Below, piece by piece: positions 1 through 56,033 of a DNA stretch of 56,033 bases (position 1 is its first letter; the number at the start of each line of letters is the position of its first letter). The stretch spans positions 1-56,033 of the forward strand of contig JACQWK010000120.1 of the NCBI GenBank assembly GCA_016209525.1. The letters are read 5' to 3'. The translations under genes and the position numbers were made by a program. Below the pieces are notes generated by a model, which was not told where the DNA came from, made no database searches, and was given only the letters and a program-made list of their open reading frames with translations. This stretch comes from Verrucomicrobiota bacterium (GTDB taxonomy: Bacteria > Verrucomicrobiota > Verrucomicrobiia > Limisphaerales > SIBE01).

Positions 1-380
1 TCCGCCTACCGACGACAAAGGAACCGCACCGCCTCCGTCCGGCCCCGGAACCCCTCCTCCGCCAACGGGCGGTGGAACCTCGCCTCCACCAACCGGCGGC
101 GGAACTCCTCCGCCTACCGACGACAGAGGAACGGCACCGCCACCGTCAGGCACCGGAACGCCTCCGCCTCCGACCGGCGGTGGAACCCCGCCTCCACCAA
201 CCGGCGGCGGAACTCCTCCGCCTACCGACGACAAAGGAACTGCCCCGCCGCCGTCCGGCACCGGAACGCCTCCACCTCCGACTGGCGGTGGAACCCTGCC
301 TCCACCAACCGGCGGCGGAACTCCTCCGCCTACCGACGACAAAGGAACTACCCCGCCACCGCCGACGGGAACTCCGCCGC
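1..380 (+). repeat. 108-bp in-frame tandem repeat (36 codons)
   Basis: The motif CCGCCTACCGACGACA starts at 2, 110, 218 and 326, exactly 108 bp apart. Each unit encodes a Pro/Thr/Gly-rich 36-residue repeat containing PPPTDDKGT and PPPTGGGT. The last copy is incomplete and the array continues off the left edge. Confidence 0.92.
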
Positions 381-3300
381 CTACGGGGGGCCAACCGTCG
401 GCTCGGAATACGCCTCCGACGATTTCTTCCATCGGAAGCCAAACAACAGAGGTGAACCTGCCTGCAGGGCCGTTCAGCTTCACAGTCAATGACACCGAAA
501 CGCCGGCTGCGGGTCTAGTGGTCACAGGAAGGTCCTCGAACGCCAAGCTTGTATCCGACGGCGGTCTCGTCGTCGAAGGCAGCGGAACGAGCCGATCTAT
601 CTTCATTTTTCCCGCCGCGAACGAACACGGCTCCGTAACCATCACCGTGACAGTAAAAGATGCGGATGGCGCCACGGCCACGAGCAGCTTCACGTTGACA
701 GTATTGCCACCTCCCGGACAACCCCCACCTAGCGGACAGCCACCAGGCACAGTTCCTCCAGGAGAAAAGCCACCCGGCGAACAACCTCCGACCGGCCAAC
801 CCCCTGGCCAGCAACCGCCCGGTGAAACTCCGCCCGGCCAACAACCTCCCGGAACTCAGCCTCCTGGACAGGTCCCGCCAGGAACAACTCCCCCTGGAAC
901 GCAACCTCCGGCCACGACTCCTCCAGGAACCACTCCACCGCCCGGTGAAGTCCCCTCAACGATTCCGACATTCGATCAGTGGGTGAAGAGTCCAGAGGCC
1001 AAAGACCTGAACGCAGACGGCAAGATCGATGAGCAGGACTATCAATTGTTCCTCAGGCAGTCTCAGCCGCCAGATGGTGGAGAACAGCCTCCCACAGGTC
1101 AGCCTCCGACGACTGGCCAACCACCCGGTCAACAGCCGCCCGGTGAGACTCCCCCAGGCCAACAACCTCCCGGCACTCAGCCACCAGGGCAAGTGCCTCC
1201 TGGGACAACTCCCCCCGGCGGAACGCAACCTCCGACTACGACTCCTCCAGGCACAACTCCACCCGGAACACAACCCCCGGCCACGACTCCTCCAGGAACT
1301 ACGCCGCCGTCTGGTGAAGTTCCCCCGACAGTTCCAACATTCGACCAATGGGTGAAGAGTTCGGAAGCCAAGGACCTGAACGCCGATGGCAAGATCGACG
1401 AGAAGGATTTTCAACTTCTCTTCGGTCAATTGTTGCCGCCTCCAACAAGCACACAACCTCCTCCAACGGGCACACAGCCGCCAGGAACGACTCCACCGGG
1501 AACAACCCCGCCTGGAACAACTCCTCCCGCAACGCAGCCTCCCGGGACTATTCCTACCGACGTTCAACCGCCTTCAGGCCAAGTCACCCCCACCATTCCC
1601 AGTTTTGACCAATGGTTGAGGAGCAATCAGGTGAAGGACTTCAACGGCGACGGCAAGATCGACGATTCTGATTTCCAACTCTTCCTCTCCCAATTCCTGC
1701 CTCCAACGACCGGCACACAGCCGCCCGGCACTGGCACACAACCACCTACGCCAGCTCCGCCGGGAACCGTGCCGCCAGGAGGCGAACAACCGCCTGCCGG
1801 ACAACCTCCGACCGGGCAACCTCCAGGCCAACAACCGCCGGGCCAGCAGCCACCGGCGACCCCAAATCAGCCTCCAAAAGTCTCGTTCATCGGCCCACAG
1901 GTTATCGAGGCTGGAAAAGCCTCGCCGGCCATCTCATTCACGATCGAAGATTCGGACACCCCAGGCGCGAGCTTGACTGTTTCCGCAACCTCGTCGAACA
2001 ACCGCCTCGTCCCCAACTCGGGTATCTCGATCAGCGGCAGCGGCTCGAGACGTTCGATCGTCGTCACGCCAGCCAGCGGGGAAAGTGGCACGACCGACAT
2101 TAAGATTACTGTATCCGACGGGGGCCGTGAAACTGCGACGACGACGTTCACGCTCTCGGTCGTTCCTCCGCTTGCTTCAGTCCAGCCGCCCGCAGGTGGA
2201 TCACCACCCACTCAACCGCCGACCGGCGAAATCCCACCAGGCCAGCTACCGCCTGGGACCACTCCTCCGACCCAACCGCCGACCGGGACAACTCCGCCAG
2301 GAACCATCCCACCTGGCCAAGAGCCACCGGGAACTCAACCTCCAGCCGGGACTCCTTCCGGGACAACTCCCCCAACTCAACCACCGACAGGAACCGTGCC
2401 TCCGGGACAAACCCCGCCGACCGGGACACCCTCCGGTCAATTACCGCCCGCAGCCGCGGCGAACACACCGCCGACGATTTCTCCAATTGCATCGCAGTCC
2501 TTGGCGCAAGGCAGATCTTCAGTCTCCATTTCGTTTACAGTGGCCGACCTGGAGACTGCCGCCGCTGAATTGAAAGTGAACGGTGAATCGTCCAACCCTT
2601 CGCTTGTCCCAAACTCGAATATCTCGTTGAGCGGCGCCGGGTTTAATCGAATCGCTACGATCACCGTCGTTCCCGGTCAATCCGGCGCGACTTTCATCAC
2701 CATCACCGTCACAGACTCGAACGGAGGCAAGGCCAGCACGGGCTTCACGTTGGCAGCAGGCGTGTCACTCGGGACAACCACTCCGGGCCAACCACCCACG
2801 ACTGGCCAACCGACTGGCACTGTGCCGCCAGGCCAGCAACCGCCCACGGGTGTTCCAAGCGGCCAGCAACCTCCCGGTGAATCGCCCACAGGCACTCAGC
2901 CGCCAGTGACAGCACCTCCGGGTCAACAGCCGCCCGCCGGTGTTCCCACCGGACAACCTCCCGTTGGTGGCACACCCACGGGACAACAGCCGCCAGTTGA
3001 ATCACCCCCGCCGATTGTCCCTCAAGTTGGGCCGACGGGCGCAACGCCTGCGGCCGCGCTGCCAACCGCAACGCTCCCACCCGACCAGATTCCAAACGCG
3101 CCAACCATTTTGGCCGACCCTCAAAACGTCGAAACCATCGCCGGTGCGAGCGCAAGTTTCTCGGTGACGGTCGTCGGCAAACTCCCCTTGTCCTACCAGT
3201 GGCGGTTTAATGGGAACGCGATCCCCGGCGCAACCAGTTCTGTCCTCGCGATCTCGAACGTCCAGGAGAGCAATGTCGGGTCGTACAGCGTCGAAATCAC

Positions 3301-6300
3301 CAACACGGATGGAAAGGCCACGAGCAAAGAAGCGACGTTGAAACTCGTGACGCTCTTGAGAATCGTTGTGCAGCCGGTGAGCCAAGTCGTCCTGCCGGGG
3401 GACAACGTCAGCTTCAGTGTGGAAGCGACCGGAGCCGCCACAATTCGATATCAATGGCAGTTCAACAGCGCCGACATTCCTGGCGCCACCAGCGCGAAAC
3501 TCGACCTGCGAAATGTCAGCGCGAAGGACTCCGGCGTTTATTCGGTGATTGTCCGCAGTGACACCGCCTCGGCGGCCAGCCTTGGAGCATTTCTCGGCAT
3601 CAACGAACTGGTGCAGATCGTGCGGCAACCGCAAAGCCAGCCGTTGGCCGAAGGCGGGCGCGCCACCTTCAGCGTCGAAGCGATTGGCACGCCGCCGCTC
3701 CGATACCAATGGCAATTCAATGGGGTCGATATACCCGGACAGACCAGCTCGGTGTTGGAATTGGCGAATGTGACGGCAGCCAACGCAGGCCAATACAGTG
3801 TCGTTGTCGGGAATCGAACCGGTTCCGCGCAGAGTGAAAAGGCCAGCCTTATCGTCAGCGCGCTTCCGACCATTCTCCGCCAACCCCAGGGCCGGGCCGC
3901 GCTCGCGGGCGAACCCACCAGCTTCAGCGTGACCGCGAGCGGCACGCCTCCGCTGGGCTATCAATGGCGATTGAACGGGGCCGACATCCCCGGAGCAACG
4001 GATTCCACCTACATTGTTCCGGCAGTGACCGCGGCGTCGGAAGGGGATTACACGGTCTTGGTCCGCAACATCGCCGGTTCTGTAACGAGCGAAGCCGCCA
4101 AATTGACCGTGAGCGCGCGCCCGCGAATCACTCAGCAACCGCAGCGCCAGACCGCGAGCGGCGGCGGCACGGCAAGTTTTGGCGTAGTTGCGGAAGGAAC
4201 GCCGCCCATCACTTACCAGTGGCAGTTCAACGGCGCGAACATTGCCGGCGCCAATTCCGCGACGTTGACGCTCCAAAACATTCGTGCCACAGACGCGGGC
4301 GCTTACCAAGTCGTCGTGAGCAATCCTTCGGGACATGTGCTCAGCGACGCGGCCAGCTTGCTGGTGAATGTGCCGATCACCATCGTCGCGGGCCCGCAGA
4401 GTCAAACGGCCGCCGCGGGCGGCACGCTGGTGTTCACGGTGAGCGCCGTCGGCACGCCGCCTCTGAGCTATCAGTGGCGGTTTAATGGTTCCAATCTTCC
4501 GGGAGCCACAGGTCCCAGCTTCAGCGTCGGCAGCGTCCAGCCATCCAACGCCGGCCAATACAGTGTCGTGGTCCAGAACGTGGCCGGCTCCGCCACGAGC
4601 GGCGACGCCACGCTCACGGTCAACGTTCCTCCGTCGATTCAGACTCATCCCGCGTCCCGGAACGCGACGCCCGGTGATAACGTGACGTTTTCGGTGACGG
4701 CCACCGGCGGCGCGCCGTTGAGTTACCAGTGGCAGAAGAACGGCCAAACAATTGGCGGCGCGACCAACCCGACATTGACCCTGTCGAACGTGCAGGCGGC
4801 GGACGCCGGAAGTTACGACGTCGTCGTGACGAATCCCGGCGGCGCTATCACCAGCCAGTCGGCGAGCCTGACGTTGGTCCTCCCGCAGGTTCAAGGCGGC
4901 AAGACGGCCGAACAAGCTCCGCCGCCCGTCGAAACGCGCGAGGGCACGTTTGACGGAGGGAGCAACGCGGCGGTGGGCGGAGCTGTGGCTCGAAAGAATG
5001 CGCCTCCGTCCTCGAGCGAGGAACGCTGGTTCTCCTGGAAAGCGCCGGCGACCGGCATCGTGTCGTTCAACACCGCCGGGAGCACCTTCGACACCGTGCT
5101 CGCCATCTACACGGGCACTCCGCCGAATAATTTGAGCCTCGTCGGAATCGATGATGACCGTGGCGGCTTCTTCAACAGCGAAGTCAAGTTCAACGCGGTC
5201 CAAGGCACCACGTATCTGGTCAAAGTTGTGGGCTACGGCGGCGCCGCGGGCCGGATCGTGGTGAATTTCAAATTGCAGGAAACCACGCAGCGCTTGCCGG
5301 TCCTCATCGTCGAACCGCAAAGCCAGACCGTCGCACTGGGCGCCGCGGTCACTTTGGCCGTGGTTGCTCAAGGGACCGACCTCAGTTACCAGTGGTTGGC
5401 GAACGGAGTCGCGCTGCCGGGCGCAACGGACACCTCCTACCGCATCACCAACGTTCAAGAAAAAGATGCGCTGCGTTACACGGTTCGCGTCCGGAGCGGC
5501 ACTGGAGCGCAGGCGGTCGAAATTGAAAGCCTGCCCGCGACAATTCAGATCGGAGCGCAAGAAACGTCCGCGAGGGACAAATTCAAGAACCTGCCCATCT
5601 TGGGCGGCAGCACGACGCCGGTCGCCACCCAATCGCCGTGGTTGAACAAACAAGCCGGAGGGTCAGTGGCTCGCGGTTATTCGGGCTCCCAAGTCTTCAA
5701 CACTTTCGGCGCAACAAAGGAGCAAGGCGAACCCAATCACGCCGACGAGATTGGCGGCGCGTCGCAATGGTTCAGCTACACCTCCCCGGATACCGGCACT
5801 TTGCGTGTGAGCACGGAAGGCAGCGATTTCGACACGGTCCTCGCCATCTATACCGGCCCCGGGACCGATTTTGCGAGTCTGAAAGCCGAAGCCTTCGACA
5901 ATAATGGCGGCGCCGACGGCAAGACCAGCGTCGTGACGGTCAAGGCCGCCAAGAACACCAATTATTATGTCGCTGTCGATGGTGTGAAAGGCGCGACCGG
6001 ATCGGTGAAGATCGGTTATGCATTGGGCGCGGCGCCGGTCATCTCCAAGCAGCCCTCGAGTCAATCGGTGAAAATCGGCGACGGGGTGGGACTCTTTGTC
6101 GAGGTGACTGATCCGTTGAGCGCTGTCACCGCCAGCACCACCCCGGCAACCTATCAGTGGTTCAAGGACGGTGTGGCCATCGCGGGCGAGACCAGCCGGT
6201 CGCTCGCGCTGCCGAACGTGCAGATCGCGAGCGGCGGAGAATACACAGTCGTCGTTTCAAACTTCGCGGGAACAGTCGCGAGCCAAGCCGCGAAGTTGAC

Positions 6301-7534
6301 CGTCAACGTGGCGTTGACCGTCAGCACGCCGCCCCTGAGCCAAACCGCCAAGGTGGGAGATTCCGTCGAATTTCGTGCCGTCGTGAGCGGCACTGAGCCC
6401 ATCAAATACCAATGGCGCATCAACGGGACCGACATTGCCGGGGCGACCGGTTCGACCTACCGAATCCCCAGCGCCCAAGGAGCCAATGCGGGCCGTTACA
6501 CGATTTTTGCCCAAAACGACATCAGCAGCATCGAAAGTGCCGCCGCGATTCTCACCATCACTCAAGCGCCTGTGATCAGCGGCCAACCTGCCGACCAAAG
6601 CGTGCTGCTCGGCGCCAAGGCGGCCTTCGCGGTCACAGCCACCGGCACGGCTCCGCTCAGCTACCAATGGCGGCAAAATGGAGTGAACATCGCCGGCGCG
6701 GCCAGCGCCTCGTTCGAGATCGCCAGCGTCGCTCCGGCGAGCGCTGGAGAATACACTGTCGTGGTGAGCAACCCCGTGGATTCCACCGTGAGTTCGCCCG
6801 CGAGACTCGCCTTGCTCGTGCCGCTCGGCGTTGTCGAGCAACCCCAAAGCCAGACCGTGACCGTCGGCAGCAGCGCTGTGTTCACCGTCCGCGCGGCAGG
6901 GTCGGGTCCGTTCGCCTATCAATGGCGCAAAGGCACTACGCCCATCCCGAATGCCACCAATCCTCACCTCACCTTGTCGAACGTGCAAGCCAGCGACGCC
7001 GGGTCGTACTCGGTAGTCGTTACCAGCGGCGCGGAATCGGTCTCGAGCGCTGCGGCGACCTTGACCGTGAGCGCGGCCCCGCTCATCACGGAGCAGCCGA
7101 AAAGCCAAGTGGGATTTGTGGGATCGTCGGTCGCCTTCAGTGTCACGGCGACAGGGTCGGAGCCGCTGTCCTATCAATGGTTCCGCAACGGCGAACCGAT
7201 CGCCGGCGCGACCGACCGGACATTGACCATTGCTGAGGTGAAGGTAGATCTGGCGGGGAGTTATGCCGTCCTGGTGAGCAACAGCGCCGGATCCACCGTG
7301 AGCGACATCGCCTTGCTGACGACGCGACAAGTCGTGTCGGATCCGCTGAAAGGATTGAATGGATTTCAATTCCGCGTCAGCGTGCCCGAGGGCAAGCGCG
7401 CGCGGCTGCAAGTTTCTTCAGACTTGGCCACCTGGGTGGACCTGACGTCCACGCCCATCACCGGCACGGTGGACATCCAGGACACCCAAATCCCAGGTTC
7501 CGGCCTCAAGTTCTACCGCGTCTTGGTCGAATGA
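2..7534 (+). CDS. Giant secreted multidomain adhesin-like protein (5'-truncated by window edge)
   Basis: The reading frame is open from the first bases of the window, so the gene begins upstream; the GTG at 452 is internal. Visible from N to C: 36-residue tandem Pro/Gly/Thr repeats (2-380); a cadherin-like beta domain (about 403-705); long PPG-type linkers; three dockerin-like calcium loops of type DLNADGKIDEQD at 1004, 1373 and 1637, each preceded by FDQW; two more cadherin-like domains (1867-2163, 2461-2757); seven Ig-like domains with YQW-NG-IPGAT and YSVVV motifs (3098-4880); a beta-sandwich domain with FDTVLAIYTG (about 4950-5280); an eighth Ig; a second FDTVLAIYTG domain (5640-6030); five more Igs (6030-7320); and a C-terminal module ending FYRVLVE. 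Known Verrucomicrobiota proteins of this style are surface or secreted. An adhesive or matrix role is inference. No catalytic domain is visible. Confidence 0.85.
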   Translation, partial: PPTDDKGTAPPPSGPGTPPPPTGGGTSPPPTGGGTPPPTDDRGTAPPPSGTGTPPPPTGGGTPPPPTGGGTPPPTDDKGTAPPPSGTGTPPPPTGGGTLPPPTGGGTPPPTDDKGTTPPPPTGTPPPTGGQPSARNTPPTISSIGSQTTEVNLPAGPFSFTVNDTETPAAGLVVTGRSSNAKLVSDGGLVVEGSGTSRSIFIFPAANEHGSVTITVTVKDADGATATSSFTLTVLPPPGQPPPSGQPPGTVPPGEKPPGEQPPTGQPPGQQPPGETPPGQQPPGTQPPGQVPPGTTPPGTQPPATTPPGTTPPPGEVPSTIPTFDQWVKSPEAKDLNADGKIDEQDYQLFLRQSQPPDGGEQPPTGQPPTTGQPPGQQPPGETPPGQQPPGTQPPGQVPPGTTPPGGTQPPTTTPPGTTPPGTQPPATTPPGTTPPSGEVPPTVPTFDQWVKSSEAKDLNADGKIDEKDFQLLFGQLLPPPTSTQPPPTGTQPPGTTPPGTTPPGTTPPATQPPGTIPTDVQPPSGQVTPTIPSFDQWLRSNQVKDFNGDGKIDDSDFQLFLSQFLPPTTGTQPPGTGTQPPTPAPPGTVPPGGEQPPAGQPPTGQPPGQQPPGQQPPATPNQPPKVSFIGPQVIEAGKASPAISFTIEDSDTPGASLTVSATSSNNRLVPNSGISISGSGSRRSIVVTPASGESGTTDIKITVSDGGRETATTTFTLSVVPPLASVQPPAGGSPPTQPPTGEIPPGQLPPGTTPPTQPPTGTTPPGTIPPGQEPPGTQPPAGTPSGTTPPTQPPTGTVPPGQTPPTGTPSGQLPPAAAANTPPTISPIASQSLAQGRSSVSISFTVADLETAAAELKVNGESSNPSLVPNSNISLSGAGFNRIATITVVPGQSGATFITITVTDSNGGKASTGFTLAAGVSLGTTTPGQPPTTGQPTGTVPPGQQPPTGVPSGQQPPGESPTGTQPPVTAPPGQQPPAGVPTGQPPVGGTPTGQQPPVESPPPIVPQVGPTGATPAAALPTATLPPDQIPNAPTILADPQNVETIAGASASFSVTVVGKLPLSYQWRFNGNAIPGATSSVLAISNVQESNVGSYSVEITNTDGKATSKEATLKLVTLLRIVVQPVSQVVLPGDNVSFSVEATGAATIRYQWQFNSADIPGATSAKLDLRNVSAKDSGVYSVIVRSDTASAASLGAFLGINELVQIVRQPQSQPLAEGGRATFSVEAIGTPPLRYQWQFNGVDIPGQTSSVLELANVTAANAGQYSVVVGNRTGSAQSEKASLIVSALPTILRQPQGRAALAGEPTSFSVTASGTPPLGYQWRLNGADIPGATDSTYIVPAVTAASEGDYTVLVRNIAGSVTSEAAKLTVSARPRITQQPQRQTASGGGTASFGVVAEGTPPITYQWQFNGANIAGANSATLTLQNIRATDAGAYQVVVSNPSGHVLSDAASLLVNVPITIVAGPQSQTAAAGGTLVFTVSAVGTPPLSYQWRFNGSNLPGATGPSFSVGSVQPSNAGQYSVVVQNVAGSATSGDATLTVNVPPSIQTHPASRNATPGDNVTFSVTATGGAPLSYQWQKNGQTIGGATNPTLTLSNVQAADAGSYDVVVTNPGGAITSQSASLTLVLPQVQGGKTAEQAPPPVETREGTFDGGSNAAVGGAVARKNAPPSSSEERWFSWKAPATGIVSFNTAGSTFDTVLAIYTGTPPNNLSLVGIDDDRGGFFNSEVKFNAVQGTTYLVKVVGYGGAAGRIVVNFKLQETTQRLPVLIVEPQSQTVALGAAVTLAVVAQGTDLSYQWLANGVALPGATDTSYRITNVQEKDALRYTVRVRSGTGAQAVEIESLPATIQIGAQETSARDKFKNLPILGGSTTPVATQSPWLNKQAGGSVARGYSGSQVFNTFGATKEQGEPNHADEIGGASQWFSYTSPDTGTLRVSTEGSDFDTVLAIYTGPGTDFASLKAEAFDNNGGADGKTSVVTVKAAKNTNYYVAVDGVKGATGSVKIGYALGAAPVISKQPSSQSVKIGDGVGLFVEVTDPLSAVTASTTPATYQWFKDGVAIAGETSRSLALPNVQIASGGEYTVVVSNFAGTVASQAAKLTVNVALTVSTPPLSQTAKVGDSVEFRAVVSGTEPIKYQWRINGTDIAGATGSTYRIPSAQGANAGRYTIFAQNDISSIESAAAILTITQAPVISGQPADQSVLLGAKAAFAVTATGTAPLSYQWRQNGVNIAGAASASFEIASVAPASAGEYTVVVSNPVDSTVSSPARLALLVPLGVVEQPQSQTVTVGSSAVFTVRAAGSGPFAYQWRKGTTPIPNATNPHLTLSNVQASDAGSYSVVVTSGAESVSSAAATLTVSAAPLITEQPKSQVGFVGSSVAFSVTATGSEPLSYQWFRNGEPIAGATDRTLTIAEVKVDLAGSYAVLVSNSAGSTVSDIALLTTRQVVSDPLKGLNGFQFRVSVPEGKRARLQVSSDLATWVDLTSTPITGTVDIQDTQIPGSGLKFYRVLVE

Positions 7535-7538
7535 AGCG

Positions 7539-7625
7539 CCAGCGAGGCGCGCCTCAGACCGACGAGACGTGCTTCTTATTTGGTAGGCTTTCTGCCTTTT
7601 AGCCTTCTCGTCCCGCGCCTCGCTT
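7539..7625. repeat. Inverted repeat after the giant gene (possible terminator)
   Basis: The left arm AGCGAGGCGCG plus GACGAGA pairs with TCTCGTC plus CGCGCCTCGCT on the right. It sits directly after the stop codon at 7534, between convergent genes, so it could end transcription from both sides. There is no U-tract. Confidence 0.45.
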
Positions 7626-7711
7626 AAGATTCCTTGACGGGGATGAGTGAGGGATTTGCAGACAACGCCAAGACTTGACCTAAATGCAACGAACTTCAGC
7701 AGTCAAGGAAT

Positions 7712-10700
7712 CTAGTCCACGGCGACGGCGATCAGGAACGGGGCTGAGCTGGACATGGCCGACACGTAATCCAGACTCGCAATCTGGGCGTCCGGACGCG
7801 GATTCTTCCACGTGGTTTTGTACAATTGGAGGCTCACACCGGAACCGGATGACGCGGCATTGGCGCCTTTCCAAGCGACTTCCGACGCGGTGACGGTAGG
7901 CGTGCCTGGCTGAGTCCACCAGTCACGAACATGCGTCCCATAGACAATCGGAACCTCTTCGGCTTGGCCATCCTGATAGTGAACGATAAACGCGCCGACC
8001 TTGGTGCCGTCGCGCGCCTGCCAGCCGGTAGCCTGCAAGAAATGAATCTGGCCGCACGACTGGCCGATCTTGATGTCTTTCACTTCTTTAGGGAACCGCA
8101 CGGACAACTGCTGCTCCGCGTCTTTGCCAGAGAGCTGCACGATGCCCCGCACATCGAATTTCGTGCCGGCGAACTCGTGGATGCCTTGTGGCAAGGACTT
8201 CAAATCGTTGTTGGGGGTGCCTCCCGAATGCCAGGAATCGTTTGGCGACGCGTTGTAGTAAGGGGAGAGATCGATCAGTTTCGCGGAAGCGTCGGGATCC
8301 CGCGGGGCGATTGGCTGCTGTGGCTTCGCTTCAGTTTGTTTTCTCGCGCGAGTGACTTGGACTCGAGCTCCCGGCCGCGGCAAGAATTCCCAGTCGGGAT
8401 TGCGCGCCAAGATCTGATTGAACCGTTTCGAATCCCGATCCCGCTCGGTGACGATCAGTTGTTTCAGACCGGCCATCTTTTCGGGGCTTCCGAGATATTG
8501 TTCTTGGATGGCGTTGCCGACGGTTCTGATCAGCTTCGATATGGCATCGGTGTTTTGCAGGATCGCCCCCTCAAACTTCCCATCCGAAACGCGCGTGTAA
8601 ACAACCACCCCTCCGGACTGATCGGCCGATTCATTGAATTCGGCAAAGAGTTTCAGAACCGCGGGCGCGATCTTCGGCCGTGGAAAAGCCAGATTGCCAG
8701 GCAAGAGGCAGTAGAGTTCCCCTGTGTCCGTGTCGCGGTTGATGGAGAGAGCCGCCGGCGAGAACTTCACATTCTCTATTTTCCGAGCCAGCACGGCTGG
8801 ATCCGAGATTCCTTCAGCCGCTTGGCGCACTTTGGCGAGGTATCCATTGACATCTCGATGCACCAGTTCTTCCAAGCCTTGGACCCACTGGAACGCCGGG
8901 GGCAAATCCGCCAATGGGCGGTGCAGACAAAAGAAATCCGCCCCCTCCGGGACTCGGTCGAGAAGCTTGCTCAGGCCGGGGGATATCCGTGGATTCGCCT
9001 GCAACTGGAGGCCGCTGAGCCATTGCGCATCTCGCGAAGCTTGGTGGAAGAGAGTATAGTCACCGAGCTTTCGCGTGAAGTAAACCCGCCGGTTGACCAG
9101 TTCGTGCTGGTTGAACCCAAAAAATCCGCCGCGAGTGACCCACGCCGTCTCCCATGTGAGCTCTTTCACTCCATTGTTCAGGTCTTGGTGTTTCAACCGG
9201 TAAACCGTCTCGATGAATCCCTGCATCGCCCGGTCGTGGGCGAACGCGTGGGAAAACGTTTTGTCAGCGAGTTCCCGGTTATGAATCAGCGCCTCCCGCT
9301 CTGCCGCGAGCGACCGTTCGAGCAAATTCTCCGTTTGGCTTGGGACCACGGTCACCGTGCGGGTTGCCGGGTAGGATAACAGGGACGCCAGCCCGCCAAA
9401 GTATTCGCGCAACGACTCGGCGTCGGAAATGGCCGGAGGCGGATTGACGGCCGTTCGAGCCGTGAGGGTCCACGGCACTTGGGCTTCGATAGGCTGCGGT
9501 CGGATTGTTTCGCGATGGACCTTTTCCAGCGCCTCCACTAAAGCCAGGTTCAGGTGCTTGGCCTCGAAGCCCGCGTGGATTCGCTTGAGCCAGGAGGCGA
9601 TTCGAGCCGAAGGCTCCACCTTCGGTTTGCGGCCGACCACGGAGAGATGGTGAGGGTCGGTGGGAAGCCGGCTGAGGGCGGTTCGAACCGCTTCCATAGG
9701 GATAGCCTGAGTTCCGGAGTCTTTTCGGTATTGGTCGGAATGCAGGTAAGCCGTCGCCTGAGGGAACTTCGCGTCCAGCTTCACTGCGAGAGTGACGCCG
9801 TTGAACGACTTGAGGCCTGTGAGCACGAACTCAAATAGCTCCTCGTAGGTGGCCGTCAGCACGCACTCGGCGTAGTCGGCCAGTTGCTCCAAACTCTGAA
9901 CTCCCATTTGGAGGCGCAAGCGTTGCTCGATGAGCTGCCGCTGCTGGGCTGGAATCTTGCCGAGCAATTGGGCTCGATGCTGCGACACAAACTGCAATGG
10001 CAAGTACTCGAAAAACTGAATCTGGGGGAGAATCGGTTTCACCAGCGCCGGGTCAAACGTAAACCAAACGTCCTCCCTAGAGGTTTGCTCGAAGACTCCG
10101 GCGAAGCGCGGATTATCCTTGAGCCGCGGCAGTGAATTGTCGGGATAGAGCAAGAGCAGGAGCGATTGTTCTCCGGTAAGGAAGACGCGATCCGCGGAGC
10201 AGGCCACATACAATTCGCGCAGTTGAGGATGATCCAATTCGAACCGTACGAACTGCTTGTCGGCCAGGCTGGAGGCTTCGACCTTTTTCGGACGGAGGGC
10301 GCCTCGAAGCAACCCTTCGAACGTGGCGTGATTCTTGACCGGCAGGCTGAGAATGATCGACCTGGGAGGGAGGCCAGGGTAAAGCGTGAGGCTGGCCGGC
10401 TGGTCCGTCGCAAGACCGGTTTTTTCGGCCAGTTGGTCCGCGGTCAACGGGGCCTGAACCGTGTGCATTCCGAGCACCGTCAACAACGGATGCTCCGAGG
10501 CCAAAAGGCCCTGAAGTGGCTCGGGCAGCAACTTGTCCGGAACCGTTGCCACCACGAAGCGCTCGAGGTTTTCGAGGATTCTTTGGGGTTGATTGATCTG
10601 GAGATGGACGATGGCATTCTGCGGGAGCACCTCGGCGGGGGTGCCGTTCCGCAAGCCATGGTTTTTCAAGCAAGACGCCGAACCGGGCGTGGGTTCCGCC

Positions 10701-10759
10701 GTCTGCCCCTGGTAGATGAGCAAAAGAGCTACGAATACGGCCCTAAGTAAAGTCTTCAT
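7712..10759 (-). CDS. Large secreted protein of unknown function with C-terminal beta-rich module
   Basis: The start is placed at the ATG that gives MKTLLRAVFVALLLIYQ, a clear signal peptide; the open frame upstream of it is repeat-free but has no signal. The mature protein is about 1000 residues. The N-terminal 800 residues look like the large DUF3352-like secreted proteins of Planctomycetes/Verrucomicrobiota, with alternating beta-rich segments and predicted helices, but I cannot name a catalytic motif. The last 170 residues form a distinct module beginning IDLSPYYNASPNDSWH, then FDVRGIVQL, HFLQATGW, VPIVYGTHVRDWW and LYKTTWKNPRPD. I have the impression that this module recurs at the C-terminus of many verrucomicrobial proteins, including sigma-factor and FecR-associated ones; this is memory, not a search. 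The gene is a single cistron, convergent with the giant gene. Confidence 0.75.
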   Translation of the reverse strand: MKTLLRAVFVALLLIYQGQTAEPTPGSASCLKNHGLRNGTPAEVLPQNAIVHLQINQPQRILENLERFVVATVPDKLLPEPLQGLLASEHPLLTVLGMHTVQAPLTADQLAEKTGLATDQPASLTLYPGLPPRSIILSLPVKNHATFEGLLRGALRPKKVEASSLADKQFVRFELDHPQLRELYVACSADRVFLTGEQSLLLLLYPDNSLPRLKDNPRFAGVFEQTSREDVWFTFDPALVKPILPQIQFFEYLPLQFVSQHRAQLLGKIPAQQRQLIEQRLRLQMGVQSLEQLADYAECVLTATYEELFEFVLTGLKSFNGVTLAVKLDAKFPQATAYLHSDQYRKDSGTQAIPMEAVRTALSRLPTDPHHLSVVGRKPKVEPSARIASWLKRIHAGFEAKHLNLALVEALEKVHRETIRPQPIEAQVPWTLTARTAVNPPPAISDAESLREYFGGLASLLSYPATRTVTVVPSQTENLLERSLAAEREALIHNRELADKTFSHAFAHDRAMQGFIETVYRLKHQDLNNGVKELTWETAWVTRGGFFGFNQHELVNRRVYFTRKLGDYTLFHQASRDAQWLSGLQLQANPRISPGLSKLLDRVPEGADFFCLHRPLADLPPAFQWVQGLEELVHRDVNGYLAKVRQAAEGISDPAVLARKIENVKFSPAALSINRDTDTGELYCLLPGNLAFPRPKIAPAVLKLFAEFNESADQSGGVVVYTRVSDGKFEGAILQNTDAISKLIRTVGNAIQEQYLGSPEKMAGLKQLIVTERDRDSKRFNQILARNPDWEFLPRPGARVQVTRARKQTEAKPQQPIAPRDPDASAKLIDLSPYYNASPNDSWHSGGTPNNDLKSLPQGIHEFAGTKFDVRGIVQLSGKDAEQQLSVRFPKEVKDIKIGQSCGQIHFLQATGWQARDGTKVGAFIVHYQDGQAEEVPIVYGTHVRDWWTQPGTPTVTASEVAWKGANAASSGSGVSLQLYKTTWKNPRPDAQIASLDYVSAMSSSAPFLIAVAVD

Positions 10760-11233
10760 CGCTGGATGATGGTTTTGGTGTTGATTCTCGTTACCCGTAT
10801 CAATCCTTATACCCGAAGGAGACCTTTCAGGTTTCAGTTTATTGCGTAATTTTTTGCCTGAGTTGCGGTTGACCTCGCAAGAATTGTTACCGCCTGCGCT
10901 AAATTGTTCGGGCCGAACCCGCAGGATGCTCCCGCCCAAACGGGAAGGAATGCCGTGCCCCGTCGCTCCAGCCGCCGATGAAACGGTTGAAGAGGTTTCA
11001 CACCGCTACCATGGCTTCTCACGCCGCTCGGACGGGGTGTTAATGAGAGCTCCTTCAAAGGAATCTTGTCGTGCTTCAGAGCTCTCCTTTCCATAAATCG
11101 CAGACTTCTTTGTCGCAAAGGTTGTCGTAAACTCTATCGGGCGACGCTCCGTTGGAAAGTCGGGCTTTTCGGCAAAGGCCTCGACAAAGATCGCGACAAG
11201 GTTGACGCTGCGAGAGGGAGATCCGTTTCGGAT
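10760..11233. other. Divergent intergenic region, no gene recognised
   Basis: This 474-bp gap lies between the divergent starts at 10759 (-) and 11234 (+) and must hold both promoters. I see no convincing coding sequence, strong palindrome or RNA. The open frames in it are extensions of the two flanking genes. Confidence 0.5.
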
Positions 11234-11734
11234 ATGACCGTTGAGCAAATGATCGGACTCTTCTTTGCCCTGCTCGTGATGGCGATTGGGCTCGTGGGAA
11301 CTGCCATCCCCGCAGTGCCGAGTACGCCTCTGGTCCTGCTGGCCGCGACGCTCCATCGCCTCTACTTTGGGGAGGCAGGCGTCAGCAATGTGGTGTTGAT
11401 CTTGTTGACTCTCCTGGCCCTCGCCTCTCTCGGCCTCGATTATCTGGCGAGCGTCTTGGGAGCGAGAAAACTGGGAGCGACCTGGCGCGGCGTGTTGGGC
11501 GCGGTCCTTGGAGTCATGATGGGCGTTTTCTTTGCTCTGCCCGGCGTGATCCTCGGACCGTTCCTCGGAGCCATCGCCTTAGAAATGCTGGGAGGGCGCG
11601 AGTGGAAAGAAGCGACACGAGCCGGGATCGGCGCCCTCGTGGGAGTCTTCATCGGAGCCGTCGGCAAGGCGGTCTGCTGTGTGGTGATGATCGGTCTATT
11701 TGTCATGAGCGTGATGGCACGTTCGGGGGAATGA
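11234..11734 (+). CDS. DUF456 family membrane protein
   Basis: The protein is 166 residues and begins MTVEQMIGLFFALLVMAIG; a GAGAGGGAG stretch lies just upstream. It is almost entirely hydrophobic, with four to five membrane segments and the features of the DUF456 family: an N-terminal helix pair with a GTAIPAVPSTPLVLL turn, and a Gly-rich second half (LPGVILGPFLGAIALEML, then GALVGVFIGAVGKAVC). Family function is not established. It ends 66 bp before pgk, and a promoter-like sequence lies between, so co-transcription is possible but not required. Confidence 0.8.
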   Translation: MTVEQMIGLFFALLVMAIGLVGTAIPAVPSTPLVLLAATLHRLYFGEAGVSNVVLILLTLLALASLGLDYLASVLGARKLGATWRGVLGAVLGVMMGVFFALPGVILGPFLGAIALEMLGGREWKEATRAGIGALVGVFIGAVGKAVCCVVMIGLFVMSVMARSGE

Positions 11735-11751
11735 CTCACTGGAATTCGCCT

Positions 11752-11779
11752 TTGACTCGACGGGCGGCTTGGATATGCT
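11752..11779 (+). promoter_or_regulatory. Candidate sigma70 promoter of pgk operon
   Basis: TTGACT at 11752-11757 and TATGCT at 11774-11779 are separated by 16 bp and lie 21 bp upstream of the pgk ATG. This implies a very short leader. It is a pattern match only. Confidence 0.4.
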
Positions 11780-11799
11780 TCGCGCCTGTTTGGGGTGCT

Positions 11800-13056
11800 A
11801 TGGCTAAATTAATCGTCAGTGAGTTGAACGTGCGAGGCCGGAGGGTTCTCGTGCGCGTGGACTTTAACGTGCCCATGGAAGAGAAGGACGGACAGATGGT
11901 TGTCACCGACACGACGCGAATCAAAGAAACGCTTCCGACCTTGGATTTGCTGATCGAAAAAGGGGCCAAGCTCATCCTGGCTTCGCACCTGGGACGCCCC
12001 AAGGGAAAACGTGAGACCTCCATGTCCTTGCGGCCTGTGGCGGCCAAATTGGCGGATATGCTCTGCCGTCCGGTGGCGTTTGCCGACGATTGCATCGGCG
12101 AAAAGGTCGAGCAGACCCTCCAAGCCCTGCAACCGGGCGATGTGCTGTTGTTGGAGAACGTCCGTTTCTACGCCGAGGAAGAGGCCAATGATCCCGGCTT
12201 TTCGGAGAAACTGGCGAATCTCGCCGACGTCTATGTCAATGACGCCTTCGGATCCGCCCACCGAGCGCATGCTTCGACCGAAGGAGTGGCGCGCGTCATC
12301 GCCCGCCGCGGCGGCGCTTGCGCGGCCGGCCTGCTCATGGAACGCGAGCTCAGATTCTTAGGCGACGAACTGGAACATCCCGCGCGCCCCTTCGCCGTCA
12401 TCCTCGGTGGCGCCAAAGTGTCGGACAAAATCAACGTGATCGACCGCCTGCTCGAGAAGGCCGATTCCATTCTCATCGGCGGCGCGATGGCCTACACGTT
12501 CCGGCTCGCCCAAGGGCTGAAAGTCGGCAAATCGCTGGTCGAACCGGACAAAACCGAGGTGGCCAAGAGCGCGTTGAGCAAAGCCGGCGCGCGCGGCGTG
12601 AAGATCCTGCTGCCGGTGGACGACATCATCGCCACGCCCACCGATACCGGCAAGGTGAACAAGAAAGGCAAGCCGGTCCTCGAGATGCAAAACCGGCGCG
12701 CCAACGCCTCGCTGAACCTGCCCGACGACGGTGCGGGTGTGGATATTGGCCCGGCGACAGTCGCCGCTTACAGCGAAGTCATCCGGTCGGCCAAGACGAT
12801 TCTGTGGAACGGACCGATGGGGATTTTTGAGGACCCGCGTTTTGCCGAAGGAACAATCGCCGTGGCCCGCGCCGTGGCGGAGGCCACGAAGAAAAGCGGT
12901 GCGAAGAGCATCATTGGCGGTGGCGACAGCGTCAAGGCGTTGAATGCAGCGGGCCTGGGCGATCAGGTCACATTCATGAGCACCGGCGGCGGCGCAAGCC
13001 TGGAGTTCCTCGAAGGCAAGCTGCTGCCCGGTGTGGCGGCCCTTTCGGACCGATAA
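11800..13056 (+). CDS. pgk: Phosphoglycerate kinase
   Basis: Cytoplasmic glycolytic enzyme (EC 2.7.2.3) interconverting 1,3-bisphosphoglycerate plus ADP with 3-phosphoglycerate plus ATP. The 418-residue length is normal for bacteria. The start is set at [20 protein letters not shown]; codons upstream in the same frame overlap the DUF456 gene and are not conserved. Visible motifs: RVDFNVP, the substrate-binding [31 protein letters not shown], the hinge/nucleotide part [18 protein letters not shown] and GGGDSVKAL near the C-terminus. tpiA follows after 19 bp and secG after that, a very common bacterial order. Confidence 0.97.
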
Positions 13057-13075
13057 ACGCAGGCCGGGACAGATC

Positions 13076-13840
13076 ATGCAAAAGGAGCGCAAACTGATTA
13101 TCGCCGGGAATTGGAAGATGAACAAGACCGTGGCCGAGGCGCTCGACCTCGTGCACGGACTCAAACGAGAGTTGGCGGCGATCAAGGAAGTCGATTTGGT
13201 GGTTTGTCCGCCGTTCACCGCGCTGTGCGAGGTTTCGAGGCAAATCCTCGATTCGAACATTCGCCTCGGCGCCCAGAACATGAGCGAACAAAACGGCGGC
13301 GCCTACACCGGCGAGATTTCCGCCGTCATGCTCAAGGAGTTTTCGGTCAGATATGTGATCTTAGGCCACTCCGAGCGCCGACAGCACCAAGCGGAGACTG
13401 ACGCTTTGATTTCCAGGAAAGCTCTGGCCGTGCACGCTGCGGCGCTGAAACCGATCGTCTGCATCGGCGAGACGCTGCAGGAACGCGAAGCCGGCAAAAC
13501 CGAGGAAGTCGTCGGCCGGCAGCTTCGAGGAAGTCTGGCCGGCTTGAACAAGGAGCAAATGCAGGAAACGATCCTCGCCTATGAGCCAGTGTGGGCGATC
13601 GGCACGGGCCGCAACGCGACACCCGAGCAGGCGCAGGAGGTGCACGCGTTCATCCGCCGCACGCTGACGGAACTCTTTGACAGTTCAGTTGCCAAGCGGG
13701 TGCGAATCCAGTACGGTGGAAGTGTCAAGCCGAGCAATGCTCGGGATTTGATGAGTCAGCCGGATGTCGATGGCGCCCTCGTCGGCGGCGCCTCCTTGGA
13801 AACCAGAAGCTTTTCCGATATTATTAAGAATTCGATTTAA
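13076..13840 (+). CDS. tpiA: Triosephosphate isomerase
   Basis: Glycolytic isomerase (EC 5.3.1.1) interconverting dihydroxyacetone phosphate and glyceraldehyde 3-phosphate in the cytoplasm. It is a 254-residue TIM barrel of usual length. The start is MQKERKLIIAGNWKMN. Catalytic and binding residues are visible: Asn/Lys in GNWKMN, the catalytic His in GHSERR, the catalytic Glu in YEPVWAIGTG (also the start of the flexible loop), and the phosphate-binding YGGSVKPSN and GALVGGASL. It follows pgk closely and ends 6 bp before secG. Confidence 0.97.
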   Translation: MQKERKLIIAGNWKMNKTVAEALDLVHGLKRELAAIKEVDLVVCPPFTALCEVSRQILDSNIRLGAQNMSEQNGGAYTGEISAVMLKEFSVRYVILGHSERRQHQAETDALISRKALAVHAAALKPIVCIGETLQEREAGKTEEVVGRQLRGSLAGLNKEQMQETILAYEPVWAIGTGRNATPEQAQEVHAFIRRTLTELFDSSVAKRVRIQYGGSVKPSNARDLMSQPDVDGALVGGASLETRSFSDIIKNSI

Positions 13841-13846
13841 GAGAAT

Positions 13847-14413
13847 ATGAGTTTGTTGATTGTTTTTTTGACTTTCATCATGGTAGTGGATTCGCTGCTC
13901 TTGATGCTGTTGATCTTGATCCAACTGCCCAAAAAAGAGGCCGGAGCCGGAATTGCTTTCGGGGGAGGAGCGACGGACGCCCTTTTCGGCGCAGGGTCCG
14001 GCAATGCCCTCACCAAGATGACAAAGTATGCCGCCTCCGTGTTCCTGGGCCTGGCCCTGACGCTTTCTCTTTTGAATTCGAACCAAGCGCAGAGCAGCAA
14101 GCGATTGCTCGACCAAGAGCTTTTAAAGAAAGCGAATGCGCCGTCCCCCTTGGTCACTCCGCCCACGGCCGGAAGCAACGCGAGCCTACCGCTCGTTTCC
14201 TCGACTCAAGCGGTCCAGATGACACTGCCGGCCACAACAGCCACGAACTTAGTCGGCGGTACTGCGACCAACGCGGTCACTCCCGGCCCGAGTGCGGACG
14301 CCGCGGCGGCAAAGGCGGTGGCACCCAATCAGCCTGAAGCGCCCACTCCGAAGCCGCCGGCCGTCACCAATCAAACCGCCACCAACGCGCCCGGTGCATC
14401 GCCGAAGCCGTGA
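13847..14413 (+). CDS. secG: SecG preprotein translocase subunit with long Pro/Ala/Thr tail
   Basis: Inner-membrane partner of SecYE that assists protein export. The first 85 residues match SecG: a first membrane segment (LLIVFLTFIMVVDSLLLMLL), then ILIQLPKKEAGAGIAFGGG and the second segment around SVFLGLALTLSLL. A tail of about 100 residues rich in Ala, Thr and Pro follows, longer than in the compact E. coli protein; such tails occur in other phyla. It closes the pgk-tpiA-secG operon. Confidence 0.9.
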   Translation: MSLLIVFLTFIMVVDSLLLMLLILIQLPKKEAGAGIAFGGGATDALFGAGSGNALTKMTKYAASVFLGLALTLSLLNSNQAQSSKRLLDQELLKKANAPSPLVTPPTAGSNASLPLVSSTQAVQMTLPATTATNLVGGTATNAVTPGPSADAAAAKAVAPNQPEAPTPKPPAVTNQTATNAPGASPKP

Positions 14414-14625
14414 CAATTCGGCTGGAATGCGGAGCGCACGCGCCCGGGCGTGCCGTGTCCGGCGCCCTCGCCGAACACGAGGATAAGAGCAAACGTGTCG
14501 CCGTCTAGTGATTGACTTACGCCCAGATTCCGACCGGCGGCGCATGTGTCGATAATTCTTTGTCACAGTACTAGCGGGCGAGGGTGCATCCCAATCGCAC
14601 CTGCTTCCCTCGACCGCATAATTCA

Positions 14626-14807
14626 CACGCGGAGCGAGGTAGGGACGCCGCGCCGCGGTGTCCCCGCCCCGAGCAGGCGCGGAACGCTTTTGAACGGGAG
14701 GCTCGGCACCTTCGCCAATACCGCGGTGTGTTCCGCCGCTGCACGCGGCGGGGACGGCGCAGGCGCGCCGTCCCTACCCTCAGAATCTGCCTTGGAGAAA
14801 AGCAGGT
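14626..14807. repeat. Dispersed palindromic element M, copy 1 (MITE-like)
   Basis: The terminal inverted repeat pairs GAGGTAGGGACGCCGCGCC at about 14636 with GGCGCGCCGTCCCTACCCTC at about 14763. The interior carries GCAGGCGCGGAAC and GTTCCGCCGCTGCACGCGGC. A second copy lies at 42010-42196 and similarity extends beyond the palindrome on both sides (TCACACGC on the left; TGCC-TGG and CAGGT on the right). This copy runs into the 5' end of the oligopeptide-binding protein gene. Confidence 0.8.
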
Positions 14808-16435
14808 ATCTAATCCTCAAGGTGGCCTTGCCGGTCGTTATCGCAGTTTTGCTTGTTGCGTCCACTGGTTGCGGCCGCCTTGAACAGCCCGTGGATTTGG
14901 TCATCGTCAACGGTCCGGAGCCTGAATCTCTCGACCCAGCGCTGGTCACGGCCCAGGCGGATGGACGCGTCGTCGCTTCGATGTTCGAAGGTCTCGCACG
15001 TTTCAATGCCGAAACGGCCGGCCCGGAGCCCGGTTTGGCGGAACGTTGGGAGATCTCCGAGGATGGAAGAATTTACACCTTCCATCTTCGTGCTTCGGCT
15101 CAATGGTCCACCGGCGAGCCGATCACCGCGGAGGATTGCGCCTATTCCTGGTTGCGTGTTCTGGAGCCGTCCACCGGATGCGTTTATTCGAGCCTCTTGT
15201 TTTGCGTGAAAAACGCCGAAGCGTTCGCCACCGGCAAACTCAAAGACCGGGCTGCCGTCGGTCTGCGAGCGCTCGATCCGCGCACGTTCCTCGCCGAGCT
15301 GAACGATCCGACGCCTTTCTTCCCGGATATTTGCGCTTTGCCGACGTTGGGCGTCGTTCCCCGACAAACCATTGACCGTCTCGGCGACCGATGGATCTTG
15401 GCCCGATCTGTGCCCGTCAGCGGCGCCTATGAATTGGTCTATTGGCGTTTGAACGACCGGATTCGCCTCCGGAAGAATCCGCGTTATTGGGACGCGGATA
15501 ACACGCGCTCGGCGGTTGTGGATTTGCTTAGAGGATCGACCGCGAACACGGCCTTAAACCTTTACGAGACAGGCCTGGCGGACATTGTTTGGGACAAGGA
15601 GCTAATTCCGCTCGAACTCATGGATCTCCTGCGGAAGCGCCCCGACTTTCACAGTTACGATTTTCTCAGCACGTATTTCATCCGCTTCAACGTGACTCGA
15701 AAACCGTTCGACGACGTCCGCGTCCGCAAGGCGTTGGCCATGGCCATCGACAAGCGGCACATCGTCGGAAAAATCATGAAGGCCGGCGAAAAAGTGGCGG
15801 AACACTTCGTGCCGCCAGGATTGCCTAATTACGAGCCAGCGGCCGGTCTCCACTTCGATGCGGAAGCGGCCCGGCGGTTGCTGGCGGAAGCAGGTTTTCC
15901 AGCCGGACAGAATTTTCCCCGGTTCCATTACATGTACAACAACACCGGCAAGACCCACGAACAAATCGCCGTGGAACTCCAGGCGCTGTGGAAACGCGAG
16001 CTGGGCATTCAAGTGGAGCTGCGGAATCTGGACTCGCAGGTTTATCTGAACGCCCAGTCCAGGCTGGATTACGACACGTGCCGGAGCAGTTGGATCGGCG
16101 ATTACAATGATCCGAACACGTTTCTCGACATTTTTTCGAGCCAGAACGGGAACAATCGGACTGGATGGAAAAATCCGCGCTATGACCAACTCTTGCGCGA
16201 AGCCAACCGCTGGAAGGAGCCGCGCAAGAGGGCCAAGTTGTTGCAGACGGCCGAAGCCCTGCTGATCCGCGAGGAAGTCCCCATCGTGCCGCTCTACATT
16301 TACGCGGGAATGGAGTATTACGACGCAGCCAGGATCAAGGGCGTCTCTTCGAATGTTCGGGGTGAACATCCGCTCCGGGCGATTTGGAAGGCGGCTCCGG
16401 CGGGCCAACGGACGGACCGGACGATGAGAGAATAG
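14792..16435 (+). CDS. oppA: Oligopeptide ABC transporter substrate-binding lipoprotein
   Basis: Family 5 (SBP_bac_5) extracellular peptide-binding protein. A TTG start at 14792 is chosen because it directly precedes a lipoprotein signal (ILKVALPVVIAVLLVASTGC); it is uncertain, because the frame stays open through repeat M and the TTG itself lies in the repeat. The mature part shows family hallmarks: EPESLDPALV near the N-terminus, FEGLARF, LAERWEISEDGRIYTFHLR, VRKALAMAIDKRHIV, and a C-terminal LLREANRWKEPRKRAKLL. About 547 residues, typical of OppA. Two permeases follow; no ATPase gene is in the window, so it must be encoded elsewhere or be shared. Imports oligopeptides, possibly recycled cell-wall peptides (inference). 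Confidence 0.9.
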   Translation: MEKSRYLILKVALPVVIAVLLVASTGCGRLEQPVDLVIVNGPEPESLDPALVTAQADGRVVASMFEGLARFNAETAGPEPGLAERWEISEDGRIYTFHLRASAQWSTGEPITAEDCAYSWLRVLEPSTGCVYSSLLFCVKNAEAFATGKLKDRAAVGLRALDPRTFLAELNDPTPFFPDICALPTLGVVPRQTIDRLGDRWILARSVPVSGAYELVYWRLNDRIRLRKNPRYWDADNTRSAVVDLLRGSTANTALNLYETGLADIVWDKELIPLELMDLLRKRPDFHSYDFLSTYFIRFNVTRKPFDDVRVRKALAMAIDKRHIVGKIMKAGEKVAEHFVPPGLPNYEPAAGLHFDAEAARRLLAEAGFPAGQNFPRFHYMYNNTGKTHEQIAVELQALWKRELGIQVELRNLDSQVYLNAQSRLDYDTCRSSWIGDYNDPNTFLDIFSSQNGNNRTGWKNPRYDQLLREANRWKEPRKRAKLLQTAEALLIREEVPIVPLYIYAGMEYYDAARIKGVSSNVRGEHPLRAIWKAAPAGQRTDRTMRE

Positions 16436-16582
16436 GATGCGTGAAACGTGAAACATAACACGTAAAACGTAAAACGTGATGCATAAATCGTCAGGCGCCA
16501 GGCGTCAGGCGTAGCGGTAGCTCGCCTCGGCTCGTGTTTCACGTTTCACGTTTCACGAATTACGTTTTACGCTTTACGCTTC
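16436..16582. repeat. Inverted array of GTGAAAC/GTAAAAC heptamers
   Basis: Between the oppA-like and oppB-like genes, repeated heptamers of type GTGAAAC and GTAAAAC on the left (16440-16480) are mirrored by GTTTCAC and GTTTTAC on the right (16535-16580), around a CAGGCGCCAGGCGTCAGGCG core. The whole forms a long imperfect hairpin ending at the next start codon. Confidence 0.75.
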
Positions 16583-17503
16583 ATGCCGATGTATTTCCTG
16601 AAACGCATCCTTTTGATGATCCCGCTGCTCGTGATCATTAGCTCGCTGGCTTTTGTCCTGGTGCGCGTGGCTCCGGGAGGGCCATTTGATAAGGAGCGGC
16701 CACCGGCCTCACCCGAAATCGAGCGCGCCCTCAACGCCAAGTACCATTTGGACGAACCGATTTGGAAACAATACCTCCGCTATCTCGGCAGCTTGGTCCA
16801 AGGTGATTTCGGGCCTTCGCTCAAGTATCGCAACCACACGGTGAACGACATCATCACTCAGGGACTGCCAGTGTCACTGGCCCTCGGGGGATTGGCCTTT
16901 TGCTTTGCCATCGGCCTGGGCCTCCCCTTGGGAGTTGCCACGGCATTGCGCAAAGGGCATTGGGACGAGTATGCGGGGAGTTTCTTTGCGCTGGCCGGGG
17001 TGTGCGTGCCCGCCATGGTGATCGGCCCGCTGCTGGTGATGGTCTTCGCCATCGAATTCCAGTGGCTTCCAGTGGCGTTGTGGGGGTCTCCGCTCAACGC
17101 GATCCTGCCGACGATGACGCTCGGGCTCTATTTCGCCGGACGCATCGCGCGGCTCATGCGGGAAGGAATGCTGAACACGCTGAACGCCGAGTTCATCACG
17201 GCGGCGCGCGCGAAAGGATTGAGCGAAGTTGCCGTGCTGTGGAAACACGCCTTCCCGCTGGCTGTGCTGCCCGTCGTATCGTATGCGGGCCCAATGCTGG
17301 CGGAGTTGTTGACCGGCTCATTCGTGGTCGAAAACATTTTCCAGATTCCCGGCATCGGCGTGTTTATGGTCCATAGTTCGTTAAACCGGGATTATCCGAT
17401 GGTGGTGGGTCTGGTGATCCTGTATGCGGTCTTGCTTTTGGTCCTGAACCTGATCGTCGATTTGACCTACAGCCTATTGGACCCGCGGGTGAAGTACGAG
17501 TAA
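16583..17503 (+). CDS. oppB: Oligopeptide ABC transporter permease (DppB/OppB type)
   Basis: Inner-membrane permease, 306 residues, usual length. The N-terminus MYFLKRILLMIPLLVIISSLAF plus RVAPGGPFD is characteristic of the DppB/OppB family. There are six membrane segments, and the cytoplasmic EAA loop (AARAKGLSEVAVLWKHAF) that contacts the ATPase lies at about residues 206-225. An alternative start lies two codons downstream at MYFLKR. It follows the binding-protein gene across a repeat and precedes the second permease by 9 bp. Confidence 0.93.
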   Translation: MPMYFLKRILLMIPLLVIISSLAFVLVRVAPGGPFDKERPPASPEIERALNAKYHLDEPIWKQYLRYLGSLVQGDFGPSLKYRNHTVNDIITQGLPVSLALGGLAFCFAIGLGLPLGVATALRKGHWDEYAGSFFALAGVCVPAMVIGPLLVMVFAIEFQWLPVALWGSPLNAILPTMTLGLYFAGRIARLMREGMLNTLNAEFITAARAKGLSEVAVLWKHAFPLAVLPVVSYAGPMLAELLTGSFVVENIFQIPGIGVFMVHSSLNRDYPMVVGLVILYAVLLLVLNLIVDLTYSLLDPRVKYE

Positions 17504-17512
17504 TTCCATAGC

Positions 17513-18538
17513 ATGAGATCAAATCTCGAGCGCAAGCGCCTGAGGAATGCGCCGACGGCCGGGATCGTCGGAGGCACGGCCGCCTGGGCGTTGTCCTTGA
17601 GTCCCGCCGAAGCGGCGTGGCTTCGCTTCAAGCAAAATCGCGCGGCCTGCATCGGCGGCCTGTTTCTGCTGCTCACAGTGAGCTTCGTCATCCTCTGGCC
17701 TGTGTTCCGAGCTCCTGGGATCGCGAACTGGCTCCCACCATCGGTGACGTATGCACCGACGGCTCTTTCCAACCTCCAATTCGCTGCCCCGGCGGCTGGG
17801 CACTGGTTCGGCACCGATGTCCATGGCCGGGATTTGCTCAGTCGAGTCGTGTATGGCGCGCGCATCTCATTGCTCGTGGGACTGGTGGGGGCGGGTGTCA
17901 GCTTGGTCATCGGCGTTCTCTGGGGCGCAGTGGCGGGTTATGTTGGGGGCCGTTGCGATCAGATCATGATGCGTGCCGTGGATGTGCTCTACTCGCTCCC
18001 GTCGATCGTGTTTGTGATCGTGATGATCACGACGCTGGAGGAATTGTTCAAGGGTTGGCTCGCGAAAGTCTTCTCGCCGGAATTCGCGGCCATGGGACGA
18101 ATGCTTTTCCTTTTTGCAGGTTTAGGCTCGGTCTCATGGCTGACCATGGCTCGCATCGTGCGGGGCCAAGTTCTCTCGCTGAGGAACCAAAACTTCGTCC
18201 TCGCCAGCTTGGCTCTCGGCGCCAGCCACAGGCGCATCATTTTCCGCCACATTTTGCCCAACGTGGGCGGAGTCGTCATCGTCTATCTGACATTGACCGT
18301 GCCGTCGATCGTCCTCTACGAGTCCTTTCTCAGCTACCTCGGCTTAGGAATCCAACCGCCGCAAGCCAGTCTGGGTTCACTGATTGCGGAAGGCGCTTCG
18401 CAAATCAATCCCATCCGCATTTACTGGTGGCTGATCGCATTTCCGGGCGGCTTCCTGGCTGCGCTGTTGCTGGCTTTGAATTTTCTCGGTGACGGCTTGC
18501 GCGATGCGCTCGATCCGCGGGCCGCTGAGCGCCGATAG
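17513..18538 (+). CDS. oppC: Oligopeptide ABC transporter permease (DppC/OppC type)
   Basis: Second permease of the peptide importer, 341 residues. It has the family N-terminal extension with AWLRFKQNRAACIGGLFLLL, the GTDVHGRDLLSRVVYGARIS motif, and the EAA loop (LASLALGASHRRIIFRHILP). An unusual insertion before the EAA loop (FKGWLAKVFSPEFAAMGRML) is a possible periplasmic loop, as seen in some DppC variants. It ends with the FLGDGLRDALDPR motif typical of the family. Repeat A begins 2 bp after the stop codon. Confidence 0.93.
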   Translation: MRSNLERKRLRNAPTAGIVGGTAAWALSLSPAEAAWLRFKQNRAACIGGLFLLLTVSFVILWPVFRAPGIANWLPPSVTYAPTALSNLQFAAPAAGHWFGTDVHGRDLLSRVVYGARISLLVGLVGAGVSLVIGVLWGAVAGYVGGRCDQIMMRAVDVLYSLPSIVFVIVMITTLEELFKGWLAKVFSPEFAAMGRMLFLFAGLGSVSWLTMARIVRGQVLSLRNQNFVLASLALGASHRRIIFRHILPNVGGVVIVYLTLTVPSIVLYESFLSYLGLGIQPPQASLGSLIAEGASQINPIRIYWWLIAFPGGFLAALLLALNFLGDGLRDALDPRAAERR

Positions 18539-18540
18539 CA

Positions 18541-18608
18541 GGAGCGCCGGTCTTCGACCCGGCGCGATTCCGGGTCCGGGTACGTGCCGGGTCGGAGACC
18601 GGCGCTCC
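18541..18608. repeat. Palindromic element A, copy 1
   Basis: GGAGCGCCGGTC and GACCCGGCGCG on the left are mirrored by GCCGGGTCGGAGACCGGCGC at the right end. Other copies are at 27371-27442, 30160-30230 and 42276-42347. Directly downstream of the peptide permease operon it could act as a transcription terminator hairpin. Confidence 0.85.
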
Positions 18609-18615
18609 GTGTCAT

Positions 18616-19197
18616 GTGCGCCCTGTTTCCCTGCTTGGCACTGCGTTGGTTTTTTTTTACCTTTTGCCAGTGCTCTTCTTATTAAGATGCGTCGGGGTGA
18701 TCAACGCCGCGATTTGGTTTGGAGCGACTTTTTTTTTGTGCATCGTGCTGGGGCCTTCGTTCACCTCCGACCAGATGCTCTCCATCCTGCCGCCGTCGCA
18801 TTCGGGCCGCGCTCTTCAAATCGTTCTGGAGCGCGACTTTGTTCTTCAATGCTGGTGTGGCGGAATTGCCTTGGTTCACCTGTTGGTCGAATGGCTTTAT
18901 ACAGGCAAGCCGCTCCGGCCCTGGGCGGCCTATCTGGTCTTGGGTCTGCTGGGGCTGGCTCTGGTCCGCGGATTTTGGCTCGAACCCAAGGTCAAACGGC
19001 TGCACTTGGACGTGTACGGGATGCGTTCGACGCCTCAGCAACGCGAACACGCCCGCGTCCCGTTGAAGGTTTGGGGGGATGTCGCCGGCATCATGCGCGT
19101 CCTCTTGGCCTGCGGACTCTTGGCGCATTTGCTCCAGGTTTCCTCGACGGAGAGTTCATCCAGGTTCCTGCTGGGCGCGGCCAAATTCAAAGGTTGA
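18616..19197 (+). CDS. Four-helix membrane protein (DUF4149-like)
   Basis: 193 residues with a GTG start only 7 bp after repeat A and no clear ribosome-binding site, so the start is uncertain. It has four membrane segments, with FFLCIVLGPSFTSDQM and LERDFVLQCWCGGIALVHLL between and after the second. The layout recalls DUF4149/TMEM205-like proteins, known only as small membrane proteins. No function can be assigned. It may share transcription with the PUR-domain gene 70 bp downstream. Confidence 0.65.
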   Translation: MRPVSLLGTALVFFYLLPVLFLLRCVGVINAAIWFGATFFLCIVLGPSFTSDQMLSILPPSHSGRALQIVLERDFVLQCWCGGIALVHLLVEWLYTGKPLRPWAAYLVLGLLGLALVRGFWLEPKVKRLHLDVYGMRSTPQQREHARVPLKVWGDVAGIMRVLLACGLLAHLLQVSSTESSSRFLLGAAKFKG

Positions 19198-19267
19198 CAA
19201 ATGGCAGTTCGTAAGTGTCTGTAATAGCAGTGGCGGCGCGAACCGACGCCTTTGTGGAACTAGTTGT

Positions 19268-19564
19268 ATGATCTCGAACGAACGTCCTTCGCCTTACGGG
19301 TATCGTCCTCATGGTCCTTCCGGCTCCAAACCCCCAGTGGTCGAGGAAACGATTAAAAGCGACAAGATTCAGATCGAACGGAAAACGTTTGTTTTCACCC
19401 TGAAGGAAAACCCCAGGGGCCGCTTCTTGCGGATCACGGAGGACGTCAATGGACGCCGCGATACGATCATCATTCCCTCCACCGGTCTGGAGGACTTCAA
19501 GAGGCTGTTGGATGACATGCTCAAAGTTTCGGGTGAGACTCCCGCCAAGGATCCCTCGCCATGA
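19268..19564 (+). CDS. PUR-domain (DUF3276-like) nucleic-acid-binding protein
   Basis: 98 residues starting MISNERPSPYGYRPHG. Residues 30-90 show the PUR repeat pattern: IQIERKTFVFTLKENPRGRF, then LRITEDVNGRRDTIIIP and LEDFKRLLDDML. Bacterial PUR proteins (DUF3276; BpuR of Borrelia) bind single-stranded DNA and RNA and act in regulation; that this protein does so is inferred. TTGACA at 19194 is a possible -35 but the spacing to TGTAAT is long. It converges with rsfS, the two stop codons lying 1 bp apart. Confidence 0.75.
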   Translation: MISNERPSPYGYRPHGPSGSKPPVVEETIKSDKIQIERKTFVFTLKENPRGRFLRITEDVNGRRDTIIIPSTGLEDFKRLLDDMLKVSGETPAKDPSP

Positions 19565-19565
19565 T

Positions 19566-19931
19566 CTAATTGCTTCCCGCGGCCTTCTTGCGGAACCTTA
19601 CACGCGGAGCATCTCCCCACAAGCCCTCCAAATCGTAATGCGCCCGGATGTCCTCGCGCATAATGTGGATGATGACGTCGAAATAATCGAGCACAACCCA
19701 GGCGGCCTGGAGCGTGCCGTCTGTCGCCCGGGGTTGGAGCGCACATTTCTCCTTTAGCGTATCGCGGATTTCATCGACGACGGCTCGCAGGTGCGGTTCG
19801 CTCGTGCCTGTGGCGATCACAAAGTAGTCGGTAATCGACGAAAGCTTCCGGACATCCAAGATCACGATGTTTTCCGCTTTTTTGTTGTCCGCCAGTTCGC
19901 GGCAGAACGAGGCGAGTTGTCTGGAATTCAT
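19566..19931 (-). CDS. rsfS: Ribosome silencing factor RsfS
   Basis: 121 residues of the Iojap/RsfS family, which bind ribosomal protein L14 and block subunit joining during starvation. Visible signature: AENIVILDVRKLSSITDYFV, IATGTSEPHLRAVVDEI, then AAWVVLDYFDVIIHIM and YDLEGLWGDAPRV. The start codon overlaps the nadD stop by 4 bp, the conserved nadD-rsfS arrangement and a sign of translational coupling. Confidence 0.95.
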   Translation of the reverse strand: MNSRQLASFCRELADNKKAENIVILDVRKLSSITDYFVIATGTSEPHLRAVVDEIRDTLKEKCALQPRATDGTLQAAWVVLDYFDVIIHIMREDIRAHYDLEGLWGDAPRVRFRKKAAGSN

Positions 19932-20503
19932 TGATAGAGTCGGTCGATGTGAATGGCCTCCACCACGGCGGGCGGAACGAGCCAGTGAATCGGCAAGCCG
20001 TTGCGCACACGCTCACGGATCTGGGAAGCGGAGACGCCTAACGGGAATCCGCGCAAGGGATGACTGCGAAACGGCGGCGGCGCATCGGCGAGGGTTTGGC
20101 CGGGGCGCGGGATCACCACAAATTGGACCAGCCGGGCCAATTCAGGCGCATCCCGCCACAAAGGCAGTTGGTTGACATGATCGGCGCCAATCAGACAAAA
20201 AAGTTCTGCTTGAGGAAAACGCCGGACATAACTGCGAACCGTGTCGATGGTGTAAGAGACCCCGCCCCGCGCGATTTCCTGGTCGTCGATTTCGCAATCC
20301 GGCTGCCCCGCCAGAGCCAGCCGAAGCATGCGCAAACGCTGAGCGGCGGGAGCCAACTCGATTCCGGGTTTGAAGGGAGACCTGGCGGCCGGCGTGAAGA
20401 CAATTCGGTCGAGCTGCAATTCCTCCCGAGCGGCTTGTGCCACGAGCAGATGTCCCAGATGCACCGGGTTGAAGGAACCTCCGAATAAACCGATTCGCTC
20501 CAT
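19928..20503 (-). CDS. nadD: Nicotinate-nucleotide adenylyltransferase
   Basis: 191 residues (EC 2.7.7.18), converting nicotinate mononucleotide plus ATP to deamido-NAD in NAD synthesis. Nucleotidyltransferase motifs are present: GLFGGSFNPVHLGHL near the N-terminus (HxGH at residues 16-19), then LIGADHVNQLPLW and the C-terminal VSASQIRERVR. Length is typical. It is upstream of and coupled to rsfS. Confidence 0.95.
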   Translation of the reverse strand: MERIGLFGGSFNPVHLGHLLVAQAAREELQLDRIVFTPAARSPFKPGIELAPAAQRLRMLRLALAGQPDCEIDDQEIARGGVSYTIDTVRSYVRRFPQAELFCLIGADHVNQLPLWRDAPELARLVQFVVIPRPGQTLADAPPPFRSHPLRGFPLGVSASQIRERVRNGLPIHWLVPPAVVEAIHIDRLYQ

Positions 20504-20630
20504 TAGCCCTTCGACCTTGCGACGCGAAAAAACAGGGCCTTGCAGTGCGGAATGCGGTTGCGTGGAAAACGTTGAACGAAAAGTCGCGATTCCATGCGTT
20601 CGTCGCAGTATAACGCGCCTTGCGCCAAAA

Positions 20631-23051
20631 TCAACAGCAGCGGTTAATGCCCTGGAACCGCCGTTCTACGGACTCGGCGTAGAGTTTTCCCCGGTCAACC
20701 TCAAGCCCATTGCCGGGACTCGCCGTGGCGCGGCTCCTCCCCTTGGCCGCGCTCAATGCCTCCGCTTCGCACGAATGACAGGCCTGCGCGGCTGGCTCCG
20801 CTCGATCCAACGCGGCCTCGCCGGAAAGCTCCCGCGCCAGCGCGAACGCCAGGGCGAAGAGACTGAAAAGGCGGAGCGGCTTGCCTTCGGCGATGGCATA
20901 ATCCGGGAGCCACACCGGCTCGGCTTCATGCAGCAACGCCAGTCTCCGCCGGGCCAGCAAGAGAAGCCATTCGCGCGCGCTCAACAAAACGATCATCACG
21001 ACCAGCACTAAAAAAATGCCGGCCACGGCCGCATCCAGGACATTGTTGAAGCGCAACGTGCGATTGGTGGCCGCGGATTTTCGAGCGCTTGCGATGGCCT
21101 CCGCAGACCCGGTGGCTTCCGCTGCCTGGAGGGCTTGATTGAGCGCCGGAAGTTTTTCGTCCAGCGCTTTGGCTTGAGCAAGAAAGCCCACGCGCGGGTC
21201 CGGATGAAAGATCTTTTGGTATCCGGCCGTCATGGTCACAGAGAGAAGCCAGGCGAGCGGGATCAGCGTCACGAGCGCAAAAACGGGTCGTCCGGCTTTC
21301 GCGGAATTGCCGTTCTGCCCGGCGCCATTGGCCGGGGCGAGCTGCATTTTCAGGATCACCGTCGTGGCCAGGCACAGCGCAATGCTCGCCAGCAATTGGT
21401 TGGCAATGCCGAACAACGGCCAGAGTGAGTTGATGCCGCCGAGCGGATCGCGCACGCCCTGGATTAAGAAATATCCCCAACCCGCAACGACCAAAACGCT
21501 CGACAGCACATTCGCTTTCACACTCTGGGTATCGCCGAGCGGCTTCCAGGCGTTGCCCAGCACGTCCTGCAACAGGTAACGCCCGACTCGCGTCCCGGCG
21601 TCGAGCGTGGTCAGGATGAATAGCGCTTCGAACATGATGGCAAAGTGATACCAGAGGTCCAGCCAGCGTCCGGCGGTGACGCCTGAAAAAATGTTCGCCA
21701 TGCCCACGGCCAGCGTCGCAGCCCCGCCCGTGCGCCCGAATAGGGTTTTCTCCCCAATCTGTGCTGCCAATCTGTCCATCTGCTCGGTCGTGACCGTGAA
21801 GCCGGTCGCTGTGACCTTCGCCACCGTATCCGCGGCGATGGCGGCCGCGTCCGCTCCGGCGCCTTTGACGTTCATGCTGAGATAAACGCCCGGATCGAGT
21901 GTGCAGGCGGCGATCATTGCCATGATGGCCACCAGCGATTCCAGGCACATCGCGCCGTAGCCGATAGGCCGCGCGTAGCTTTCGCGCGTGATGATTTTTG
22001 GCGTGACGCCGCTGGAGATGAGGGTGTGGAAGCCCGAAATTGCTCCGCAGGCAATCGTGATAAAGCAGAATGGAAACAATTTCCCCGACACCACGAGGCC
22101 GGAACCATCGACGAATTGGCTGATGGCCGGCATTTTCAAATCGGGCAGCACGACGAACACTCCGAACGCGAGGGCAAAGATGGTGCCGAGTTTCATGAAC
22201 GTGCTCAGGTAATCTCGCGGCGCCAGCAGCAGCCAGACGGGCAAGACGCTGGCCGCCAATCCGTAAAGGATGATCGCCCAGGCCAGCGTGATATCTTTCA
22301 AGGTGAATATTTTTGCCCAGCCCGCATGGGAATGTGCGAACTGGCCGCCCCACACAGCCAGCAGAAGGAGCACCACGCCGATGACCGATACCTCCATCAC
22401 CTTTCCGACCCGCCAGTAGCGGAGGTATCCTCCCATAAGCATGGCAATGGGAATGGTCGCGCCCACGGTAAAGACCCCCCAGGGACTTTCCGCCAGAGCT
22501 TTGACAACGACCAGCGCCAGCACGGCCAGCAGGATAATCATGATCGCCAGGATGGCCGCCACACCGATCATGCCCGCGGTGGTATTCAGCTCTTCCTTGA
22601 CCATTTGCCCCAGAGATTTGCCGTTGCGCCGCATGGAGCAAAACAGAATGACAAAATCCTGGACCGCGCCGCCGAGCACGACTCCGATGAGAATCCAAAG
22701 GGTTCCTGGCAGATAACCAAACTGAGCGGCCAGCACCGGACCGACCAATGGCCCTGGCCCCGAGATGGCGGCGAAGTGGTGGCCGAACACGATCCACTTG
22801 TTCGTCTTGACAAAATCCTTGCCGTCCTCGCGCACTTCGCACGGCGTGGCCCGGCGGTCATTCAGCGTGAGCACCCGTGCGGCGATCCACTTCGAGTAAA
22901 ACCGAAAGCCAACGGCGTACGAGCAAAGCGCGGCGGTCAGGATGTAGGCGGAACTGATGTGCTCCCCCCGATGCAAGGCCAACGTGACATAAGCCCAAGC
23001 TCCCAGGACTGCCACGACAAACCAAATGAACAGGCTGACGGTTTTCTTCAT
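20631..23051 (-). CDS. cstA: Carbon starvation protein A family transporter
   Basis: 806 residues; the start is set at MKKTVSLFIWFVVAVLGAWA. CstA family members are polytopic inner-membrane proteins implicated in peptide or pyruvate uptake during carbon starvation. Recognisable segments include TNKWIVFGHHFAAISGPGPL, FGYLPGTLWILIGVVLGGAV, QDFVILFCSMRRNGKSLGQM, and ISSGVTPKIITRESYARPIG, with about 16 membrane segments. The C-terminal 150 residues contain a long soluble stretch and a last membrane helix, longer than E. coli CstA (701 aa). The 5' end of this gene is duplicated near 24.1 kb. Confidence 0.93.
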   Translation of the reverse strand: MKKTVSLFIWFVVAVLGAWAYVTLALHRGEHISSAYILTAALCSYAVGFRFYSKWIAARVLTLNDRRATPCEVREDGKDFVKTNKWIVFGHHFAAISGPGPLVGPVLAAQFGYLPGTLWILIGVVLGGAVQDFVILFCSMRRNGKSLGQMVKEELNTTAGMIGVAAILAIMIILLAVLALVVVKALAESPWGVFTVGATIPIAMLMGGYLRYWRVGKVMEVSVIGVVLLLLAVWGGQFAHSHAGWAKIFTLKDITLAWAIILYGLAASVLPVWLLLAPRDYLSTFMKLGTIFALAFGVFVVLPDLKMPAISQFVDGSGLVVSGKLFPFCFITIACGAISGFHTLISSGVTPKIITRESYARPIGYGAMCLESLVAIMAMIAACTLDPGVYLSMNVKGAGADAAAIAADTVAKVTATGFTVTTEQMDRLAAQIGEKTLFGRTGGAATLAVGMANIFSGVTAGRWLDLWYHFAIMFEALFILTTLDAGTRVGRYLLQDVLGNAWKPLGDTQSVKANVLSSVLVVAGWGYFLIQGVRDPLGGINSLWPLFGIANQLLASIALCLATTVILKMQLAPANGAGQNGNSAKAGRPVFALVTLIPLAWLLSVTMTAGYQKIFHPDPRVGFLAQAKALDEKLPALNQALQAAEATGSAEAIASARKSAATNRTLRFNNVLDAAVAGIFLVLVVMIVLLSAREWLLLLARRRLALLHEAEPVWLPDYAIAEGKPLRLFSLFALAFALARELSGEAALDRAEPAAQACHSCEAEALSAAKGRSRATASPGNGLEVDRGKLYAESVERRFQGINRCC

Positions 23052-23097
23052 AGAGCGACCAGCGGCGTTATAGCGCATCGGTAAATTGAACGCCAGC
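23020..23097. repeat. cstA-start repeat, original copy
   Basis: This stretch covers the first codons of cstA and the 45 bp upstream of its start. A diverged copy lies at 24099-24176, with shared AATGAACAGGCTGACGGTTT and CTTCATAGAGC blocks followed by a patchwork of matches (GCGGCG, GCGCAT, GCCAGC). Confidence 0.8.
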
Positions 23098-23205
23098 GTT
23101 CGATGAAGCTATCCAAGGATTCGAGTGCGTCACGCCGGGCGTTGGGTTTGATTCCCCGCGACGCAGAACGTGGAAGTGAGGCATCCTGTGGAGCCGCCAG
23201 ATCCT

Positions 23206-23547
23206 TCATTGTTCTGACGAACCGGGAGGTTCCAAAAGACGCCGAGGCAAATCGCGCATTCCGTGGAGAATCCGTTCCGCGAACAACTCCTCGTCCGTGA
23301 GCCGATAGAAAAGCAAATGAACGTGGAACGGCGAGCGGAGAGGAAACGAGCGCAAGCCGCGCAATTCTGGGTGGCGAAAGAACCGGGCACGGCCCATTCC
23401 GGGTTGCGCGGCCAATGTGGAGAGAGTCAAAAGGACTGCCTCAAGATAACGCCGAGCCACTTCTTCGCTGGCATTTTCCAGATACCAGCGATGCTGCAAA
23501 TCGAAATCGCGATTGAAGAAATCCGAACGTCGCAGCCCTAATTTCAT
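23206..23547 (-). CDS. ParE/RelE-superfamily toxin
   Basis: 113 residues. The pattern DFDLQHRWYLENASEEVARR, then LAAQPGMGRARFF, LRGLRSFPL, HVHLLFYRL and AERILHGMRDL follows the ParE fold family. Such toxins target DNA gyrase (ParE) or translating mRNA (RelE); which one applies is not decidable here, though the layout favours ParE. The start codon overlaps the antitoxin stop by 4 bp, as in most pairs where the antitoxin gene comes first. Confidence 0.85.
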   Translation of the reverse strand: MKLGLRRSDFFNRDFDLQHRWYLENASEEVARRYLEAVLLTLSTLAAQPGMGRARFFRHPELRGLRSFPLRSPFHVHLLFYRLTDEELFAERILHGMRDLPRRLLEPPGSSEQ

Positions 23548-23822
23548 TGCCCTCGCTGCGTCCGGTGTTCTTGAACGGCCCGCCCGGCGATCTCGTGGAG
23601 TTCAGCCTCGGAAAACGGACTGTGCGGTCCTCGGACGGCCTTAAGCAACTCCGCTTCGAGTTCTGGGGTATCCGCTTCGGGGTCGAGCGCGTGGCCGACG
23701 CCAAAGGGTGCTAGCCTCACTTGGATGTCACCGTCCGTCAGCACGATTAGATCGCCACGGGCTGCTTCGACAAGCAGCCGGTCGAGCTGGGGTTGCGCCT
23801 CGCGGACACTGAGCGTTTTCAT
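23544..23822 (-). CDS. Phd/YefM-type antitoxin
   Basis: 92 residues with start at MKTLSVREAQPQLDRLLVEA. The N-terminal part matches Phd/YefM DNA-binding antitoxins (VREAQ-QLDRLL, GDLIVLTDGDIQVRLAP), and the acidic, helix-forming C-terminal half (ELEAELLKAVRG, SEAELHEIAGRAVQEH) is the expected toxin-neutralising tail. These antitoxins usually repress their own promoter. It overlaps the toxin gene by 4 bp. Confidence 0.8.
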   Translation of the reverse strand: MKTLSVREAQPQLDRLLVEAARGDLIVLTDGDIQVRLAPFGVGHALDPEADTPELEAELLKAVRGPHSPFSEAELHEIAGRAVQEHRTQRGQ

Positions 23823-24098
23823 GAAAAGAGAGTACCTTCTCGCAGGCATGAAACAAGTCTTGAGTTCGAGAGCCTGCGCCGCAGCGTGATCCCGGTATCA
23901 CCGAAGAAGTCGGTCTCGAGACTCCTGTGTCCTCGGAAAGAATCCAAGAGAAATCAGAGCCTTAGAAATGATTTCGATGCGTAATTTACAGGCCAGAAAT
24001 AGAACGAAAAATTGAGTCTGAGGCCCAAAATTCGAGGACAATTCGATGGACGTTTCTGGAATCGAAGGATTTCTTTCGGTGACACCAGAACGCGCATG

Positions 24099-24176
24099 CC
24101 AAATGAACAGGCTGACGGTTTTCTTCATAGAGCAACCGGCGGCGCTAGGGCGCATGGGAGGAGCAAAGGCCAGCAT
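24099..24176. repeat. cstA-start repeat, second copy (gene remnant)
   Basis: On the minus strand this reads MKKTVSLFIW and then leaves the cstA frame. It is a fragment of the cstA 5' end, about 1.08 kb from the original. Between 23823 and 24144 no intact gene is visible. Confidence 0.8.
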
Positions 24177-25002
24177 TCGCTGGGCGGCAATTCTGCCTCC
24201 AAATCACGAGGCTTGTGCCACGGATGTTGTGGAGTCCTAAACGCTCGCGATGCGCAAGCTCCTCCAGTGCTTTCGTCACTCCTTCCCAGATCCCATAATC
24301 GTGCCAGACGATGATCCCCGCGGCTTCGACGAGGGTCATGGCAGCGCGAGTGTCGGACAGCGCGTAATCATAGGCGTGGGAGCCGTCAACGAATACCAAG
24401 GAGCATGAACCCCGGTATGGCGAGTAGTCGAAGTTCGCGGAGTCCCCGAGGAGTTGGTGGATTCGAGAGATCGCCGCAGGATGCTTGCCGCGATACTTCT
24501 CGTAGCGAGCGCCCGGCCTCGATTTTTCAACCATGTGACGCTCGCCGTCGGCCAACGGATATCGTGTCGCTTGGGCTGGCGGCAGGTCGAGTGTATAGAT
24601 TCGACAGTTGGCGGGTGCGTTGAGCGCAAGATTCAGGGTCGTCCTCCCATCAAAGGTGCCTATCTCGAAAAGGTTCGAACCTGCTCTGCAGCGCGCCGCC
24701 AACGCCGAAAGTATCGCAAGCTCGCTCACGCGCACATTCCCGTTCTCCTTCTTGTGCTCACACACCCGCGGCATTGAGGTTTCGACGCAATGCGTCCAGC
24801 AGACCTCGGGAAGTCTTGTGGCCTGAAGGAATCGATCAGGTCTGTTTCTGATGCGTCGGCAAAATCTTCGCCAGCGGCGAGAGAGCGATGAAAGGGGCAG
24901 GTAAATCCGCAAGGCGTAGAATCCTTGCCACCGTTCTTTCATGAGGTGCCTTTCATGGCCAATCGCGAAATTCAGCGAACGTCGCCTCTCACCCGACCTC
25001 AT
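24145..25002 (-). CDS. Class I SAM-dependent methyltransferase
   Basis: 285 residues. Motif I is visible as LFEIGTFDGRTTLNLAL, with an acidic residue at the end of the next strand (IYTLDLPP). Further on come LVFVDGSHAYDYALSDTRAA and IIVWHDYGIWEGV, typical of the Methyltransf_24 group often found in glycan or surface-polysaccharide clusters. Substrate unknown. The ATG at 25002 overlaps the stop of the upstream beta-lactamase-NamZ gene (ATGA); an alternative start MKERWQGFY lies at 24942. The C-terminus runs into the duplicated cstA segment, so the last residues may be foreign. Confidence 0.8.
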   Translation of the reverse strand: MRSGERRRSLNFAIGHERHLMKERWQGFYALRIYLPLSSLSRRWRRFCRRIRNRPDRFLQATRLPEVCWTHCVETSMPRVCEHKKENGNVRVSELAILSALAARCRAGSNLFEIGTFDGRTTLNLALNAPANCRIYTLDLPPAQATRYPLADGERHMVEKSRPGARYEKYRGKHPAAISRIHQLLGDSANFDYSPYRGSCSLVFVDGSHAYDYALSDTRAAMTLVEAAGIIVWHDYGIWEGVTKALEELAHRERLGLHNIRGTSLVIWRQNCRPANAGLCSSHAP

Positions 25003-27356
25003 TGGTAGAGCAAATACGCCTCCCGCCGTCTCATGAACTCTTCGAGGTCAATCGCCCAGCTTGCTTGAATGTCCGCCAGCATCCGGCCGTTCCGGAGCGC
25101 GTCGATCGTGTTTCGATGGGAGAGAAGCCGGTCGAACTTTTCCAGCCCGAAGTCGGCCGGATACAGTCGATGAAGCGTCTGCGCGATGGCGATGCCCATG
25201 TTCACGACCTGGCAGCGCTCGCGGTCGGTGAGGACGATGTTCACTCCCGCGCAGGGGCGGTCTTTGAACACACTCGCGTTGGGCGTGAATCTGATCGGAA
25301 CGAATCGAACTCCCGACAGTCCAAGGCCATTCAGTTCCTGCGCCAACCTCACGTCATCGATGTAAGGCGCTCCGATCACTTCAAAGGGCGTCCCGGTTCC
25401 TCGCCCGACCGAAAGCGCCGTTGTTTCCAGCAGTCCCACGCCCGGATAAAGCGCGGCTTCGGTCAAGCTCCGCATGTTGGGGGAGGGATTGGTCCAGGGC
25501 AGGCCCGTTTGATCGAACCAAAGGCCGCGACTCCAGCCTCGCGCAGGAATTACGGTCAGTTCGGCGTTGAAGCCGCGCTCCGCGTTGAACATCCGCGCCA
25601 ACTCGCCCGCCGTCATCCCATGGCGGACTGGAATCGGATGAAATCCGGTAAAGCTGGTTTGGCCGTTGAGGACGGGCCCTTCGACCACGCGGCCATTGAT
25701 CGGATTGACGCGATCCAGGACGAAGAATTTGAGCTTCGCTTTCGCGGCGGCTTCCAGGCAAAGCCCCATCGTCGAAATGTAGGTGTAAAAGCGGCAGCCA
25801 ATGTCCTGAACATCGAAGACCAACGCATCGAGGTTTTGGAGTTGTTCCGGCTTCGGCGAACGCGTTTCGCCATAGAGGCTGTGGATCGGCAGGCCCGTTT
25901 TCTCATCGACGCTGTCAGCGACTTTTTCATCGAGCGCACCGCGAATTCCATGTTCCGGGCTGAACAGAGCGATGAGTTTCAAGCCCGATGCACGCTGCAG
26001 AAGATCGATCGTCGGATTCCGCCGGCGATCCGTGCCGGTGTGATTGGTAATCAAGCCCAGCCGCAATCCTTTGAGCGGGGCGAATCCTTGCTGAGCGAGC
26101 ACGTCGATGCCGTTCAGCACCTGGGCCGCACGAACCCTTGTTTGGTTGGTCGTCGCGGAGACGGCGGGTTCGGGCGGCGGCCGCGGCGGCAATGCGCCGA
26201 GCACGCCGGCGAAATTGAAGCCGGCCACCGCCTCCGCCGCCAAGGAAGCCAGGGTGGCCTGCAAAGGCAGCACGTTCCCTTTGCCATCGGGATGGACGCG
26301 GTTGGAAAGGAAAATCCAAAAGGTTTGCGAAAACGGATCGATCCACAGGCAAGTGCCGGTGAAGCCGGTATGACCGAAGGAGCCGAGCGGGAAATGTCTG
26401 CCGCGGGGCCGGCTGTAACCCGAGTCGATATCCCATCCGAGCCCTCGGCGCGACGGGACGGAGTTTGGAGACTGCACGCTGGTCATGAGCTTAACCGTTT
26501 CCGGTTTGAGAACGCGGGTCTGGCCGAGCGAGCCGCCCTGGAGCATCATTCGGCAAAATCGCGCCAAGTCAGCCGCCGTGGTGAACAGCCCCGCGTGGCC
26601 CGCCACGCCGCCCATCCGTCGCGCGGTCGGATCGTGCACTTTGCCGTGCAGCATTTCGTTTTCGACTTGTTCCGTCGGCGCGATGCGGGCGAGTTTGCCG
26701 GCCGGCGGCAGAAAGCCGGTGTCCACCATTCTGAGGGGCCGATAGATTTCCTTCGCGGCGAATTCGTCCAAAGGAATACCGCTCACCCTCCGGACGATTT
26801 CCCCCAGCACGATGAAATTGATGTCACTGTAGCGAAAGACGCCGCCGGGCGCGTTGAGCGGTTTCTCGGCGCAAGCCAGCTTGATGGCCGTGTCGTAGCC
26901 GGACCACGGCGGAGTCGCACTTAATCCCGGCCGCAACCCCGACGTGTGCGTGAGAAGGTGGCGCACGGTAATCAAGTCTTTCGCGTGAGCACCGAATTCG
27001 GGGATGTACTTTGTGACCGGCGCGTCCAAGCTGAGCTCGCCGCGCTCGATCAACAGCATCACCGCGGGAGTGGTGGCGATGACTTTGGTGAGTGAAGCGG
27101 CATCGAAGATTGTGTCCTGGGCCATCGGCGCCTCGCTGGGCACGAGCGCGCGGCGTCCATATGCCTTGTGATAGGCGCTCCCCAGCCGTTCCAACCAGAG
27201 CACGCCGCCGGGAATTCGGTTGCCCGCAACTGTTTGGAGGATGGCTGCGTCAATCTCCGCGAGCTTGGCGGAGATGAAGCCGGCCTGTGGAGAACGGGCC
27301 GTCGAGGGCGCGGTTTTGCAGGCGGAAAGTGTCAGCAACAGGAACCATCCGATCAA
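24999..27356 (-). CDS. Beta-lactamase-fold / NamZ (DUF1343) exo-muramidase fusion lipoprotein
   Basis: Two domains. Residues ~20-400 (from the chosen start) are a serine beta-lactamase/penicillin-binding-like domain with SLTK (SxxK), YSDINFIVLGE (YxN-like) and HTGFTGTCLW (KTG-like). Residues ~430-785 are DUF1343, the NamZ exo-beta-N-acetylmuramidase family: GLRLGLITNHTG, FSPEHGIRG, LDALVFDVQDIGCRFYTYIS, VLDRVNPINGRVVEGP, RHGMTAGELARMFN. Together they suggest trimming of peptidoglycan peptides and muramic acid during recycling (inference). The start is unresolved: the TTG at 27356 precedes the lipoprotein core WFLLLTLSAC, but the frame stays open to 27680 through repeats A2, J and B1. Its stop overlaps the methyltransferase start. 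Confidence 0.87.
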   Translation of the reverse strand: MIGWFLLLTLSACKTAPSTARSPQAGFISAKLAEIDAAILQTVAGNRIPGGVLWLERLGSAYHKAYGRRALVPSEAPMAQDTIFDAASLTKVIATTPAVMLLIERGELSLDAPVTKYIPEFGAHAKDLITVRHLLTHTSGLRPGLSATPPWSGYDTAIKLACAEKPLNAPGGVFRYSDINFIVLGEIVRRVSGIPLDEFAAKEIYRPLRMVDTGFLPPAGKLARIAPTEQVENEMLHGKVHDPTARRMGGVAGHAGLFTTAADLARFCRMMLQGGSLGQTRVLKPETVKLMTSVQSPNSVPSRRGLGWDIDSGYSRPRGRHFPLGSFGHTGFTGTCLWIDPFSQTFWIFLSNRVHPDGKGNVLPLQATLASLAAEAVAGFNFAGVLGALPPRPPPEPAVSATTNQTRVRAAQVLNGIDVLAQQGFAPLKGLRLGLITNHTGTDRRRNPTIDLLQRASGLKLIALFSPEHGIRGALDEKVADSVDEKTGLPIHSLYGETRSPKPEQLQNLDALVFDVQDIGCRFYTYISTMGLCLEAAAKAKLKFFVLDRVNPINGRVVEGPVLNGQTSFTGFHPIPVRHGMTAGELARMFNAERGFNAELTVIPARGWSRGLWFDQTGLPWTNPSPNMRSLTEAALYPGVGLLETTALSVGRGTGTPFEVIGAPYIDDVRLAQELNGLGLSGVRFVPIRFTPNASVFKDRPCAGVNIVLTDRERCQVVNMGIAIAQTLHRLYPADFGLEKFDRLLSHRNTIDALRNGRMLADIQASWAIDLEEFMRRREAYLLYQ

Positions 27357-27370
27357 CGCTGCTGAGAATT

Positions 27371-27442
27371 GGAGCGCCGGTCTCCGACCCGGCGCGGACC
27401 TAATCGCCGAGAAAACCTCGACGGAACGGAGACCGGCACTCC
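27371..27442. repeat. Palindromic element A, copy 2
   Basis: GGAGCGCCGGTCTCCGACCC on the left and GGAGACCGGCACTCC on the right flank a loop. It lies just upstream of the NamZ fusion, in its open frame. Confidence 0.85.
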
Positions 27443-27489
27443 GAGGTTCGTGGGCAGCCTCCAGGCGGTTCCCGCGCGCATTGGGACGA

Positions 27490-27571
27490 TGAACCGTAGC
27501 CGCCGACGTGAGGAGGCGGATATTGGTTTTAACCACGTCTTCCGCCTCGTCTCCTCGGCGGCTACGAACGG
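27490..27571. repeat. Palindromic element J, copy 1
   Basis: CGTAGCCGCCGACGTGAGGA on the left is mirrored by TCCTCGGCGGCTACG on the right, with GAGGCGG and CCGCCTC inside. It resembles the structures at 55378-55455 and 48075-48130. Confidence 0.7.
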
Positions 27572-27616
27572 GTGGTTCACGGAAAGCCCCCACGCCAAAT
27601 TTGGCGCGCATTGGTA

Positions 27617-27666
27617 CCATGGGCCTGGCAGGGCTGACCTGCAGGTCAGCCCGGCCAGGTTCGTGG
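27617..27666. repeat. Palindromic element B, copy 1
   Basis: The perfect core GGGCTGACCTGCAGGTCAGC is flanked by CATGGGCCTGG and CCAGGTTCGTGG. Other copies are at 42392-42441 and 45781-45830. All three have a nearby upstream GCGCGCATTGG-type flank. Confidence 0.85.
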
Positions 27667-27789
27667 AGGGAGCCATTCACCGATGGTCTTTTACGCAGTC
27701 AGAAAGGGTCCTGGCAAGATCAGCGTTGTGAAAAGCAAAACTCGGCTTGCCTGGATTCAACCCGTGTGAAACCTTTCCTCTTCTCTTTT

Positions 27790-28878
27790 ATGGGTCACGT
27801 CAAATTGCACATACCGGGGCCGGTCGAGGTCAGCGAGAAGACCTTCCGCGCGTTTTGCACGCCGATGATCGGCCATCGCGGCCAAGGCTTCAAAGATCTC
27901 TACGCGAAAATCCTGCCGCAATTGCAGGCGCTTTTCCACACCCGGCAACTTGTTTATCTCAGCACCTCGTCCGCTTGGGGCGTCATGGAAGGCGCCATCC
28001 GCAACCTCGTGTCCAAGCGCGTGCTCTGCTGCATGTGCGGCGCGTTCTCCGACAAGTGGCTGGACGTGGCGCAGCGCTGCGGCAAACAGGCCGAAGCGCT
28101 CAAAGTGGATTGGGGCTCGCCGATCCGTCCGGAGCAGGTCGAGTCGAAGCTCGCGACCGGCCAGTTCGACGCATTGACGGTCATCCACAATGAGACCTCC
28201 ACCGGCGTGATGAGCCCGCTCGCGGAAATCGCCGCGCTCAAGCGGAAATATCCGGAGGTGATGTTCATCGTCGATGCAGTCAGCTCATTCAGCGCGACGA
28301 AAATCGAGTTCGACCTGCTGGGCATTGATGTCCTGCTTGCGGGCACTCAGAAAGCCTTGGCGCTGCCTCCAGGGATGGCGGTGTTCACATGCTCGCCGGC
28401 GGCCCTAGCCAAAGCGGCAACGGTGAAAGATCGGGGATATTATTTTGACTTCGTGGAATTTCAGAAGAACGCGGAGAGCCACATGACCCCGAGCACGCCG
28501 AGCATTGGCCACGTGTATGCGCTCGCTTCCAAATTGGAAGACATATTTGGCGAAGGTCTGGAAGCTCGTTACCAGCGGCATGCAAAGCTGGCCCAGCTCG
28601 CTCGCCAATGGGCCGGAGGACACGGTTTCACGCTGTTCCCGGAAAAGGGCTATGAATCACTGACTCTGACCTGTGTGAACAACGGCGCCAAGCCTGGCGG
28701 GCGCGTCGTGGACGCGGCGAAGCTGCAAAAGCTGGTCAAGGACCAAGGATTCTTGATCGACGGCGGGTACGGGAAAATCAAAGGGACGACCTTCCGCATT
28801 TCGAACATGGGCGACGAAACGGAAGCCACGATGCAGGCGCTTTATTCGGCGCTCGATAGCGCGCTCAAGCAACTGTGA
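27790..28878 (+). CDS. Class V aminotransferase (alanine-glyoxylate / serine-pyruvate type)
   Basis: 362 residues, PLP-dependent. The start is at MGHVKLHIPGPVEVS; the upstream open frame is repeat DNA. Visible: IPGPVEVSEKTFRA, STSSAWGVMEGAIRNLV (cofactor-binding turn), IHNETSTGVMSPLAEI, FIVDAVSSFSATKIEFD (Asp binding the pyridine ring), and LLAGTQKALALPPGMAV with the Schiff-base Lys. The exact amino donor and acceptor cannot be read; serine, glycine or glyoxylate metabolism is likely. Single gene, divergent from the NamZ fusion and convergent with the envelope cluster (8 bp between stop codons). Confidence 0.9.
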   Translation: MGHVKLHIPGPVEVSEKTFRAFCTPMIGHRGQGFKDLYAKILPQLQALFHTRQLVYLSTSSAWGVMEGAIRNLVSKRVLCCMCGAFSDKWLDVAQRCGKQAEALKVDWGSPIRPEQVESKLATGQFDALTVIHNETSTGVMSPLAEIAALKRKYPEVMFIVDAVSSFSATKIEFDLLGIDVLLAGTQKALALPPGMAVFTCSPAALAKAATVKDRGYYFDFVEFQKNAESHMTPSTPSIGHVYALASKLEDIFGEGLEARYQRHAKLAQLARQWAGGHGFTLFPEKGYESLTLTCVNNGAKPGGRVVDAAKLQKLVKDQGFLIDGGYGKIKGTTFRISNMGDETEATMQALYSALDSALKQL

Positions 28879-28886
28879 TTGTGACC

Positions 28887-29900
28887 CTACGGCCACTGCG
28901 TCATGTCTTCCATCAGTGCCAGGGCGGTGGCTTCGCTGATCTCCCGCACGCCGAAGTTGCGCGCGATCTTGCCCGTGGCCTGGCCATGGCCAATGAGATC
29001 CGACGCGGACGCCTGGCCGAGTATCTTGGCGTCCTTCAGACGGATGGCGGTCGCTTGGATATCCGGAACCGCGTGAACGGCATCGCCTGAGACTCCCGCA
29101 ACCGTCACTTGACGCGAGGAAATCAAGATCTCCAAAACCACATCCGCATTTTTGGCCAGTGCTTCCCGGTCTTTCCGTGCCGCTTCGCCTTCGGTTGGAA
29201 CCGCGAAGCTGGCCCACGGCTTGTCTCCTATCAACTGCGTCGCAACCCTCTGATCGATCAAGGTCACTCCCGCCATGCGCAGCGGCCGGCCGAATAACCG
29301 CTCGATGTCCCGAACCGTTTGCCGGTCGGCAAGCGCGGCCTGTTTCCGCTCGCGCACGCGATACGTATTCTTGCTGGTGACCTTCTCAGTCTGGCCGGAG
29401 GCTTTGTCCGCCGCGCTCGCAGCATCCACCAAAGCCTTATTGAGGTCGCCGGACACGATCGCACCGCCGGTGTTGCCCGGGTTTCCGGGGCTCTGAGGCT
29501 TCGGGGGAGTGTGTGCGCCTGACGAGTCATGGCGATCGAGATGCCCGCGCGTAATCTCGGTCTGCTCGCTGCGGGCGGAGAGCTTCATTCCGGACTCGTC
29601 ATCGACTAGTTCGCGGTTGACGTAGATGAGAACTCGAGGGTTTCCCATCTTGCCGTAGGCCTCTTTGAAGCGGTTGATGACGGTTTGAGCTTGATCCGGC
29701 GTGACCAGGTAGGGCCGTTCGGCCGTGAACTTCTGCTCATAGACGTACTTCTCCGAGGAAGTCGCGGACGAAGGTTGAAGGGCTGAAACCGGTGGCGGAG
29801 GAGGCGGAGCCGCCGGCGGAGGTTTCGGAGGGTGAGCTTGCGCCAGACTGGAACTGACGGTGGCTAGGAGGACAATCGTTGAAAGGAATCTTGTTTTCAT
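28887..29900 (-). CDS. Secreted protein of unknown function, downstream of LpoB/YcfL-like genes
   Basis: 337 residues starting MKTRFLSTIVLLATVSSSLA, a signal peptide, followed by a Pro-rich stretch. I do not recognise the family. The body has alternating segments such as RFKEAYGKMGNPRVLIYVNR, RERKQAALADRQTVRDIERL, DVVLEILISSRQVTV and IQATAIRLKDAKILGQASAS, which suggest a periplasmic alpha/beta protein of the kind found next to LpoB-like lipoproteins. It is the last gene of the cluster, separated from the YcfL-like gene by repeats G1 and A3, so an independent promoter is possible. Confidence 0.65.
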   Translation of the reverse strand: MKTRFLSTIVLLATVSSSLAQAHPPKPPPAAPPPPPPVSALQPSSATSSEKYVYEQKFTAERPYLVTPDQAQTVINRFKEAYGKMGNPRVLIYVNRELVDDESGMKLSARSEQTEITRGHLDRHDSSGAHTPPKPQSPGNPGNTGGAIVSGDLNKALVDAASAADKASGQTEKVTSKNTYRVRERKQAALADRQTVRDIERLFGRPLRMAGVTLIDQRVATQLIGDKPWASFAVPTEGEAARKDREALAKNADVVLEILISSRQVTVAGVSGDAVHAVPDIQATAIRLKDAKILGQASASDLIGHGQATGKIARNFGVREISEATALALMEDMTQWP

Positions 29901-29988
29901 AGTCAGGAGTTGCTTGTTGAAAGTGTTGAGTCGTTCTCTTTGCGACGCGATCAGCCGCGGTTCAGCCCAGGGGAAATCGGATGACTCC

Positions 29989-30028
29989 TTCCCCCCACCG
30001 CGACCCTCTCCCGCCGGGAGAGGGAGGA
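29989..30028. repeat. Palindromic element G, copy 1
   Basis: CCCTCTCCCGCCGGGAGAGG hairpin. The same family occurs at 30705, 33092, 52397 and 54418. Confidence 0.7.
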
Positions 30029-30159
30029 TCGTTCGCGGCCTTTGGAAGAGTCGAGCATGCTCAATATGTCGTTGCGTGGAAACCTGTGGTTTCTTTCCCT
30101 GAGAGATCGGGCTGGGTGAGGCCTCTCCGAACTGCTTGCGCATATGGTGTCCGCGGACC

Positions 30160-30230
30160 GGAGCGCCAGTCTCCGACCCGGCGCGAACCCGATGAACAAG
30201 GAATCGCAACGGATCGGAGATCGGCTTCCC
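30160..30230. repeat. Palindromic element A, copy 3
   Basis: GGAGCGCCAGTCTCCGACCC on the left; CGGAGATCGGCTTCC on the right, more diverged than the other copies. Confidence 0.75.
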
Positions 30231-30283
30231 GGCGTTCATGGGGAAGGAGCGAGAGTCCATGCTTCGAGAACGGGCTCTGTTGA

Positions 30284-30823
30284 CTAGCGGGCTTCGCGAA
30301 CGCGGATCGTGTACTTCCGCGCTTTGTTATTCATGGCCGTGAACGCGACGCTCTCCTGCGCGTTTTCGGTCAGGATCAACGTCTGCCACGGCGTCGAGTC
30401 CACGGGGAAGCCTTGCTCGTCCTTGAACTCGCAGTTGATCTGGACTTGGATTCGGCGGTTGAGCCGATTTCGAACGTTGGCCGCCACCTGAAGGCGTCCG
30501 TCGTCGAGCGGTCGCTCCTGGATGCCCATGCAAGTCACGGAACGCTGAGTCCGAGAGTCCATGAGCACGAAGTGGGCTCGATTCTCCAAATCATACTTTG
30601 TGGTGTTGATCGGCGGCTTCGCTCCGCCCGTGGCGCAGCCGGTGAGCAGACTTGCGCCAAGGCCGCACAGGATGACGGACGTCTTGAGGATTGAAAAAAC
30701 GTTTGCCCCTCTCCCTGGCCTCCCCTCATCTGATGGGGAGAGGGTGAGGGTGAGGGGAGATTGGGCGTGGGTATGCTTGTTGAGCATTGACCTGGCTGAA
30801 GGATCGTCGAAATGCGTTTTCAT
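30284..30823 (-). CDS. YcfL-like (DUF1425) lipoprotein with repeat-encoded N-terminal insert
   Basis: 179 residues. The ATG at 30823 overlaps the stop of the gene upstream (ATGA), which fixes the start. Residues 1-20 are ordinary; residues ~21-40 (SPLTLTLSPSDEGRPGRG) are encoded by palindromic element G; the lipoprotein signal follows at ~44-63 (ILKTSVILCGLGASLLTGC). No ATG, GTG or TTG lies between the element and the signal peptide, so the element is most likely translated. The mature part (VRNRLNRRIQVQINCEFKDE, then TPWQTLILTENAQESVAFTA) matches DUF1425/YcfL. In E. coli ycfL lies beside lpoB, as here. Confidence 0.82.
   Translation of the reverse strand: MKTHFDDPSARSMLNKHTHAQSPLTLTLSPSDEGRPGRGANVFSILKTSVILCGLGASLLTGCATGGAKPPINTTKYDLENRAHFVLMDSRTQRSVTCMGIQERPLDDGRLQVAANVRNRLNRRIQVQINCEFKDEQGFPVDSTPWQTLILTENAQESVAFTAMNNKARKYTIRVREAR
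30705..30762. repeat. Palindromic element G, copy 2, inside a coding sequence
   Basis: CCCCTCTCCCTGGCCTCCCC pairs with GGGGAGAGGGTGAGGG around a short loop. It lies within codons ~21-40 of the YcfL-like gene. Confidence 0.8.
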
Positions 30824-32397
30824 AGATTCTGTGTCGTGTGAGATCGGTCGCTGGCGAAGACGACGGTGTCTCGTGTCGGCGACACGTTGATCGTGATCGT
30901 CTTGGTCAGGCTGGGAACCGGTTGTTGATTGGCGTCTAAGAATTCGACCGTCGCCACGTGCGGTCCGGGAGGCAACTGAATGGCGACGAAGCTCAGATAC
31001 TGCGGCAGGTTGTCCCACGAACGGGTGTCGGCTGCCGGCGTGGTCGCCGCCGACACGATCTTGCTGAGCAATCCGGCGGCGATCAAACCTAGCCCCACAT
31101 CCTGGCTGCGCCGATCAGTCGCCGCCACCATGCCACCGATCAGCGCGACGTCGCCCACCGTATCCGTTGTGGACTTGAAGACCGCTTTGTTGCCAAGGAC
31201 ATGGTCCATGACTCGCCCGCCACGGGTGGTGGCTTGGAAATTCAGATCATCGTAGGGAACCGCTTGAATGGTTTGCTCGCCGATCTTGATGCGGCAAGAC
31301 CGCACGGCGGAGTGTCCTTCGCGAAAGCGGAGCTGTTCGCCGTGCTCACCCGAGGCGAACTTCGTGGGTCCTTGGCCAAACTCGAGGAACAGGATCGTGT
31401 TCGCGTGGGCGTCGTAAGGCGGTGGCTTCACGGAACTCTTCAATGACTCGACCCTTTTGAACGCGTCGGAACCGTCGCCGGAAAGCTTCACCGTTGCGAA
31501 GCCGTCCAGATAGTCGAGCAGCACATAATCGCTGGCGTATTCCTTGTTCTCGTTGTCGCTGTCCTGGAATTGCGCATTGCGGAAACAAGCGCGGGCATTG
31601 TCGGGTTCGCCATCCATCCAATAGAGAATTCCCCGGTAGTAGTTCGCCATGACTCGTTCATAGGGCTCGCCTCGGAACGATTTGCGCTCCTCGCGCGAAA
31701 AGAGGCTGCGGGATTTCTTGGCCTCTTTGTCCTGGGCGCTGCTCGCTCCGATCGTCAACAGCGCATCGTCAAAAAGCGCTTTGGCTTCGTCAAACTGTCC
31801 GCGCCGCAGAGCTTCCAATCCCGTTCGATACTGCCAGAGGACCTTGTCTTTGGCGGGTCCTTGGCTGATGGCAGCGCGGCCATCCAACATCGGATCGCCC
31901 GTCAGAACCCAGGAAGGATTCTTCGTGGGGCTCGCACACCCGATGGCCGCCAGCAGAGCCACCGTCACTCCGAGCAGGCAGAGGCATGCAGGCTTGACCG
32001 GAGAGGCGACAGGATGGCCCTGAGTTCCGTCTCCTTTGTCCCGGCCCTCTGCCTTGTGCGTGCTGAGCGCGCTTCGGCCTTTGTCGCAGCGCAGACTTGC
32101 AGTCTGCCGTATCGCCGATTTGCAATCGGCAGGTCGTCGGAGGTTCCCGCACGCCGAAAGGACAGCGCCGCCGCAGAATGCAATTCCGCGATACGGCAGA
32201 TTGAAAATCTGCGCTACGCCAAGCCCATGCTCATCATTGAGGGGAACGAGCCTCGCTGGCCGCGCTTCGAAAGGCCACTCGTGCTCGGTGGCTCGAAGCG
32301 CAGTTTCCCTCATTCCCCGTGCTTGACGGCGCAGCACACCGATTCGACAGAGGTCAAGATTCGATTTCATGGCTCCGCAGAGCGGCTTGGCCATCAT
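30820..32397 (-). CDS. Large periplasmic lipoprotein with repeat-encoded N-terminal extension
   Basis: 525 residues from the ATG at 32397, which overlaps the LpoB-like stop (ATGA). Residues ~61-104 are encoded by palindromic element F. The lipoprotein signal (LCLLGVTVALLAAIGC) comes only at about residue 140-153, with no in-frame ATG, GTG or TTG between the element and the hydrophobic core. The mature part looks TPR-like at first (TGLEALRRGQFDEAKALFDD, then ANYYRGILYWMDGEPDNARA), and ends in a beta-rich domain (QYLSFVAIQLPPGPHVATVE). This resembles the COG3014-type lipoprotein found beside LpoB. Its role is probably in envelope assembly (inference). Confidence 0.82.
   Translation of the reverse strand: MMAKPLCGAMKSNLDLCRIGVLRRQARGMRETALRATEHEWPFEARPARLVPLNDEHGLGVAQIFNLPYRGIAFCGGAVLSACGNLRRPADCKSAIRQTASLRCDKGRSALSTHKAEGRDKGDGTQGHPVASPVKPACLCLLGVTVALLAAIGCASPTKNPSWVLTGDPMLDGRAAISQGPAKDKVLWQYRTGLEALRRGQFDEAKALFDDALLTIGASSAQDKEAKKSRSLFSREERKSFRGEPYERVMANYYRGILYWMDGEPDNARACFRNAQFQDSDNENKEYASDYVLLDYLDGFATVKLSGDGSDAFKRVESLKSSVKPPPYDAHANTILFLEFGQGPTKFASGEHGEQLRFREGHSAVRSCRIKIGEQTIQAVPYDDLNFQATTRGGRVMDHVLGNKAVFKSTTDTVGDVALIGGMVAATDRRSQDVGLGLIAAGLLSKIVSAATTPAADTRSWDNLPQYLSFVAIQLPPGPHVATVEFLDANQQPVPSLTKTITINVSPTRDTVVFASDRSHTTQNL
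32088..32215. repeat. Palindromic element F, copy 1, inside a coding sequence
   Basis: AGCGCAGACTTGCAGTCTGC is mirrored at the right end by GCAGATTGAAAATCTGCGCT; inside are CGTATCGC and GCGATACG. A second copy is at 41025-41154. In the minus frame it encodes the residues AQIFNLPYRGIAF and ADCKSAIRQTASLRC. Confidence 0.9.
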
Positions 32398-33056
32398 CGA
32401 TAAGCGGCATCTTCCAAACCCTGCTTCTTGATTTCGGCCGATCCCTCCCAAACGATCTCGCTGGTGCGCACATCGACGAGCTGGAAGGTGTAGAGAACGT
32501 AGTCGCTCACACCGCCGGAAGTGCGCGTCGTCAGATTCCCCAACTTGCCCGTGAGCAAATAGTCAGCGCCGCTGAATTGGGCGGCGGGTTGCCCGGCATT
32601 GCTCGTGACGGCGCCTGTTTCCTTCAAATCGCGTTCGCGTTCGAGCGCCTGCATGATTTTCTGAGGAGTGCCATCGGCGCTGGCGGAACGCGCCAGAAAC
32701 CGGACTTTGCCTCTGGCCTTTTCGTTAAGCTGCGCGCGGATTCTATCTAGGAACAAATCCTTGTTGATCGGAAAGCGCGTGTTGTTTTCCACCGGGAAAA
32801 GATACACCCGCGGAGAGCCCTGGGCCCGGGCGATTTGTTCAATGCCAAGAATATCACGCGCCATCTTGTCGGTCACCGTGACGAGGTCTTGCGACTCGAT
32901 GCCCGTGCCAGCGACGAAGCCTCGCTCGTCGGCTTTCATTTCGGTCACGGGGACGCCGGATGGATTTTTGACCCCGGCCGAGGCGCATCCCATGAGAATG
33001 CCGCACAGGACGGCGGCGGCGGCAGTTTTAATCGAGCTACGGACTATGTGTTTCAT
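32394..33056 (-). CDS. LpoB-like penicillin-binding protein activator lipoprotein
   Basis: 220 residues with start at MKHIVRSSIKTAAAAVLCGI and lipobox MGC. In E. coli LpoB is an outer-membrane lipoprotein that stimulates the peptidoglycan synthase PBP1B. Family features: FVAGTGIESQDLVTVTDKMA, PRVYLFPVENNTRFPINKDL, YLLTGKLGNLTTRTSGGVSD and TSEIVWEGSAEIKKQG. It follows the glycine-zipper gene and is coupled by ATGA to the large lipoprotein gene. Whether it activates a PBP here is inference. Confidence 0.88.
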   Translation of the reverse strand: MKHIVRSSIKTAAAAVLCGILMGCASAGVKNPSGVPVTEMKADERGFVAGTGIESQDLVTVTDKMARDILGIEQIARAQGSPRVYLFPVENNTRFPINKDLFLDRIRAQLNEKARGKVRFLARSASADGTPQKIMQALERERDLKETGAVTSNAGQPAAQFSGADYLLTGKLGNLTTRTSGGVSDYVLYTFQLVDVRTSEIVWEGSAEIKKQGLEDAAYR

Positions 33057-33091
33057 ATGAAGCGATTCATTAAGTAATCCACCATGGAACA

Positions 33092-33135
33092 TCCCTCTCC
33101 CTGCCCTCTCCGCTCATCGGACGAGGGGAGAAGGC
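33092..33135. repeat. Palindromic element G, copy 3
   Basis: CCCTCTCCCTGCCCTCTCCG is paired with GGACGAGGGGAGAAGG. It lies just upstream of the LpoB-like start. Confidence 0.6.
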
Positions 33136-33237
33136 GGCCGAAGGCCGGGCGCGAAGGATGGTCTTAGATTTGAACTCATTCAAAGTTGTTTGGACAGGAT
33201 GGGTGTCAGTTCACCGTTCGAAGAAGCCTGGCGAAGG

Positions 33238-33861
33238 TTAACGTCCGAAAAGGCTGTTGGCGCTGCTCATCGGACTCGGAACCGTGCCAGGATTGTAATT
33301 GTGAATGATCGGGGCAGGAGGAAGAGAAGGCGCAGCGGCTTGGGCCGCGGCAGGCGCAGGAACTGGCTGCGGCGGGACGGACGCTTGGGCGGTCACGACG
33401 TGGGCCGGAGTTGAAGCCAAGCGCACTTCCTGTCTTCGCGCATCTTGCTCCGCCAACGCTCCCAGCACAAGGCCTGCACCGGCGCCAATCGCGACGCCTT
33501 CTGCCGTTTTGCGTCCGCTGTTATGGCCAATGACTCCTCCTGCCAATCCTCCGAGCGCAGCGCCCGTGACCGCGTAATTGGGCCGGGCCGGATAGTAGGA
33601 ATAAGCAGGCGCCGCGAACGCTGGAGCCGGCGCGGTGATGTGAGGCTCCCGTCGAGACGGTTCTGAAAGGGCTCCGAGCAAAAGGCCGGCGCCCGCGCCA
33701 ATTCCGATGCCTTCAGCGGTCTTCCGTCCGCTGTTGTGCCCGATGATCCCTCCGATCAATCCTCCGACGGCCGCCCCGCCGAGGGATTCGCGAGAAAACA
33801 ACTGCGCCTGGCAAGGCAGAAGCATGCTTGAAGCGATGGCTGCGAGAAGGGCTTTTCTCAT
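33238..33861 (-). CDS. Secreted protein with two glycine-zipper domains
   Basis: 207 residues with start at MRKALLAAIASSMLLPCQAQ (signal peptide). Two near-identical glycine-zipper segments occur at about residues 28-62 (GGAAVGGLIGGIIGHNSGRK then GIGAGAGLLLGAL) and 97-133 (GAALGGLAGGVIGHNSGRK then GAGAGLVLGAL), an internal duplication. A Pro/Ala-rich C-terminal tail follows. Such proteins associate with membranes or form envelope structures. It is the first gene of the envelope cluster. Confidence 0.82.
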   Translation of the reverse strand: MRKALLAAIASSMLLPCQAQLFSRESLGGAAVGGLIGGIIGHNSGRKTAEGIGIGAGAGLLLGALSEPSRREPHITAPAPAFAAPAYSYYPARPNYAVTGAALGGLAGGVIGHNSGRKTAEGVAIGAGAGLVLGALAEQDARRQEVRLASTPAHVVTAQASVPPQPVPAPAAAQAAAPSLPPAPIIHNYNPGTVPSPMSSANSLFGR

Positions 33862-34021
33862 AGTTATTTTCCAGTTGGACGTTCTCAATCAAAACGTATT
33901 CAGGACCACCGTAGCACGCGCCGACAACCGCGTAAACCTGGGAAGATCAGCCGGTGGGCCGCCCAGCGAATGATGGCCCGTAGCATCTGAAATCCGCGTT
34001 TTCGCTTCCCGAGCCGCCGTC

Positions 34022-34141
34022 AGCAATTCTCATTTTGGCAACGGGCGCGGTTCGTGACTGTAAGGCGGACACTCCTGTCCGCACATTTTCGACGATATTG
34101 CGGACAGGAGTGTCCGCGTTACGGCCAAAATGAGAATTGCT
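34022..34141. repeat. Composite palindromic element C, copy 1
   Basis: 18-bp terminal inverted repeats AGCAATTCTCATTTTGGC (34022-34039) and GCCAAAATGAGAATTGCT (34124-34141) enclose a second palindrome (GCGGACACTCCTGTCCGC and its mirror GCGGACAGGAGTGTCCGC). The other copy, at 45838-45979, has the same ends but a different interior. Confidence 0.92.
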
Positions 34142-34161
34142 TGCCGCTGTGAGCCTTCCTT

Positions 34162-34191
34162 GCATTTTGAGCATTCGACGCTCAAAATGCA
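34162..34191. repeat. Short palindrome at the broken end of the DUF4143 gene
   Basis: GCATTTTGAGCATT and CGCTCAAAATGC form a hairpin exactly where homology to the ATPase begins, 20 bp from element C. Confidence 0.65.
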
Positions 34192-34693
34192 AAACGGTAT
34201 GGAAATGGTAAAACGCGGCGACCTGCGGCGCCTCGGCGTGCAGGTCGCGCCGCTCGCGTTGCGCCGCTTTTGGAACATGGTGGCCCGTTGCCATGGACAG
34301 ATTTGGAACGCGTCGGAGATCGGCCGTTCACTCGGCGAAGCGCACACGACCGTCAAACGCCATCTCGACATTCTCTGCGGCGCGCTGGTGATGCGCCAGT
34401 TGCCCCCGTGGTTCGAGAGTCTGGGCAAGCGGCAGGTGAAATCGCCCAAGGTCTATTTGCGCGACAGCGGACTGTTGCACGACCTGCTCGGCATCGCGTC
34501 GTTTGCCGCGCTGGAGGCGCACCCGAAGCTCGGTGCGTCGTGGGAAGGGTTCGCGTTGGAGGAAGTGCTGCGCGCGACGGGCGACCGTGAGGCGTATTTC
34601 TGGAACACCCAAGGCGGAGCGAAACTTGACCTGTTGGTGTTCCTGAACGGACAACGCTACGGCTTCGAGTTCAATTCAGATTTCGCCGGTTGA
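34187..34693 (+). pseudogene. Fragment of a DUF4143-type AAA ATPase
   Basis: The open frame matches only the middle of this family: the winged-helix part (NMVARCHGQIWNASEIGRSL then VKRHLDILCGALVMRQLPPW) and the nuclease-like start (KVYLRDSGLLHDLLGIASFA, WEGFALEEVLRATG). The N-terminal AAA domain with Walker motifs, about 180 residues, is missing. The frame also stops soon after GFEFNSDFAG, earlier than usual. Element C and a short palindrome abut the broken 5' end. This is an inactivated gene remnant. Confidence 0.8.
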
Positions 34694-34723
34694 CTAATCG
34701 ATTGGAATTCCTACCTTGGTGAC

Positions 34724-34957
34724 ATGGATGTCATTGTTCTCGGAGATGGCAAGATTAGTATCCCGAAGGAACTACGGAGTGCTCTCGGGCTCAATCCGGG
34801 GACTGTTCTCGAAATGAAAAACCAGGCCGGAACACTGGTGGTCTGGAAGAAGGTTGAGCCGGATGTATTCGAGAAATGGCGCGGGCGCGGACACCTGCCC
34901 CAGGGTGCCAATACCGACGAATATCTGCGGCTGATACGCGATGGTGACAGCGGTTGA
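34724..34957 (+). CDS. AbrB/SpoVT-MazE-type antitoxin (toxin gene destroyed)
   Basis: 77 residues. The swapped-hairpin DNA-binding fold of the AbrB/VapB family is recognisable in VIVLGDGKISIPKELRSALG then LNPGTVLEMKNQAGTLVV. The acidic tail with LPQGANTDEYLRLIRDGD is the toxin-contacting end. A VapC (PIN ribonuclease) gene should overlap its end; only the first nine codons remain. It probably still binds its own promoter; whether it is expressed is unknown. Confidence 0.75.
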   Translation: MDVIVLGDGKISIPKELRSALGLNPGTVLEMKNQAGTLVVWKKVEPDVFEKWRGRGHLPQGANTDEYLRLIRDGDSG

Positions 34958-35024
34958 TACATCCGTTCAGGATAACCCTCCAGCGGGCCGTCCAGAGGAT
35001 GATCGAAGTTCTTCCACGGATTGA
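34941..35024 (+). pseudogene. VapC toxin remnant (first nine codons)
   Basis: ATG at 34941 overlaps the antitoxin by 17 bp and reads MVTAVDTSV, the invariant start of PIN-domain toxins including the first active-site Asp. The next residue leaves the family, and the frame stops after 27 codons. The rest of the toxin is absent from the following kilobase. Confidence 0.65.
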
Positions 35025-35054
35025 TCCACCGCAATCCCAACGCAAGCGAGCGAC

Positions 35055-35123
35055 CACGGATGGGAAATGGGCTTCATTCAAATCTTTCTTCATCCGTGCC
35101 CATCCGCGAAATCCGTGGTTCGG
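35055..35123. repeat. Palindromic element H
   Basis: ACCACGGATGGG on the left is mirrored by CCCATCCGCGAAATCCGTGG on the right. Related TCCGTGTCCATCTGCG sequence occurs at 40927-40958. Confidence 0.55.
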
Positions 35124-35160
35124 CCTTGCTTCCGCGGCCTTTCCGCTAAGCGACTCGATT

Positions 35161-36518
35161 TCACTTCTTCAAGAATTCCATCACTTCGGGATAGTCAACC
35201 GACGGGCCGTCCAGCAAATGATCGTCCACGCCTTTCAAATACTTGTTGAAGAACGAGACCAGTTTGCCCGTGCGATCTGGCTCGTGCGAACGCCTGACGT
35301 CTGCTGGTTTGGCGGAGGAGCTCCGGCTGATTGTTGGAAAACGACCGGGTCAAGAACCAGAGAGGGTTCCCCGAAACTCAAGTGAGCAGTATCGGTGAGC
35401 TTCACCCAGTAAGCGTTCGCTTCCAGCCTTTCGAAAACTTTTTTGCGATCGTCAGTGCCTGATGCCGGATCCGCATTCCCGGCGCGGAGAATCATAAACG
35501 GTTTGGTGACGCCTTGCTGCAGAACTTCTGGGCTCAAGAAGAAGCCGTCCATGTTCGCGCCGGCACGGCAGCGAAGGTGGGTGCGACATAATTCCGCCGC
35601 GGCCGCGCCGCCCAGGGACCAACCAAACGCTCCGATTTTATCCAAGTCCAATCGCCCACCCAGGACCGGATCAGTCCCATTCAGCCGGTCGAGTTCATCG
35701 AGGACTAATCCTTCATCCTGGACGCGATCCTGGAGGGTCGGAATTGGCAGGTTATCCGAATTGACCTTGATGCGCTCGCCTGAGACGACTGTGCCGTCTG
35801 GAAACACGCTCAAAAACGTGTCACGATGATCAAGACCGACGACGATGTATCCCTGGCTCGCGAGTTCTTCGGTCTTGTCGGGACTGTCCCGTCGGTGTGC
35901 GCCTCCAGAGGGCGAATAGAGCACAATCGGATACTTGAGTTGGTTCGTGGCAATCGGTGCGTTGGGGAGCGAGTGGGAAAGGAACTTCAGAACTTGGTCG
36001 CGGTATCTTGGAAAGATTTTGCCGCTCTCAGGCAGTTCACGGTCCATGTATGGAGTCGGCAGCAGTCCGGCCTGTGCGATCGCTGGATACCAAAATGTCA
36101 CCATAAACTGACGGTTCGCCTGCCACGGGACGGTCAACAACCGGGAAAAAGTTCCCACCGCGTACGGGCCCGTTGGCTGGGGCAATGGTGTGATAAGCTG
36201 GTTGGTGAGGGTGCGGTAATAACGCTGCGGGAACTGCGCCGCTGCCTTGTCGTGATAGGTCAGAATTTCCGTCGGTTGGTTCGTCTGCTGAAGCGTGACG
36301 AGGGGAAACCAGTCGATCAGGTTGGTCGAGGCTTCGATGACGTACTGATCAAAATACTGAGCGAAGATTGATTCAACACTGCCGGTCAGTGATAGAGAAA
36401 TGGTTTTGTCCGGCAAGGCCGTGATGCGGCTGAACTGGTGGACGGTTTGAGCTGCGAGCGATTGAGTCAGAGCGAGCAGAGTGAGCAGCACGGGCGGGCA
36501 TAGATTCAGTTTCTTCAT
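35161..36518 (-). pseudogene. PAF-acetylhydrolase-like alpha/beta hydrolase, C-terminal frameshift
   Basis: Signal peptide MKKLNLCPPVLLTLLALTQS, then a small beta module (YVIEASTNLIDWFPL then FPQRYYRTL) of the type common in verrucomicrobial exoproteins, then an alpha/beta hydrolase like platelet-activating-factor acetylhydrolase: LYSPSGGAHRRDSPDKTEEL, QGYIVVGLDHRDT, nucleophile elbow FGWSLGG, and DTAHLSFGEP with the catalytic His. The frame ends at 35235 with a non-family tail (ARANWSRSSTSI). A second frame resumes typical C-terminal sequence (GKLVSFFNKYLKGVDDHLLD then VMEFLKK) and stops at 35161. A one- or two-base indel near 35285-35335 explains this; it may be a real mutation or a sequencing error. 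All catalytic residues precede the break, so activity may persist. Confidence 0.78.
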
Positions 36519-36628
36519 ACGGTTTATGGTTCAGAGCGAATGGTTGGATTCGTTCTCACCAGAGAGATGAAGAGAATTTCGGCGGGAGTTTCAGGAAAAG
36601 TGCGGTGGAGGCGATTTGTGTTTTGTGT

Positions 36629-36846
36629 GGTCGCGGAGCGATCATCCGACGGTAGCCGTGGCTTTCAAGCCACGGTAGGCGTGGGAATTACGCGATGCGT
36701 CGCGGAGCGACGAATGAAACATCGGCTCACGGACACGTTTCGATCGTCGCTCCGCGACGCAATGAATGAAGGGACGCCGGTCCGTGGGCTGAAGCCCACG
36801 GCTACTGTCGAATGCCGCTCCGCGGCACAATGGATGGGATCAATCC
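36629..36846. repeat. REP array, downstream side of RAYT
   Basis: REP cores of type GTCGCTCCGCGAC or its complement at 36629, 36697, 36744 and 36814, alternating with a second palindrome (GTGGCTTTCAAGCCAC at about 36657; GTGGGCTGAAGCCCAC at about 36784; GGGATCAATCCC at about 36838). Confidence 0.9.
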
Positions 36847-37292
36847 CACAAATACCGTTCGTCGTATTCGATTTCGTACCGAACCAGAAAGGCCAGGTAC
36901 TCCTCCTGGAACGTCTTAACCCGATGGTGTTCGGGTTGCTTGCGGATGTAATCCACCACTTCATTCAGGTTCGACTTGCTGACCGTGAAGGCGGCATAAC
37001 CATCCTGCCAGGCGAAGCCCCGCATTCCAGGGCACGCATCTTTGATCCATTTTGATGAGCCGCCTTTGATGATTTGCACGGCCTTGCTCACGGCTTGCGT
37101 GGGTGGGATCGCGAGCGCGAGGTGAACATGATCGGGCATCCCGCCAACGAGAATTGCTTTCAAACCGTTTTCACGAGCGATACCACCGAGGTACGTCCAG
37201 AGGCGTTCCTGAATGTCGGAGCGAATCCAAGGTTCGCGGTGTTTCGTGGAGAATATGATGTGATAATGCAGCGAGGTGAAGGTGTCGGCCAT
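36840..37292 (-). mobile_element. REP-associated tyrosine transposase (RAYT, IS200/IS605 Y1 family)
   Basis: 150 residues with start at MADTFTSLHYHIIFSTKHRE. HUH motif HVHLAL at about residues 63-68 and the nucleophile Tyr in VVDYIRKQPEHHR at about residue 116. The ending FLVRYEIEYDERYLW is common in RAYT proteins. These enzymes cut and join single-stranded DNA at REP hairpins. There are no IS200-type left and right ends; instead both flanks carry REP palindromes, the usual RAYT arrangement, so it is more likely a domesticated REP-mobilising gene than an intact insertion sequence. This entry is the coding region. Confidence 0.9.
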
Positions 37293-37328
37293 AGCGGGAG
37301 AATGGCGAAGCAAGGAAGAGTTTTCAAT

Positions 37329-37663
37329 CGTCGCTCCGCGACGAATTTCGGTTGGGGATTGCCCGTCCATGGCTTCAAAGCCACGGCTACCGTCAGAGCG
37401 TCGCTCCGCGACGTGGGGGCGCCGCGGCTAATTGCACCGAGATGGGTATGCTCCAGAGGGCAAATCGCGGAGCGATGACAAGACTGTAGCGGTGGGATTG
37501 ATCCCACGGCGGGAAGAGTATTTCGCGGGCAGCCGTTGCGGACCGACGGTTGAATTCAGAAACGCGTTCGGAGGACACGTCGCTCCGCGACGTATGTGGG
37601 CCGGGTCTTGCCGTCCGTGGCATGAATGCCACGGCTACCATCAGGGCATCGCTCCGCGATGCA
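37329..37663. repeat. REP array, upstream side of RAYT
   Basis: REP cores at 37329, 37399, 37464, 37577 and 37647 (CGTCGCTCCGCGACG and variants ATCGCGGAGCGAT, GCATCGCTCCGCGATGC), alternating with palindromes of type GTGGCATGAATGCCAC, often followed by GGCTACC. Together with the other side, nine cores flank the transposase gene. Confidence 0.92.
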
Positions 37664-37766
37664 ACAGAGGACGCGGCCTCCAGGACCAACATCGCAAAAG
37701 GAGCGTGGACAGCGTTGTCCGCGAATCGGCCAAAGGACCGAAACAGCCGGACAAAGCTGTGCGCGC

Positions 37767-40619
37767 TCATCGCACGGTCCGTTTGGCTATTTCCGCGTCG
37801 ATTTCGGCCAGTGGTTGGGTTTGAAGCACCAGCGGGAAACGCTGCTCCCTGGATCTTGCCTCGCTCGTGAACACCAGGGAATTGCCGTCGGGTGAGAAGA
37901 CAGCGAAGATAGCAGACGCATCCGGCGACCTCAGAGTCAGCACTGCGCGCGTGGAAGCCACATTCCAGAGTTGGACCAGGCCGTCGCTGCCGCCTGTGAT
38001 CAGGGTTTTCCCATCCGGCGAGAAAGCGACATGCGCCACCGCCTCTTTGTGGGCCTTAAGGATGGCGTGTTCTTTCCCGGATGGAACCTCCCACAGCCAG
38101 GCAGTGTTGTCGCGGCTGGCTCCGGCTAGAAGTTTGCCATCAGGAGAAAAAGCCAGGCTAAGCAGATCACCGCGTGGACCGGCCAAAGTGATCAATTCCT
38201 GTTGCGTGCGGACGTCCCAGAGTTTGGTCCGATTTTGTGTCCAGCCTGTCGCGAACAGCGTTCCATCGGGCGACAAGGCCAAAGGCGCGTACCCTGCCGA
38301 CAAGCTTGCGTCAATGGAGAATACCTTAGTGTGGCGGGTTTTCAGGTCCCGCACTCTCACAGCTCCGGTTGCTTTTGACTCCGCCAACTTCCAACCTCCC
38401 ACCGCTAGAAACCGCCCATCCCGTGAAAAGGCAAACGTCTTCCGTGGAGTGAGGTCCCCCGGCAGAGTTTCGATGAGTTGACCAGTCTGAAGGTTCCAGA
38501 GTTGAACGAAGCCATTTGTCAGGCCGACAGTCAGGAGTTTCTTGTCATCAGAAATCGTTCTATGGCTGATAGTGGATGTCATAGCCATGGGCAATGGCTG
38601 CGCCGCGTTTGAAAGTTGCAGAGACCCGGTTTCCCTTCGACTGACCATGTCCCAAATATGAATCGTTCGGTTGGTGCTCTCGGTGATCAAATGCAGGCTG
38701 TCCGCCGAGAAGCCCAGTGGACTACCGAGATAGGGCCCGACACTTTCTTCAGTTTCGGGCTCGGCCTTCCAGAACCGGACGGTGCCGTCTTTACTGGCGG
38801 AGGCGAACGCCCTTCCATCGGGCGCAAAAGCGATTTGCCAGATCTCATTCCGGTGCCCTTTGTAAGTAGCAAGGTTCGTTCGGGCGGCGATATCCCGCAC
38901 TTGAATCAATTGATCCATCGAACCCGTCACCAGTTTTCTTCCGTCCGGAGAAAACGCCATGGCCGAGACCGACAGCGTATGGGCCTGAAAGGTGTCAATT
39001 TCCCGCCGAGTCTGCACATCCACGAGTCGCACGCGGCCGTTGCGAGTACCGGCCGCCAGAAGGTCGCCTTGGGTCGAAAACGTCATGAACGCAAGATTTT
39101 CCATTTGACCGTTGAAATCGCCAATCTTGGATTGCGCCTGGAGATTCCACAGGCCAACCTTTCCCTTGCCCATTGCGAGTGCCAGAAATCTACCATCCGG
39201 CGAGAAAGCCAATGAATTTCGATAAAGCCCTTGGTCAAACATTGGGAGTGTGGTCAAAAGCTTCTTCGTCGCGACGTCCCAAATCTTGACCGTCATATCT
39301 TCGTATAAACCTCCCGAAGCCAAACGAGTGCCATCGGGTGAATAAGCAAGACAACTCACTCCAACGTCATGCGCGTGAATCGTGGAGATTTGATCACCCT
39401 CACACCGCTTCCAAAGATAACACCACTCGAAGCCGCGCAGGTCCTCCTCGCTCGGCTTAGGAATGTGCTTTTGGAGCAGATCGAACACGCGTCCGAGATC
39501 ATTCTCTTCCAAAGCTTGCTGAGCGACATTCATGTCGGCGACGTACAAATTTTGCCGCAAGAGTTGGGCGCTGCGACTGATTCGGAAAGCGGCGATGGGC
39601 GAGCCTATTGCCACAACGAGCACGAGCGCAGCAGTCGCCGCGGCGAGACTCGCGATCACCGGCTTGCGCCGACACCAGCGCCAGCCGCGCTCGAATCGCG
39701 TCGCGGGCCGCGCCAGGATTGGCTCATCACGGAGGAATCGGCCTAACTCTTCGGCGAGTGCGTGCGCGGTCGGATAACGCTTGCCTGGTTCCTTCTCCAA
39801 ACACTTCAAGCAAATCGTTTCCAGATCACGCGGCACGCTGGGATTCAGGAGACGCGGCGCGACCGGCTCCTTTTCGCGCAGTTGGAGCAAGACATCTTCG
39901 ATGGCCTCCGCTTGAAAGGGCGGCCGGCCGGTCAGCAAATGATAGAGGATCGCGCCGATGCCGTACACGTCGCTCGGAGGACCGACCTTGGCGTGCCTGG
40001 CGCCCGTTTGTTCAGGCGGCATGAAGTTGGGCGAGCCGAGCACTTGGCCGGTGACGGTCAGGCCGAAGTCGCCGCGCACGCGCTTGGCCAAACCAAAGTC
40101 CGTGATGCGCGGTTGGTCGTCCGCATCAATCAGCACGTTCGACGGTTTGAGGTCGCGATGCAGCGTCCCTTGCTGGTGGGCGTAGTGAATCGCTTCGGCG
40201 ATGATCTGGGCGTAGCGCGCGGCGCGTTGCGCGGGCAACGGGCCGTCGCGCACAATCTCGGCGAGATTCCGGCCCTGGACGTATTCCATCGAGAAGTAGT
40301 GTTGGGCCTCGCATTCGCCGGTTTCGTAAATGGCGACGATGTTTGGGTGGCGCAGATTCGCCGCCGCTTCCGCTTCGCTCCGAAAGCGCAGAACCTCCTG
40401 TTTGCTGGCGAACTGGCCGGAGAGGATCATCTTCAGCGCGACCGTGCGATTCAGCTTCACTTGCCGCGCTTTATAGACCACACCCATGCCGCCGCGAGCG
40501 ATCTGCTCGAACAATTCATAGTCGCCGAAGCGGCGCACTGAACCCAGTGCGGAGTGCGGAATGGGCAGGATCTTCGGACAACTCCCGCACAGTGTCGGTT
40601 TCGGACTTATCCAATCCAA
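37767..40619 (-). CDS. Ser/Thr protein kinase with C-terminal WD40 repeats (5' end frameshifted)
   Basis: 950 residues in the open frame. Kinase domain at residues ~32-300: Gly loop ARGGMGVVYKA, Lys63 in VALKMIL, HRDLKPSN from residue 154, DFGLAK from 174, and PPEQ in the activation segment. A membrane helix (VIASLAAATAALVLVVAIG) at ~320-340 separates it from about 12 WD40 repeats with the FSPDG and KIWDV/QLWN pattern. The N-terminus is abnormal: residues 1-24 have no family match, while the expected zinc-ribbon start is encoded in another frame at 40560-40707. A 7-bp duplication at 40546-40559 explains the break. The family pairs with the ECF sigma factor upstream, probably a signalling pair (inference). 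Confidence 0.88.
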   Translation of the reverse strand: MDWISPKPTLCGSCPKILPIPHSALGSVRRFGDYELFEQIARGGMGVVYKARQVKLNRTVALKMILSGQFASKQEVLRFRSEAEAAANLRHPNIVAIYETGECEAQHYFSMEYVQGRNLAEIVRDGPLPAQRAARYAQIIAEAIHYAHQQGTLHRDLKPSNVLIDADDQPRITDFGLAKRVRGDFGLTVTGQVLGSPNFMPPEQTGARHAKVGPPSDVYGIGAILYHLLTGRPPFQAEAIEDVLLQLREKEPVAPRLLNPSVPRDLETICLKCLEKEPGKRYPTAHALAEELGRFLRDEPILARPATRFERGWRWCRRKPVIASLAAATAALVLVVAIGSPIAAFRISRSAQLLRQNLYVADMNVAQQALEENDLGRVFDLLQKHIPKPSEEDLRGFEWCYLWKRCEGDQISTIHAHDVGVSCLAYSPDGTRLASGGLYEDMTVKIWDVATKKLLTTLPMFDQGLYRNSLAFSPDGRFLALAMGKGKVGLWNLQAQSKIGDFNGQMENLAFMTFSTQGDLLAAGTRNGRVRLVDVQTRREIDTFQAHTLSVSAMAFSPDGRKLVTGSMDQLIQVRDIAARTNLATYKGHRNEIWQIAFAPDGRAFASASKDGTVRFWKAEPETEESVGPYLGSPLGFSADSLHLITESTNRTIHIWDMVSRRETGSLQLSNAAQPLPMAMTSTISHRTISDDKKLLTVGLTNGFVQLWNLQTGQLIETLPGDLTPRKTFAFSRDGRFLAVGGWKLAESKATGAVRVRDLKTRHTKVFSIDASLSAGYAPLALSPDGTLFATGWTQNRTKLWDVRTQQELITLAGPRGDLLSLAFSPDGKLLAGASRDNTAWLWEVPSGKEHAILKAHKEAVAHVAFSPDGKTLITGGSDGLVQLWNVASTRAVLTLRSPDASAIFAVFSPDGNSLVFTSEARSREQRFPLVLQTQPLAEIDAEIAKRTVR

Positions 40620-40707
40620 GTTGCATGAGGCATTTGGGGCAACGATTGCCCAAAGCGCTATCAGGCAGCGGGGAGCCGCATTCGGCGCAGACTTTGGCGG
40701 TCGCCAT
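40516..40707 (-). pseudogene. Zinc-ribbon N-terminus of the kinase, out of frame
   Basis: Starting MATAKVCAECGSPLPD, with four cysteines C7, C10, C23 and C26 (CAEC, CPKC), this is the N-terminal zinc ribbon of this kinase family. It continues DTVRELSEDPAHSAL and then shifts. The tandem heptamer AGTGCGG at 40546-40552 and 40553-40559 (plus strand) lies at the break; removing one copy joins HSAL directly to GSVRRFGDYEL of the kinase frame. Confidence 0.85.
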
Positions 40708-40735
40708 AATTCTCGGTCCGACGGTCAAACAAAGA

Positions 40736-40960
40736 TTAACCGCAGAGGGACGCGGAGGAACGCGGATGGGAGGATTGGCTTATTGAGAAGGCCGTGAGAT
40801 GGACGACAGCGCGGCGTTCGTAGTCCCGGCCGCCTAAAGGCGGGACTACAAACCTTCTCCGTGCAGTCCATCCCACAGTCCCCTTAGTACCCCGATTGCG
40901 GAATATGCGTTGCTGGCCCACTGCCTCATATCCGTGTCCATCTGCGTCCATCTGCGGTTT
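40736..40960. repeat. Composite repeat between kinase and sigma factor, including palindromic element E copy 1
   Basis: AACCGCAGA at 40737 and TCTGCGGTT at about 40950 form an outer inverted repeat. Inside, at 40797-40880, is element E: TAGTCCCGGCCGCCTAAAGG then CGGGACTACAAACCTTC and AGTCCATCCCACAGTC. A second E copy is at 47870-47970. Confidence 0.8.
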
Positions 40961-41024
40961 TCGTTCTTCTTCTTCTTGAATGAAGCAAATTCCAGCAGAA
41001 GTTTCCGAGCCATCAGAAACTAGT

Positions 41025-41154
41025 AGCGCAGATTTTGTTGTCTGCCGTACCGCCAATTTGCAGTCGGCAGGCGCTCGAAGCCACCGGTGCGTCGGGCGAA
41101 GCGAGGGCTCTGCAGAATGAAATTCTGCGATACAGCAGACTGCAAGTCTGCGCT
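41025..41154. repeat. Palindromic element F, copy 2
   Basis: AGCGCAGATTTTGTTGTCTG at the left end and GACTGCAAGTCTGCGCT at the right end match copy 1 at 32088-32215. This copy is intergenic, just downstream of the sigma factor gene. Confidence 0.88.
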
Positions 41155-41185
41155 GCGTCATACCCGCATCCGCGCTCCTTCCAGA

Positions 41186-41938
41186 TCATCCGCTCAAGAC
41201 CGCGATGAGGTGCCTGAGTTCCTCATCAATTTCGCTGGGGTCGGCGACCGTCTCGGCAATCTCGGAACGCAGGAGCGCGCCGAAACACCTTTTCAGCCGG
41301 TGAATTTCCGACTTCACCGCCGCTTCGCTCAATCCGAGCAGGCCGGCGGCTTGGGCGTAGGTCTGCGCGCTTTGTTCGCCGGGAAGGAAACATTCCAACC
41401 GGTCGAAGCGCTCGCGTTTGCCCGCCGCCGTGTATTCCTCGCGGAGCCGGAGACGCGCCGCTTCCAGAACGGTGAAGGCCCAACCTCGTTCATAAAGCTT
41501 GTCAGCCGTCAGATCGTGGCTCGGCTCAAGACAGTAGCGATTTTCCGCCGTGAGTTCGTCCAGCGGAATATGGGTCTTCCCGCCGCCGCGTTTCTGGGCC
41601 CGCGCGCGGTCCCGTTGGTTGGCCAGGAAATGTTTGAGCGAGGCGAGCAGAAACCAGCGGAAGCGGCCGCGTGCGCGATCCGCCGTGCTGACATAGTCTT
41701 TGGCCAGAAAGGCGGCGAAGAAATCCTGGGTCAGATCTTGAGCGTCGTGGGGACTGCTGCCTTGCCTGCGGACATAGGCATACAACGGGTACCAGTACGA
41801 GCGGCAGAGAGTTTCCAAAGCTTGCAGCGCCTCAGGGGACGAACTCTCGCCGGCCAGCAACACGACGCTCCAATGGGTCGTGGCAAAGCCTGCGCCCGCA
41901 GGATGAACCGAACTTCGGTCTCCAACGCTGTGTGACAT
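41186..41938 (-). CDS. ECF-type RNA polymerase sigma factor (kinase-associated group)
   Basis: 250 residues. Region 2 is visible as CRSYWYPLYAYVRRQG then SPHDAQDLTQDFFAAFLAKD and RGRFRWFLLASLKHFLANQR. Region 4 is the C-terminal helix-turn-helix around YAQAAGLLGLSEAAVKSEIH. The starting FATTHWSVVLLAG and KLYERGWAFTVLE segments are typical of the long ECF sigma factors that Verrucomicrobiota and Planctomycetes place beside zinc-ribbon Ser/Thr kinases. It precedes the kinase on the same strand; repeats fill the 478 bp between them. Confidence 0.92.
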   Translation of the reverse strand: MSHSVGDRSSVHPAGAGFATTHWSVVLLAGESSSPEALQALETLCRSYWYPLYAYVRRQGSSPHDAQDLTQDFFAAFLAKDYVSTADRARGRFRWFLLASLKHFLANQRDRARAQKRGGGKTHIPLDELTAENRYCLEPSHDLTADKLYERGWAFTVLEAARLRLREEYTAAGKRERFDRLECFLPGEQSAQTYAQAAGLLGLSEAAVKSEIHRLKRCFGALLRSEIAETVADPSEIDEELRHLIAVLSG

Positions 41939-42009
41939 GGCTGCCCTGTTCTTCCGGCAGGCTAGCGTTGAGCGGGGGCCCCGTCAATTACTGCTGCTCA
42001 GCCTGCAAA

Positions 42010-42196
42010 ACTCACACGCCGCGAAGGTAGAGACGCTGCGCCTGCGGCGTCCCCGCGCCGCGCAGGCGCGGAACTCTTCTGAATGCGAGCGGTGATTCAT
42101 GCACGGCCAGTTCATCCTGTTCCGCCGCTGCACGCGGCGGTGAGAGCGCAGGCGCGGCGTCCCTACCTTTGATAGCTGCCCTGGCCCAAAGAACAG
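42010..42196. repeat. Dispersed palindromic element M, copy 2
   Basis: AAGGTAGAGACGCTGCGCC at the left and GGCGCGGCGTCCCTACCTTT at the right form terminal inverted repeats; the interior GCAGGCGCGGAAC and GTTCCGCCGCTGCACGCGGC match copy 1 at 14626-14807. Confidence 0.85.
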
Positions 42197-42275
42197 GTGA
42201 ATCATTCGGGTCAGGCGCTCCAAAGTCTGGCAAGAGAACTCCCCGAACGAAGATTGCAAAGCGCTCTGTTAAGCC

Positions 42276-42347
42276 GGAGCGCCGGTCTCCGACCCGGCGC
42301 GAACCCCAGTGAGCAAAGAATCGCGCCGGATCGGAGACCGGCGCTCC
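42276..42347. repeat. Palindromic element A, copy 4
   Basis: GGAGCGCCGGTCTCCGACCC and its mirror GATCGGAGACCGGCGCTCC; the best-preserved copy. Confidence 0.9.
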
Positions 42348-42391
42348 GAGGATCATGGGCTGGTTCCAAGCTCTTCGTACGCGCATCGGGA

Positions 42392-42441
42392 CCATGAACC
42401 TGGTAGGGCTGACCTGCAGGTCAGCCCCACCAGGTTCATGG
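42392..42441. repeat. Palindromic element B, copy 2
   Basis: CATGAACCTGG, core GGGCTGACCTGCAGGTCAGC and CCAGGTTCATGG. With elements M2 and A4 it fills the 591-bp gap before the ABC permease. Confidence 0.9.
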
Positions 42442-42529
42442 AGAGAATCGCCGGCACCTGCGGCTTGAAACCCCGAGCGCTTCAGCTTATGTCATCCGTT
42501 GGCAAAACCGATGCCTGGGAACTGAAATA

Positions 42530-43327
42530 ATGAATTTACGGCGATACCTGACCATTTACGCCGCGCTGTGGAAAAACTCCATCGTGCGCGAGATGACCTT
42601 CAAAGCGAATTTCCTGCTTTGGATTGTCGTGGAACTCCTCTGGTTCGCACTGCAACTCGCCTTTATCGCGGTGATTTATCAGCACACCGACCGAATCGGC
42701 ACGTGGACGAAGTGGGAGGTGATGATGCTCATCGGGGCCAGCCATTTTATTCAGCAAATCTTCACCGCGGTTTTTCTTACCAACTGCGTGCATCTCTCCG
42801 AGGAGATTCGGACCGGCAGGCTGGATTTCATGCTGCTGCTGCCGGTCAACACCCGATTCCTGATTTCTTTGCGCCACGTCGATTTGGGTGGGTTCGTGAA
42901 TGCAGCCTCCGCGCTCTGCGTGATGGCCTACGCGGGCCGGCAGTTGCACCTTGTGCCCACGGCGGCGCAAGTGATTGGCTTTTTCCTGTTGGCCGTGTGC
43001 GGCATTCTCATCCACTATTCGCTCATGCTCACGCTGGCGAGCGCAAGTTTCTGGACGGTGCGCTCGCAAGGAATCGTTTGGGGTTACTATAATCTCTTCA
43101 ATATTGCCCGGCTTCCCGACGCTGCCTTTCAGGGTTTGTTTAAGGTATTCTTCACCTTTGCCATCCCGATGCTCCTGGTGGCGAACGTGCCGGTGAAACT
43201 GCTGGTGGCGCGATTGGAGCAGCCGTTGGAAATGGCACTCCTTGTGGCGATGAGCTTCGTCTGTTTCCTGGTTTCCGAAGCCGTTTGGCGATTCTCCTTG
43301 CGGCATTACACGAGCGCCAGTTCTTGA
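42530..43327 (+). CDS. ABC-2 type transporter permease (orphan)
   Basis: 265 residues with six membrane segments, of the ABC-2 group that normally occurs as ATPase plus two permeases (COG4586/4587/3694 style exporters). Visible: WKNSIVREMTFKANFLLWIV near the N-terminus, the cytoplasmic EEIRTGRLDFMLLLPVNTRF segment typical of this group, and a last segment ending EAVWRFSLRHYTSASS. The ATG overlaps the TAA of a short upstream frame. Neither partner gene is adjacent: the upstream 591 bp are repeats M2, A4 and B2, and downstream is an opposing gene. It needs partners encoded elsewhere or is a relic. Confidence 0.85.
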   Translation: MNLRRYLTIYAALWKNSIVREMTFKANFLLWIVVELLWFALQLAFIAVIYQHTDRIGTWTKWEVMMLIGASHFIQQIFTAVFLTNCVHLSEEIRTGRLDFMLLLPVNTRFLISLRHVDLGGFVNAASALCVMAYAGRQLHLVPTAAQVIGFFLLAVCGILIHYSLMLTLASASFWTVRSQGIVWGYYNLFNIARLPDAAFQGLFKVFFTFAIPMLLVANVPVKLLVARLEQPLEMALLVAMSFVCFLVSEAVWRFSLRHYTSASS

Positions 43328-43340
43328 GCTGGAGAAGCCT

Positions 43341-43386
43341 CGGAACCCGCCGGCAGGAATGCCGGCGTTACGACCTGCCGCTACTT
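43341..43386. repeat. Short palindrome between convergent genes
   Basis: CCGGCAGGAATGCCGG lies in the short gap between the permease stop (43327) and the DUF2807 gene end (43381). Possibly a bidirectional terminator. Confidence 0.4.
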
Positions 43387-44289
43387 CCTTCGCACGGACG
43401 AGGCGCCCGAGGCGTTGGTTCTCAGCTTTGCGGGTTCGCCCGCGTATCGCACGGAGGACGCGCCGCTGGCATCGGCTTCGAGGTTTCCGTTGGCGGTGAC
43501 CGTGATATGGCTGGCGCCGCTTGCGTGCGCCACAATGTTGCTCGAACTGCACTTTTCGAAGTTTGCCTCGCTCGCTCCGGAGGCGGAGACGTCCAGTGAT
43601 CCAGCGCTTCCTTGGAGGTCAATGTTGCTTGCACCCGAGACTTCATACCGCGCGTCGCCGCTCTTGATCTCACCCCGCAGACGACTGGCGCCGGATACTT
43701 CGACCTCCAGCGGTTTGTCGGAACTGAAGCCGGAGACCGTTGTGTGGGTCGCGCCGCTCAGATCCAATCCGGTCAAATCCGGCAAGGTGATGGCGGCTTT
43801 CAGGGTGCCGTTGCGGACGTTGAGGTTCGGCTGCATGCGAATGCGGAGCGTTTCTCCCGAGGTAGTCACATCCAAATATTCCAGCAGGTTATCATCCACA
43901 GTGACGGCGACCTTGTGCTCGGGACCTTGCTTGATCTCCACTTGAAAGGCGTTGCCCACTGCGATTCGGGAGAACCCCGACACATCATAGTCCTTGGTGA
44001 CGGTCTGTCCGGAGCCTGTGATGCTGAGGCCAAGCACGCCGCAACCGGCCAACGCCAGGCTGGTCACAATCGAAATCAACAGCCAACAGGGCGAGCCTGA
44101 CGCGTGCTGCCTGCCCTGACGGTTGAATTCCAAAAGAGGGCAGGCAATTTGACTGACACTAAACTCAGCGCGAAGCAGCCCAAAGGAGGCTGGCTGGAAG
44201 CCTGCCCTACGATCCTGAGCCGACATTTGAATCGATCTTTGAGCAAGGTCGGAGCGGCCAAGAGGGAATCGAGATCCAGAAGAGTTCAT
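43381..44289 (-). CDS. DUF2807 (head-GIN) lipoprotein with repeat-derived N-terminal part
   Basis: 302 residues from the ATG at 44289. The lipoprotein signal LLISIVTSLALAGC ends at about residue 83. The mature part is the DUF2807/GIN beta-helix: VSGFSRIAVGNAFQVEIKQG, VTVDDNLLEYLDVTTSGETL, then repeated SGAS turns (LDLSGATHTTVSG, VEVSGASRL, YEVSGASNI, VSASGASEANF, DASGASSVRYAG). Such proteins are exported and of unknown function. Residues ~22-58 (with DRRAGFQPASFG) come from a palindromic repeat at 44116-44226. The start may instead be MSAQDRR at 44226; both lie before or at the repeat, and the only starts after it lie inside the signal core. Confidence 0.82.
   Translation of the reverse strand: MNSSGSRFPLGRSDLAQRSIQMSAQDRRAGFQPASFGLLRAEFSVSQIACPLLEFNRQGRQHASGSPCWLLISIVTSLALAGCGVLGLSITGSGQTVTKDYDVSGFSRIAVGNAFQVEIKQGPEHKVAVTVDDNLLEYLDVTTSGETLRIRMQPNLNVRNGTLKAAITLPDLTGLDLSGATHTTVSGFSSDKPLEVEVSGASRLRGEIKSGDARYEVSGASNIDLQGSAGSLDVSASGASEANFEKCSSSNIVAHASGASHITVTANGNLEADASGASSVRYAGEPAKLRTNASGASSVRRK
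44116..44226. repeat. Palindromic element L, inside the DUF2807 coding sequence
   Basis: GAGGGCAGGCAATTTG at the left is mirrored imperfectly by GGAAGCCTGCCCTAC at the right. A similar GACTGGAAGCCCGCCCTACG end is seen at about 50506-50525. Confidence 0.6.
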
Positions 44290-44370
44290 GGCTCGGAGGT
44301 TGGCAGACCGGCGCGACGCGTCAAGAACGCTGATTGTGAAAGACGGGCTCGTCTGGCAGGCTCATCCGGC

Positions 44371-45675
44371 ATGACGACGGCAAATGTCCTTGTGATTGCG
44401 ATTCCCTCTGGCCTCCTTTCGCTGGCCGCAATTCTCGCTGTGAGCGCAGCAACCGCTTCTCCTCCCGGAGTCTCCGGGACACCGGAATCTGACTTCCTCA
44501 AATGGCAGGCTGACAAACGCGCCCAACTCAGCGCCATGCTTGGGATTCCGAATCAACGCGTGCCGTTGGCGCCCGAATCACGCGGTCAATTCGAGCACGA
44601 TGGCATCGTTGTGGAAAAATGGATCTTCACAAGCGAACCTGGCTCGCGCGTGCCGGCGCTGCTCTATCGGCCCATCCGGACGGTGGGACTGATGCCCGCC
44701 ATGGTGTTCACCTACGGTCACGGCAGCAGCAAAAGCAGTTGGCCCTATCAGTACGCCGGCCAATTGTACGCCCGCCTCGGCCTGGCTTGCCTGGCCATCG
44801 ATCCCATCGGAGAAGAAGAGCGCCACGCGAAAGGCGGCCTGGGCACACGGGCTCACGATTCGCCGGTGGCTGACGCGCGCGCAGCCAAGGCGGGCCGGTT
44901 GATGATGGGCAAGTTGGTCTTCGACACCCTCCGGGCCATCGATTTTCTAAGAACACGGACGGACATCGACCGCGCACGGATTGGGGTGGCAGGATATTCG
45001 CTGGGTGGCGCTGTCGCGGGATGGGTCGCAGCCGTCGAACCGCGCATCCAGTTGGCCCTCGTCTGTGGGTGGGCCTACGATGATATCACCATCCGCACCA
45101 AGCTCTGCACGCGCACGCCGAACGAACGAATGCGAGAATGGCTCACTTGGACGCAGTATGCCTCACTGCCCGCCCCGCGCTGCGCCGTGCTTGTCGCCAA
45201 CGGCGATGCCGATGGGGTGATCGATCGTGACGGAGATGGCAGCGCGTGGATAGGGACAAGACGCGTGGTGGAGGAGGCGGAGAGGATTTATGCCGCCCAA
45301 GGCGCGCCCGGCGGGCTGAGCGCATGGTTCGAGCCGCGAGGCGGACATCGGCCCTACTTCGCCTACCTCGTGGCGCTCGAATGGATTCATCGCCACCTTG
45401 GGACGCCGGGCTGGACTCTGGAACGCATGCGCGCTTTGCCGGTGCTCAATGCAGGCGAGTGGTGCGACCGGTACGGGATCGAACTCGAACGTCTCTACGG
45501 AACTCAGTTGCACTGGCGTGGGGCGACCTTGCCGGATTTGCAGTTGCGCCCCGTGCCGCGGGAACGGCTCGCCGTGCTTCGAACCGAGGAAGTCGGCCGT
45601 CCGGAATATTCTTTGGAAGGCTGGCTTGACCACATCGAGCGCAGCGCGTCAAACCGCAACCAAAGTGATCAGTGA
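44371..45675 (+). CDS. Secreted alpha/beta hydrolase (acetyl-xylan-esterase/dienelactone-hydrolase-like)
   Basis: 434 residues with start at MTTANVLVIAIPSGLLSLAA, a signal peptide. Hydrolase features: PALLYRPIRTVGLMPAMVFT then YGHGSSKSS (oxyanion region), ARLGLACLAIDPIGEEER, the nucleophile elbow GVAGYSLGGAVAG, VLVANGDADGVID (acid region) and GGHRPYFAYL (catalytic His). The family covers esterases and peptidases acting on polysaccharide acyl groups; the substrate is unknown. The last four codons lie in a tandem heptamer repeat. Divergent from the DUF2807 gene, 81 bp apart. Confidence 0.85.
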   Translation: MTTANVLVIAIPSGLLSLAAILAVSAATASPPGVSGTPESDFLKWQADKRAQLSAMLGIPNQRVPLAPESRGQFEHDGIVVEKWIFTSEPGSRVPALLYRPIRTVGLMPAMVFTYGHGSSKSSWPYQYAGQLYARLGLACLAIDPIGEEERHAKGGLGTRAHDSPVADARAAKAGRLMMGKLVFDTLRAIDFLRTRTDIDRARIGVAGYSLGGAVAGWVAAVEPRIQLALVCGWAYDDITIRTKLCTRTPNERMREWLTWTQYASLPAPRCAVLVANGDADGVIDRDGDGSAWIGTRRVVEEAERIYAAQGAPGGLSAWFEPRGGHRPYFAYLVALEWIHRHLGTPGWTLERMRALPVLNAGEWCDRYGIELERLYGTQLHWRGATLPDLQLRPVPRERLAVLRTEEVGRPEYSLEGWLDHIERSASNRNQSDQ

Positions 45676-45714
45676 TCAGTAATCAGTAATCAGTGATCAG
45701 TGGGCAGTGATCAG
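45664..45714. repeat. Seven-copy tandem heptamer AGTGATC
   Basis: AGTGATC, AGTGATC, AGTAATC, AGTAATC, AGTGATC, AGTGGGC, AGTGATC, then AG. The stop codon of the hydrolase gene is inside the array, so copy number alters its last residues and stop position. Confidence 0.9.
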
Positions 45715-45780
45715 AGAAATTTGCGTAAGAAAACGAAACTTTCACGGATAGCCCCCAAGCGGTTCCCGCGCGCATTGGGA

Positions 45781-45830
45781 CCATGAACCCGGTAGGGCTG
45801 ACCTGCAGGTCAGCCCCACCGCGTTCATGG
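45781..45830. repeat. Palindromic element B, copy 3
   Basis: CATGAACCCGG, core GGGCTGACCTGCAGGTCAGC and GCGTTCATGG. Preceded by the flank GGTTCCCGCGCGCATTGGGA, shared with 27467. Confidence 0.9.
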
Positions 45831-45837
45831 AGAGAGC

Positions 45838-45979
45838 AGCAATTCTCATTTTAGCGTAGCGCAGGCGTCCTCGCCTGCGAGTTCGAGGGGCGTCCCGCCC
45901 CGTTTCTGTTCGAAAGCCGAGACGCCATTCGAACTCGCAGCCGGGACGGCCGCGCTACGAGGCCAAAATGAGAATTGCT
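45838..45979. repeat. Composite palindromic element C, copy 2
   Basis: Same outer ends as copy 1 (AGCAATTCTCATTTT and GCCAAAATGAGAATTGCT) but a different inner palindrome (GTAGCGCAGGCGTCCTCGCC on the left; CGGGACGGCCGCGCTAC on the right). With B3 and the heptamer array it accounts for most of the 448-bp gap. Confidence 0.92.
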
Positions 45980-46123
45980 GCAGTCAAAGGCCTGCCATCG
46001 TCCAAGCGCAAACCTGGCACGAGATAGGCTTAATTTATTTAATCAACCCACCTCGACCGGAGGCAGACCGAATCCGGCTCGATTGGCAGCCGCCGGGCGG
46101 GCGTGGAAAACCGGATCAAACTT

Positions 46124-47813
46124 ATGGACTCAACGCCGATTCCGGAGGGGACCCGTTCGACATCCTCCATACCATCCGCCGAAACCCGCACGAATTTGAC
46201 GCGGCGCTTTCCTGGATCGCTCGCGTGGATCGCAATCGGAAATCCTTTCTATCTCGTCAGTGCCGTGCTGCTGCTCTACGGGATTTACCGCGTGGCGGTG
46301 GATCCAAGATTCATGGAAACGGATTCCAAACAGGTCATCTTCAACTTTTCCGCCCTGCAATTGTACGAAATGCTCCTGGCGCTCACCCCCATCCTGCTGG
46401 CGCGGCGGCGGATTTGGCATGACGCGGCCCTGCTGGTGAAACTGGAAGCGCTGCTGGTCATGGCTCCATTCATCTTGATCAGTCACGCCGTTTTTCTGGA
46501 GGAAGGCCTTGGACAGTCGCTTTGTCTGACCGGGGCCGGCCTGGCGATGGTGCGGTTGGGAGTGCTGCGCTTTGGCCTTCCCCAATTGCGCTTGCCCGGC
46601 CCATATATTCTGGGGGGGCTTATTGTCCTGTCACTCAACGCCGCGCTGCCGCTGCTCTTCCGGGCCGGACTCGACGCGGATATCGAGGCCTGGCAGAGCC
46701 GACATTGGCTCCTTTGGATCGTCGTCCTCCCGGCGTTCACGCTGTTGCCGATTGTCTTTCCACGTCAGAGTGAATCGGGTGGGACCATTCTGGAACGACG
46801 CTGGCTGCCTTTCGCCTTGTACATTTTTTGGATGATCGGAACCGGCGTTCATCTCGTCTGCATCAACTACGTTGACCAAGTCAATTACCGGCGCGACATG
46901 GCTCTGCAGCCGCATTTGGTTGCCCCGGCGGTTTGGGCGCTGGCTTGGACGCTCTTCTTCCGGCTTTCCGAATTGTTTCCCGCCGCCAGCACCCGAGTTC
47001 GAAAGTGCCTCTTGGTCCTTCCAACGTTTGCCCCTTGGCCGGCGTTCTTTCATCCCGACACGCGCGTCTTTCTCACGCTTACCGCTCTCAATGCGGCGTT
47101 AATACGCTGCGGTATTTCTGCAACGGCGCGAGCAGTCCTGGCCGCTGCACTTGGCCCTTCTGTCCTTCGCCGGGGCCGTTGCCGGCGCGCCGCTGGGCGT
47201 TGGGTCTGGAGTTCTGGAAGGTCTTGATCGAGGGGACTGGATTGCCGCCGGGGTCATCCTGTTCGTCCTTGTTGAAGGTCTTGTGTTCCGAACACGGAAA
47301 TTCGGTTTGGCCGCAGGCGTAGTTCTGGTTTTGGCTTCGTCGAGGTTGTGCGCGGAATGGAACTGTTCCCCCCAACTGGCTGTCCAGTCCGGATTAATCT
47401 GGCTCCTCCTGCACAGCCTCTCGTGGGATGACAAGACAGAACCGCATGCCTCCATGACCCGGTCCATAGCCTGCCTGATGTGGACTGCGCACTCCTGGTT
47501 CTGGATTTACCGCGGGGACGGCGCGTTGTTCGTTCCGGAGTTGGCTCTGGTCGGGTTGCTCTCCTACAGCGCGCTGAGATTGTTTGGCCGCGTGCCGATG
47601 CGAATTATCATTCCGCTCGCGGCGGCATTGAGTGTCGCACCCATCCCCGTCCACTCAGCGGCGATGCAGGTGAAGGACACTCCGGCGGGCGTGGTCGCTT
47701 TGGCCTTTAGTTTCGTTCTCTTTGGGCTGGGCACGGTGTTCGCCCTCTGGCGAGCCGGCGCTGGCCCCAACGATTCATTCCGCCCGGTTGAGTCCTCCCC
47801 GCGGCAGAATTGA
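46124..47813 (+). pseudogene. Polytopic membrane protein split by a frameshift
   Basis: The first frame (ATG 46124, or GTG 46103) encodes about eight membrane segments (WIAIGNPFYLVSAVLLLYGI, LYEMLLALTPILLARRR, LLWIVVLPAFTLLPIVF, RWLPFALYIFWMIGTGVHLV), then degenerates into an Arg-rich tail and stops at 47227. Another frame takes over with natural membrane sequence (PLHLALLSFAGAVAGAPLGV, GDWIAAGVILFVLVEGLVF, ALAFSFVLFGLGTVFALW) up to 47813. A TAA at 47100 in the second frame restricts the indel to about 47103-47150. Joined, the protein would be ~560 residues with about 14 helices. Family not recognised. It may be a real mutation or a sequence error. Confidence 0.7.
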
Positions 47814-47869
47814 TCGGGCCGGGGCGGTGGATGCCGGTCAGCGGTCGCGCAGACCTATTGACGAGACCG

Positions 47870-47970
47870 TTGGATGAACGACAGCCCGGCGTTTGTAGTC
47901 CCGGCTTTAGCCGGTCCAGGCCGCCTAAAGGCGGGACTACAAACCTTCCGCGTGTAGTCCATCCCACGGT
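47870..47970. repeat. Palindromic element E, copy 2
   Basis: GTTTGTAGTCCCGGCTTTAG and CCGCCTAAAGGCGGGACTAC with right flank AAACCTTCCGCGTG and AGTCCATCCCACGGTC, matching 40797-40880. This copy has an extra inner palindrome. Confidence 0.85.
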
Positions 47971-48074
47971 CTCCTCTGTAACTGCCGGGGTTGCGGTGTC
48001 GCTCGGATTTCGGATTTCGTGCTTCGGAGTTTCGTGCTCCAAATGGCTGGAGGCCCGGTGTTAGAATTCCGGCG

Positions 48075-48130
48075 CTCGCCGGGCGGCGAGACGCACGCCC
48101 TCTACGGCAGGCGAGACGCCCGCCGCTACG
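48075..48130. repeat. Short GC-rich palindromic segment (J-like)
   Basis: GGCGGCGAGACGCACGCCCT and GGCGAGACGCCCGCCGCTAC; similar style to the J elements. It lies in the 400-bp gap before the MFS gene. Confidence 0.5.
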
Positions 48131-48224
48131 AACAAGCTCCGAAGGCACGATGCCTGAACTCGACTCGACGCAAAGGACCTTTTTCCTTCTGAAGCGCGAT
48201 GTCACAGTGTAAACTCGCCAGACG

Positions 48225-48290
48225 ATGAAGCTGCGGATCTTGATCCCCGCCGGCATGAGCGGAACGGCTGGCTTCCCAAACTCGCCGTGA
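48225..48290 (+). CDS. Possible 21-residue leader ORF coupled to the MFS gene
   Basis: ATG at 48225 reads [20 protein letters not shown] and ends in a TGA that overlaps the MFS GTG start (GTGA). It may be a leader peptide or the truncated start of another gene. I see no homology. Confidence 0.25.
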
Positions 48291-49621
48291 CCGCTCCTTC
48301 GAGTTCATCATCGGTCCGGACCCACCTTCGAGACACCCGCATCCGGTATCGAGTCGTTGCCATGACCGTCTTGCTGGCGATGGTCACTTACCTGGACCGG
48401 GTGTGCATTTCCAAGCTGGCGCCAAACATCATGGACGAGCTGGGCTTGTCCAAAATCCAAATGAGCTGGGTCTTCAGCAGTTTCGCGCTGGCTTACGCCC
48501 TCTTTGAAATCCCGACAGCCTGGTGGGCTGACCGGGCCGGCACCAGGTCAGTCCTGACTCGGATCGTCGTATGGTGGTCGGGTTTCACCATCGCGACAGG
48601 AGCGGCGTTTAGCTATTGGTCCTTGTTAGTGACGCGGTTTTTGTTCGGAGCAGGCGAGGCGGGGGCATGGCCCTGCGTGGCCCGCACGTTCTCGCGGTGG
48701 ATTCCCCGGCGCGAGCGAGGAACGATCCAAGGCATCTTCTTTGCCGGGGCTCATCTCGCGGGCGGTCTGACACCGCTTTTGGTGATGGCGCTGTTACCTT
48801 ATTTGCACTGGCGGGTAATTTTCATTTGCTTCGGGGCCTTGGGATTCGTGTGGGCAGGGGCGTGGTATGCATGGTTCCGTGACGAGCCCGAACAGCACTC
48901 ATCGGTGAATCCCGCCGAGTTGGAGCGCATCACCGCGGAACGGCCCGCCGAAGCCGCGCACGTCGAAGGCTGGATGTACTGGCGGCGGCTGTTTCGCCAT
49001 CGCAACGTGATTGCACTGTGCGTCATGTACTTCCCGAACAGCTTCGTCTTCTACTTCTGCATTACTTGGCTGCCGACTTACCTGCACGAAAAACACGGCT
49101 TCGACGCCGCCGCGCTGGGATTTCTCGCTGGGCTGCCGCTGCTCCTAAGCGTTGTAAGCGATCTCTCCGGCGGAGTTGTCACCGATCAGATCGCTGCTCG
49201 GTTCGGCCTGCGCACGGGACGATGCGCGGTGGGTGCAACGGCTTATCTGATCGCGGCGCTGGCGCTCCTCATCGCCGCTTCATCTTCGGCTCCGGTCCTC
49301 GCGGCGGTGTTGATCTCGCTGGCCACGGCGGCGAGCATGTTTACGCTCGGCGCGGCGTGGGGGACATGCATCGAAGTCGGCCGGGATCATGCCGGTGTGG
49401 TGAGCGCCGCGATGAACACTTCAGGGCAAATCGGCAGCCTTCTCTGCCCGTTGATTGTCGGCTACTCGGTGGAATGGTTCGCCAATTGGAGCCTGCCGCT
49501 GTATCTGATGGGATTTCTATTCCTGCTCGGCGCGTTCTGCTGGCTGCTGATCGATCCACAACGAGCGGTCTTTGACCAGCAGGCGGGAGCGAATGCCGAC
49601 AGCCACTTAGCCCAGAGCTGA
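48287..49621 (+). CDS. MFS transporter, anion:cation symporter (hexuronate/phthalate-like) family
   Basis: 444 residues, twelve membrane segments. The start GTG at 48287 is the longest plausible; ATG 48361 ([13 protein letters not shown]) is an alternative. Features of the ACS group (ExuT, GudP and relatives): [20 protein letters not shown] in helix 1, [14 protein letters not shown] between helices 2 and 3, [20 protein letters not shown] in helix 4, and [14 protein letters not shown] after helix 7. Substrates in the family are organic anions such as sugar acids; the one here is unknown. Confidence 0.9.
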
Positions 49622-49734
49622 TGGAGGCCGAAACGTCCGAGCGAGGCATGGAGTGCCGCTCGGGAATGACAGCTCCAAGCCGCGTCCCCAAAAATAGCCT
49701 CGCCCCAGAGGAGGAGCTGAATTATCCTTCCACC

Positions 49735-50004
49735 ATGGCGACCGACCTTGAGAATAGCGCTCTAGCACGATTGCTTCGCCCGCTCTCCCAAACGCTGACG
49801 TCGCAGCTCGCAATGGCCCTCCTGCAACTGCAGGCGGACGAGGAGTTACAGAGCCGCTATGATGAACTGGCTGAAAAAGGCAACGAAGGCCGATTGACGT
49901 CCCAGGAACAGGCAGAGTTGGATTCCCTCGTGGAAGCGAACACTTTGCTGGGCATTCTCAAAGCCGAGGCGGAACTCTTCTTGAAGCAGCCCAAAGCCCA
50001 GTGA
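49735..50004 (+). CDS. Small helical protein upstream of HNH nuclease
   Basis: 89 residues with start at MATDLENSALARLLRPLSQT, preceded by GAGGAG. Almost all predicted helix, with ELQSRYDELAEKGNEGRLTS then QEQAELDSLVEANTLLGILK, a pattern I associate with small proteins that accompany HNH nucleases. Its stop overlaps the nuclease start (GTGATG), so the two are translationally coupled. A role as antitoxin-like partner or chaperone is speculation. Confidence 0.65.
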   Translation: MATDLENSALARLLRPLSQTLTSQLAMALLQLQADEELQSRYDELAEKGNEGRLTSQEQAELDSLVEANTLLGILKAEAELFLKQPKAQ

Positions 50005-50402
50005 TGGACCCTGCGGTCACCCAGCTTGTCCGAGACAGAGCCGGAAACCGCTGCGAGTATTGTCATCTCCCCCAAAATCGATCCGTGCTCCGTTTTCACA
50101 CCGAACACATCGTGGCTCGCCAGCACGGCGGCGGTGACGAACTCGACAACCTAGCGCTGGCCTGTCCTGAGTGCAACCGACGGAAGGGCACTAACCTCAC
50201 GGGAGTCGATCCTGACACCGGCAAAGTCACACAGTTGTTCAATCCGCGAAGACACCCGTGGGAAGAGCACTTTTCGTTTGAAGGTTCCCGTATCGCAACG
50301 ATAACAGCCGTGGGGCGAACTACGGCCCGGTTGCTGGCCTTCAATGCGGGCCGCCGGTTGCGCTTGAGGGAAGCGCTCCTTCGCCTCGACACGCGGGACT
50401 GA
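50004..50402 (+). CDS. HNH endonuclease
   Basis: About 132 residues; start at ATG 50004 (GTG 50001 is equally possible). The HNH fold is clear: RAGNRCEYCHLPQ with the first Cys pair, the catalytic TEHIVARQHGGGDELDNLAL, and ACPECNRRKGTNL with the second Cys pair and the Asn. Such small nucleases occur in defence, mobile elements and stand-alone pairs. Cutting specificity is unknown. Coupled to the small protein before it. Confidence 0.9.
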   Translation: MDPAVTQLVRDRAGNRCEYCHLPQNRSVLRFHTEHIVARQHGGGDELDNLALACPECNRRKGTNLTGVDPDTGKVTQLFNPRRHPWEEHFSFEGSRIATITAVGRTTARLLAFNAGRRLRLREALLRLDTRD

Positions 50403-50621
50403 GGATAAGGGCCAGAAAACTGCTTCTCATCTCGAGCGTGGTTTGAGAGCTGCGCGTCCATCTTGCTTGCCTCCGGTGTTTGCCGAGGGAACACCAAAGA
50501 TGGCAGACTGGAAGCCCGCCCTACGTTGTCGCTTCGTGCTGGCGCGTTTTTCTTGCGCTGCGAGTCATTCGAGAGCAACTTTGCACTCGTCGGCAAAACG
50601 CAAGCGATTGTCATCTTCGCC

Positions 50622-52346
50622 ATGAGAGTCTTTGGAATTCTTTTCACAGGACTGGTTCTAATCCTTCGGCACGGTCCTTCGACCACTGCGGCTGAGCTCA
50701 ACACCGCAGAACCTCAATCCCCCGTCCTGAAAGTGCTGGAGGAAGAACTCGACTATTCCATGCGGCACCTCGCTGCGGACGCGAGCTACAAGCCCTACTA
50801 CCTTTCCTATACCATCACCGACAGCACGTTGATCTCGCTCATGGCGAGCCTCGGCGCGATCTTTCGAAACGACGACAGCCACAGTCGGCTGCTCGATGTG
50901 GACATTCGGGTCGGAGATTACTCGCTCGACAGCACGCACCAAATCCGAGGCAGCGCCGGGGGAAGAGGCGGGCTCTTCGGCGCCGCTTCGTCCGTCGCGC
51001 TGGAGAATAGTCCGGCGGCCCTGAAGCATGCGCTTTGGCAAGCGACGGACCGCGTGTTCAAGGCTGCGGTGGAACGATTCCAGCGCGTGCAAACCGATCT
51101 CAAAACCACGGTCGAGGAGGAAAGCAAGGCCCATGATTTTTCGCGGGAAGCGTCAAACGTCTATTCGGAAGCAGACGCGATGCTCTCGCTGGATCGGGAT
51201 CAATGGGCTGAACGCGTCCGCAACGTCTCGCGGCTCGCGCTGAACTATCCTCTGATTTATGATTCCATGATCGCGGTGGTCGGAGGCGCCGATAACCGTT
51301 TCATGGCCACCAGCGAAGGGAGCCGCCTGAAAACCGGAGCCAAACGTCTTCGAGTGATCGTCTCCGCCAGCACCAAAGCCGAAGATGGCATGGACCTGAA
51401 CCAAAGCTTCATCTTCAATGCCGCGACGGAAAATGGCCTCCCGTCCGAGGAGATCATTCGAGACGCCTTTCAAAAAGTCATCGATAAGGTGCTGGCCCTG
51501 CGGGCGGCGCCTCTCGTCGAACCTTACACCGGCCCCGCCATTCTCCTCAACCGAGCGAGCGGGGTGTTCTTCCACGAAATCTTCGGGCATCGCATCGAGG
51601 GCCATCGTCAGAAGGATGTCGAAGAGGGCCAGACCTTCACCAAGATGGTCGGAAAACCGATTTTGCCGGAATTCCTGAGCGTTTACGACGATCCGACTCA
51701 GGCGCGGTTTGCTAACGAAGACCTGCGCGGCTTCTATCGGTTCGACGACGAGGGTGTCCCGGCTTCGCGCGTGAATCTGGTTGAGAATGGGGTCCTCAAG
51801 ACGTTCCTCCTTTCCCGGTCGCCCGTTCAGGGGTTTCTGAAGTCCAACGGCCATGGCCGCCGCGAACCCGGCCGGCAAGTCGTCTCCCGGCAGGGCAGCC
51901 TCATCGTGCATTCCACCAAATCCGTGCCCTTCCCGCAGTTGCGCGAAATGCTCGTGACTGAATGCAAGAAGCAGAACAAGCCGTATGGCTACCTTTTCGA
52001 AGACATCACGGGCGGCTTCACCACGACCAGTCGCGGGGGGCCTCAAGCGTTCAAGGTCCTGCCCGTCGTGGTGTATCGCGTCTATGCGGATGGCCGTCCA
52101 GACGAACTCGTGCGCGGAGTGGACATCGTCGGCACTCCGCTCTCGTGTTTTTCCAAGATCATGGCCACGGGCGACGATCCGGCGGTGTTCAATGGGAGTT
52201 GTGGAGCCGAGTCCGGCTGGGTGCCGGTCTCCGCCGTGTCGCCGAGCATTCTCGTCGAACAGATCGAGATCGAAAAGCGGGAGCGATCTCAGGACCGCCT
52301 GCCGATCTTGCCGCCGCCCATTTCGGAAAAGGAATCGTCGCTATGA
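50622..52346 (+). CDS. Exported TldD-family metallopeptidase
   Basis: 574 residues with start at MRVFGILFTGLVLILRHGPS, a signal peptide, which is unusual because canonical TldD is cytoplasmic. The TldD/PmbA (U62) fold is shown by SLASLGAIFRND-like N-terminal strands, GVFFHEIFGHRIEGHRQKDV with the catalytic HExxxH at residues 318-323, LSVYDDPTQARFANEDLRGF, YRFDDEGVPASRVNLVENGV and FLKSNGHGRREPG, and the C-terminal IMATGDDPAVFNGSCGAESG. Canonical TldD/E proteases cleave peptides such as antitoxin CcdA and microcin precursors. The stop overlaps the start of the second TldD-like gene (ATGA). Confidence 0.88.
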   Translation: MRVFGILFTGLVLILRHGPSTTAAELNTAEPQSPVLKVLEEELDYSMRHLAADASYKPYYLSYTITDSTLISLMASLGAIFRNDDSHSRLLDVDIRVGDYSLDSTHQIRGSAGGRGGLFGAASSVALENSPAALKHALWQATDRVFKAAVERFQRVQTDLKTTVEEESKAHDFSREASNVYSEADAMLSLDRDQWAERVRNVSRLALNYPLIYDSMIAVVGGADNRFMATSEGSRLKTGAKRLRVIVSASTKAEDGMDLNQSFIFNAATENGLPSEEIIRDAFQKVIDKVLALRAAPLVEPYTGPAILLNRASGVFFHEIFGHRIEGHRQKDVEEGQTFTKMVGKPILPEFLSVYDDPTQARFANEDLRGFYRFDDEGVPASRVNLVENGVLKTFLLSRSPVQGFLKSNGHGRREPGRQVVSRQGSLIVHSTKSVPFPQLREMLVTECKKQNKPYGYLFEDITGGFTTTSRGGPQAFKVLPVVVYRVYADGRPDELVRGVDIVGTPLSCFSKIMATGDDPAVFNGSCGAESGWVPVSAVSPSILVEQIEIEKRERSQDRLPILPPPISEKESSL

Positions 52347-54328
52347 AAAGAGTTCTTCGTCGAAGAGTCCGGGCGACAGAGGTTCGCGTCGTGCGTTCTC
52401 CCTCACCCCGGCCCTCTCCCCTTGGGAGAGGGGGCGAGTGTTCGGCGGCGTCAGGTGATCCGATTCGCTTGGGGCCATCCCAGCGCTGGACACGCTTCTC
52501 CCTCTCCCCTGGGGAGAGGGCCGGGGTGAGGGGGAAGGGCACGGCCAAATCCCAGCGATCAAAATTCATTGCCGAGCGCTTGCGGCTGAACCATGCCGCT
52601 CTTCTCAGCCTAGTCCTCAGCGGGCTGTGCGCCGTTTACGCAGATCAAGCGCCGGAGGGCGACGTCGTTTTCAAAGCCCTCGGCGACGAGCTGAAACGGT
52701 CCATGTCGCTCCACTTGGAAGATCTCGACAAGCCGTATCTGGTTCAGTACGCCGTCGATGATACGGTCACGCACCGCATTGCCGCGACATACGGAGCCAT
52801 CGTGAGGTCGAGTCGAAGGCGTTCACGCGTGTTGCACAGCCAAGTTCGCGTCGGTTCCTACGAACTTGATAATTCGAATTTCGCCGGGCGTGGCGGCGGA
52901 GGCCGTCGCGGTCTCGGCGTGAGCATCGAACTCCCGATTGATGACGGCTACATGGCTTTGCGGCAAGCCATCTGGCGTGCCACGGACTGGCAGTACAAGG
53001 AGGCCGTGGAGACACTTACGCAAAAGCGGGCGTATATGAAGGACCGAAACGTCGCCGATCGCCCTCGCGACTTCACCAAAGCCGACGCCATCACGGTGCT
53101 CAAAGACCGAGCCACCTTGGCGCTCGATCGGACGGTGTGGGAAGATTACATGCGGCGTATCTCCGCGCGATTTGAAGCGCACAAGCATATTCAGAATTCA
53201 GAAGCCAACCTCGCGGTGGACGCCGAGAATCGCTACCTCGTGACTTCGGAAGGCTCGCGGATGCGTCAGGGCCAAACCGAGACCGTCCTGCGGATCACGG
53301 CTGAGGCCCTGGCAGAGGATGGCGAGCGGCTGTCGGATTACCTCGCTTACCACGCGGCGACGCCGGACCGGCTTCCTGCCGCGAGCGAGGTCCTGGCGGA
53401 CGTGGACAAACTGGCCGGCAGACTGGCCGCGGCGGTTCGCGCCCCGATTCTCGAAGATTACACGGGACCGGTCCTGCTCGACGGGATAGCCGCCCCTCAG
53501 TTCTTCCGGCAATTGCTGGGGAGAGGAATTACCGGCCAGACCGATCCCGTCGGCGTGGCTCGCCTTGGCCCCCAAGGCTCGGACAATCTTGAGAACCGCC
53601 TGGGCAAACGGATCATGCCCGTCACGTTTCAAATCTTCGACGACCCGCGTCATGAAAAGTCCCAAGGCGCATTCCTCGCCGGGCGTTACGAATTCGACGA
53701 CGAAGGCATTCCCGCCCAGCGTGTGAACATCGTCGTGGATGGGAAACTCGAGGGAATGGCGATGTCCCGTATCCCGACCAAACAGTTTGTTCAATCCAAC
53801 GGACACGGGCGCCGCGCCGGCGGCGAATCGCCCCGATCCTCCATCGGCTGCCTCTTTATCGAGTCCAGCAAGAGCGAAAGCCCGGCGGATCTGAAGAAGG
53901 AACTTCTCGATGCGGCCGACTCTGAGGGATTGAAATTCGGCTTGCGGATCACGAGCTTGCAGGACCGTGCTGCCGGCGGTCCGACCGGCTTCGGCGGCCT
54001 TGGCGGACGCTTCGGCCGCGGCGGCGGCGGCGGTTCTGCCCGTGTCATTGGCGATCCGATCTCCATTTACAGAGTCTATGTCGCGGACGGGCGTGAAGAA
54101 CCGGTCCGGGGCTGCGAATTCAGCGCGGTGGATGTGCGGAGCCTGCGAAGGATCATCGCGGCGGGAGACGTGCCGACGGCGCACAACTACATCGGAAGCG
54201 GGGCGCCTGCGTCGTCCGTGATCGCCCCGGCGGTGCTCTTCGAGGAACTGGAGCTGTCGCGCATCAAGCGGGAGACCGAGAAGAAACCCATCATCGAAGC
54301 TCCCCACGCGAGGGATGAAGGGAAATAG
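52343..54328 (+). CDS. Exported TldD/E-like protein lacking the HExxxH site, with repeat-encoded N-terminal insert
   Basis: 661 residues from ATG 52343, fixed by an ATGA overlap with the preceding gene and an AAGGA upstream. Residues 1-18 are Arg-rich; residues ~19-66 (SPSPRPSPLGRG, SLSPGERAGVRGKG) are encoded by palindromic element G; the signal peptide follows at about 81-100 (LNHAALLSLVLSGLCAVYA). A TTG at 52580 is the only start after the element. The mature part parallels its neighbour (LAYHAATPDRLPAASEVLAD, YEFDDEGIPAQRVNIVVDGK, SNGHGRR), but the active-site helix is PQFFRQLLGRGITGQ, without His or Glu. It probably forms a TldE-like partner of the gene upstream. Confidence 0.85.
   Translation: MKRVLRRRVRATEVRVVRSPSPRPSPLGRGGECSAASGDPIRLGPSQRWTRFSLSPGERAGVRGKGTAKSQRSKFIAERLRLNHAALLSLVLSGLCAVYADQAPEGDVVFKALGDELKRSMSLHLEDLDKPYLVQYAVDDTVTHRIAATYGAIVRSSRRRSRVLHSQVRVGSYELDNSNFAGRGGGGRRGLGVSIELPIDDGYMALRQAIWRATDWQYKEAVETLTQKRAYMKDRNVADRPRDFTKADAITVLKDRATLALDRTVWEDYMRRISARFEAHKHIQNSEANLAVDAENRYLVTSEGSRMRQGQTETVLRITAEALAEDGERLSDYLAYHAATPDRLPAASEVLADVDKLAGRLAAAVRAPILEDYTGPVLLDGIAAPQFFRQLLGRGITGQTDPVGVARLGPQGSDNLENRLGKRIMPVTFQIFDDPRHEKSQGAFLAGRYEFDDEGIPAQRVNIVVDGKLEGMAMSRIPTKQFVQSNGHGRRAGGESPRSSIGCLFIESSKSESPADLKKELLDAADSEGLKFGLRITSLQDRAAGGPTGFGGLGGRFGRGGGGGSARVIGDPISIYRVYVADGREEPVRGCEFSAVDVRSLRRIIAAGDVPTAHNYIGSGAPASSVIAPAVLFEELELSRIKRETEKKPIIEAPHARDEGK
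52397..52537. repeat. Palindromic element G, copy 4 (double), inside a coding sequence
   Basis: CCTCACCCCGGCCCTCTCCC with GGGAGAGGG, then a 60-bp spacer, then CCCTCTCCCCTGGGGAGAGG and CCGGGGTGAGGGG. The two halves pair with each other over about 20 bp and each also forms its own hairpin. Confidence 0.9.
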
Positions 54329-54417
54329 GAGGCGAAACTTCTAACCCGGCAGAGGGTGAATCGATGGCTGTGCTTGGGCAAGTTCAAGGCCTTCCGATTC
54401 CCGACGGATGAAACGAA

Positions 54418-54458
54418 GCACTCCCTCTCCCAGCGGGAGAGGGCCGGGGTGAGGGAGA
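54418..54458. repeat. Palindromic element G, copy 5
   Basis: CTCCCTCTCCCAGCGGGAGA then GGGCCGGGGTGAGGGAG; lies in the 253-bp gap after the second TldD-like gene and may act as its terminator. Confidence 0.75.
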
Positions 54459-54581
54459 ACGCGAGGCAATTCAAGAGAGCCATTCAATTACTGCTCTTGT
54501 CAACTCGCCGATGCGCACTTCCGATCGACTAAAATTTGATCTGCTGGACTAAGCCGCGCCAACCCGTCACTCTTCGGCTGT

Positions 54582-55382
54582 ATGCAATTGCCCAGACGCC
54601 GCGGATTCACGTTGATCGAGCTGTTGGTCGTCATTGCCATCATTGCGATCCTTGCCGCGATGCTCTTGCCGGCGTTGGCCAAGGCGAAGGCGCAAGCCTG
54701 GCGCGCCCAGTGCATGAGCAACCACAAACAATTGGCCCTGACTTGGACGCTGTACCACGATGACAACGATGGGCGCCTTCCTTCGAACGTGCGCGGAAAC
54801 CCTCCGGCGGGAAGCGGCCTGAACTGGGTTGAAAGCACGGTCCACGGAGCCACTCCCGGCTTCATTGATCCGAACGCCTTGATGGACATGAAACGGGCCG
54901 GCTTCGCGCCTTATCTGAAAACCCTGGAGATTTACCGGTGCCCCGCGGAACGAACCGTCTATGCCGTGGGCACGCGCCGGGTTCCGAAGTTGCGCAGCTA
55001 TTCGATGAATGATTACATCAACGGCGGCCCGCAACAGTTCGCTCCTGTCCCGCCGGTGACGTTTTACAAACGAAATTCCGAGTTTGCGAAGCCGGCCGAC
55101 TTGTTCGTGTTTATCGAGGTCGAACCGATCAGCATTTGCTACACGCCGTTCGAAATCCCCGTTTCCAATTCCCAAAGTTACTTCACGGCCCCCGGCGCCC
55201 TCCATGACCGGAAGTCCGGCGTGCTCTCGTTCGCCGATGGCCACTCCGAATCGCGGCGGTGGAGGCGGCCGGTGCTGCGAGTCTCGACTTCCTCCCTCGC
55301 TTCCAATCCTCATCCGGTCCCAAGTGATCCGCAGGATGTCAGTTACATCCGCGCGCGGGCGCATCATCTGATGACTCCGTAG
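54582..55382 (+). CDS. Type II secretion/type IV prepilin-like protein
   Basis: 266 residues. The prepilin leader MQLPRRR is followed by the cleavage site G/FTLIEL and the N-terminal helix [20 protein letters not shown] with the conserved Glu at mature position 5. The C-terminal domain with [30 protein letters not shown] and [16 protein letters not shown] is the large extracellular head seen in the many verrucomicrobial and planctomycete pseudopilins. Such genes occur in many copies per genome; their substrate is unknown. Single gene. Confidence 0.93.
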
Positions 55383-55455
55383 CGGCGGACGTGAGTCCGC
55401 TCATTTATTTTCCAGGCCGGAGGTTTGAGCAGACGCACGTCCGCTGCTACGGAAG
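55378..55455. repeat. Palindromic element J, copy 2
   Basis: CCGTAGCGGCGGACGTGAGT on the left and ACGTCCGCTGCTACGG on the right; the stop codon of the prepilin gene is inside the left arm. Confidence 0.75.
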
Positions 55456-55934
55456 GACAAGCCGCCCGCACTCACAGCCGTTGGTCAATTCATGGTCTCA
55501 ACGCGCGAGAAGTGCTTCTGGGCTATCGCCAATTCGCTGGTGCCCCAGTTCGTTTTGGACCGGCAAACTCCTGGTAACCGCCCCGAGTTTGTTACCGTCT
55601 GTTTCTTCTACAAAGTGCACAGGCCAATTCAGTGAGGTGAGCGGACTGATTCTTGGGGCTTCATGAAATCACGGCGTGCTCTCAGAGGGCATGACAGATT
55701 CCGCGGCACAGGCTTTTTTCAAGCTTGAGCCAAGCGTCAGAACCTACTAAACTCGCCTCATTCCAGCGGCACCGTAACGAGGCCAGCGCGACAGCTCGGA
55801 ACTCCCCGAGATATCGTCGTGCGGCAAGGTCGGCAACGACAACAACACCAAAACTGCGCAGCGTGATCTGTCCGTGCGTGGAAGGACGAAGTGAGCGGCA
55901 GGCGCAGTCAACCTCAAACCAATCAGGACAGCAT
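55456..55934. other. Intergenic region with no firm gene
   Basis: A 47-codon frame at 55492-55635 (MVSTREKCFWAIANSLVPQF onward) may be a small gene or remnant, but I recognise no family. The rest shows no gene, tRNA or strong hairpin. It should contain the promoter of the exported protein at 55935. Confidence 0.3.
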
Positions 55935-56033
55935 ATGAGACTCAGGCAAACCCACACATTAGCAGTCATCGGAGCCACCCTAGTGGCCAGCAGTCTCGGC
56001 GTTCACGCGTCCAAGACCTACACGTTCCAGGAA
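55935..56033 (+). CDS. Exported protein, 5' part only
   Basis: ATG at 55935 gives MRLRQTHTLAVIGATLVASS then LGVHASKTYTFQE, with a signal peptide (Arg n-region, hydrophobic core, Ala-x-Ala-like end) and the start of a mature domain. The gene runs off the right edge. Function cannot be told. Confidence 0.6.
   Translation, partial: MRLRQTHTLAVIGATLVASSLGVHASKTYTFQE

Follow-up and report, generated by a model that had tools for sequence, protein, structure and literature searches.

Dockerins of the GC type are anchor domains built of two repeats. Canonical EF-hands carry glutamate at position 12 of the calcium loop and occur as paired hands. The reason for dockerin duplication, and the question of whether a single half would be enough, are debated in the cellulosome field (PMC8063739). 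The group 2 half-dockerins of Ruminococcus flavefaciens FD-1 keep the first repeat and stand at the C-terminal position (PMC2930009). They bind cohesins, with a Ka of 1e6-1e7 per M given for groups 2 and 4 (PMC5301203, PMC5934362, PMC8063739). Multi-dockerin proteins, which combine several dockerin-type units in one protein, form another related group, and a review lists their function as unknown (PMC12484212).

The stretch of DNA analysed here (the window, 56,033 nucleotides) is contig C662 of a Verrucomicrobiota genome, starting at base 1. Its first gene is an open reading frame on the forward strand (2..7534) that is open at the left edge and encodes the C-terminal 2510 aa of a giant protein. 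Three small modules of this protein, also on the forward strand, are predicted to be half-dockerins, that is, single dockerin repeat units and not whole dockerins. They lie at 959..1066 (module 1, TIPTFDQWVKSPEAKDLNADGKIDEQDYQLFLRQSQ; Pfam, alignment and structure model), 1328..1435 (module 2; Pfam and alignment) and 1592..1699 (module 3; Pfam and alignment). An earlier note had described three FDQW-plus-calcium-loop modules, each single between proline-rich linkers of a non-catalytic protein. This is borne out, as the FDQW-plus-loop pattern occurs at nt 971, 1340 and 1604 and linkers flank each module. The module starts are spaced 123 and 88 residues, and modules 2 and 3 are 73% and 60% identical to module 1. 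The calcium loop D-x-N-x-D-G-x-[IV]-[DN]-x-x-D is present in all three, with the ligand positions conserved in every copy. Among the module pairs, dS is 1.6, saturated (not computable) and 1.26, and dN is 0.13, 0.27 and 0.28, values that come from only 34 codons. With 89 of 89 candidates scored, the window modules are the only three found in the genome (E 1e-28 to 3e-27); no fourth was found elsewhere, the next best match having an E of 0.21. The model of module 1, built from four sequences, has a mean pLDDT of 90.4 and consists of a helix at 5-9 and a helix at 25-35. Foldseek returned only four matches for it, all at E 8 or worse, of which three are dockerin chains (E 8.2) and one is a domain-swapped EF-hand (E 9.4). 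VIA-align 2 gave Z 2.5-2.6, with only four chains compared, in two rows.

Relatives of the module occur in other genomes. A degenerate scan of an 84,980-genome collection gave at least one relative that aligns with almost the full module, from a Latescibacterota assembly (L050). Within the order to which the window belongs, some match at E 0.01 is found in 17 of 320 genomes (23 candidates per genome scored), and six match at 1e-4 with a 38-row profile (24 candidates per genome scored). Full-length modules among the scored candidates of these 320 genomes are confined to the window's genome, the other matches being partial, from position 9 or later. Likewise, three of 387 genomes drawn from the larger group of the window's phylum match at 0.001, and only the window's genome does so at full length (19 candidates per genome scored). 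In the phylum of the Latescibacterota assembly, represented by a 64-genome set outside which the window's genome lies, 13 genomes match at 1e-4 (120 candidates per genome scored), with up to 13 module matches in one genome. Seven of the 64 carry full-length modules (G705, G730, G757, G758, G759, G760, G768); G746, G747, G748 and G752 match positions 5-28, and G726 and G743 the loop side only. As a side observation, the first profile's strongest match elsewhere in the order is L033 in G068 (8.6e-5), judged by eye to be a dockerin-like end of two repeats whose first helix contains W (FASQWL).

The 38 rows of the family come from the window and 11 loci and were collected with a pattern that fixes W, seven residues, D, the loop and D-[FYW], so that W, D1 and D12 are invariant by selection. 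Outside this pattern lie S/G at W+3 and A at W+6, although most rows come from a profile search that holds both. All 38 of these related rows have S/G at W+3 and 35 have A at W+6 (motif W-x2-[SG]-x2-A), and none of 33 loops without W at that place has S/G and A together. The row L122:3865-3972, which overlaps with an adjacent row, is doubtful. Units cut by contig ends (L082, the first of L120's 106-aa frame, the first of L122, and those at the end of L123 and in L127) were left out, as were weak units without the pattern (L120 1779, L121 1976, L122 474, L129 291).

The modules share with the second repeat of type I dockerin (PF00404) the loop D-x-N-x-D-G-x-I-D-x-x-D and the helix that follows it, and with 2yik_A the F-x-x-S-x-x-A-x-D that precedes the loop. 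Type I dockerins are recognised by two tandem F-hand repeats per module, but each window module contains one and covers one of the two repeats of the dockerin profile. Further differences from type I dockerin are a W instead of F, single scores below the cut-off, and an internal position in proline-rich strings of a non-catalytic protein. When the loops are compared with both profile families, as the earlier note had proposed, the whole window protein favours Dockerin_1 (33.5 bits, cut-off 22.9) over EF-hand_5 (19.1 bits, cut-off 25.9). Taken singly, modules 1, 2 and 3 reach 16.9, 19.8 and 16.9 bits with Dockerin_1 and 15.3, 16.1 and 17.5 bits with EF-hand_5, all under the cut-offs, and module 3 alone is slightly closer to EF-hand_5. 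A dockerin-like identity is thus supported over a generic EF-hand by whole-protein score, but each module is one repeat that falls below the cut-off by itself. Across the family, Dockerin_1 matches 26 of 38 members, EF-hand_5 20 and EF-hand_1 10 (at 0.05). The GC-type dockerin model (NCBIfam NF041540) matches six of 38 (best E 3.1e-4), and the whole window protein scores 13.2 bits against its cut-off of 29.

Searches of the PDB give a similar picture. The best match of a four-module profile is 2yik_A, whose C-terminal loops we take to be a dockerin, at 3e-5 for the chain and 0.0014 for the best stretch alone; its second loop is aligned over positions 3-31, including F/W-x-x-S-x-x-A-x-D before the loop. 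Once the FDQW part is removed from the profile, 2yik is not listed and calcium-binding proteins rank beside dockerin-like chains; the dockerin call therefore rests largely on the pre-loop stretch and on the family. With the 38-row profile, the dockerin chains 5nrm_B and 5nrk_B are the top two, and EF-hand proteins (2m7n, 1jfj) come next at 2e-5. These rankings bear on the idea that the modules are generic EF-hand calcium loops of non-dockerin descent, alike by convergence, to which the module 3 score, the shortened profile and the high places of EF-hand chains all lend something. The modules do resemble the EF-hand families (PF13202, PF00036) in having a calcium loop within a helix-loop-helix. 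However, they differ from them in carrying D, not E, at loop position 12 (3/3), in being unpaired and in scoring singly under the cut-off. Dockerin_1 also matches more family members than EF-hand_5, and dockerin chains lead with full-length profiles; convergence is regarded as highly improbable. In the window's genome, the three modules are the top three matches to PF00404, and none exceeds the cut-off in this genome search (65/65 candidates scored). Dockerin-bearing enzymes, by which a cellulosome would be recognised, are likewise absent from the matches over the PF00404 cut-off in this genome.

Compared with the described systems, the group 2 half-dockerins of R. flavefaciens are alike in having a single calcium repeat without the duplicated half (PMC2930009, PMC5301203, PMC5934362). 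However, they retain the first repeat at the C-terminus, whereas the window modules are internal and resemble the second repeat, and their cohesin binding has been measured, whereas the window modules are known from sequence. The window protein also parallels the multi-dockerin proteins in bearing several dockerin-type units, but the latter are described as dockerin modules of cellulosome producers (PMC12484212), whereas the units here are spaced halves. In the accessible portions of the open-access literature, no description was found of FxxW half-dockerins or of dockerin units in proline-rich string proteins.

The strings that carry the modules have a distinct architecture. A 108-bp tandem array occupies 1..361 (+; repeat analysis). 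It had been called perfect, and although the left-edge array is present, it holds 3.3 copies at 91% match, which differ pairwise at 8-11 positions per 108. The encoded units are PPPTGGGT, PPPSGTGT and PPTDDKGTA, with a period of 9 aa and a 36-aa super-unit. Periodicity analysis further delimits, all on the forward strand, four PPGxx pentapeptide linkers (A, 698..970; B, 1076..1336; C, 1433..1585; D, 1715..1885) and two proline-rich linkers (E, 2177..2476; F, 2798..3043). These six contain 32-41% proline and have a self-identity of 0.31-0.60 at lag 5 versus 0-0.08 at lag 3, the commonest units being PPGTT (9), PPGQQ (8) and PPGTQ (5). Within the first 1060 residues of the window protein, G-X-Y runs reach at most two triplets. 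Collagen-like linkers, as the earlier note had termed them, are ruled out by this periodicity of 5 or 9 instead of 3. The PPGxx strings are probably disordered. Additionally, third-position GC is low in the string part (window 2-3109), at 0.46 in the PPGxx strings and 0.53 in the array, whereas the Ig part has 0.76 and a pair of neighbouring genes 0.70-0.76; for proline codons in the same comparison, the values are 0.41-0.52 in the string part versus 0.86. Either a different origin or a codon scatter that keeps the repeats apart may account for this.

The 108-bp array also occurs at the right end of contig C576, with 5.7 further copies, and at no other place found (genome search, 40/50 candidates scored). 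There it closes a 396-aa open frame and matches the window array in reading frame and strand. Because frame and strand agree, the two frames are taken as probably one gene, broken inside its array and with 396 or more N-terminal residues on C576. The 5.7 and 3.3 copies would then be those assembled, and the true length may differ, as the gene is broken there. The C576 frame has, by eye, a signal-peptide-like start, and the giant protein is probably exported. The earlier description of a giant exported protein thus stands for size (2510 aa in an open frame) and gains support for export from this start. The C576 frame also has a domain that resembles, by eye, the Big_9-type domains of the window, with no Pfam match at 0.1.

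With the C576 and C662 frames joined in this way, the protein would begin with a signal peptide, a beta domain, the PPPTGGGT array, a second beta domain and a PPGxx string. String and module then alternate through all three modules to a further string, followed by a beta domain, a string, a beta domain, a string, 13 Ig-type stretches with two PPC-type ones, and a tail. The window part includes three cadherin/Big_9-type beta domains that had gone unmentioned for positions 1-2760, namely domain 1 (407..712, +; Pfam Big_9 and Cadherin_5 matches), domain 2 (1865..2170, +; Pfam, with the best Big_9 stretch at aa 644-718) and domain 3 (2462..2749, +; Pfam), all with bounds by eye. The Ig-type repeats, PPC-type stretches and C-terminal tail extend over 3110..7531 (+; Pfam), the PPC match being 22.4 bits and under its cut-off. 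The tail scanned alone (window 7259-7531) gives zero Pfam families over cut-off. It is of the type 'LQVSSDL..W......FYRV', and similar tails, by eye, end the giant proteins of C22 and C351; it is a possible undescribed sorting tail.

The plan of strings and modules recurs in the second phylum. Most modules outside G768 stand singly in Pro/Gly-rich strings, and in eight of ten frames compared the module flanks contain 38-75% P+G versus 19-40% overall. Nearest to the plan of the window protein come the frames L121 (431 aa), L124 (254 aa) and L126/L127, from three genomes, which have TPPPAGG- or TPPTG-type strings with one or two modules. Three of these four frames carry an FlgD-type tail (Pfam was run for L121), L126 has a signal-like start, and all four end at contig ends, so that parts may be missing. 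Apart from the tail, their sequenced parts show no folded element other than the module. Since nothing else is there besides strings, start and tail, the module is the only candidate active part of these proteins. That strings with single modules occur in a second phylum points to a reusable connector at the surface and not to a machinery for cellulose breakdown. As in the window, the contigs of L050/L082, L122/L123 and L126/L127 break inside P/G strings or module arrays, and copy numbers are therefore lower bounds.

Tandem arrays in G768 raise two other possibilities. In this genome the modules repeat every 34-39 residues, bar one degenerate overlapping row, with 5-10 residues between marked units, and two of its frames are without P/G-rich flanks (20-24% versus 18% overall). 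Seven units, together with one overlapping doubtful match, lie at the end of C191 and six at the start of C609; both stretches read on the minus strand and their open ends face each other, which probably makes them one array of 13 or more units, broken in assembly. A dockerin's own repeat is close to 34-39 residues. Pfam aligns a single dockerin across two adjacent G768 units (aa 172-222 against profile positions 2-51), a result that speaks for modules that pair like EF-hands, two half-dockerins of the same or of two chains joining with calcium so that the protein folds back or zips. Single EF-hands usually act in pairs, the domain-swapped Foldseek match is of this kind, and an odd number of three on long strings leaves one free. 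Such pairing is nevertheless unlikely, as the window modules start far apart and L124 and L126 have one module each in the sequenced part. Moreover, the three-module model (pLDDT 47.9) is too low in confidence for contacts, and a module-module pairing read from it was dropped. The same G768 array, if the contig ends join, would be more rod-like than suited to docking, which favours calcium-stabilised spacers, compact folded units without a partner that would make disordered strings stiffer or shield them in calcium-rich water. The constraint on the loop ligands agrees with spacers too, but the conserved W-x2-[SG]-x2-A seems beyond what a spacer needs, even in rows that are related and mostly profile-found, and we consider a purely mechanical role distinctly unlikely.

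The reading that fits best is docking, for the unit is a dockerin repeat and the string proteins have no other visible part that could act. Furthermore, half-dockerins with measured cohesin binding exist in R. flavefaciens group 2, as cited above. Half-dockerins loaded with calcium on flexible strings may accordingly act together as weak, multivalent docking points for the cohesin-type domains of other exported or surface proteins, a proposal that we hold tentatively and rate as a serious possibility short of probable. Each module would consist of a short connecting helix that holds FDQW, a single calcium loop (DxNxDGKIDxxD) and a long helix, and the three would be spaced individually along long PPGxx strings within the giant protein's N-terminal half. 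Calcium binding would fold each module, and the folded module would offer a weak docking site for cohesin-type domains of other exported proteins. Acting multivalently, three or more modules could then cross-link the surface layer or retain partner proteins.

Candidate partners are present in the same genome. A cohesin-like domain on C351 scores 25.9 bits in the genome search and 26.1 cut out (cut-off 24.1), and 18.8 bits, below cut-off, in the whole-protein scan. Another on C22 scores 23 bits in the genome search and 23.5 cut out, both below cut-off, and a cohesin match is absent from its whole-protein scan. Both domains lie within other giant proteins, not in a scaffoldin. The C351 domain has eight matches in the PDB, comprising five chains named scaffoldin or cohesin, two that are the A chains of entries with a dockerin as chain B, and an antibody chain; the first seven are weak (E 0.03-0.14). 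The absence of any cohesin gene together with a better EF-hand match had been named as what would speak against dockerins. Instead, one cohesin-like domain lies just over the cut-off when scored by itself and the whole protein favours dockerin, and the idea survives, if only narrowly.

Cohesins are widespread in the phylum of the Latescibacterota assembly, with matches in 50 of 64 genomes at 0.001 and in 47 over the cut-off. They occur in seven of seven genomes with full-length modules versus 43 of 57 others, which is no association (p=0.33), and co-occurrence was dropped as evidence of partnership. At least two of the seven have an above-cut-off cohesin in or next to a module frame. In G705 a cohesin (C35:1349-1645, 36 bits) lies beside the module frame, and in G760 one (C274:12238-12540, 24.7 bits) lies in a frame that adjoins a module frame and itself bears modules. 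A match of 19.9 bits in the module frame of G758 (L120) is below cut-off and was not counted. The first domain of L050, taken by eye for a cohesin, was dropped, as Pfam and the PDB gave no support. As a separate observation, the C22 protein (L016:1040-2311; 2274 aa, cadherin-type) has its cohesin-like domain (23.5 bits) followed by an 83-aa segment with two DWxQxG-type loops and zero Pfam matches, and then, by eye, by a second cohesin-like domain without a Pfam match. The 83-aa segment is found in five of the eight genomes of the family, its own included.

The genomic setting adds a further aspect. The 1075-aa neighbour gene has long matches (about 800 aa or more) in four of the seven other genomes of the family. 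On those four contigs, no giant Ig/PPG frame follows it (3.8 to 14.9 kb examined to the contig end; frames of 220 aa or more), and an orthologue of the giant gene at a conserved place was set aside. The place of the giant gene is not conserved, and the protein is therefore either a local acquisition or a fast-changing one. Beyond docking in this genome, it is possible, if doubtful, that the W-type half-dockerin is a free-standing connector in at least two phyla, borne by exported string proteins with Pro/Gly/Thr strings, single modules and a sorting tail. This would be an inverted, enzyme-free relative of cellulosome logic, in which weak calcium-dependent units cross-link cohesin-bearing surface proteins or each other, and the window protein would be an enlarged form that arose in its genome through the gain of strings and modules. 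Units that are naturally single, and many-fold (13 or more), outside known cellulosomes would allow a direct test of whether a half-dockerin suffices. Additionally, the string-plus-module plan would point to a means of building calcium-dependent surface networks in which disordered strings are combined with 36-residue knots. On C576, upstream of the giant gene, a 965-aa protein with zero Pfam matches at 0.001 is enclosed by two related proteins (L015:310-3372 and 6633-9401) that carry a GH115 C-terminal domain, Big_5 and Big_7.

Follow-up and report, generated by a model that had tools for sequence, protein, structure and literature searches.

We found that a tyrosine transposase gene (tnpA) in the window, that is, the whole 56,033-nucleotide stretch of Verrucomicrobiota DNA analyzed here, lies within an array of five copies of a composite three-hairpin unit, A1-(GTAG)B-A2, of ~80 to 82 bp, and that the same architecture surrounds related genes in many phyla. 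On the evidence of sequence, the locus probably belongs to a REPtron/REPIN-like mobile-repeat system that combines a class-1 (subclass 1.2) TnpA with inverted cognate A1-(N)TAG-B-A2 composite repeats. This reading is supported by the fixed geometry of the units, their compensatory changes, one-strand polarity, and inversion around tnpA, and further by gene-less inverted pairs that end at A1, arrays that share an A hairpin, and a unit type that tracks the TnpA type. From left to right the locus reads U1(+), U2(-), tnpA(-), U3(-), U4(+), U5(-), with the following features.

36630..36711, plus strand: unit U1 (A1, 36630-36642; GTAG, 36652-36655; B, 36656-36675; A2, 36699-36711)
36746..36826, minus strand: unit U2 (A1, 36814-36826; B, 36782-36801; A2, 36746-36758)
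36835..36848, no strand: short palindrome TGGGATCAATCCCA, overlapping the 3' end of tnpA
36840..37292, minus strand: tnpA, encoding a 150-aa HUH/Y1 transposase (PF01797; E = 6.7e-31)
37330..37412, minus strand: unit U3 (A1, 37400-37412; B, 37367-37386; A2, 37330-37342)
37464..37547, plus strand: unit U4 (A1, 37464-37476; GTAG, 37486-37489; B, 37490-37509; degenerate A2, 37535-37547)
37579..37660, minus strand: unit U5 (A1, 37648-37660; B, 37615-37634; A2, 37579-37591)

The array at 36630-37660 comprises ten GTCGCTCCGCGAC-type cores (with up to two mismatches) and five longer palindromes around tnpA. At this threshold the whole window contains 12 GTCGCTCCGCGAC matches, 10 of them in the array, whereas shuffled windows had a mean of 4.57, and none of 100 shuffles reached 12. 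The initial annotation had described many REP-type cores around a single Y1 transposase gene, which agrees with these counts and with the one PF01797 gene, and its five variable palindromes with their quoted loops are present at the B positions of U1 to U5. It had also described two alternating palindromes forming a two-hairpin unit; both palindromes are indeed there, and the second has the GTAG tag usual for REPs, but instead of mere alternation we found a fixed unit of three hairpins, repeated five times.

Along the tag strand, each unit runs from A1 over 12 to 13 nt to B, and from B over about 23 to 25 nt to A2. A1 has a 5-bp stem and the loop GGA, and A2 is of the same type and direction; the linker between A1 and B measures 13 nt (12 nt in U2), its last four letters being GTAG, and the GTAG-tagged B has a stem of 8 to 9 bp. 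The tag of U2 reads CTAC at 36802-36805 on the plus strand. U1 and U3 occupy the canonical positions 3' (inverted) and 5' of tnpA, respectively. When folded as single-stranded DNA, the units from both strands exceeded almost all shuffles in stability (z, -3.2 to -4.2), and the tag strand is recognizable by its purine-first triloop. Two candidate features were rejected. Assignment to the CGTC-REP family was considered, A starting with CGTC, but in that family CGTC is an unpaired tag and the stems are 8 to 9 bp long. The position of TGGGATCAATCCCA across the tnpA stop was dropped as a meaningful feature; the syntenic locus L067 lacks TGGGATCAATCCCA, which is probably a fortuitous junction.

We obtained 80 related loci by using five diverse TnpAs of the host genome as queries, and a generic unit model (R2) was used for unit positions and genome counts. 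A unit was present within 200 nt of 62 of the 80 genes and on both sides of 46, usually inverted around the gene. Unit density reached 4.1 per kb within 200 nt of the related genes versus 0.031 per kb more than 1 kb away; 103 of 130 units by these genes were in the canonical (inverted) orientation and 27 in the reverse one, and the downstream unit mostly started 42 to 68 nt past the gene. Hairpins upstream and downstream matched each other at 45 of 85 loci (permuted mean, 3.0; maximum, 7). Other sequences fill the same positions elsewhere, for example, GTCCC-GAA-GGGAC with AATAG-CCCGGCGTTTCAACGCCGGG and GCGCC-AAC-GGCGC with CCAG-CCCAGGGCAACGCCCTGGG. As a control, class-2 Y1 genes of the host genome on the sampled contigs C522, C665, C384, C757, C412, and C323 had no unit within 1 kb. 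The loci derive from Verrucomicrobiota, Planctomycetota, Acidobacteriota, Bacteroidota, Calditrichota, Geobacter, and others, so that the arrangement is not peculiar to one phylum. Among more distant relatives, some Bacteroidota, Gemmataceae, and the C306 type have other tags or a longer B, which the model captures poorly.

Among 133 TAG/CAG-tagged B hairpins, an outer A (a 5-bp triloop hairpin) was located 11 to 13 nt upstream of B in 105 (shuffled mean, 0.5; maximum, 3), and an inner A 20 to 26 nt downstream of B in 73 (shuffled mean, 1.25; maximum, 5). The first A-loop base was a purine in 106 of 108 and 84 of 85 cases, and GNA loops numbered 126 against 3 for the complement TNC; this one-sidedness indicates that one strand is functional. 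C(GNA)G is an exceptionally stable DNA minihairpin. In 30 diverse units, two-sided changes occurred in 12 of 13 pairs (102 cells versus 23.9 in shuffled data), in support of the earlier observation that stems change while pairing is kept. Since the B hairpins were picked by stem length and tag, pairing in B is partly by construction, and the independent evidence therefore consists of the covariation in A1 and the fixed spacing of the A hairpins; A4 drew on units with 12-nt spacing. Across loci, stems and loops are replaced, and spacing and strand polarity are fixed. Furthermore, TnpA similarity tracked A, B, and the tag (Mantel r, 0.35, 0.23, and 0.42, respectively; reached by 0 of 500 permutations), an association confounded by shared ancestry. 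Tandem arrays with A hairpins in common were also found, as in L070 with a period of 69 nt. In Chthoniobacter flavus (L069), a perfect 13-bp hairpin pair, AAAAGGGCGCGGA..TCCGCGCCCTTTT, brackets the tnpA element at a distance of ~207 nt from tnpA on either side.

The genome-wide search for the core proposed in the initial annotation returned just 8 exact copies in the 10.1-Mb host genome, 5 of them in the window. This count is a misleading measure of dispersal because stems vary between families. Searched as a covariance model, the unit of the window recurs at C582 (E = 5e-18) and C178 (E = 8e-14), on contigs without a Y1 gene; the family to which this unit belongs is small, with about 7 units. 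The generic geometry, by contrast with the exact core, occurs some 95 times in the genome with the same spacing, which supports the shared spacing that the initial annotation proposed to check. R2 counts per genome are lower bounds, as no more than 150 candidates were scored in each: at least 95 units in the host genome, none in six relatives, and up to at least 148 in the others. Genomes with TnpA had a median of 19 units versus 1 in those without (Mann-Whitney P = 1.5e-4). Of the 15 relatives in which TnpA was not detected, three hold 27 to 48 units; one of the three is a 67%-complete genome, and the others may have lost the gene. Besides, the units are carried by cultured species (72 in C. 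flavus, 69 in Geobacter argillaceus, 48 in Granulicella mallensis, and 43 in Haloferula), which argues against an assembly effect.

Among the places listed, units neighboring each other within 250 bp were arranged (+,-) in 33 cases, (-,+) in none, and in the same direction in 5, as counted by eye. This excess indicates that the usual gene-less form is A1-B-A2...A2'-B'-A1', of ~200 bp, of which C25, C323, and C599 are examples in the host genome; next to the C25 pair lies a C306-type pair with a longer B. In addition to pairs, units occur singly and in tandem. Several further repeats were seen in these genomes. Another GTAG REP family is dispersed in the host genome, GTAG-GGCAGGC..GCCTGCC (L056, L158, L160, L175, L196, L198, and L201), and seems to have no A hairpins. 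A stretch of ~50 bp at L164:10194-10244 matches dozens of places with 90 to 98% identity in the same-genus genomes G001 and G002 and is either a high-copy repeat or a domain. In genome G006, three truncated tnpA copies (contigs C119, C277, and C457) all stop at about residue 71 and are perhaps a multiplied, internally deleted derivative.

Comparisons between genomes place the ends of the element at the A hairpins. Another genome of the same genus contains the C25 pair between two nonmatching flanks, and the match is limited by the outer A hairpins; in G006, synteny of the C25 element extends to just one side. In genome G029, B occurs at least 121 times, as two compensated variants, and 28 of the units there share a block of ~90 bp that begins ~5 nt ahead of A1, extends to about GACGAAAGAA past A2, and lies between unrelated flanks. 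Many units of G029 (L237-L256) are directly preceded by a REP-like palindrome, GTAGGGCKGCGCTGCCGC..GCC, so that two repeat families adjoin. Solo A hairpins were considered as empty target sites and discarded, as most A matches in G029 adjoin a B among the matches listed. A clean before/after empty site was not found in the L067 and C25/G006 comparisons. L067 has one unit per side versus three and two in the window, a difference in which gain and loss are indistinguishable; U2 has no counterpart at the equivalent place in L067, and the outer flank of U5 is syntenic with it.

The base after A2 was G in 65 of 65 units. In 73% of positions, the trinucleotide 4 to 6 nt after A2 agreed with its counterpart between A1 and the tag (shuffled, 41%; maximum of 5,000 shuffles, 51%), and it varies between loci (TGA, AGA, ACA, and CTA). 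We regard the trinucleotides after A1 and A2 as candidate sites of cleavage on the left and the right. NGA is favored in TAG units, and NCA or NTA in CAG units (Fisher's test, 5e-8; with one unit per locus, 5e-4), an association confounded by shared ancestry, from which it could have arisen. Watson-Crick pairing between tag and site was rejected, there being no simple complement, and the association alone remains.

TnpA carries HVH at residues 55 to 57, WQ at 95 and 96, the active-site stretch Y115-IRK-Q119-PE-HH (catalytic Y115, Q119, and HH at 122 and 123), and the C-terminus YDERYLWD. Quentin et al. (2018; PMC6006769) gave DH[IV]H, WQ, and Y---Q--HH in ~148 aa as key motifs of TnpA-Y1 subclass 1.2. 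With DHVH, WQ, Y-x3-Q-x2-HH, a C-terminal tail, and 150 aa, the protein is, by motifs and length, an IS200-like Y1 transposase with the subclass 1.2 signature. Its relatives retain WQ (84/84), Y-x3-Q-x2-HH (82/84), and DHxH (78/84). WQ is common to several GTAG-REP subclasses, in which this part of the protein makes contact with the tag.

An ordinary IS200/IS605-type insertion sequence with complex ends, whose internally deleted MITEs would be the dispersed pairs, would require no REP system at all, and we consider it possible but rather unlikely. The protein does look IS200-like: it passed the IS200 model NF033573 (86.7 bits; cutoff, 55), its nearest solved sequences are ISDra2 and related transposases, and its AlphaFold2 model (pLDDT, 94.7) matched ISDra2 and IS608 TnpA best in a fold comparison with the PDB, TnpA_REP (4ER8) being much weaker. 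Units bound tnpA on both sides, the ~200-bp gene-less pairs share the outline of the gene-bearing element, and relatives hold decayed and truncated tnpA copies, all of which would suit such an element. However, the host genome does not have the several near-identical tnpA copies of an insertion sequence; it has seven 1.2-like genes, and the four aligned with that of the window are diverse (37 to 51% identical to it). The tnpA of the window is syntenic and under purifying selection, with a dN/dS of 0.05 against the L067 copy (91% protein identity). L067 comes from a metagenome-assembled genome labeled Akkermansia muciniphila, a label that looks doubtful. IS200 ends have one hairpin each, on the same strand, and thus differ from inverted, TAG-tagged three-hairpin units that also occur singly and in tandem. 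Furthermore, inspection of open reading frames in the flanks of tnpA identified no TnpB.

It is very improbable that the hairpins are RNA-level terminators or mRNA stabilizers under selection and incidental to the transposase. One-strand polarity, intergenic position, and GNRA-like loops in some B hairpins would suit RNA, but the 130-fold enrichment by one gene family, the inverted orientation, the tracking of TnpA similarity, the matching sites after A1 and A2, and the sharp ends of gene-less copies do not, and no T-tract follows the hairpins of the window. A class-2 RAYT with ordinary gammaproteobacterial-type REPs, the strict sense of the "RAYT" of the initial annotation, can practically be dismissed despite the GTAG tag and the REPtron-like arrangement, since the active site has Y-x3-Q-x2-HH and not the Y---NP looked for, the protein falls below the cutoff of the REP_Tyr_transpos model (NCBIfam NF047646; 35.3 versus 80 bits), and those REPs are single hairpins rather than A-B-A.

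The REPtron/REPIN-like reading can be placed among the known systems as follows. As in REPtrons and RAYTs (TnpA_REP with REP, BIME, or REPIN; Escherichia coli, Pseudomonas, and Stenotrophomonas), a low-copy, conserved Y1 HUH transposase gene is flanked by GTAG palindromes, and strand-specific gene-less repeats are dispersed in the genome, mostly as inverted pairs. Unlike those systems, the transposase is of class 1 instead of class 2, the tag is TAG or CAG, and the unit is a fixed set of three hairpins with triloop A at constant spacing and a trinucleotide repeated after both A hairpins. REPINs and BIMEs are likewise dispersed inverted repeat pairs, but of one hairpin of 20 to 50 nt versus three hairpins in ~82 nt. 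With IS200/IS605 elements (IS608 and ISDra2), the system shares the fold, the catalytic motif, and the predicted recognition of a single-stranded DNA hairpin with a short 5' sequence; in contrast, it has inverted three-hairpin flanks rather than one subterminal hairpin per end on the same strand, its gene-less units disperse, and IS-like identical copies are absent. It is probably REPtron/REPIN-like in its working, outside the class-2 RAYT definition, and IS200/IS605-like in its protein, not in its element structure. Subclass 1.2 itself shares the motifs, the length of ~150 aa, the conserved C-terminal tail, and low copy number, but it was listed without REPs and in mostly cyanobacterial and Bacteroidetes hosts (PMC6006769), whereas units flank most members examined here (62/80 loci), mainly in Verrucomicrobiota, Planctomycetota, Acidobacteriota, and Bacteroidota.

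GTAG-tagged palindromes of PVC bacteria (the GTAG-REP superfamily) were reported by Di Nocera et al. (2013; PMC3733652), and REPs as such are therefore not new in these bacteria. The same study described TIRtrons, palindromic repeats (some of them double palindromes) flanking tyrosine transposases, but not the A-B-A unit, and the TIRYTs belong to classes 2.1, 2.2, and 2.5, not 1.2 (PMC6006769). The open-access papers that we searched contained neither an account of the A-B-A unit nor any mention of REPs in subclass 1.2.

These sequence comparisons suggest a widespread mobile-repeat system on a transposase group reported to have no such repeats. The finding is wider than the initial annotation claimed, the variant being well supported and its mechanism a prediction. 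When the tag strand is exposed, for example, as the lagging-strand template, TnpA would bind hairpin B through its TAG or CAG tag; B with its tag would be the equivalent of a REP or guide, and the GNA-loop A hairpins a second bound element. TnpA would cut after the repeated trinucleotide 4 to 6 nt 3' of A1 and of A2, excise and rejoin the piece, and insert it elsewhere, so that gene-less copies would spread in trans. Insertion at an existing A with its site may produce arrays that share an A, such as L070. Chances seem even that this is an undescribed family spanning several phyla, in which an IS200-like TnpA of class 1 (subclass 1.2) acts on a composite three-hairpin substrate, with a TAG- or CAG-tagged B kept at constant distance between two ultra-stable GNA-triloop minihairpins, cleavage occurs at the trinucleotide after each A hairpin, and tag and site coevolve as guide and target. 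For the window, we propose that TnpA is a long-established resident kept by purifying selection and that the units beside it have multiplied locally.

Because subclass 1.2 was cataloged with neither IS ends nor REPs, its substrate had been unknown; our analysis now predicts it at base resolution, including a consensus geometry, a tag, and candidate cleavage sites. Carriers can be cultured (Chthoniobacter, G. argillaceus, G. mallensis, and Haloferula), and an assay for this kind of system has been published (Corneloup et al., 2021; PMC8266576). The system would account for dispersed three-hairpin palindromic repeats of these phyla, its stem variation at fixed spacing constitutes a data set on HUH recognition of folded single-stranded DNA, and it is relevant to the question of a single or a repeated origin of domesticated REP transposases from IS200-like ancestors. 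Elsewhere in the window, positions 45856-45879 hold a GTAG palindrome of another family, GTAG-CGCAGGCGTCCTCGCCTGCG, with near copies on L051, L186, L188, and L205, and CCCTCACCCCGGCCCTCTCCC-type repeats form an inverted pair at 52396-52535 and are found in other Verrucomicrobia loci too.
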